Part shown: piece by piece, positions 1-24,252 of the stretch
Numbering within the stretch: the first letter of the stretch is position 1
Layout: every line of letters begins with the position of its first letter
Origin: a virus
IMG/VR virus record: IMGVR_UViG_3300042518_000380
Location: 1-24,252 of that record
Strand: one strand, 5' to 3'
DNA: 24,252 bases
Program-made: the position numbers and the translations under genes
The notes under the pieces: generated by a model
Database searches by the model: none
What the model saw: only the letters and a program-made list of their open reading frames with translations
Told to the model about the DNA's origin: nothing

Positions 1-306
1 ACGACCGTTTGGCGTACAAGAACCAGAACCACCACCACCATGAACCATGATGTCGCAAGCAGACTCGGTTCCTAGTGCGCTTATGGAAAATGTTCCACTA
101 CTAGAAAAAACATGCGACCTATATTGAATACCACCAGTCGTATAATTTGTTAGTGTGTTTCCACCAGTAGCAATGTTAAAAGTTAAACCTGCACCACCAG
201 CCCAGTAAGACGCAACTGAGTCAGTGTTACCACGGCGACCTCTAGGGTTTAACGAACCACCGCTAATGGCTTTGCCACCAGCCATTGTTTTAGAAAAAGT
301 AGGCAC
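1..306 (-). CDS. Glycine-rich tail fibre-like protein, partial (3' end outside window)
   Basis: Open reading frame read leftward and running off the left edge; 102 codons are visible. The GTG start at 304-306 has an AAGGGG ribosome site with 6-nt spacing. The resulting N-terminus (MPTFSKTMAGG) resembles that of the upstream gene at 317-676 (MATFSKSILSG), which favours the GTG over the ATG at 284-286. The visible protein is rich in Gly, Ser and Thr, with a run of four glycines near the edge (VHGGGGSGS), as in the glycine-rich receptor-binding or fibre proteins of many phages. It follows the 317-676 gene in what looks like one leftward virion operon. The fibre role is inferred from composition and context; no specific family is recognised. 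Confidence 0.7.
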   Translation of the reverse strand, partial: MPTFSKTMAGGKAISGGSLNPRGRRGNTDSVASYWAGGAGLTFNIATGGNTLTNYTTGGIQYRSHVFSSSGTFSISALGTESACDIMVHGGGGSGSCTPNGR

Positions 307-316
307 TTAGTACCCC

Positions 317-676
317 TTAGGCAATTACGTTAACGTACCCGCTAATGCAAATAACGTTTGTCGTTGCAGCAAATGCACGAACAACCAAAGCCGTTGCGTT
401 GCCCTTGATAAGTAGACCCGGAACAATGAGATACAAGCCGTTTTCGGCTTTTACCGTATATTCAATGTGGTCATCTGGGGAAGCAACACCACCCCATTCG
501 ATGGTCAACTTGACATCTGATGCAGAAGTGTTGACTGCGTACAGCCAAACTTCATGAAGGGTTGCAGGTGTGGTTGAACCAGTGTGAATGGTCGTACCTG
601 CAGTCGCTGTTGCAGCGACCTTGATTTGCTTGCCATCGGTTGAACCGCTGAGGATTGATTTGCTAAAAGTTGCCAT
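317..676 (-). CDS. Small beta-rich virion-associated protein, unknown family
   Basis: 119 residues. The sequence alternates short hydrophobic and Thr/Ser/Gly-rich stretches (TATAGTTIHTGSTT, LHEVWLYAVNTSAS, LTIEWGG, YLIVPGLLIKGNATALVVRAF), as expected for a beta-sandwich. There is no signal peptide or membrane segment. An AGGAGA ribosome site lies just upstream of the ATG at 674-676. It sits between a tail-fibre-like gene and a glycine-rich fibre-like gene and shares the start motif TFSK(S/T) with the latter, suggesting two products attached to the same particle component. A structural role is inferred from context only. Confidence 0.65.
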   Translation of the reverse strand: MATFSKSILSGSTDGKQIKVAATATAGTTIHTGSTTPATLHEVWLYAVNTSASDVKLTIEWGGVASPDDHIEYTVKAENGLYLIVPGLLIKGNATALVVRAFAATTNVICISGYVNVIA

Positions 677-707
677 ATATGTTCTCCTGAATCGTTACCT
701 AAAAGGA

Positions 708-1124
708 CTAACTAGTGAAAATTGCTGCTGCCAGTACAAACTGGTCATCGTCAGATGAGTTCATAACAAACGCTGTTGTAGCAACCTGTGTAGTTGAAGT
801 ACCCACCGCAGCCGTTGGGGCTGCTGGGGTTCCTGTAAATGTTGGGCTGGAAAGGGTTGCGTACCCAGCATCGTTAACCCATGCAGAACCGTTGTACTTC
901 AAAACATCACCACTTGATGGAGATGGTGCGGTCACATCCGCTAGGTCATCCAAGTCCTCGACCCCTGTTGGGAAAACAATGTTGTCAATAACAAACTCAG
1001 AGATTGCGGCAGCAGCCACCTTCTTCGAAGTTGGCGTACCAGATGGGTCATCCACAACCAAGAATAGGTCAACGCTACTTAGTTCTGTAAGAGCATCTAG
1101 TGCCGTAACTTTCTTATCAGCCAT
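708..1124 (-). CDS. Tail fibre-like protein with a fibre repeat motif
   Basis: 138 residues starting at ATG 1122-1124. This start has GGAG at 1132-1135 with 7-nt spacing; a TTG six bases upstream is also open but lacks that spacing. The N-terminal part (KVTALDALTELSSVDLFLVVDDPSGTPTSKKV) has the form seen at the start of many phage fibre and collar proteins. The stretch around residues 90-120 contains SSPTFTGTPAAPTAAVGTST followed by TQVATTAFV, a widespread tail-fibre repeat. It overlaps the end of the upstream 1117-1419 gene by 8 bases. The family assignment rests on motif recognition, and receptor specificity cannot be read from it. Confidence 0.75.
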   Translation of the reverse strand: MADKKVTALDALTELSSVDLFLVVDDPSGTPTSKKVAAAAISEFVIDNIVFPTGVEDLDDLADVTAPSPSSGDVLKYNGSAWVNDAGYATLSSPTFTGTPAAPTAAVGTSTTQVATTAFVMNSSDDDQFVLAAAIFTS

Positions 1125-1419
1125 TACCAATCTCCATTAACGCAAACGAGGTTCCATCCTCTAAGAGCAAATCGTTACCATCTTCCAACTCCAAGTTGGA
1201 AACAACGTAGTCTGGGTCAGACCAAAAGTTGTTTGCCAAGTCACCAAGGGTAAAACCAGGTGCACCAGCAGCAATGTAGTAATCACGTTCTAGTGTTCCA
1301 CGATATCCAAGACCCTCAATAGACCAATGGGTGTATAGCAAATCTGCAAGCGTCTTGCCGGCATTGGGATACAAAACAACCAATGATTCGTACATTGCAT
1401 CGTTAGTTGTTGTCATCAT
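1117..1419 (-). CDS. Hypothetical small protein of the virion operon
   Basis: 100 residues. The C-terminal part contains a duplicated acidic strand motif (LELEDGNDLLLEDGTSF), a pattern often seen in small phage proteins near tail or fibre genes. The N-terminal half is mixed helical (SLVVLYPNAGKTLADLLYTHW). Two adjacent ATG codons (1417-1419 and 1414-1416) follow a GGGAGG site; the second gives the better spacing. It overlaps the zinc-ribbon gene upstream and the fibre gene downstream, so translation is probably coupled. No enzymatic motif is visible. Confidence 0.65.
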   Translation of the reverse strand: MMTTTNDAMYESLVVLYPNAGKTLADLLYTHWSIEGLGYRGTLERDYYIAAGAPGFTLGDLANNFWSDPDYVVSNLELEDGNDLLLEDGTSFALMEIGNG

Positions 1420-1537
1420 CCTCCCATTTCAAATCGTAAACCTTAATGCCGTAATCGATACCGCACGTTGGACAAACCCAGTTGGTCAACTTTGGAGGGT
1501 ACTCCTCGCCACAGGTGGTGCATTCTTCCAAAATCAA
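1403..1537 (-). CDS. 44-residue zinc-ribbon protein
   Basis: Short gene wedged between the terminase-like gene and the 1117-1419 gene. It begins at a TTG (1535-1537) overlapping the upstream TGA stop as TTGA, so translation is probably coupled. It ends in TAA at 1403-1405, overlapping the next gene by 17 bases. The product carries two CxxC pairs (C6/C9 and C22/C25, in ECTTCGEEY and WVCPTCGIDYG), the layout of a four-cysteine zinc ribbon, and an acidic tail (WEDDDNN). It may bind nucleic acid or a packaging partner, but this is inference. The non-ATG start lowers certainty; the intact cysteine pattern supports it. Confidence 0.6.
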   Translation of the reverse strand: MILEECTTCGEEYPPKLTNWVCPTCGIDYGIKVYDLKWEDDDNN

Positions 1538-1977
1538 ACGACTACCTTCAACTGTGAACGACTAGCCTTCTCACGCTCCGCCATCGCAGCAATCAAAGAG
1601 TCCAACTCAGCATCAGTAAGTTCTGTTGCTTTCTTATTAGAACTAATCGTTACCGAAGGCGGAACCATACGGTTCGTCGCCTGAAGGTACAACTGTGCAG
1701 ACTTAGTGTCACCGTCAAGGGCTTTGGAGTACAAAGTGTCTAAGAGCCTCTGAGTGCGCTCTGGCGACCCCTGAACTTCGTCCACCGCCGCCTTCCACTG
1801 GTTGAGGAATACTTCTTTCTTTTCCCAGCGTCGGAGGGTCTTCGGGTCAACATTCAAGAACTCTGCCATCTTTGCCTTTGACGGTGGTTGGCGTTCACTA
1901 GGGGCCGTACAGAGCCAATCCAAATACTGTTGTTGCTGTGCTGTGAGCGTTAACTCTTCGTTTTGTTTCATCACCAT
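1534..1977 (-). CDS. terS: Probable terminase small subunit (helix-turn-helix protein)
   Basis: 147 residues, mostly helical. Residues about 33-53 (SKAKMAEFLNVDPKTLRRWE) form a clear helix-turn-helix, preceded by LTAQQQQYLDWLC. The following region (residues about 70-105: PERTQRLLDTLYSKALDGDTKSAQLYLQ) matches the helical body of phBC6A51-like small terminase subunits, which recognise the packaging site and recruit the large subunit. It is the first gene of the leftward virion operon. No large terminase gene lies in the window, so the call rests on the HTH, the length and the position. A transcriptional regulator is the alternative. The ATG at 1975-1977 lacks a good ribosome site, and a second in-frame ATG lies at 1969-1971. 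Confidence 0.65.
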   Translation of the reverse strand: MVMKQNEELTLTAQQQQYLDWLCTAPSERQPPSKAKMAEFLNVDPKTLRRWEKKEVFLNQWKAAVDEVQGSPERTQRLLDTLYSKALDGDTKSAQLYLQATNRMVPPSVTISSNKKATELTDAELDSLIAAMAEREKASRSQLKVVV

Positions 1978-2141
1978 TAGGGCACTTTGTTACACCACTG
2001 TGAGTGGTTATGTGAACGCACAAAGTTATGTAACGCATGGGGGGGACTATAGGGGGGGAAAGAGCACGTGTAACCGTGGTGCGGCTTCCCTCGGAAGCAG
2101 CCCACGGTCGTAGGCTACGGACACAAGTTCAGGGAGTAGTA
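1978..2141. promoter_or_regulatory. Divergent intergenic region with paired G7 tracts
   Basis: Separates the leftward virion operon from the rightward genes. It contains a CCACT/AGTGG inverted repeat (about 1995-2007), GTTACA and TGTAAC arms, two runs of seven G separated by ACTATA (2039-2058), and the hairpin annotated separately. It should hold promoters for both directions, but no convincing -35/-10 pair could be fixed. The ATGGGGGGG string also occurs at 9708-9716. Because the terminase-like gene borders it, a packaging-site role is possible but not shown. Confidence 0.5.
2074..2107 (+). other. Strong leader hairpin upstream of the DUF6321-like gene
   Basis: Arms CCGTGG, GC and GCTTCC pair with GGAAGC, GC and CCACGG around a CTC loop, giving 14 base pairs with one bulged T and one G/A mismatch. 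It lies just after the paired G7 tracts and about 35 bases before the next start codon. The second G7 leader (9708-9764) has a hairpin in the same place. No U-tract follows, so a simple terminator is unlikely. A 5'-UTR stabilising or regulatory element is the favoured reading. Confidence 0.5.
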
Positions 2142-2423
2142 ATGGCAACCAAAAAGAAAACTGCTGCATGGCAGCGCAAGGAAGGGAAAGACCCCAAAGG
2201 GGGCTTGAACAAAAAGGGTATTGCCTCTTACCGCAAGGAGAACCCTGGTTCGAAACTGCAGATGGCTGTCACAACAAAGCCATCCAAACTAAAGCCTGGT
2301 TCTAAAGCAGCCAACCGCAGAAAGAACTTTTGCGCACGTATGAGTGGCATGCCAGGGCCAATGAAGGATGAAAAGGGTAGACCAACTCGCAAGGCTCTTG
2401 CACTCAAGAAATGGAACTGCTAG
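2142..2423 (+). CDS. Small basic phage protein, DUF6321-like
   Basis: 93 residues, strongly basic. The ATG at 2142-2144 is chosen because AGGGAG lies 5 nt upstream. The frame is open further upstream, but only through the G7/hairpin leader. Recognisable conserved blocks are WQRKEGKDPKGGLNKKGIAS near the N-terminus and FCARMSGMPGPMKD followed by GRPTRKALALKKWNC at the C-terminus, a combination I associate with phage proteins of the DUF6321 type (function unknown). The charge suggests nucleic-acid binding or packaging in the virion. It overlaps the next gene by 13 bases. The family name is from memory and moderately certain. Confidence 0.75.
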   Translation: MATKKKTAAWQRKEGKDPKGGLNKKGIASYRKENPGSKLQMAVTTKPSKLKPGSKAANRRKNFCARMSGMPGPMKDEKGRPTRKALALKKWNC

Positions 2424-2815
2424 TGGCGTACACAAACCCATCACTACGCAACAAAATTAAGAACCAAGTCATGGCATCAAGTCAGGGCGGCAGGCCTGGA
2501 CAATGGTCTGCTCGTAAAGCCCAACTTGTAGCCCAAAAATACAAGAAGGCTGGCGGAGGTTATTCCGGGGCTAAGACGGTTGCCCAGTCAAATCTGACCA
2601 AGTGGACTAAAGAAAAATGGACGACCTCGGATGGCAAAGAAGCAATACGCAAAGACAAGACAACACGCTACTTGCCAGAACGAGCATGGGCTAATCTTTC
2701 TGCTGCCGAAAAGGCAGCCACTAATAAGAAAAAGATAGAGGCATCCAAGCGGGGTAAGCAATTTGTGGCGAACACAAAGACAGCACAAAGGGCAAGCAAA
2801 CAAGCACGTAGTTAA
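2411..2815 (+). CDS. DUF5872-like basic protein
   Basis: Up to 134 residues, rich in Lys, Ala and Ser. The block GGRPGQWSARKAQLVAQKYK, then GGGYSGAKT, SNLTKWTKEKW and RYLPERAWANLS, matches the DUF5872 pattern known from phages and large DNA viruses (function unknown). The start is ambiguous: ATG 2411-2413 overlaps the upstream gene by 13 bases, whereas GTG 2423-2425 overlaps its TAG by one base and gives MAYTNPSLRNKIK, closer to the usual family N-terminus. The basic C-terminus (KKKIEASKRGKQ) suggests contact with DNA or the capsid, which is inference. Confidence 0.75.
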   Translation: MELLVAYTNPSLRNKIKNQVMASSQGGRPGQWSARKAQLVAQKYKKAGGGYSGAKTVAQSNLTKWTKEKWTTSDGKEAIRKDKTTRYLPERAWANLSAAEKAATNKKKIEASKRGKQFVANTKTAQRASKQARS

Positions 2816-2844
2816 AAAATGGTTAAAAGCCTTGTAGTATATAC

Positions 2845-2881
2845 AAAAGGTACCCTATTTGTCTATGGGTACCCCCCTTTT
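2845..2881 (+). terminator. Terminator-like hairpin after the DUF5872-like gene
   Basis: GGTACCC (2849-2855) and GGGTACC (2867-2873) form a perfect 7-bp stem around an 11-base loop, followed by CCCC and TTTT. The four A before the stem could pair with the final four T. It lies 30 bases after the stop of the 2411-2815 gene. The stem and location fit an intrinsic terminator, but the U-tract is short and displaced by four C, so an operator is an alternative. The surrounding 2816-3091 stretch holds no convincing gene on either strand. Confidence 0.4.
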
Positions 2882-2935
2882 GAAAAATGAGTTGTACGGC
2901 TACGGCTTGATGCCATCCATATTGTGCATGGGGCG

Positions 2936-2959
2936 CCACCCCCCCACCCCCTCCCCCCC
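2936..2959 (-). other. Extreme G-tract with G-quadruplex potential (minus strand)
   Basis: On the plus strand this reads CC, A, seven C, A, five C, T, seven C. The minus strand therefore has G7-T... order: G7, one base, G5, one base, G7, one base, GG. Runs this long separated by single bases could fold as a quadruplex in single-stranded DNA or RNA. It lies in the gene-poor 2816-3091 stretch. Long G runs also occur at 2039-2058 and 9710-9726 on the plus strand. Open frames crossing it are low complexity and are not genes. Confidence 0.5.
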
Positions 2960-3049
2960 TCGTCTTGTGTGCGTAAACACCAGTAAATACAGGCATTTGC
3001 CCCCGAACCGTATTTAGGAATATTGGACACACGCTTACTAGTGAGAGGC

Positions 3050-3065
3050 ACTGTCACAAGACAGT
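3050..3065 (+). other. Small hairpin upstream of the 43-residue ORF
   Basis: ACTGTC-ACAA-GACAGT, a perfect 6-bp stem with an ACAA loop, 11 bases before an AAGGAG ribosome site. The same stem size and loop recur immediately upstream of the ribosome site of the amidotransferase gene (6670-6685). It may be an operator or a 5'-UTR structure. Confidence 0.35.
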
Positions 3066-3091
3066 ATCCAACACACAAGGAGACACAGGCT

Positions 3092-3223
3092 ATGCAATGG
3101 ATATCCACAGAAGATTACCTAGTGATAGTAATCAAATACGCTTATTGGTGCGCCAATAATTCGCAGATACCTAACCCAAGATACATGCGTGATACATGCA
3201 AGAACTTGAGTTCGGCACAATAA
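3092..3223 (+). CDS. 43-residue hypothetical protein
   Basis: The ATG at 3092-3094 follows AAGGAG (3077-3082) with 9-nt spacing. The product (MQWISTEDYLVIVIKYAYWC...) has a short hydrophobic segment and a basic C-terminal half with two cysteines. The frame is open upstream, but without a ribosome site. It heads the island of small genes and precedes another small gene by 28 bases. No family is recognised; the ribosome site and neighbours are the only support. Confidence 0.45.
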   Translation: MQWISTEDYLVIVIKYAYWCANNSQIPNPRYMRDTCKNLSSAQ

Positions 3224-3251
3224 TCCAAACACAATAGAAAGAGAGATAGAC

Positions 3252-3401
3252 ATGAATACAAATACAGAATATCCAGTAAGTGATGACACCGAATACATGA
3301 AAGAAGAATTGCAGAGGCAAGGTAAATGCGTTTGCGTTACTTGCGTCAATGCGGCTCACGCCGACAGCATTGAGCAATGGGTAGAGCGTTACGCCCTGTA
3401 G
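3252..3401 (+). CDS. 49-residue Cys/His-containing hypothetical protein
   Basis: Starts at ATG 3252-3254, five bases after a 16-base string (ACAATAGAAAGAGAGA) that occurs at the identical distance before the amidoligase start at 5568. This supports both starts. The protein has an acidic N-terminal half (SDDTEYMKEEL), then CVCVTCVNAAH, a possible small metal-binding cluster (C26, C28, C31, H36), then a helix. It ends 12 bases before the extended hairpin containing palindrome copy 1. Function is unknown. Confidence 0.5.
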   Translation: MNTNTEYPVSDDTEYMKEELQRQGKCVCVTCVNAAHADSIEQWVERYAL

Positions 3402-3413
3402 TGATTAGCGTTA

Positions 3414-3450
3414 GCACACAATGTTGATAGACCTCTATCAACTTGTGTGC
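3414..3450 (+). promoter_or_regulatory. Palindrome copy 1, with extended stem
   Basis: The core GTTGATAGACCTCTATCAAC (3423-3442) is a perfect inverted repeat except for its CC centre. Here it is extended by GCACACAA before (3414-3421) and TTGTGTGC after (3443-3450), leaving one unpaired T, so a transcript could form a long hairpin with an ACCT loop. It lies between the 49-residue gene and the 3516-3956 gene, 73 bases before the latter's start. No U-tract follows. It is an operator or RNA element; see the other copies at 3956, 4530, 5426 and 6625. Confidence 0.8.
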
Positions 3451-3474
3451 AATGCGGTAATCATTACCCCGTGT

Positions 3475-3491
3475 GAGTTACGGAATAACTC
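3475..3491 (+). other. Second intergenic hairpin before the 3516-3956 gene
   Basis: GAGTTA-CGGAA-TAACTC, a 6-bp stem, 24 bases upstream of the start codon of the 146-residue gene. The string GTGTGAGTTAC spanning its left arm recurs downstream of palindrome copy 2 (3984-3994), again inside a hairpin. The preceding GGTAA/TTACC (about 3456-3468) forms a further small stem. Confidence 0.35.
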
Positions 3492-3515
3492 CATACACAA
3501 AAGGAAATAAATAAA

Positions 3516-3956
3516 ATGACAAACTACAGAATCCACGCAGCAAAAATTGCACAAGGTTCATCCAAAGAATTTGATGGATGGATTGACATGGCATTGGAGG
3601 CTAAGGGCTACAAGTCCATCGCTTACTATGCACAACGCAGTCAAGTAGACAATTCACTCCACAGCGAAACAACGGTGCGCCAGTATTGCTCGTTCATCGC
3701 CAAGGGCTTGGAATTGTTTGGTACTCGTAGCGCAATGGTCAAGGCTTACGATGCGGAATACACCTATCGCAACATCAGTTCGTTGCGTTCGTTTATCACT
3801 TCCGCAACCAAGAGCAAGGGCAACAACAAGGGCGCAAGCAAGAAAGCACCCGCCAAGCGTGTTGAGACCTACTTGGTCAAGAAAGCAATGCGTGATGCAG
3901 GCATTCCAGCAAGCAAGATTGACTTGGTCATGTTTGCTCTTGCCACCAAGAAATAG
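3516..3956 (+). CDS. 146-residue basic helical protein, candidate regulator
   Basis: No family is recognised. Residues 1-95 look compact and helical (EFDGWIDMALEAKGYKSIAY, SETTVRQYCSFIAKGLELFG, NISSLRSFITSATK). Residues about 98-112 form a Lys/Gly/Ser/Ala-rich linker (KGNNKGASKKAPAKR), and a short helical tail follows (TYLVKKAMRDAGIPASKIDL). The ATG has AAAGGA about 10 nt upstream. Palindrome copy 1 lies upstream, and copy 2 begins on the last base of its TAG stop, so the gene is bracketed by the element. A basic two-domain protein in that position could bind the palindrome and regulate itself and the neighbouring units; this is inference. Histone-like or other DNA-binding roles are alternatives. 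Confidence 0.8.
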   Translation: MTNYRIHAAKIAQGSSKEFDGWIDMALEAKGYKSIAYYAQRSQVDNSLHSETTVRQYCSFIAKGLELFGTRSAMVKAYDAEYTYRNISSLRSFITSATKSKGNNKGASKKAPAKRVETYLVKKAMRDAGIPASKIDLVMFALATKK

Positions 3957-3975
3957 TTGATAGACCTCTATCAAC
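3956..3975 (+). promoter_or_regulatory. Palindrome copy 2
   Basis: Perfect copy of GTTGATAGACCTCTATCAAC. Its first base is the last base of the TAG stop of the 3516-3956 gene. Two more hairpins follow directly (3977-3994 and 3995-4028) before the next start at 4074. It has the same orientation as the other four copies. Confidence 0.8.
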
Positions 3976-3976
3976 C

Positions 3977-4028
3977 GTAACTCGTGTGAGTTACCGCAAC
4001 ATTGTGTAGCCCCCTGCATAGTGTTGCG
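3977..4028 (+). other. Tandem hairpins downstream of palindrome copy 2
   Basis: First hairpin: GTAACTC-GTGT-GAGTTAC, a perfect 7-bp stem (3977-3994). Second: CGCAACA, a mismatched T, then TGTGTAG, loop CCCC, CTGCATA, a mismatched G, then TGTTGCG (3995-4028). The second gives 14 pairs including G-U wobbles. With the palindrome they make three stems in 73 bases. There is no U-tract, so intrinsic termination is not obvious. RNA processing, stability control or attenuation are possible. Confidence 0.5.
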
Positions 4029-4073
4029 TCATGTTCACACAAGTGAGCAAATACACAAGGAGAAACAAACAAC

Positions 4074-4289
4074 ATGAGTAATCCATTCCGCAAGAAGAAG
4101 AACACATTTGAGGCACTCAATATTCGTGCTTACAATTTGCGTTCACAGATAATGAATGACAAGGAAGAACTTGCAGAGGTTCTTGCTTTACTTGACCAAT
4201 TCAGCGACATTGTTGCTGTTGAGATGCGTATTACCAAAGAAGATATTGGCGTTACACCTCGCTTTCGTAACTCAGATTGGAGTATCTAA
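4074..4289 (+). CDS. 71-residue helical hypothetical protein
   Basis: Starts at ATG 4074 after AAGGAG and an A/C-rich spacer. The N-terminus is basic (NPFRKKKNTFEAL), followed by a long amphipathic helix (LRSQIMNDKEELAEVLALLDQFSDIVAVEM), probably a coiled coil, and a short tail. The stop TAA overlaps the next ATG as TAATG, so the two genes are likely translationally coupled. It is the first gene after the hairpin cluster at 3956-4028. No family is recognised. Confidence 0.65.
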   Translation: MSNPFRKKKNTFEALNIRAYNLRSQIMNDKEELAEVLALLDQFSDIVAVEMRITKEDIGVTPRFRNSDWSI

Positions 4290-4444
4290 TGGAAACAAAA
4301 ATAGAGGAACTGCGAAAGGTAGTCATGTACCATCTGGGTTTGTCCTACGACGATGCAGTGAATTATCTAATGGAAAGAATGTATAACCAAAAGTCCCACC
4401 GTCAAGCAATGAAAGCAATCAAAGGAGATAAATACAATGGATAA
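4289..4444 (+). CDS. 51-residue hypothetical protein
   Basis: ATG 4289-4291 overlaps the upstream stop (TAATG). The product is METKIEELRKVVMYHLGLSY followed by DDAVNYLMERMY and a basic tail (SHRQAMKAIKGDKYNG). It is largely helical, and its last codons contain the AAAGGAG ribosome site of the next gene. It overlaps that gene by 8 bases. Too small for a family call; support comes from the coupling on both sides. Confidence 0.55.
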   Translation: METKIEELRKVVMYHLGLSYDDAVNYLMERMYNQKSHRQAMKAIKGDKYNG

Positions 4445-4613
4445 AGAAACACTCACAATGGTCATCGTGTTCTGCGCATCAGCAGGACTCGTTATGACTG
4501 GTTATTACCTAGGCAAGTGGCTAAATGAAGATGATAGACCTCTATCAACTTTCATGTCTCGTGAATGGGTTATGCGTAATCATCCAACAAACAACAAAGG
4601 AGAATGGAAATGA
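4437..4613 (+). CDS. 58-residue single-pass membrane protein with an internal palindrome
   Basis: ATG 4437-4439 follows AAAGGAG. Residues about 6-24 (LTMVIVFCASAGLVMTGYY) form a probable transmembrane helix, followed by a cytoplasmic-type hydrophilic tail. Palindrome copy 3 lies inside the gene, starting on a codon boundary, and encodes residues 32-38 (DDRPLST). The stop TGA overlaps the next start as ATGA. The last codons (NNKGEWK) encode the ribosome site of the next gene. A small membrane protein in an early operon might alter host envelope or superinfection behaviour; no direct evidence exists. Confidence 0.6.
   Translation: MDKETLTMVIVFCASAGLVMTGYYLGKWLNEDDRPLSTFMSREWVMRNHPTNNKGEWK
4530..4549 (+). 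promoter_or_regulatory. Palindrome copy 3 (one mismatch, inside a coding region)
   Basis: GATGATAGACCTCTATCAAC, differing from the other copies only at base 2 (A instead of T). It is embedded in the 58-residue membrane protein gene and lies 60 bases before the start at 4610. The flanking AAG and CTT can still pair across the mismatch. It has the same orientation as the other copies. Confidence 0.75.
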
Positions 4614-4834
4614 TTAAGGAAACACTACAGCGTGAAAAACATGAGGAATTAGTTTACGGTTTACAAAAACTTATCATCACACTTGAGTTGTACGAGGAAG
4701 AAGCACTAATTGATGATTTACAGCAAATGGAGCGATATATGTCACTTGTAAATTGTGAACGAGGCATAGAGATACTAGTTGCAATACTCTCAAGAGGTAG
4801 ATACACAAACACAAACATAGGAGAAACAAAATGA
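4610..4834 (+). CDS. 74-residue acidic helical hypothetical protein
   Basis: The start is taken at ATG 4610-4612, which overlaps the upstream TGA (ATGA) and has GGAG 7 nt upstream. An ATG six bases earlier is too close to that site. The product is helical and acidic (REKHEELVYGLQKLIITLELYEEEALIDDLQQMERY). Its C-terminal RYTNTNIGETK is encoded by the A/C-rich leader and ribosome site of the next gene. It overlaps that gene by 4 bases. No family is recognised. Confidence 0.6.
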   Translation: MIKETLQREKHEELVYGLQKLIITLELYEEEALIDDLQQMERYMSLVNCERGIEILVAILSRGRYTNTNIGETK

Positions 4835-5031
4835 AATCAGTATCAGAAATCAAATGGTTGAGGGTTCTTGGTTTCGCAAACAATGATGGTGCTTACTGTC
4901 TTGGTTGTATTGACCTAGATGCAATTCCAGAGGATGAATCATTCACAACGATATACGGTCGTGATTACCCTGATGGTTTCACTTGCGTAGAGTGCTGTGA
5001 TGTAATCAAAGGAGAATCAAATGAGAGTTAG
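4831..5031 (+). CDS. 66-residue putative zinc-binding protein
   Basis: ATG 4831-4833 overlaps the upstream stop (ATGA) and follows AGGAG. The product has CLGC (residues 23-26) and CVECC (residues 52-56), enough for one zinc site of the treble-clef or ribbon type, with an acidic middle (DLDAIPEDESFTTIYGRDYP). Its end overlaps the next start by 11 bases. It is one of several small Cys-rich proteins in this region. Function is unknown. Confidence 0.6.
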   Translation: MKSVSEIKWLRVLGFANNDGAYCLGCIDLDAIPEDESFTTIYGRDYPDGFTCVECCDVIKGESNES

Positions 5032-5257
5032 TCAAGCAATAAAAATGTTGTCAGCACTAAACGCTGATGATGAAATTGCAATATCATGGTGGACTCGTGA
5101 TTTATTTACAGATGACAACGAACAACCGATATCAGAAGATAGATGGAGTTATGCGGTTGATAAGTTTGATTCAGAAGATGGATACGACTCCGTGAATCAA
5201 GAAGTGTGGAACCACCTATGGATTACTTCATGGGAATCAACAGGAGAACAGCAATGA
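5021..5257 (+). CDS. 78-residue acidic hypothetical protein
   Basis: ATG 5021-5023 follows AAAGGAG inside the upstream gene. The N-terminus (MRVSQAIKMLSALNADDEIAISWW) resembles a small phage/bacterial protein type that begins with a short helix and a strand carrying the motif 'L...L..DDE.A..WW', but I cannot name a family. The rest is acidic and aromatic-rich (SEDRWSYAVDKFDSEDGYD). The stop overlaps the next start as ATGA. Confidence 0.65.
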   Translation: MRVSQAIKMLSALNADDEIAISWWTRDLFTDDNEQPISEDRWSYAVDKFDSEDGYDSVNQEVWNHLWITSWESTGEQQ

Positions 5258-5430
5258 ATAAATCCACAAAGACAGCGTTGCGCCAGATGCGTAAAGATGA
5301 ACTCGTTGAGTTCACTTGGAATCTAGTTCAGCACTATAATGTCATGTCCAAGGACAATGACTACCTACGCTCATTTGTCAATAAAACCCTTATACGACAA
5401 GGGTTTCCTGACAATGAGCAGACAGGTTGA
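5254..5430 (+). CDS. 58-residue hypothetical protein
   Basis: The start is taken at ATG 5254-5256, which overlaps the upstream TGA and has AGGAG at 5242-5246. The frame is open upstream but without such a site. The product is helical and charged (KTALRQMRKDELVEFTWNLVQHYNVMSKDNDYLRSFVNK). It is the last gene of the run of overlapping small genes that begins at 4074. Palindrome copy 4 starts two bases before its TGA stop. Function is unknown. Confidence 0.6.
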   Translation: MNKSTKTALRQMRKDELVEFTWNLVQHYNVMSKDNDYLRSFVNKTLIRQGFPDNEQTG

Positions 5431-5445
5431 TAGACCTCTATCAAC
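5426..5445 (+). promoter_or_regulatory. Palindrome copy 4
   Basis: Perfect copy of GTTGATAGACCTCTATCAAC, overlapping the TGA stop of the 5254-5430 gene. It lies 122 bases before the amidoligase start. The 5446-5567 stretch holds no gene, but it has the hairpin at 5487-5516. Confidence 0.8.
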
Positions 5446-5486
5446 TCCATACAACATCACAGATGCTTGTGTATGTTGCGTGGACT

Positions 5487-5516
5487 AGAGCACACGGGAT
5501 TCGTTTCGTGTGTTCT
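5487..5516 (+). other. Hairpin in the amidoligase leader
   Basis: AGAG plus CACACG pairs with CGTGTG plus TTCT (10 pairs, one G-U) around a 10-base loop. It lies between palindrome copy 4 and the amidoligase start codon. The CACAC/GTGTG arms resemble the outer arms of the extended palindrome copy 1. Confidence 0.45.
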
Positions 5517-5567
5517 CGTCCATGACAATCGGTTATGGATAAACAAACAATAGAAAGAGAGAAAGAA

Positions 5568-6620
5568 ATGCCAACAGAATACGAAGAAGAAGAATATGTC
5601 TATGCACATTGCATGGACTGTGGTACGGAGTTGGATGAAGATTCAGCATGGTACTCAGAGCATGACAATGAGTATCGTTGCGAGCGTCACCACGACCGCC
5701 ACGAAGAACTATGTGCCGAGAACGAAGATGATGATGATGGTTTCATTCATAATTATTCGTTCAAGCCAAGTCCAAACTTTCTTGAAGATGACGGTACTGC
5801 GAGTTTCTACACTCCAGCGAACGGTCATACAAAGACTTTGTACATGGGCTTTGAGTTAGAAACAGAATTGACACGACCTACTGTCGTTCGTGGCAACTCG
5901 CTTACTCCTGGTGCTGAGCATGTTCTCAGTACCATCAACAAGCGGATTGGCTCTGACAATGTTGTGTATCTCAAAGATGATGGCTCAATCAGCCATGGCT
6001 TTGAGATTGTTTCTCACCCAATGACATTGGGATTCGCAATGAATCACTTTGACTGGTCAGGCATTGAGGGGCTCAAGGGTCTTGGTTACGATGCATGGAA
6101 AGCAAGTTCATGTGGTCTCCACATTCACTTGTCTCGTGATGCATTCGCTGACTACGGTCATATGATGCGTTTCTTCTTGCTCATACTCAAGAACAGGCAA
6201 CAACTTGTTCAGTTCGCAGGTCGTGAATCACACTATGCCAAGTTTGACATGGATGCATTCTTTAATGCGTATCATGACTACGACTCTGGCAAGACTGTTC
6301 GTGGTTCTACGCTTGCATCACATGCCAAGCAATACTCAACCAACAATGACCGTTACACGGCAATCAACCTACAGAACAACAACACCATTGAGTTACGGTT
6401 CTTCCGTCCCTCGCTGTTGGCGTCTACTGTCAAGGCTTGCTTGCAGTTCTGTGACGCTGCATTCAACTACACATCAGAGATTACTCTGCAACAAATCCTA
6501 CAGAATCAGGCAATTCAGTTTGCCTCATTCCATTCATGGGTTCGCTTTCAGGGTGACAAGTACCGCATACTTGACGAACGTATCGTTGAGCGTTGCGGTA
6601 TTCGTGGTGAAGATATCTAG
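5568..6620 (+). CDS. Amidoligase (COOH-NH2 ligase, glutamine synthetase-like fold) with N-terminal zinc module
   Basis: 350 residues. The start at ATG 5568 is chosen because a 16-base leader string lies five bases upstream exactly as at 3252; an in-frame ATG at 5535 adds 11 residues. Residues about 15-49 hold C15, C18, C38, H41/H42/H45 and C49, a zinc-binding module, followed by an acidic linker. The catalytic body has the Amidoligase_2 (PF12224) hallmarks: GFELETEL (94-101), KDDGSI..GFEIVSHP (136-151), CGLHIHLS (182-189), RYTAINL (262-268) and TIELRFFRPS (273-282). The family is predicted to ligate amines to carboxylates using ATP, in peptide, protein or cell-wall modification. The substrate here is unknown. 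The next gene is a glutamine amidotransferase, a natural partner. Confidence 0.85.
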   Translation: MPTEYEEEEYVYAHCMDCGTELDEDSAWYSEHDNEYRCERHHDRHEELCAENEDDDDGFIHNYSFKPSPNFLEDDGTASFYTPANGHTKTLYMGFELETELTRPTVVRGNSLTPGAEHVLSTINKRIGSDNVVYLKDDGSISHGFEIVSHPMTLGFAMNHFDWSGIEGLKGLGYDAWKASSCGLHIHLSRDAFADYGHMMRFFLLILKNRQQLVQFAGRESHYAKFDMDAFFNAYHDYDSGKTVRGSTLASHAKQYSTNNDRYTAINLQNNNTIELRFFRPSLLASTVKACLQFCDAAFNYTSEITLQQILQNQAIQFASFHSWVRFQGDKYRILDERIVERCGIRGEDI

Positions 6621-6624
6621 TCAA

Positions 6625-6644
6625 GTTGATAGACCTCTATCAAC
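6625..6644 (+). promoter_or_regulatory. Palindrome copy 5
   Basis: Perfect copy of GTTGATAGACCTCTATCAAC, starting five bases after the amidoligase stop. AA before and TT after extend the stem to ten pairs around an ACCT loop. It lies 55 bases before the amidotransferase start, so it separates the two partner genes. Confidence 0.8.
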
Positions 6645-6669
6645 TTTCCAATAAACATACAAACAAACC

Positions 6670-6685
6670 GTTGGAACAATCCAAC
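6670..6685 (+). other. Small hairpin just upstream of the amidotransferase ribosome site
   Basis: GTTGGA-ACAA-TCCAAC, a perfect 6-bp stem with an ACAA loop, immediately followed by AGAAAGGA (ribosome site) and the start codon at 6700. It could be a translational control element or an operator half. It is similar in form to 3050-3065. Confidence 0.4.
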
Positions 6686-6699
6686 AGAAAGGACACAAC

Positions 6700-7671
6700 A
6701 TGTGTCTGCTTACACTAATACCCGATTATGTCAATCCCGATATGGAACGGTTCAAGCATGCTGCTTTAGCCAATCCTGACGGCTTTGGCTTTGCCATCTC
6801 AACTGGCAAGAAAATAATCACAGGACACGGCATGAACTTTGATGAGGTTGCCAACAAGTTCACGGACTTGCGCACAACCAATCAAGGCCCAGCCATATTC
6901 CACTTCCGTTGGGCTACGCATGGCACGGAGACAGTTGATAACTGTCATCCGTTTGTGCTTGGTCAAGACAACAGCACGGTGCTAGGTCACAATGGAATCC
7001 TGCCAGTAGACATCAAGCCAGGTGATACTCGTTCGGACACAAAGGTGTTCGCTCAAGATATCTTTCCGAATCTTGGTGGCATCACAGCACTTGATGACAA
7101 TGATTACTTTGTCAGACTTGCTGCATGGGCTAAGGGTTCCAAGTTGGCTTTCCTCACCGTCAATGACGATGCCAAGTATGATTGGTACATCGTCAATGAG
7201 GCTGATGGTCATTGGGACAAAGAGATGTGGTGGTCTAACCATTCATATGAAGAGCGTCTCTATGTGCCATCTACGTATCGCTACGGTATGTACAACTCAG
7301 CATGGGATTACGGCTACACCGATTACGATGCCAAGCCGTTAGTCCACATACCATCTTCTGACGAAGATGATTATGATGATGAGGCTGGCATTCTTCTTGA
7401 TGAGGCAATCCAACAGATGGAAGTGTACATGACGCAAATCAACGACACCACCGTGTTGCTTGAGTGCTACACATGCGCACATTCACAACATATCTCAGCA
7501 GATGCAGTGTATTCACATTGCCCTGCATGCGAGGCATGTTTATTCTGTGGTGCTCATCATGACTGTGGATGTTGGCAAGCATTTGATGTGTACAACATTG
7601 ACTACTACAACCCTCATCACCAGTGGGCTCAGCCAAATAATCAAATGGGCGTACATCCGAGTTACTACTAG
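6700..7671 (+). CDS. Class II glutamine amidotransferase (Ntn hydrolase) with C-terminal Cys-rich domain
   Basis: 323 residues. The start is fixed by Cys at position 2, the nucleophile exposed after removal of Met in class II (GATase_2/6, Ntn-hydrolase) enzymes. Family landmarks follow in order: NPDGFGFAI (25-33), FHFRWATHG (67-75), NCHPF (81-85) and GHNGIL (96-101). Such domains release ammonia from glutamine or act on related amide bonds. No synthase domain is fused to it. Residues about 253-291 carry eight cysteines (C256, C259, C274, C277, C280, C283, C289, C291), probably two zinc sites, ahead of a Tyr/His/Gln-rich tail. Adjacent to a stand-alone amidoligase, it probably supplies nitrogen to or edits the product of that enzyme (inference). 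Confidence 0.85.
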   Translation: MCLLTLIPDYVNPDMERFKHAALANPDGFGFAISTGKKIITGHGMNFDEVANKFTDLRTTNQGPAIFHFRWATHGTETVDNCHPFVLGQDNSTVLGHNGILPVDIKPGDTRSDTKVFAQDIFPNLGGITALDDNDYFVRLAAWAKGSKLAFLTVNDDAKYDWYIVNEADGHWDKEMWWSNHSYEERLYVPSTYRYGMYNSAWDYGYTDYDAKPLVHIPSSDEDDYDDEAGILLDEAIQQMEVYMTQINDTTVLLECYTCAHSQHISADAVYSHCPACEACLFCGAHHDCGCWQAFDVYNIDYYNPHHQWAQPNNQMGVHPSYY

Positions 7672-7679
7672 GAGGTAGA

Positions 7680-7832
7680 ATGAATCAAGAAGAAAGATAC
7701 GAATACTGGCGCAACGCTGTGCAAACAGCGTTCGCCAAGTCAGGTCTGGTGCTCAAGGAAGTCACACTTGATGACCTTGTTCCAGAAGCAAATACACAAA
7801 CAAACACACAAACACAAGGAGAAATACAATGA
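7680..7832 (+). CDS. 50-residue hypothetical protein
   Basis: ATG 7680-7682 follows a strong TAGGAGG site that includes the amidotransferase stop, so the two are likely coupled. The product starts with a helix (EERYEYWRNAVQTAFAKSG) and ends in a low-complexity tail (NTQTNTQTQGEIQ) encoded by the A/C-rich leader and ribosome site of the next gene. The stop TGA overlaps the next ATG (ATGA). No family is recognised. Confidence 0.6.
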   Translation: MNQEERYEYWRNAVQTAFAKSGLVLKEVTLDDLVPEANTQTNTQTQGEIQ

Positions 7833-8338
7833 CAACAATCAGACTATCCACACAATCAGTTGATATACCAGTCACATTCAGTTCGGGAGATATTGGCAAC
7901 TTGTTTGACCAATCCCTAACCGACATGATTGCAGAGCGTGTAAATGCTGCAATCTTGGTAAGTCAGCCAGATGAGACTGCGGTTGCTACAACGCTGGAGA
8001 ACAGCACACGATTCAATCGCAACATCAGAAATCAGGTAATGGAAAGCATTGACTACAGCGAAATCAGGAGGGATGTATTAGAAGAAATCAACTACTCCGA
8101 AATCGTTGAAAGTGTTGAGGGCTTGTTTGATGAAGCAAGGTTCGTTGTTGCTTTGACACGCAATATCAGGTTCAAGAACATGATTGAGAACACCATGAAC
8201 TCAATCGTGTATTCAGATACACTTACTGAACTGGTCAAGAAGGCTGTTCAGGAGAGGACAGCAAACATAGAAAACGAGATTGCCGATAAGGTTCTCGCCA
8301 TTATCAGCAATCGTTTGAACGGAGGTATGGATGTCTAG
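7829..8338 (+). CDS. 169-residue helical protein with internal duplication
   Basis: Starts at ATG 7829 in an ATGA overlap after CAAGGAG. The sequence contains a repeated unit: RNIRNQVMESIDYSE (about 65-78) resembles RFKNMIENTMNSIVYSD (about 114-130), with a further INYSEI at 87-92. Otherwise it is acidic and helical, with no catalytic motif. Its last bases overlap the WhiB start by 8 and include GGAGG for that gene. It may be a structural or scaffold-type early protein; function is not recognised. Confidence 0.7.
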   Translation: MTTIRLSTQSVDIPVTFSSGDIGNLFDQSLTDMIAERVNAAILVSQPDETAVATTLENSTRFNRNIRNQVMESIDYSEIRRDVLEEINYSEIVESVEGLFDEARFVVALTRNIRFKNMIENTMNSIVYSDTLTELVKKAVQERTANIENEIADKVLAIISNRLNGGMDV

Positions 8339-8612
8339 TACACCATTCAACTTATACACACCCTTGTTCTTCAAGGATGCTCTGTGCAAGGGGGCACCAC
8401 AAGATTGGTTCTTCCCCGAGTTCAGCGGTAATCACCGAGGAATAAGACAAGCGAAACAGTTATGTTCCACTTGTCCTGTGTCCGAACAGTGCCTTGCATA
8501 CGGAATGGAGACAAACTCTTCAGGCGTATGGGGAGGTATCACACTTGATAGAGGCAATAACAGAAGAAGAAAAAAATCAACAAACCAACAACAGAAAGAA
8601 GAAACAAAATGA
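8331..8612 (+). CDS. whiB: WhiB-family iron-sulfur transcriptional regulator
   Basis: 93 residues. The four WhiB cysteines are present with family spacing: C19, C45, C48 and C54 (CKGAPQDWFFPEF; LCSTCPVSEQC), followed by the GVWGG turn (65-69) and a basic tail (RRRKK). WhiB proteins bind a [4Fe-4S] cluster, contact the primary sigma factor and alter transcription; they are known from Actinobacteria and their phages. The gene overlaps its neighbours at both ends, so it is part of the 7680-9697 early operon. It probably redirects host transcription or works with the sigma-like protein at 14195 (inference). This is the main evidence for an actinobacterial host. Confidence 0.92.
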   Translation: MSSTPFNLYTPLFFKDALCKGAPQDWFFPEFSGNHRGIRQAKQLCSTCPVSEQCLAYGMETNSSGVWGGITLDRGNNRRRKKSTNQQQKEETK

Positions 8613-9091
8613 AAAACATAGAAAGAATCCACAAGTACATCAAAGAGTCAGGTATCAACCCCGATGGTCACAACTCCAAGAGGGCTAAACTCTACGGCAT
8701 CGACATGATGGGAGGTTTGGAACCATTCGTTGAACTCATTGGAGAGAACGGCGATGTGTACGAACTACTGTCGGACTACAGCAACGCCGCAAACTGTGGT
8801 GAGTTCACCAAGTTCGCAATCGCAACATGTGGTTGGGCTGCACCGTTATCCGAAGATGATACATACGATGATTCAGTCAAACCATCAGAGCACCCAAAAC
8901 GTAGGCGTGTGATGTTAGTTTCTATGTACGACGGTGGCAAGTTGTACTCAGCGATTGACTTTGAGGACAGCGATGAATATGTCTACGACGATAGCGGTCG
9001 TGGAGAACTAGCAGATGCGATGATGCAATTTGCAGCAATATCCCAGGCAATGAAGATAGTCAAGAAGACCATGGAGGGTCACAATGAATAG
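8609..9091 (+). CDS. 160-residue hypothetical protein
   Basis: ATG 8609-8611 overlaps the WhiB stop (ATGA). The product has an N-terminal helix (MKNIERIHKYIKESGINPDG), a mixed middle with an acidic patch (SEDDTYDDSVKPSEHPKRRRVMLVSMYDGG), and a C-terminal helical part (ELADAMMQFAAISQAMKIVKKTM). No family or catalytic motif is recognised. The upstream sequence is purine-rich (AGAAAGAAGAAAC) rather than a strong ribosome site, consistent with coupling to whiB. Confidence 0.7.
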   Translation: MKNIERIHKYIKESGINPDGHNSKRAKLYGIDMMGGLEPFVELIGENGDVYELLSDYSNAANCGEFTKFAIATCGWAAPLSEDDTYDDSVKPSEHPKRRRVMLVSMYDGGKLYSAIDFEDSDEYVYDDSGRGELADAMMQFAAISQAMKIVKKTMEGHNE

Positions 9092-9311
9092 GAAACTAGA
9101 ACCAACACTGGAGGTGTCGCTAACTCTTTCTGAGTTACGTGCCGTAGTGAAATCACTGTCCATCGGTGTAGACCAACTGGCTAAAAAAATCCAGCGTCTG
9201 GGCGATGGTCGAAGGGCTGACTCAACACACGATGAGTTCAGCGAACTTCTATCTGCGAAACAAGAGATGGAAGATGTCATGTCAGCCGCACTACAAGGAG
9301 ATAATCATTGA
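9084..9311 (+). CDS. 75-residue coiled-coil hypothetical protein
   Basis: ATG 9084-9086 follows GGAGGG and overlaps the upstream gene by 8 bases. The product has heptad-like hydrophobic spacing (LTLSELRAVVKSLSIGVDQLAKKIQRLG) and a second helix (FSELLSAKQEMEDVMSAAL). It is coupled to the transglycosylase gene downstream, whose TTG start overlaps its TGA stop. No family is recognised; a lysis-accessory role would be guesswork. Confidence 0.65.
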   Translation: MNRKLEPTLEVSLTLSELRAVVKSLSIGVDQLAKKIQRLGDGRRADSTHDEFSELLSAKQEMEDVMSAALQGDNH

Positions 9312-9697
9312 TAGCGAAACTAGTAATCTCATTCATGCTGTTCACGGGGGGCTCTTACGAGCCTCCCGTTTCAGTTGCATCATGGGCTTTGTGTCCGCAG
9401 TACTGGCAGATGGCAATAGACCAAGGGTTCAGGCAATCACAACTTCATGTACTGGATGCAGTCATGTGGCGTGAGAGCAGGTGTCAGCCACATCAGCACA
9501 ACATCAAAGACCCAAACGGTGGTTCCAGAGGGCTTATGCAAATCAACGGCTCTTGGACTCGCTGGTTGCGCTCTAGAGGCATCCTAAGCACCGCTGAGGA
9601 CTTGTTCAAGCCTGAAGTGAACCTGAGAGCCTCTCTCGCCATTCACAACTATGCGCATGGAAGATATCAGAAAGGATGGAACCCATGGGGAATGTAG
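9308..9697 (+). CDS. SLT-type lytic transglycosylase / lysozyme-like protein with N-terminal hydrophobic segment
   Basis: 129 residues from a TTG start (9308-9310) that overlaps the upstream TGA as TTGA and has AAGGAG 7 nt upstream. Residues 1-13 (MIAKLVISFMLFT) are a short hydrophobic segment, perhaps a signal or anchor. The body has SLT features: catalytic E56 in WRESRC, GLMQIN (75-80), and the C-terminal NYAHGRYQKGWNPWGM. It should cleave the glycan backbone of peptidoglycan; C29 and C59 could form a disulfide outside the membrane. It may be a lysis enzyme. Placement at the end of the early operon, away from virion genes, is notable. A hairpin lies inside codons about 13-21. Confidence 0.85.
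   Translation: MIAKLVISFMLFTGGSYEPPVSVASWALCPQYWQMAIDQGFRQSQLHVLDAVMWRESRCQPHQHNIKDPNGGSRGLMQINGSWTRWLRSRGILSTAEDLFKPEVNLRASLAIHNYAHGRYQKGWNPWGM
9344..9369 (+). other. GC-rich hairpin inside the transglycosylase gene
   Basis: ACGGGGGGCTC pairs with GAGCCTCCCGT (11 pairs, one G-U) around a TTAC loop, followed by only two further T. It sits in the codons just after the hydrophobic N-terminal segment. It could slow translation or attenuate transcription of this potentially toxic gene, or may be coincidental. Confidence 0.35.
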
Positions 9698-9700
9698 ACC

Positions 9701-9726
9701 TGTTACAATGGGGGGGAAAGGGGGGG
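9701..9726 (+). promoter_or_regulatory. Candidate promoter with paired G7 tracts
   Basis: TGTTACAAT matches an extended -10 element (TG, one base, TACAAT) and is followed by seven G, AAA, seven G. No good -35 is visible. Transcription would start within or near the first G run. It lies directly after the transglycosylase stop and heads the replication operon. The string ATGGGGGGG and the second G7 run also occur at 2037-2058, likewise before a hairpin. Confidence 0.45.
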
Positions 9727-9738
9727 AACCACAGTCCT

Positions 9739-9764
9739 CGCTTCTGCCCCGTTGGGGCGAAGCG
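9739..9764 (+). other. Leader hairpin of the replication operon
   Basis: CGCTTC, bulged T, GCCCC, loop GTT, GGGGC, GAAGCG: 11 pairs with one bulge. It sits between the paired G7 tracts and the ribosome site of the nuclease gene. It parallels the 2074-2107 hairpin, which also contains GCTTC and GAAGC arms. No U-tract follows. Confidence 0.5.
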
Positions 9765-9811
9765 CACAAGATACAGACACAAAGAAAACAACACAAACAA
9801 AGGAGAAAACT

Positions 9812-10678
9812 ATGAGAATAAATAACCGTGAGTCCGCTTTGACACAGGTGTTCGTTCGCCAGTCATGGCTAGGTGATGCACTGATGTGTCCCGAACGAGC
9901 AAGGCTTTCCGCCTTGCATCCCGAGATGCGTAAAGAGAATGATTCAGCAATGATGGGTACGGCTGTTCACGCAGGTATTGAAGCCGTTCTTGAAACTCAG
10001 ATTCCTGCATCTGACATTGCTGAGTTTTCCGTGACCGCATTCCGTGCCAAGGAATACACGATGATGAAAGACGAGGGCAAGTCAATCAACATCACCAACA
10101 CAGACCCAAAGAACTGGGATAAGCACATTGCCTCGATGGCTGAAGCATGGGTCAAAGACATCATGCCTCATGTTCCAGAGGGTGGTACACCTGAGTTCAA
10201 GTTTGAGACAAAGATATGTGAGGTGCAGACCGAGCAATTCGAGTACGAACTTTGGTACGAGGGAACGATGGACTACTTCCATCCCCAAGGTATCTGGGAC
10301 TGGAAGACTGCTGCTCGTAAGTACTACGAGGCAGAGAAGCAGTCACAGAACATCCAGTCATCTGTGTACGCATTGTCCGCAGTTGCGCTTGGTCTCACAG
10401 AGTTTGACGTCAAGTTCAACTTCGGTGTGATGATTCGCAATGGCTCATCCACTGGACAGATTGTGACCGTAGAAAGAACTGCTGGTCACGGTGAATGGAT
10501 TAAGCAACAAACGATTTCACTCGTAAACACTTTGTTTGCGATGAAAGCAAATCTTCCATCAGAACGATGGTTGATGAATGACCAGCACTTCCTCTGTTCG
10601 CAGAGGTGGTGTCCAGTATGGTCACTATGCAAGGGGAGTCATGTTGGCTCCGATAACAATGCCGAGGAGGCAAACTAA
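9812..10678 (+). CDS. Cas4/RecB-like PD-(D/E)XK nuclease with Fe-S cysteines
   Basis: 288 residues. ATG 9812-9814 follows AAAGGAG. Family landmarks: C26 and the N-terminal helix (LMCPERARL), H54 (GTAVHAGIE), D154 (EGTMDYF), D163-x-K165 (WDWKT) and Q182...Y186, matching the RecB-type nuclease core (PDDEXK_1, PF12705). A C-terminal cluster C262, C267 and C273 (LCSQRWCPVWSLC) with C26 reproduces the four-cysteine [4Fe-4S] layout of Cas4 and AddB nucleases. It probably processes DNA ends during phage replication or recombination, or degrades host DNA. It is the first gene of the replication operon, and its TAA overlaps the next ATG (TAATG). Confidence 0.88.
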   Translation: MRINNRESALTQVFVRQSWLGDALMCPERARLSALHPEMRKENDSAMMGTAVHAGIEAVLETQIPASDIAEFSVTAFRAKEYTMMKDEGKSINITNTDPKNWDKHIASMAEAWVKDIMPHVPEGGTPEFKFETKICEVQTEQFEYELWYEGTMDYFHPQGIWDWKTAARKYYEAEKQSQNIQSSVYALSAVALGLTEFDVKFNFGVMIRNGSSTGQIVTVERTAGHGEWIKQQTISLVNTLFAMKANLPSERWLMNDQHFLCSQRWCPVWSLCKGSHVGSDNNAEEAN

Positions 10679-11115
10679 TGGATAAGGACAGAGCAATCAT
10701 TACCCAAGTCTGTGCAAAGATTGCAGCAGACCTAACAGATAAGAGTACGGATGTGGACACACGACTCGGTGAGTTCGCAACCTTATTCTCTACCGTCAGC
10801 GACATCCTCATGGAGTCGATTTATGGCGAGACAGCAACCACAGCACCAACACTTGCAGAACAGAACAGCAAGGTAGTGAGCATGGTCAAAGAAGCATTCA
10901 ACGCTGAAGAAGTATTCACACCGAATGCATCAGCAGGTGTTTCTGTAAAGGGTCAGCAACACGGTCCTTTGCCAGAGTGGCTAATCAAAGCATGTAAGCG
11001 TGATGGCGTAACACTTGTGTACGACAACCGTGACGGTCTTGCAGCAAATCCAAAGCGACCATCCTTCAAAGCAGTAGATGCTGAGAAGGCTTACTGGCCA
11101 CCACGGAGCCGATAA
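10678..11115 (+). CDS. 145-residue replication-operon protein, unknown
   Basis: Coupled by TAATG at both ends, between the nuclease and the helicase. The N-terminal half is helical (TRLGEFATLFSTVSDILMESI). The C-terminal half (PLPEWLIKACKRDGVTLVYD and NPKRPSFKA...YWPPR) resembles a conserved block I have seen in actinobacteriophage replication regions, but I cannot attach a verified function. A helicase loader or single-strand-binding role would fit the position; both are guesses. There are no metal or nucleotide-binding motifs. Confidence 0.75.
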   Translation: MDKDRAIITQVCAKIAADLTDKSTDVDTRLGEFATLFSTVSDILMESIYGETATTAPTLAEQNSKVVSMVKEAFNAEEVFTPNASAGVSVKGQQHGPLPEWLIKACKRDGVTLVYDNRDGLAANPKRPSFKAVDAEKAYWPPRSR

Positions 11116-12131
11116 TGAGACTAACCGCAGAACAAATATCTGCGGGCTGGGAATCGGTGGGGCGACCACAAGTCGCTCCACCTTCCGAGTATCGGATGTA
11201 CTCACCACTCTCTGAGGCTGCTGACTCTTTCGTAAGATGGGCTCAGTCGCCACAGGAGCGTGTGCATTTAGGTATTGCTCGCATTGACGCAGAGATGCGT
11301 GGTATTGCGGCAGGAGAAGTGGCAATGATGTTGGGCTTTGCGCATGGTGGTAAGACACTCTTACTACTTCACGCATTGCGTCACAACCGTGACAAGCACA
11401 TCGCCATGTTCATTCCTGACGAGCCACGACAACTCGTATTGACCAAACTCACCTGCATGCATCATCGCATTGATGCACGAGAACTGGAAGCACGAGTAGC
11501 AGCAGATGACAAAGATGCCATCGAATTGCTACGCAGAACGGCTGAGGAAGATTTCCCCAACCTTGCTGTGTTTGACCAGCCACTAACTTCATCCGACATG
11601 GAACGTGCCTACAACGAGGTATGTGATGTGTGGGGTCAAGCACCTGAACTTGTAGTTGTTGACTACTTGGATTTGGTAGAAGCAGGAGAGACAGTTCCGG
11701 ATAAGGCAAACTTCATCAAGTCATTCGGGCGTAGGCACGACATTCCAATGTTGGTCTTACACCAGACATCACGCACCGCAGGTGCGGATGGCAAGAAGAT
11801 GACCATGAGTTCAGGCTCATACGGCGGTGAACAACAAGCAACACAAATCATTGGTGTTCGCCGTAAGAAGTATGAGATTGCTGCTGAGATACATGAACTG
11901 ACACAGAAACTTGACCGTTCGCATTCCGAACGAGCACAAGACCGATTGGACTTCTTGCGACATGAACAGCGTGTTCATGAGTACACAGTCACAATCAACC
12001 TGTTGAAGAACAAGCGTCCAGCAGGACAACTCGTAGATGACATTGACTTTGAGTTGGATGTTGCCACGGGTCGTCTTACCGACCTCAGCGGTGCACTGCC
12101 CGACCAGTACCATCAGGAGTCTGCTTTCTAA
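11115..12131 (+). CDS. DnaB-like replicative helicase (RecA-fold ATPase)
   Basis: 338 residues. Walker A GFAHGGKT (74-81) and Walker B LVVVDYLDLV (179-188), followed by MLVLHQTSR (about 210-220), the order of the DnaB C-terminal domain. The INLLKNKRPAG near the C-terminus fits the arginine-containing strand of this family. It is shorter than typical DnaB and lacks the N-terminal primase-interacting domain. It should unwind DNA at the phage fork, with the adjacent primase providing primers. Coupled to neighbours by TAATG overlaps. A RadA/KaiC-type ATPase is the alternative, but the neighbouring primase favours a helicase. Confidence 0.87.
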   Translation: MRLTAEQISAGWESVGRPQVAPPSEYRMYSPLSEAADSFVRWAQSPQERVHLGIARIDAEMRGIAAGEVAMMLGFAHGGKTLLLLHALRHNRDKHIAMFIPDEPRQLVLTKLTCMHHRIDARELEARVAADDKDAIELLRRTAEEDFPNLAVFDQPLTSSDMERAYNEVCDVWGQAPELVVVDYLDLVEAGETVPDKANFIKSFGRRHDIPMLVLHQTSRTAGADGKKMTMSSGSYGGEQQATQIIGVRRKKYEIAAEIHELTQKLDRSHSERAQDRLDFLRHEQRVHEYTVTINLLKNKRPAGQLVDDIDFELDVATGRLTDLSGALPDQYHQESAF

Positions 12132-13027
12132 TGAATGATGCAATAGAAACATTCATGGATTTATTCCAAGGCAGAACTGATGCGTATGGAAGTTGGGAAG
12201 GTTCTTCTGTCAAGAAGCCAGTGTCATACGATAACTTTGCTCGCCATCTGTACGGAGAGGAACTCATCGGGATATATCCCTTGCTCGATAACTCAACCGT
12301 CAGGTGGGGATGCTCAGACATTGATGTTGATGACATTGACTCAGCCAGGAATCTCCAGATGGCACTACACACCAAGAGCATTCCATCGTTCGTAGAACGA
12401 ACGGTAAAAGGCTTCCATGTGTGGGTGTTCGCCACCGAGTGGATACCAGCACCAATCATGCGCAGAGCATTCTTGTCTGCACATGAAGCCATTGGTCTGC
12501 CACCCAAGGAGGTCAACCCAAAGCAGGAGGAATGCACAGGGCTTGGTAACTACGTCAGATTGCCGTACCCCAACGGCATGAATGCAGAACCCGATGTTCG
12601 CTACATCATGAACCACGATGACAGTCCCATGAAGTTTGATACCTTCCTGAAGATTGTGTCCGCACAGCGAGTTGATGCCGAGAGGCTGAGACCGCTTGCT
12701 GAGTTGCATCGTGTCAGACAGAAGGCTTTACTTGAGCCAGCAGTCATGACAGCCTCTGTCCAAGAGGCGTTGGATTATGTAGATGCTTATGTCGCCACCA
12801 TCTGGCGCAATGGTCCTCTTGACGGTCGTGACCGTTCCAACACTTTGTGCAAGATGGTGCACAAGATGCACCAGGGCAATGTGCCAATGAAGTATGCTTA
12901 TACCATCTTGAAGGATGCTGACAAACGATGGGGGAAGTTTCACCTCAGAGTTGATTGCGTTGAGCAACTGGTGAAGATAGTAGAAGACATCTACGGGCAA
13001 GAAACCAAGGAACCATTCAGACCATAA
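12131..13027 (+). CDS. Archaeo-eukaryotic-type primase (AEP/PrimPol family)
   Basis: 298 residues. The catalytic D63-x-D65 in RWGCSDIDVDD, the second motif KGFHVWVF with H96, and the later EVNPKQ...GNYVRLPYPNG match the AEP superfamily as found in TOTE-type and phage primase-polymerases. The C-terminal part (residues about 215-290, RDRSNTLCKMVHKMHQGNVP) is helical and may be a PriCT-like accessory region. It should make primers for the replication fork together with the helicase just upstream. No separate DNA polymerase gene is visible in the window, so the fork would rely on another phage gene or the host polymerase. TAATG overlaps occur on both sides. Confidence 0.85.
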   Translation: MNDAIETFMDLFQGRTDAYGSWEGSSVKKPVSYDNFARHLYGEELIGIYPLLDNSTVRWGCSDIDVDDIDSARNLQMALHTKSIPSFVERTVKGFHVWVFATEWIPAPIMRRAFLSAHEAIGLPPKEVNPKQEECTGLGNYVRLPYPNGMNAEPDVRYIMNHDDSPMKFDTFLKIVSAQRVDAERLRPLAELHRVRQKALLEPAVMTASVQEALDYVDAYVATIWRNGPLDGRDRSNTLCKMVHKMHQGNVPMKYAYTILKDADKRWGKFHLRVDCVEQLVKIVEDIYGQETKEPFRP

Positions 13028-13365
13028 TGTTTACTCCATTCATCAAAGATTCAAACACAAGATTTGATAGCAAGATAATCAAGACTGATGCGTGTTGGAT
13101 TTGGGATGCAGCAAAAAATAGTAAAGGTTATGGATTGTTCCAAGCAGATAAGAAAAGATGGCTTGCCCATAGATACTCCTACACAATCCACAATGGAGAG
13201 ATTCCACAAGGAATGTTCGTTTGTCATGAATGTGACAATCCTGAATGTGTCAACCCAAAACACTTGTGGCTTGGAGATAACTCAGCCAACATGAAAGACG
13301 CTTACAAAAAGGGTCGACTCAACACAAATCAAAATCCGTATGGAAGGAATCAGTTTACAAAATGA
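13027..13365 (+). CDS. HNH endonuclease, homing type
   Basis: 112 residues of the HNH_3 type: CWIWDAAKNSKGYG (24-36), AHRYSY (47-52), VCHECDNPECVNPKHLWLGD (65-84) and SANMKDAYKKGR. H67 is the probable catalytic base; C66, C69, C74 and H79 lie in the metal/fold motif. Such stand-alone genes are usually mobile homing endonucleases. The DNA looks richer in A+T than the primase gene before it. Yet the gene is spliced neatly into the operon by TAATG upstream and ATGA downstream, so it is either long resident or has a phage role. Confidence 0.88.
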   Translation: MFTPFIKDSNTRFDSKIIKTDACWIWDAAKNSKGYGLFQADKKRWLAHRYSYTIHNGEIPQGMFVCHECDNPECVNPKHLWLGDNSANMKDAYKKGRLNTNQNPYGRNQFTK

Positions 13366-13724
13366 AAAAAATCAAACACCACCAAGTGTTCTCGGTGCGA
13401 CCCAAGACAAAGGGTCGCCCGAGGATGACACGATTCGGCAAGGCGTACACACCAAAAGAAACGGTTGCATACGAAAAAGAAATTAGCGAGTTGTATGACG
13501 GCCCACTCTTTGAAGATGAACTGTTGAGCATGAAGTTGAGATTCACCGTAGAGGGAACAGAGTTGCTATTAGAGAAGTTGGAAAAGAATCCCAAGGTAAA
13601 GCAACCGAAGTCAAAGTTGACTGGGGATATTGACAACTACGCAAAGTCAATTCTTGATGCACTCAACGGCGTAGCATACGCCGATGATAAGCAGATAGTA
13701 AGTTTGTATTTGGAGAAGGCATGA
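13362..13724 (+). CDS. rusA: RusA-like Holliday junction resolvase
   Basis: 120 residues. RusA-family features: GRPRMTRFGKAYTP (18-31), the acidic catalytic cluster GDIDNYAKSILDALNG (88-103) with D89, D91 and K95, and YADDKQI (106-112) with D108/D109. It resolves Holliday junctions and branched DNA formed during phage replication and before packaging. It starts in an ATGA overlap with the HNH gene, and its TGA overlaps the start of a 20-residue microprotein. Length is typical of the family. Confidence 0.9.
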   Translation: MKKIKHHQVFSVRPKTKGRPRMTRFGKAYTPKETVAYEKEISELYDGPLFEDELLSMKLRFTVEGTELLLEKLEKNPKVKQPKSKLTGDIDNYAKSILDALNGVAYADDKQIVSLYLEKA

Positions 13725-13783
13725 TACGCATAGCACTATTCATCATTGGCACATTAGTCATAACAGTATTGTTCATCTCATGA
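13721..13783 (+). CDS. 20-residue hydrophobic microprotein
   Basis: ATG 13721-13723 overlaps the RusA stop as ATGA and has GGAG five bases upstream; its own TGA overlaps the next ATG (13780) as ATGA. The product MIRIALFIIGTLVITVLFIS is almost entirely one predicted transmembrane helix. It exactly bridges two genes that would otherwise be separated, and the next gene has no ribosome site of its own. It may therefore act mainly as a translational coupler, or as a real membrane peptide. It is well below normal annotation thresholds. Confidence 0.55.
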   Translation: MIRIALFIIGTLVITVLFIS

Positions 13784-14205
13784 AACCTGCATCGAAACCA
13801 TTTGACCGCAATCTGTACAACGCAGATGATTCTGTAAAAGAGATTCTTATTGATTGGTTGCGCTCAAAAGGATTCGAGGCAGAAGTAAATCCAGACCAGT
13901 ACGGAATAGATGTACTGAGCAACTGGATGGGGGAAGACACTGGTGTTGAAGTTGAAATCAAACACAACTGGCGTGGTGCAGAGTTTCCGTATCCAACGGT
14001 TCACTTCGCATCACGAAAGTACAAGTTCCTGGAGGGAACCAAAGAGGTGCGCTTCGTGATGTTCAATCACGAGCGAACCCATATCTTGATAGTTGATGGT
14101 AAGGAGTTCAAGAAACTTGTAACCAAGAACACCATCTACACTGATGGTGAAGCCTTCTTTGAGATACCAGTTGAGAACTGTAAGATTGTAAGTCTTGAGG
14201 AATAA
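13780..14205 (+). CDS. PD-(D/E)XK fold nuclease-like protein
   Basis: 141 residues. A restriction-endonuclease-like core is visible: an N-terminal helix (DDSVKEILIDWLRSKGFEAEV), D44 in DQYGIDVLS, then VEVEIKHNW with E59-x-K61, followed by FPYPTVHFASRKYKFL. The pattern fits small phage nucleases of the archaeal-Holliday-resolvase/VSR-like group. It has no ribosome site and probably depends on the microprotein for initiation. It may act with RusA or in DNA degradation. The substrate is unknown. Confidence 0.75.
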   Translation: MKPASKPFDRNLYNADDSVKEILIDWLRSKGFEAEVNPDQYGIDVLSNWMGEDTGVEVEIKHNWRGAEFPYPTVHFASRKYKFLEGTKEVRFVMFNHERTHILIVDGKEFKKLVTKNTIYTDGEAFFEIPVENCKIVSLEE

Positions 14206-14578
14206 AGACGTACCCCTTACTCCCGAATCGGTAGGGCGCATCCGTAGTCGTCGCCGTCCCGAGACACCTATTGAAGCGTTGATGATGGCTGGTAGCCGTG
14301 ATGTCATTGAAGAATCCGTAGAAGAACTACAACCTCTACGAGAAGCAGTCGCAGACTGCATTGAACTGCTGAGTCCACAAGACCAATTCATTGTTGATGC
14401 ACTCAACTCAGAAATGATATCCCTAGAGGAACTTGGTTCAAGACTTGGTGTAACAAAAACACATGCTTGGAGACTACGCAACGCCGCCTACGGTCGGCTA
14501 CAGTTGCATCTCCAAGAACACCCAATCATTCGAGAAAGGCTCGGCTTTGACGACGAGACAGATTACAGTGGGATTTGA
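14195..14578 (+). CDS. Sigma-70 region 4-like helix-turn-helix protein
   Basis: 127 residues from a TTG at 14195-14197 overlapping the upstream gene by 11 bases. The start is uncertain; the first in-frame ATG is at codon 30, but conserved-looking sequence (PLTPESVGRIRSRRRPETP) precedes it. Residues about 48-103 (LREAVADCIELLSPQDQFIV, SLEELGSRLGVTKTHAWRLR) have the form of sigma region 4, with the HTH at about 76-97. No region 2 is present, so it is not a complete sigma factor. It may be a late-gene activator, comparable to ArpU-like or truncated sigma proteins, possibly with the WhiB protein (inference). Confidence 0.72.
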   Translation: MRNKDVPLTPESVGRIRSRRRPETPIEALMMAGSRDVIEESVEELQPLREAVADCIELLSPQDQFIVDALNSEMISLEELGSRLGVTKTHAWRLRNAAYGRLQLHLQEHPIIRERLGFDDETDYSGI

Positions 14579-14723
14579 TGTTGAAGTCAGTCCGAACACG
14601 GTTGCTCGCATTCTTGCGGCGCATTACGGCGACGTTACTGTGGGTCAGGGAGTACAAGAAAACGGTCTGCCCCAAGGGTTCATATATGTTGCTAATAAGA
14701 AAAGGAAGAAGAAAAATGACTGA
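14547..14723 (+). CDS. 58-residue hypothetical protein
   Basis: The frame is open from well inside the upstream gene. The TTG at 14547-14549 (AAAGG 7 nt upstream) is proposed; a GTG at 14568-14570 is the alternative. The product (TTRQITVGFDVEVSPNTVAR, ILAAHYGDVTVGQGVQENGL, then KKRKKKND) looks like a small alpha/beta protein with a very basic tail. It overlaps both neighbours. No family is recognised. Confidence 0.55.
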   Translation: MTTRQITVGFDVEVSPNTVARILAAHYGDVTVGQGVQENGLPQGFIYVANKKRKKKND

Positions 14724-14994
14724 TGAAAATGATTGGATATACAAAATCATTCCATCAGATGAAGTTGATTCCATGAACAGCAACGCCGAAAGGATTGAAC
14801 GCAACATGACCGGCGGGGTCAGCGTGGTTATGAGTGCAGACAATCAGTCTGCTGTGGAGATGTGTCAATACTGGCAGAGGTGCATGATGGGAGACCCAAT
14901 GGCTTGGCTTCGCATCAGTTCATTCATGTCAGGAATAATTACTACACTAGAAATACACCTATACGAAGAAGGAATCAACCCATATGAAGACTAA
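14716..14994 (+). CDS. 92-residue hypothetical protein
   Basis: ATG 14716-14718 lies in the purine-rich end of the upstream gene (AGGAAGAAG). The open frame continues upstream but there reads the neighbouring gene out of frame. The product has an acidic N-terminus (TDENDWIYKIIPSDEVDS), a middle SVVMSADNQSAVEMCQYWQRC, and a helical C-terminus (WLRISSFMSGIITTLEIHLYEEG). No motif identifies it. It overlaps the next gene by 11 bases. Confidence 0.65.
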   Translation: MTDENDWIYKIIPSDEVDSMNSNAERIERNMTGGVSVVMSADNQSAVEMCQYWQRCMMGDPMAWLRISSFMSGIITTLEIHLYEEGINPYED

Positions 14995-15337
14995 AGAAGT
15001 ACGTTGCCCATGGCCGCTTGTGTCCGTTCATTGGCGTGATGCCTTTGATGGCGAGAACGGCTGGACAGACATCGAGAAGTACGAACCAAAGGAAGCCACC
15101 GTTGTGACGGTGGGTTGGCTTTGGGCTGATTGTCTACGGGGTTATATAACCGTGGTCAACTCATACTTTCCTGATGAAGTACCAGACCTCAAGACTGCTG
15201 GGATGCCAGTTCACATTCCTGTCGGAATGGTGATTGACATTATTGTTCTGGAGCAGGCTCTGGTGAAACTGGAGGACTCTGAGGAATCACAAGATTCTGA
15301 AACGCCTGTTTCATCTTTGAAGCGTCGTCTGCCATAG
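14984..15337 (+). CDS. 117-residue hypothetical protein, last gene of the rightward operon
   Basis: ATG 14984-14986 overlaps the upstream gene. The product is beta-rich (VRCPWPLVSVHWRDAF, TVVTVGWLWADCLRGYITVV, MPVHIPVGMVIDIIVLEQAL) and then has an acidic, probably disordered tail (EDSEESQDSETPVSSLKRRLP). Some small phage proteins with a WLW...GYI pattern look similar, but no family is certain. The last 98 bases overlap, on the opposite strand, the end of the peptidase gene, so its tail sequence is constrained by that gene. Confidence 0.72.
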   Translation: MKTKEVRCPWPLVSVHWRDAFDGENGWTDIEKYEPKEATVVTVGWLWADCLRGYITVVNSYFPDEVPDLKTAGMPVHIPVGMVIDIIVLEQALVKLEDSEESQDSETPVSSLKRRLP

Positions 15338-15764
15338 CAGGAGAAATTTCACAATGTATCCAGTCGCCACCTGGTGCTCCTGTGATTTCTTGTTTCTTGT
15401 ATGACGACCATGCATTACGGTCACAACGCCAGCCTCGACCGTGTGGCTTCGGGAAGTAATCCAATATTGCTTCCAGACCAAGCAACTCTGCATTGCTTGT
15501 AAGAATGTTCATCACACGGATGGCTTCACGCCTTCCGTTCTTCACACCCTTCTTGGGAGGCATGTGTCTGTAGGAGAGGTCAACGGCACGACCAGTGGCG
15601 TGAACCGACAGTGACTCTTTTCCACGCATGGTTCGTACACCAAAGTCACCGTTGTTCCAGAGAGCACCATTGGAGAGTTTGATTACCTCATCAATGAATA
15701 CTTTCATGCCTGGGCGCAAGCCTTTGGCTTCGCCATCTTTGTTGCCAGTGTAATGTCGTTTCAT
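15240..15764 (-). CDS. M15-type D-Ala-D-Ala carboxypeptidase-like endolysin/peptidase
   Basis: 174 residues. The zinc-site landmarks of M15 (VanY/D,D-carboxypeptidase-like) peptidases are present: SVHATGRAVDL with H55 and D62, and GDWIHCEI with E139 and H137. It should cut peptide crosslinks or stems of peptidoglycan. The C-terminal tail is Pro-rich (PQSPPVSPEPAPEQ) and lies in the region overlapping the convergent gene. The start ATG is two bases after the stop of the 2711-residue gene, with its AAGGAG inside that gene, so the two are co-expressed. It may be the endolysin, or a virion-associated enzyme for cell entry. Confidence 0.85.
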   Translation of the reverse strand: MKRHYTGNKDGEAKGLRPGMKVFIDEVIKLSNGALWNNGDFGVRTMRGKESLSVHATGRAVDLSYRHMPPKKGVKNGRREAIRVMNILTSNAELLGLEAILDYFPKPHGRGWRCDRNAWSSYKKQEITGAPGGDWIHCEISPAMADDASKMKQAFQNLVIPQSPPVSPEPAPEQ

Positions 15765-15766
15765 TG

Positions 15767-18700
15767 TTATTCTCCTTGTAGTGCTTTTTCTTTAGAAACA
15801 ATTTTGTTGATGTTCGCATTCCTGCGCTTCAATTCGGAAAGCATCTCTTGCTCTTTAACCTGACGACCAGGTACACCCAAGAAACCAAGTAGTGGGTTCA
15901 CGTATCCACGTTGCTGGTAGGTGTCGATAGATGGTGTTAGACGCTCTGCTGTTCCGAGGAATGGTATGAGGTTTCTCAAAGCGTAGAACGCTTTGTCGTC
16001 CACGAAATTCTTACCATCACGAGACTCGCCGTAGCCGGCAGCAGCAAGGAACGGCTGCAACAGTGCACCAGCACCACCCTCAACTTCAACTGGCTTGTCA
16101 GAGAACTGTCTGTTGCTGTACAACTGCCTGCCACCCATCAACTCGACTGGTACACGAAGCAGTGGGTTGACGTTTGCTAGGAATCTTGTTGGGTCTGAAA
16201 GTTCTTGAATTTGCTGACCAACACGATTGAATCCAAAGTCTGCAGTTGCGTACACATTGTTTCCGAATGGGAGTTTGAATGCACCAATCTCTGTCATCCA
16301 CTGCGGGATAACATCGCCTTCTTCGTCAGCACTAATGTTGCGCTTGATGTTGTTGTAGATTGCATAAGCCTTCGGGTTGAGCCACATGTTTCCAAGTTGC
16401 ATTGGCAAGTTCCTAGATGTCCACATCCAAAACGGAACAATCTGACGCATGTATTGGTCGGCTGTTGATACGTCGGTGTAGTCAATGAGATACTTGCGTA
16501 CTCGTGCAGAAGCAGAGTTCGCATCAAGACCTTGAGAGACACCATCCCATGCAAGCATGAATCGTGAATGATTCTCAATCCACTTACCAAACTCTTTGGA
16601 CTTCTTGGTTCCCTTGGGGGCAAGACCTCTGTCAAAGAAGTCATTGGACAAACCACCACCAGCACCAAAGAATGCATCTATGGCATCTCGTGCCTTCTGC
16701 TTCATTGCTGCTGGCACAGCATCTGATGCAATCCACTGCTCGATTGTTTTTCCAGCCTTGGATGCCTCAAGCCAAGACCTACTCATTGACAGACCTTCGT
16801 TCAGGTACTTCAACTCAGCACCAGCAGCGAACAACATAAAGGTGTTCGACATACCGTTTCTGATATGGAAGCCAGGAGTCAACGTGGCGTAAGCCTTGAA
16901 GAACTTTGTGTACTTGCCCATGAACTTACTGAGTTCTCTAACCATCTGTGGTTCGTTGAGTCTGTGTACGTTCTGGAATATCTCAGCAATCTCTTTTCTC
17001 ACACCAATATCAGGGAAGAACTTGCTCAACTGAACAAATCCATCATCAAATGTTTTTACGATGTTGAACTGCTCTGGCGGCACCTTGCCGACCAGAGACA
17101 GTGGCAAAGTAGAGCCAGTGAACTCCATGTTCTTCAAGCCGGCAGCAAACGCTGCCTCTTGTTGGAACGCTGTCATCTCAGATGACTTCATCATGTAGTT
17201 GTTTCTAGCGTCAACATAAGTTCCAATAATTGTTCTAATTGGTTGAGGAATGGACTCACCAGATATCTGTTGAATCATGTAAGACGAGTCATCAATATGT
17301 TGGTCTACTTCGGCAATCCAATCATCAGAACCAGCCTTTATTCTTCCACTGCTCTTTGATGATGTCCAGTACCTAGTGTCTTTTGCCATCTTCTGAATGT
17401 CAGCCAATGTCTTCTTGGTTTCTTCAATTTGTTTCGGGCCGTGTTCTGCAAACGTAACAGCAGCATCGTAAGCCTCCTTGGCTTTCTGATGCGCCTTTGA
17501 TGCTTGAGCAAACGATTCACTTGACTTAACAGCCTTTTGATTAGCCTTGTTTGTCGGCAACAACATTCTTTCTTTAACTTCCATTGCTTTCTGCAGTTGT
17601 TGCATCTGCTTCATCTTCTCGGCAAGAAGTTCCTTGCGACCAGCACTCATCTGGCTAAGCAATTCAAGAACATCGTTCTGACGACCCTGTTCAACAATCA
17701 AATCGAACCTCAAGTTGTTGAGGAGTTTCATTGTTTCTTCGGTCTTTGTGTCTGGAATGAAAGCACGACGGTTGATTGTCTTGTCGCCAATCACACCCTT
17801 CGCAGCACCAGTCCTATCTGCTTTCCAAGCATCGATAGCACGTTGCTCTGCCTTCATTTCCAACTGACGCTGTGTTCCACCAGCCTCTACAGTGCTTTTA
17901 TCTATTCTTACATATTCAGCCCTGACTGAATCATCAAACATTTCAAACAAGTCTGCCAACTCTTCTTTGGTTGGCTCACGACCAATGTCGGACTTAAGTC
18001 TATTCTTTAGGCGGACACGAGCATCCTTTAGTCCCTTGGCATCAATCTCACGCAATTCCTTGGCGACACCCTTTGCCTCATCTGCCAGTCCTTTACCGTA
18101 CTTTGTTTTTGGAACAGCAGTAGTTGTTCCCAGTTCTGCAAGAACTTGTTCTTGCAATCTGGAAACCTTTGTATCGTTTGCCAAGATGGTTCCACGAAGT
18201 CTTGAAATTTCAGCACGAAGAAACTCTTGATGGTCTAACACACCCTGCCTGTTTGCAATCCAGGCATCATGCATTCTTGTATCAAGTTTTGATTCAAGTT
18301 TCTTGTATTCATCCAGCAACTGCAACTCTTCGCTAGAAGACCAAGATTCAGACAAGAAATTTCTACGAATTCTAGTATCAGAAACTTTTGTATAAACCAT
18401 AAGAGGTTGGTTGTATTTAGTGCGTTGATTTACAAACTCTCTTATTGCTTCATCAGAAGTGTATGGCTGCCTCTCTACCGTTGAACCAATTTGCCTCATG
18501 TCCGGACCATAAGAGTCGTTGATTGGTGCTCTTGTCGTCTTCTTCGGCTTTAGACCAATGCTTTCCTGGAAGTCAATATCATCAAATGAATCATGAAGTT
18601 TGGCAAACTTGTTTAGAGCAGAAGTCCTTGAATCGTGCTGAAGTATCTGTTCTTCTACTGCAAGGATAGTGTCGTCAATCTTTTGCAACTTGTCATCAAA

Positions 18701-21700
18701 ACCTACAGTTGACTTACCAGTTCTCGCAAAGGAACCACGCTGTTGAAGAAGCCTCTTCCTCTGTCCAAGGTATGCGTTCCTCTGTGAACGTATACTCGCT
18801 ATGTTCGTTGGTCGTAGTGGGTCGTCCCACAGAGAGTTCCATTCTGCTCTGGTAAATCCCAAAGCAACTGCAGACTCTTCATCTAGTCGTGCAAGTTGCA
18901 AGGCGAATCTGTGTTCGCTTTCTCGCTTTAGCGCACGAATGTATTGCGGAGTTGAAGCAACATCGTCAAGTTGTTGCTGAATAACAATATTCTTTGCCGC
19001 TTCTTTGGCAACCTTCTGTGGTTCTTCAACAGGCTTTGCAGCCCTTTCCGTTGCTCTCTTTAGTTTTCTTTCTGTAGCCCTTAACTCGGAGTTGTAATCC
19101 TTGCCCTCTCCAATAACTCGAAGTAGGTCATCTGCATGTTCTTCCAATGCGTTAGCCATCGCTGCGGGTCCACGCAGTTCTGTTCTGAGTAACCAAGCAC
19201 CAGGAACATATTTGCCATCAACAAAGTTTCCAACTTTGCCATCGAGCAAAACTTCCGTAGGCAAGTTTGGCTCATCGACAAGAGTGGTTAGTCCGTTAAT
19301 TCTGCTGTTGATTCTTGCGTCAAGACGACCAAAGAATGAATCAGATTCGAGCACAGTCCTGTACTGCCTAGCACCTCTGGTTGCGGAGAAGTCGTAAACT
19401 TCTCCACCAAGAATGCTTCCCCAGAAATCAGTCATTGCTTTTTCGCTACCACGGAATGTCCTCTTCAACATTCCAACATAGCCGTACTCACCATCCTGCG
19501 AAGAAGCAAGAGCAGACAAACGTTTCCTTAGTTGACGTTGGTTCTTTGTTCCAACAACTTTTTTAGCAGCGTCAGATGCCAACTTTCTGTCTACTTGCAT
19601 TTGTTTGATGATTTCGTCGTACCTATTTTTTAGGTCTTTTGCAATATCAGAGTTGTTGGTTTTTTCCATCAATTCATTAATGGATTTTTCGATGTGTCCT
19701 CTTAATTTTTGATATTGGTAATCAGCAGACTCTGAAGTCTTTGGAACGTACTCTTCGATACCCTCATCTGTAAACGTTGTTACTCTGGCTCGTCTAGTGG
19801 TAGGTCTTCCGAAGTCTTTATATATACCAACCTTTTGGAGTTCTTGAATTACAGCACTCTCTAGAGAAAGAGCATCTGGATGCTTGTAGAACAATTGGTT
19901 AATGTTTCCAGTCCTTGACTCAAGCCAAACTGCTTCAATCTCTGGGAAGTGTTCTTGAAGCAATCTTTTTTGTTCAAGCAATTTTTCCAACTCTTTGGTT
20001 GTCCTACCCTTTGTCGGCGGTTGTGCTCGCAGAATCTTGGCAATTTCTTCCATCATTATATTCGAGCGACTGATGTCGTCTATCTTTAACTGTTCAACAA
20101 ACTCAGCACGAAGTTGCTGATTTGTTGGAACACCGCCAATTTTATCAATTAGATTTTTTTCTATTTGAGTTAATTGTGCTGGAGTTAAATCACTATATTT
20201 TCTTGTCCTTAATCCAAAACTATTAATCTTTGAGTACATATCAGAAAACAATTCTTTCAACGATTTAGATTCATTCATGAAATCTAAAGCAGCGTCAAGT
20301 TCAGGCTTGGCAACCGCAGAAAGAATTGCGTTGTACATATTTTCTGTTGGTGCAACTCCGAACAAATCAAGTGTCTGCATCAATCGCTTGAAGTTGTGTA
20401 CGGTTTCACGGTGTAAGTAGTACTCAGATATACCAGATGACAAATCCGCCATAACATCCCTAACACCATTCAGCGTTACTGCTGTTTGTGGTGCAGACAT
20501 GTCATGTCGATTTAATCTAGAAGATAGTCTTTCCTGTAGTTTTTTTTCTGAAGTAATTCTTTTTTCTACTAATTTTCTTCCTTCGTTTAATTTGGCTAAT
20601 TTCTTTTCATCCATATCACCAAAGTAACCAATTTGGCCATCAATTTCGAATGTTGTGGAAATTTCATCAAGTTGTTCTAGTTGTGACTCTAGGTTCGCAA
20701 GTTTTTGAACAGACCTGTTATATGCAATTGTTCCAGAGTCTCCAATCTCACCAAAGATGTATTTCTCTGTTGCATCAGCCTGTCGCAACAACTCAACAAG
20801 GTTGGAGAACCTTGTCTGAGTTGCACCAGTTGTTGACGCTTCTTGGAATCCTTTTACCAACTGTCCAGCGAGTTCTGAATCACTTAGCACGTCACGCACA
20901 ACCAACCAGATACCTGCTTCACGAAGTTCACGTAGGTCGGTTGGTGTAACTGCCGGCTTGGCCAAACGCTTGCGTATATCTGATATCTTTATTCTTGACA
21001 ACATTTCTGCGGACACAAGACCGTCAGGGTCGAGTATGGACTTCAGTTGTTTTAGTTCTAAAGGAATATCCTTAAGTTCTTTTGCTCCCCATACTTTCCT
21101 AATGTTTAACGCATTCATTGCGGGTAGACGTTTAGCCCTTTTACCATCGTAACTTATTGCATCAAGAATTTCATCGTAAACATCGGAACCATCAATACTT
21201 GTTATGTCAATTTTTCCAGCAATAATGTTGTCCATAAAGTTGTGCAACTGCATAACTTTATTCCACTGGTCTTGTGAGTCCTTCAACGCTGCAGCGGCAG
21301 CCTCCATCTTCCTATCAAGTGTTTTGATGAGTTCATCAACGGTTGTTAGTTTTGCATCAACCTTATTGCTGAGAGAATTAAGGATTAATGTTTCGTCTGG
21401 TGTGATTGTTTTGTTTTTTGTTTTTTCGGTGAGCAACTTAATAGTTGTTTTTTCTTCTGGTGTCAACATTCTTCCGATTACTTCAGCAACCTCATCACCA
21501 CTTGCAATTAGTTCCCCACCAGTTCCAACAACAACTTGTGCTTGTCCAGGAGCATCTGTTAGTCCAACACCCATCCTTGAGTATCGCTCTGAATAGTTGT
21601 TGACCAAATCGTCAACAGCCTTCATCAACTCATCGTATGTATCCTGAGAGTTCTGTATACTTTTGTTAAGCACATCGATAACATGTGTCTGCCCATCAAG

Positions 21701-23902
21701 AGAATCCTTGAAAGCATTCCATGCTTTTGCCCTGTCGTTGAATGCCTTGAGCATCAACTCTTTGGCATTGCGAATACCAGCAAGTCTTTCTTCTGGGGTT
21801 CCAACTTGTTTGGCCTGCTTTAGCAACTCATCAAGTTGTTTGCCAACTTGACCAGTTTCTGCAGCCATTGAATCCAGGTGCAACTTTACTGCTCCCAATG
21901 CATTTCTTCCAGCCAAAGCCATTTCAGCATGTGCCTCAGTTACTGCACCCTCAAGCATCTTGGCGTGGTCAGCAATTGACCTAATCCATTCCTTTGTGAC
22001 CGAACCCATTGCAACAGACTCAGAAAGCATTCCACCCTCTTTGGCAATACGCATAAACTCCGCAGTTCCATACTGCGAAGAAAAGTGCTCACCATACTTC
22101 TGCATAATCTTGTTGATGTCTGTTTCAAAGAACTGTCCCTTAAAACCACGATTCGATTCACGTGCTATCTTGTTCAGTGTGTCAAGACCACCGAGCACAT
22201 CTTCTTCGGTCAATGTCTTTCCAAAAAACTCTGCACCCTTGACAAGATTTCGTGACTGAAACGATGCAGTCGGGTCTGTCATGTTTACCTTGAGATACTT
22301 CAAGATGTCTTCGGCTCTTGCGGATGACATGCTGTTAATCCAATCACGTGCCTCGTCTGTCATAAGGTGAGGCAGGTAGTCTTTGATACCCTTCATTTGG
22401 AAGTTTGGGTCTACTAGTTGATACTTGGATTCAATGTCAACCCGCCAACCCTCGAATGCTGCACGAAGTTTGTCGTATGCAGTTCTTTCGGTTGGGGATA
22501 ACTGGCGTGGCCAGTTCAAAGCACCATTGGGCTTGAACTCTGGAGTATCCAAAAACTTGTAGAAGTCTGCACCAACAGCCTTAACATCTGGTTCTTCAAG
22601 CAATGGTGCAACAATCTTTGCGTAACTATCAAGCATCTGTGCCTGTAGACTTCGTGCTGCCTGGTCTGCACCCTCAAGACGAACAGCCCACCGAGCAATC
22701 TGTGGGTCCATCTTCTGCAATCTTCCATCAATGTACATCTTGCCAGTTGCAAGACCACGACGAAGTTCAGTCATGTTCCTAGATGCCGATGTTCCCTTGG
22801 GCATAAAGTTTTCTGCAAGCCATTCCAAGGGACGGCTACCCATGATGCCGACACGAGAGGAAACTAAACCAGTCTGAATTGCTTCAGCAACTGGACCAGT
22901 AAATGGAATCCTCTTTTGTGTGCCTGCAATATACAAACCAGTTTTCTTGAGACCAATCTTTGCTGCAAGTTCCTGACCCTCAACAGTGCTATCAAGAGCA
23001 ACTCTTCCTCGTTTTGCAACATCTTGCACAAGTTCTGGTGATGCACCAAGTTTGTCGGCAAGGCCGGCAAGATTGGTGCGAGAGGTACGACCAGTAATTC
23101 TTTTGCCGATTAAAGCCCTAAGTTTCCTTCCCTCTTGAGCACTTGCTACACGTGTTGCTTCTGCAGCAACTTCTTTTGCTACTGCTCGTTCTATGTATGC
23201 TGGACCAAGAGCAGCAAGTTCCTCTGCTGTTTCAACAACAGCCTTACTTGCAATACCCTTAGCCGTAGCACCAACCTTTAGGGCAGCGGTTGCTGGTATC
23301 GAGGTACCAAGTGTTAACCAGTTGATTGGGTCAAGAACCAAGTCACCGAACAAACCAACAGCCCTACCCCAGTTTCCCTTCATCGGGAATGCTGTACCAA
23401 ATCCGTAGGTTACATCTTTGGTTTGATTGAACCAATCACCCAAAGATGCTTTCGTGTTCTTATCGGTGTCAAGAATATCTGCCACCTCACGAACACCAGA
23501 AATTACCGCACGACGACCAGTGTCAAGAACCATCAACGGTGCAAGTGCAACCTTAGCAACTGGGTTGTTGAGTATGTTCCCAAGAACTCCAAGCGCACCA
23601 GATGGTTCACTCTTGCCAGCAGCAGCACTATTGATTTGGTCCGTAAGTTTTGGATAGTTTACTGACTGCTGTGTTGCGTAGTTAGTAAGTTGGTTTGACT
23701 TCATGCGTACAGCGGGTGAGCCACCAACCTGTGGCGCACCAGCGACAGTGGATGTAAGGGTGGGGAATTTAGAAGCAGCAGCAGGTGGCGTAGCCGTTCG
23801 ACCAGTCGGAGCAACGCTCGGCATCTGACTTGGAGCAGAGCGTGTATAGGACTGCTGTGTCAGCCCCTGAAGTGCATTAAGTAAATCTTGTTGTGTGGCC
23901 AT
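15767..23902 (-). CDS. Giant virion protein (2711 residues), putative internal/ejection protein with LPD38-like C-terminus
   Basis: The N-terminus is Ala/Pro/Thr/Ser-rich (1-100). Hydrophobic stretches follow at about 104-127 (LGVLGNILNNPVAKVALAPL) and 180-210 (GLFGDLVLDPINWLTLGTSI). A long helical, partly coiled-coil middle (about 650-2200) is rich in Lys, Glu and Leu, and part of it is visibly richer in A+T. The C-terminal region (about 2340-2600) contains LTPGFHIRNGMSNTFMLFAA and DYTDVSTADQYMRQIVPFWM followed by WTSRNLPMQLGNMWLNP, resembling LPD38-type segments of large polyvalent phage proteins. Such proteins are thought to be packaged and delivered with DNA. No polymerase, protease or lysozyme motif could be identified. 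It starts in a TAATG overlap with the upstream gene. Confidence 0.85.
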   Translation of the reverse strand: MATQQDLLNALQGLTQQSYTRSAPSQMPSVAPTGRTATPPAAASKFPTLTSTVAGAPQVGGSPAVRMKSNQLTNYATQQSVNYPKLTDQINSAAAGKSEPSGALGVLGNILNNPVAKVALAPLMVLDTGRRAVISGVREVADILDTDKNTKASLGDWFNQTKDVTYGFGTAFPMKGNWGRAVGLFGDLVLDPINWLTLGTSIPATAALKVGATAKGIASKAVVETAEELAALGPAYIERAVAKEVAAEATRVASAQEGRKLRALIGKRITGRTSRTNLAGLADKLGASPELVQDVAKRGRVALDSTVEGQELAAKIGLKKTGLYIAGTQKRIPFTGPVAEAIQTGLVSSRVGIMGSRPLEWLAENFMPKGTSASRNMTELRRGLATGKMYIDGRLQKMDPQIARWAVRLEGADQAARSLQAQMLDSYAKIVAPLLEEPDVKAVGADFYKFLDTPEFKPNGALNWPRQLSPTERTAYDKLRAAFEGWRVDIESKYQLVDPNFQMKGIKDYLPHLMTDEARDWINSMSSARAEDILKYLKVNMTDPTASFQSRNLVKGAEFFGKTLTEEDVLGGLDTLNKIARESNRGFKGQFFETDINKIMQKYGEHFSSQYGTAEFMRIAKEGGMLSESVAMGSVTKEWIRSIADHAKMLEGAVTEAHAEMALAGRNALGAVKLHLDSMAAETGQVGKQLDELLKQAKQVGTPEERLAGIRNAKELMLKAFNDRAKAWNAFKDSLDGQTHVIDVLNKSIQNSQDTYDELMKAVDDLVNNYSERYSRMGVGLTDAPGQAQVVVGTGGELIASGDEVAEVIGRMLTPEEKTTIKLLTEKTKNKTITPDETLILNSLSNKVDAKLTTVDELIKTLDRKMEAAAAALKDSQDQWNKVMQLHNFMDNIIAGKIDITSIDGSDVYDEILDAISYDGKRAKRLPAMNALNIRKVWGAKELKDIPLELKQLKSILDPDGLVSAEMLSRIKISDIRKRLAKPAVTPTDLRELREAGIWLVVRDVLSDSELAGQLVKGFQEASTTGATQTRFSNLVELLRQADATEKYIFGEIGDSGTIAYNRSVQKLANLESQLEQLDEISTTFEIDGQIGYFGDMDEKKLAKLNEGRKLVEKRITSEKKLQERLSSRLNRHDMSAPQTAVTLNGVRDVMADLSSGISEYYLHRETVHNFKRLMQTLDLFGVAPTENMYNAILSAVAKPELDAALDFMNESKSLKELFSDMYSKINSFGLRTRKYSDLTPAQLTQIEKNLIDKIGGVPTNQQLRAEFVEQLKIDDISRSNIMMEEIAKILRAQPPTKGRTTKELEKLLEQKRLLQEHFPEIEAVWLESRTGNINQLFYKHPDALSLESAVIQELQKVGIYKDFGRPTTRRARVTTFTDEGIEEYVPKTSESADYQYQKLRGHIEKSINELMEKTNNSDIAKDLKNRYDEIIKQMQVDRKLASDAAKKVVGTKNQRQLRKRLSALASSQDGEYGYVGMLKRTFRGSEKAMTDFWGSILGGEVYDFSATRGARQYRTVLESDSFFGRLDARINSRINGLTTLVDEPNLPTEVLLDGKVGNFVDGKYVPGAWLLRTELRGPAAMANALEEHADDLLRVIGEGKDYNSELRATERKLKRATERAAKPVEEPQKVAKEAAKNIVIQQQLDDVASTPQYIRALKRESEHRFALQLARLDEESAVALGFTRAEWNSLWDDPLRPTNIASIRSQRNAYLGQRKRLLQQRGSFARTGKSTVGFDDKLQKIDDTILAVEEQILQHDSRTSALNKFAKLHDSFDDIDFQESIGLKPKKTTRAPINDSYGPDMRQIGSTVERQPYTSDEAIREFVNQRTKYNQPLMVYTKVSDTRIRRNFLSESWSSSEELQLLDEYKKLESKLDTRMHDAWIANRQGVLDHQEFLRAEISRLRGTILANDTKVSRLQEQVLAELGTTTAVPKTKYGKGLADEAKGVAKELREIDAKGLKDARVRLKNRLKSDIGREPTKEELADLFEMFDDSVRAEYVRIDKSTVEAGGTQRQLEMKAEQRAIDAWKADRTGAAKGVIGDKTINRRAFIPDTKTEETMKLLNNLRFDLIVEQGRQNDVLELLSQMSAGRKELLAEKMKQMQQLQKAMEVKERMLLPTNKANQKAVKSSESFAQASKAHQKAKEAYDAAVTFAEHGPKQIEETKKTLADIQKMAKDTRYWTSSKSSGRIKAGSDDWIAEVDQHIDDSSYMIQQISGESIPQPIRTIIGTYVDARNNYMMKSSEMTAFQQEAAFAAGLKNMEFTGSTLPLSLVGKVPPEQFNIVKTFDDGFVQLSKFFPDIGVRKEIAEIFQNVHRLNEPQMVRELSKFMGKYTKFFKAYATLTPGFHIRNGMSNTFMLFAAGAELKYLNEGLSMSRSWLEASKAGKTIEQWIASDAVPAAMKQKARDAIDAFFGAGGGLSNDFFDRGLAPKGTKKSKEFGKWIENHSRFMLAWDGVSQGLDANSASARVRKYLIDYTDVSTADQYMRQIVPFWMWTSRNLPMQLGNMWLNPKAYAIYNNIKRNISADEEGDVIPQWMTEIGAFKLPFGNNVYATADFGFNRVGQQIQELSDPTRFLANVNPLLRVPVELMGGRQLYSNRQFSDKPVEVEGGAGALLQPFLAAAGYGESRDGKNFVDDKAFYALRNLIPFLGTAERLTPSIDTYQQRGYVNPLLGFLGVPGRQVKEQEMLSELKRRNANINKIVSKEKALQGE

Positions 23903-24252
23903 TACTTGCCCATGGATGTGTTCAATACGATTCTATTAAGTAACGCTTGATTGAACGGTGTTTCTCCTCTTGCTGCCAAACCTTCCTGAACTCTCTTCGT
24001 AAGCAATTCTTTAATTTTTTGTTGTTGCAATACTGGGTCACGAAGATTGTCTACACCAAGGTCAGTTACTGCACCTCCAGTGTTACCAACTTTCAAGTTG
24101 GTTGCTGGAGCACCAGCAAGTTCCATCTCGTAGTTCATTTTTGCTTTATTGCCTTTTTCTTTTTGACTAGACATTTTGGTCATTGAAAGTGGAGAGGCAA
24201 TTTTGAGTCCACTCATATCTTCAAGTTCTGCAAGTTTCCTTCTGTACGTTTC
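23902..24252 (-). CDS. Small virion-operon protein, probably partial at the window edge
   Basis: Ends with TAA at 23902-23904, overlapping the giant gene's ATG. The first in-window ATG is at 24214-24216 (104 residues), but no ribosome site precedes it at proper spacing. The frame remains open to the window edge, encoding ETYRRKLAELED, which reads like real helical protein. The true start therefore probably lies outside the window. The visible part is Lys/Asn/Gln-rich, with TNLKVGNTGGAVTDLGVDNL and a C-terminal helix (QKIKELLTKRVQEGLAARGE). Probably a small virion protein; no family is recognised. Confidence 0.65.
   Translation of the reverse strand, partial: ETYRRKLAELEDMSGLKIASPLSMTKMSSQKEKGNKAKMNYEMELAGAPATNLKVGNTGGAVTDLGVDNLRDPVLQQQKIKELLTKRVQEGLAARGETPFNQALLNRIVLNTSMGK

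Follow-up and report, generated by a model that had tools for sequence, protein, structure and literature searches.

A freshwater bacterial virus carries the same short hairpin-forming sequence at five junctions between its early genes, and across many relatives this sequence appears and changes together with one fast-evolving neighbouring gene, which points to an undescribed phage-encoded regulator with its own set of target sites. The DNA analysed (the window) is the whole 24,252-nt IMG/VR record IMGVR_UViG_3300042518_000380; relatives are designated below by L numbers. The hosts are probably freshwater actinobacteria, as inferred from WhiB and the relatives. The relevant features are as follows.

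3423..3442, + strand: palindrome copy 1 (site 1), ahead of the gene P12; apical part of a longer stem, 3408-3455, with one bulged base (T3422) and a predicted fold of -28.1 kcal/mol.
3516..3956, + strand: P12, a 146-aa hypervariable protein with a predicted helix-turn-helix; candidate cognate regulator.
3956..3975, + strand: palindrome copy 2 (site 2), overlapping the P12 stop codon (TAG 3954-3956) and followed by a second hairpin, 3977-3994; found in the same place in relatives.
4530..4549, + strand: palindrome copy 3 (site 3), with one change (T4531A, an A.A mismatch), inside ORF 4437-4613 and 54 nt ahead of ORF 4604; identical in the close relatives.
5426..5445, + strand: palindrome copy 4 (site 4), overlapping a stop codon (TGA 5428-5430), ahead of the amidoligase-like gene and followed by a strong hairpin, 5484-5519.
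5535..6620, + strand: amidoligase-like gene between sites 4 and 5 (likely start 5568; PF12224, E 2.9e-5, above its cut-off).
6625..6644, + strand: palindrome copy 5 (site 5), between the amidoligase-like and amidotransferase-like genes, beginning five bases after TAG 6618-6620; its arms extend to 11 bp (6623-6646).
6700..7671, + strand: glutamine-amidotransferase-like gene downstream of site 5 (PHROG 25883, E 8.7e-39; a weak GATase_6 match fell below its cut-off), used as the anchor for finding relatives and reading their junctions.

The sequence-only reading had reported five copies of a 20-bp palindrome in one orientation, each ahead of a gene, and this observation is confirmed. Four copies are exact and the one at 4530 has a single mismatch, all lie on the + strand, no other copy with up to three mismatches exists in the window, and none was expected from 100 dinucleotide shuffles. 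Distances to the next start are 54-122 nt, and the relation of copies 2, 4 and 5 to stop codons is also as claimed. Some refinements are nevertheless required. Copy 3 lies inside a 58-aa ORF that reads through it, whereas in most relatives the upstream gene stops inside the corresponding site. The orientation is carried only by the centre of a near-palindrome: spacer polarity is consistent in the window, L029, L033 and L126 and nearly so in L038, L042 and L039, but not in L030, L034, L062, L055 or L035, and it was therefore not used as evidence for RNA. In relatives that are 96-97% identical, copy 1 lacks the T at 3422, and the palindrome is the tip of a perfect 17-bp stem.

The interpretation offered in that reading, namely a bound factor or an RNA structure, with phage operators comparable to stoperators or a processing hairpin with an ACCU loop as examples, is supported in part. 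It posed the right alternatives and both gain support, since a candidate cognate phage protein was found and copy 1 is shown by covariation to tip an RNA hairpin, whereas stoperator-like operators are not shown and the ACCU loop is not conserved in relatives. Covariation of the arms in relatives had been set as a test beforehand, with absence from relatives or random scatter as refuting outcomes; the former gave compensatory changes made in concert at all sites of a genome, and neither of the latter occurred. Relatives carry 4-6 such sites at corresponding early gene junctions, on one strand, and near-complete contigs of about 40 kb carry 5-6 sites in one block and none elsewhere. The junction of site 5 carries the site in L018, L029-L034, L038-L042, L045, L046, L055 and L062. 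Arms are fixed within a phage and differ between phages by compensatory changes (AACTGATA, AACTGAGA, AGTTGATA, AACTCATA), whereas the 6-nt spacer varies, also between copies within one phage. At sites 3-6 the switch from TGATA to TGAGA occurred with 21-25 of 25 left-flank bases kept.

One may also consider that these are mobile or recombination-promoting repeats that spread copies of themselves and mark module borders, given their location at gene junctions, the mosaics L036 and L106, in which the distal sites are of the other arm type, and an indel between sites 3 and 4. This appears very unlikely, since number and places are fixed over divergent phages, spacers differ between copies while arms do not, and copies share no homology outside the palindrome.

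In the table of gene presence, P12, whose gene lies between copies 1 and 2, is the only gene that follows the palindrome. A DNA-only search for the palindrome yielded seven new multi-copy contigs, all seven of which encode P12 between two copies; overall, 20 of 22 multi-copy stretches hold P12, compared with 2 of 57 single-copy ones, both of which are fragments of P12-bearing contigs. In L035, L063 and L126 the gene in this slot and the palindrome (here GTAAGA-N3-TCTTAC) are both replaced. Furthermore, the residue that follows the T-I-R motif of P12 is T in TGAGA phages and Q, N or L in TGATA phages. P12 and sites 1-2 are physically linked, so part of the association is linkage; the switch of the T-I-R residue happened once on the tree, and the mosaics L036 and L106 indicate that strict matching is not required. 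In addition, L055 has four sites but its contig shows no P12.

P12 matches no Pfam, PHROG, NCBIfam or PADLOC family, and the window's own P12 as a query found only its close relatives; its profile had no stretch conserved enough for a search of bacterial genomes. An AlphaFold2 model (pLDDT 79.5) has helix-turn-helix-like helices at residues 35-45 and 51-68, but without a structural match, and GerE scored only E 0.57. Homology of the replacement protein of L035, L063 and L126 with P12 is suggestive by eye (SEFAKA...KKHKTVE) but could not be distinguished from shuffled sequences, and its structure model is poor (pLDDT 58.8). Cultured phages gave no DNA match, and the nearest proteins are amidotransferase homologues in Marvin-type mycobacteriophages (42% identity; their gene table gave no lead) and one metagenomic DnaB.

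At copy 1 the palindrome tips a 16-bp RNA stem in which 95.6% of cells are paired, 11 of 16 pairs show two-sided change, and covariation is 0.674 against 0.185 in shuffled data. This stem tolerates G.U but not A.C (33 against 3), although the raw ratio overstates the case because the flanks are compositionally biased, and the comparison with shuffles is the one to be preferred. At the other sites stem extension is weaker but above shuffles (171 pairings against 136 expected), with an excess of G.U but not of A.C pairing in the flanks. No known structured RNA was recognised, as the Rfam search gave only a sub-threshold hit (E 0.44) in the window and none in 11 related loci.

Hairpins after stop codons at each junction of a co-directional gene block, together with the covariation at site 1, could also reflect transcript-processing or mRNA-stabilising elements cut or bound by a host factor, as host RNase III acts on T7 early mRNA, with P12 being merely a neighbour. 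However, a host factor does not explain arm identity within a genome with concerted change between close relatives, nor the co-occurrence and co-replacement with the slot gene, and we consider this scenario unlikely. Intrinsic terminators are more unlikely still: there is no U-tract after the sites on the coding strand, the stems are A+T-rich, no terminator was called on the + strand at any copy, and the only terminator-like call is on the opposite strand, at copy 2.

Thus, we conclude with fair confidence that the palindromes are the dispersed recognition sites of a phage-encoded regulator, most likely P12, each placed at a junction of the early operon and able to form a stem-loop in the transcript; at copy 1, in the leader of P12 itself, the palindrome is the tip of a long conserved RNA hairpin. 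The sites themselves, the rule of one arm sequence per genome, the concerted compensatory change between phages, the co-occurrence and co-replacement with the gene between sites 1 and 2, and the RNA-type covariation at site 1 all follow directly from the sequences. In contrast, it is only inferred that P12 binds the site, probably as a dimer through its predicted helix-turn-helix, controls its own gene through sites 1 and 2, and adjusts expression of the other early genes at the remaining junctions.

As to the bound form, we lean, on even odds at best, towards RNA over double-stranded DNA. Recognition of stem pairs with a variable loop would be unusual for an RNA-binding protein, and stable mismatches occur in stems (A.A in copy 3, C.C at sites 3 and 6 of TGAGA phages). 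The alternative, that a P12 dimer binds the 22-bp duplex palindrome and blocks RNA polymerase, stoperator-like, or an unseen promoter, remains possible though less favoured; the long hairpin at site 1 would then be a separate leader feature grown around the operator. Dimer operators are the usual meaning of such palindromes, the helix-turn-helix-like model has TVRQ at the start of its second helix, spacing is nearly fixed with variable spacer sequence and invariant inner half-sites, the TGATA-N6-TATCA half-sites are about one helical turn apart, and outer mismatches at sites 2-6 are not restricted to G.U. On the other hand, the strand-specific covariation at site 1 and the G.U excess in the flanks of other sites are not expected of a DNA site, no excess of sigma-70-like promoters was seen near the sites, and spacer length varies by one within L045. 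More tentatively, P12 may represent a new family of phage regulators that recognises its own RNA hairpins by reading stem base pairs rather than the loop, the protein and all its hairpins changing specificity together, with replacement by a second protein/hairpin pair in related phages.

Several known systems are similar in part. The 17-bp palindrome of cluster O mycobacteriophages (TGTTCGG-N3-CCGAACA, Corndog group; PMC4351075) also has invariant arms and a variable spacer, is repeated within a genome, partly in short intergenic gaps, and was suggested to bind a dimeric protein, but it has about 34 copies, many inside genes and without meaningful orientation, and no identified cognate protein; its unrelated arm sequence gave here one chance-level match with two mismatches, and the present sites number 4-6, lie only at early junctions, and have a linked co-varying gene and RNA covariation. 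Cluster K start-associated and extended start-associated sequences, SAS/ESAS (PMC3203893, PMC12699233), are likewise inverted repeats ahead of a subset of early genes, in one orientation, of unknown function and with a consensus that differs between subclusters. ESAS, however, is a pair of imperfect 17-bp repeats with a 4-13 bp spacer next to the SAS GGGATAGGAGCCC, which had no match here with up to two mismatches; ESAS variants were reported not to support pairing, whereas here they do, and no linked protein is known for ESAS.

The L5-type stoperators of cluster A mycobacteriophages are also multiple regulator sites in short intergenic gaps of one operon, but they are asymmetric 13-bp sites of an immunity repressor (named in PMC3203893), whereas the present sites are near-perfect palindromes; no tyrosine integrase was found in 12 records, which may be incomplete, in a search that did not extend to serine recombinases. 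Lambda-type nut/boxB hairpins are phage-specific RNA hairpins that co-evolve with a phage protein encoded nearby, but boxB, of which there are two sites, with boxA upstream, is recognised mainly through its conserved loop by an arginine-rich N peptide, whereas here the loop varies, stem pairs are fixed, there are 4-6 sites, and P12 is a larger, predicted helical protein. T4-type PeSL elements (promoter early stem-loop) are stem-loops between early phage genes that carry an early promoter and are seen as shuffling cassettes; here a linked protein varies with the site and no excess of sigma-70-like promoters was detected, for a host whose promoters are not known.

Repeated intergenic palindromes have been known in actinobacteriophages since at least 2011, with function and binding partner unknown. 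Here natural variation supplies a candidate partner, a single adjacent gene that follows the palindrome across many phages and is replaced together with it, which makes the question directly testable with one protein and a few oligonucleotides, while the relatives offer a ready set of matched, mismatched and mosaic specificities.

The sequence-only reading had described five copies of a 20-bp palindrome in one orientation, each ahead of a gene, and this observation held. We found GTTGATAGACCTCTATCAAC in exact form at four positions and with one change at a fifth, with no further copy in the window (the whole IMG/VR record, 24,252 bases) when up to 3 mismatches were allowed, and with none expected in shuffled sequences:
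3423, + strand: copy 1, exact.
3956, + strand: copy 2, exact, overlapping a stop codon.
4530, + strand: copy 3, with one change, inside a 58-aa ORF that reads through it.
5426, + strand: copy 4, exact, overlapping a stop codon.
6625, + strand: copy 5, exact, following a stop codon.
Genes of the window include amidoligase-like, glutamine-amidotransferase-like, WhiB, PD-(D/E)XK nuclease, DnaB-like helicase and archaeo-eukaryotic-type primase genes, so that this is, by inference, an actinobacteriophage. A single ORF of 2711 aa occupies a third of the record on the opposite strand (15767-23902), and only parts of it are conserved in relatives, whereas an ORF of 112 aa (13027-13365) was found only in the window, in its sister contig G005 and in the record G014 (86%), being absent from the other relatives, and is a patchy gene, possibly mobile.

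The exact 20-mer occurs in eight stretches of seven contigs, all 96-99.9% identical to the window over most of their shared length, with unchanged copies at the same five places wherever the contig reaches. In three of them copy 1 loses one base and becomes a perfect hairpin with 17-bp arms. Two relatives, L005 and L008, which are otherwise 99.6-99.98% identical, carry roughly 280 extra bases at about 4813-4834 of the window, reflecting an insertion or deletion within the small-gene block. Using the amidoligase and amidotransferase proteins as anchors, we found further relatives (loci designated by L numbers), down to about 45-50% protein identity. Many of these carry 4-6 copies of a 22-bp element (8-bp arm, 6-nt spacer, 8-bp arm) at corresponding junctions, namely ahead of the gene here called P12 (window ORF 3516-3956), at its stop, in the small-gene block, before the amidoligase gene, between the amidoligase and amidotransferase genes, and about 3 kb further on. 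Seven contigs of 35-44 kb have 5-6 copies each, all in this block and on one strand of transcription. In contrast, the element was not found in the relatives L020-L022, L047-L050, L052-L054, L057-L061 or L064. Distant relatives that lack the repeated palindrome have G+C-rich hairpins, each of different sequence, after several early genes (L022 at 2130-2165, 2548-2575 and 3036-3065; L020 at 1215-1250 and 1640-1670).

The arms are the same at all sites of a phage and differ between phages (AACTGATA, AACTGAGA, AGTTGATA in the window and AACTCATA in the relative L055), while the spacer varies from site to site. One may consider that this uniformity merely reflects transfer of a single block. However, between the relatives L034 and L039, at sites 3-6, the left 25-nt flank is 21-25/25 identical while arm and spacer have switched together, so transfer of one block does not by itself explain it. 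Two relatives, L036 and L106, are mosaics in which some distal sites are of the other type.

In a gene-presence table over 25 records, one gene follows the palindrome, P12, which lies between sites 1 and 2. It is present in the TGATA/TGAGA-type records whose contig covers the slot and absent from the records without the palindrome. P12 is far more divergent than its neighbours, for example 38% between the relatives L038 and L034, where most flanking ORFs are 73-99%. The residue after the T-I-R motif is T in all phages with TGAGA sites and Q, N or L in phages with TGATA sites, but since the tree requires only one switch to T, this is a specificity hypothesis rather than a statistical proof. P12 also seems modular, since in an alignment of these proteins those of L033 and L034 share a nearly identical C-terminal module (VLRKKMKNAGVPQRYIDLT-FIIENEGK), although their N-terminal parts are divergent and their sites differ (TGAGA and TGATA, respectively), and the P12 of the window has a similar tail.

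We then asked whether a search by the palindrome alone would lead to the same gene, scanning IMG/VR with AACTGATA-N6-TATCAGTT. Seven contigs not seen before had two or more copies (loci L127, L131, L144, L157, L159, L181 and L192), and in all seven a P12 homologue lies between two consecutive copies. Out of 22 multi-copy stretches, 20 contain P12, the two exceptions being a truncated contig and a fragment of a P12-bearing contig, while out of 57 single-copy stretches 2 contain P12, both of them fragments of P12-bearing contigs. Since the profile used for these counts included five of the newly found proteins, it is the examination of the seven new contigs that constitutes the independent part of the test.

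In the relatives L035/L037, L063 and L126, the same slot is occupied by a protein without significant similarity to P12. Their repeated palindrome is also different in sequence and spacing, (A)GTAAGA-N3-TCTTAC(T), and is again found at or next to the stop codon of that gene and at further junctions. Phages with this replacement pair have two sites ahead of the slot gene, and the first of each (L126 4895 and L063 1179) is a long stem with G.U pairs, like site 1 of the P12 phages.

Whether the sites would be recognized as RNA or as DNA can be addressed in part from their variation. At site 1 the palindrome is the apical part of a 16-bp stem. On 17 distinct sequences, 95.6% of cells pair, 11 of 16 pairs show two-sided change, and the covariation score is 0.674, against 0.185 (sd 0.027) in shuffles and at most 0.228 in slid controls. 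On 23 sequences, the arms and extension hold 33 G.U and 3 A.C. In the extension alone, Watson-Crick pairs are 137 against 56.9 expected, G.U 28 against 26.0, A.C 3 against 12.9 and other mismatches 16 against 88.3; as the flanks are compositionally biased, it is the depletion of A.C with G.U retained that is meaningful. Such strand-specific tolerance is what an RNA stem gives. Outside site 1, in 46 sites from divergent lineages, the flanks also pair more than shuffles (171 against 136), with an excess of Watson-Crick and of G.U but not of A.C, although this is weaker evidence, and within the outer arm itself no such preference is seen there. A second, unrelated hairpin often follows the palindrome in the leader of the next gene, in the window at 3977-3994 (GTAACTC-GTGT-GAGTTAC, after copy 2), 5484-5519 and 6670-6685, and in relatives downstream of sites 1, 2 and 4; the leaders are generally structured.

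Against a purely RNA view, the inner five pairs are invariant within a type while the loop varies, spacing is nearly fixed, and the predicted structure of P12 (pLDDT 79.5, all-helical, with helices 35-45 and 51-68 and TVRQ at the start of the second) resembles a helix-turn-helix, though without a match in PDB or BFVD. A search for promoters and terminators revealed no promoter-like excess and no coding-strand terminator at the copies. In our view RNA as the bound form is about as likely as not, while double-stranded DNA remains a possible, though less likely, alternative.

The nearest published features are the cluster O palindromes (PMC4351075) and the cluster K ESAS (PMC3203893, PMC12699233), both of unknown function and without a known partner. 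Those of their defining features that we tested do not hold for the present sites, and neither does the asymmetry of L5 stoperators. ESAS variants were reported not to support pairing, whereas here they do. We therefore do not claim membership in any of these families; what we do claim, as likely, is what the system works like, a multi-site phage regulon at gene junctions. The interpretation offered by the sequence-only reading, a bound factor (such as a phage regulator acting at operators) or an RNA structure, is supported in part.

Taken together, the sites are most likely the dispersed targets of a co-evolving phage regulator, P12. Binding, the direction of regulation and the mechanism are all inferred, yet we consider it likely that the slot protein is the cognate factor. 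In this view P12 brackets its own gene with two of its sites and acts at junctions of the early operon, with a transcript hairpin at least at site 1.
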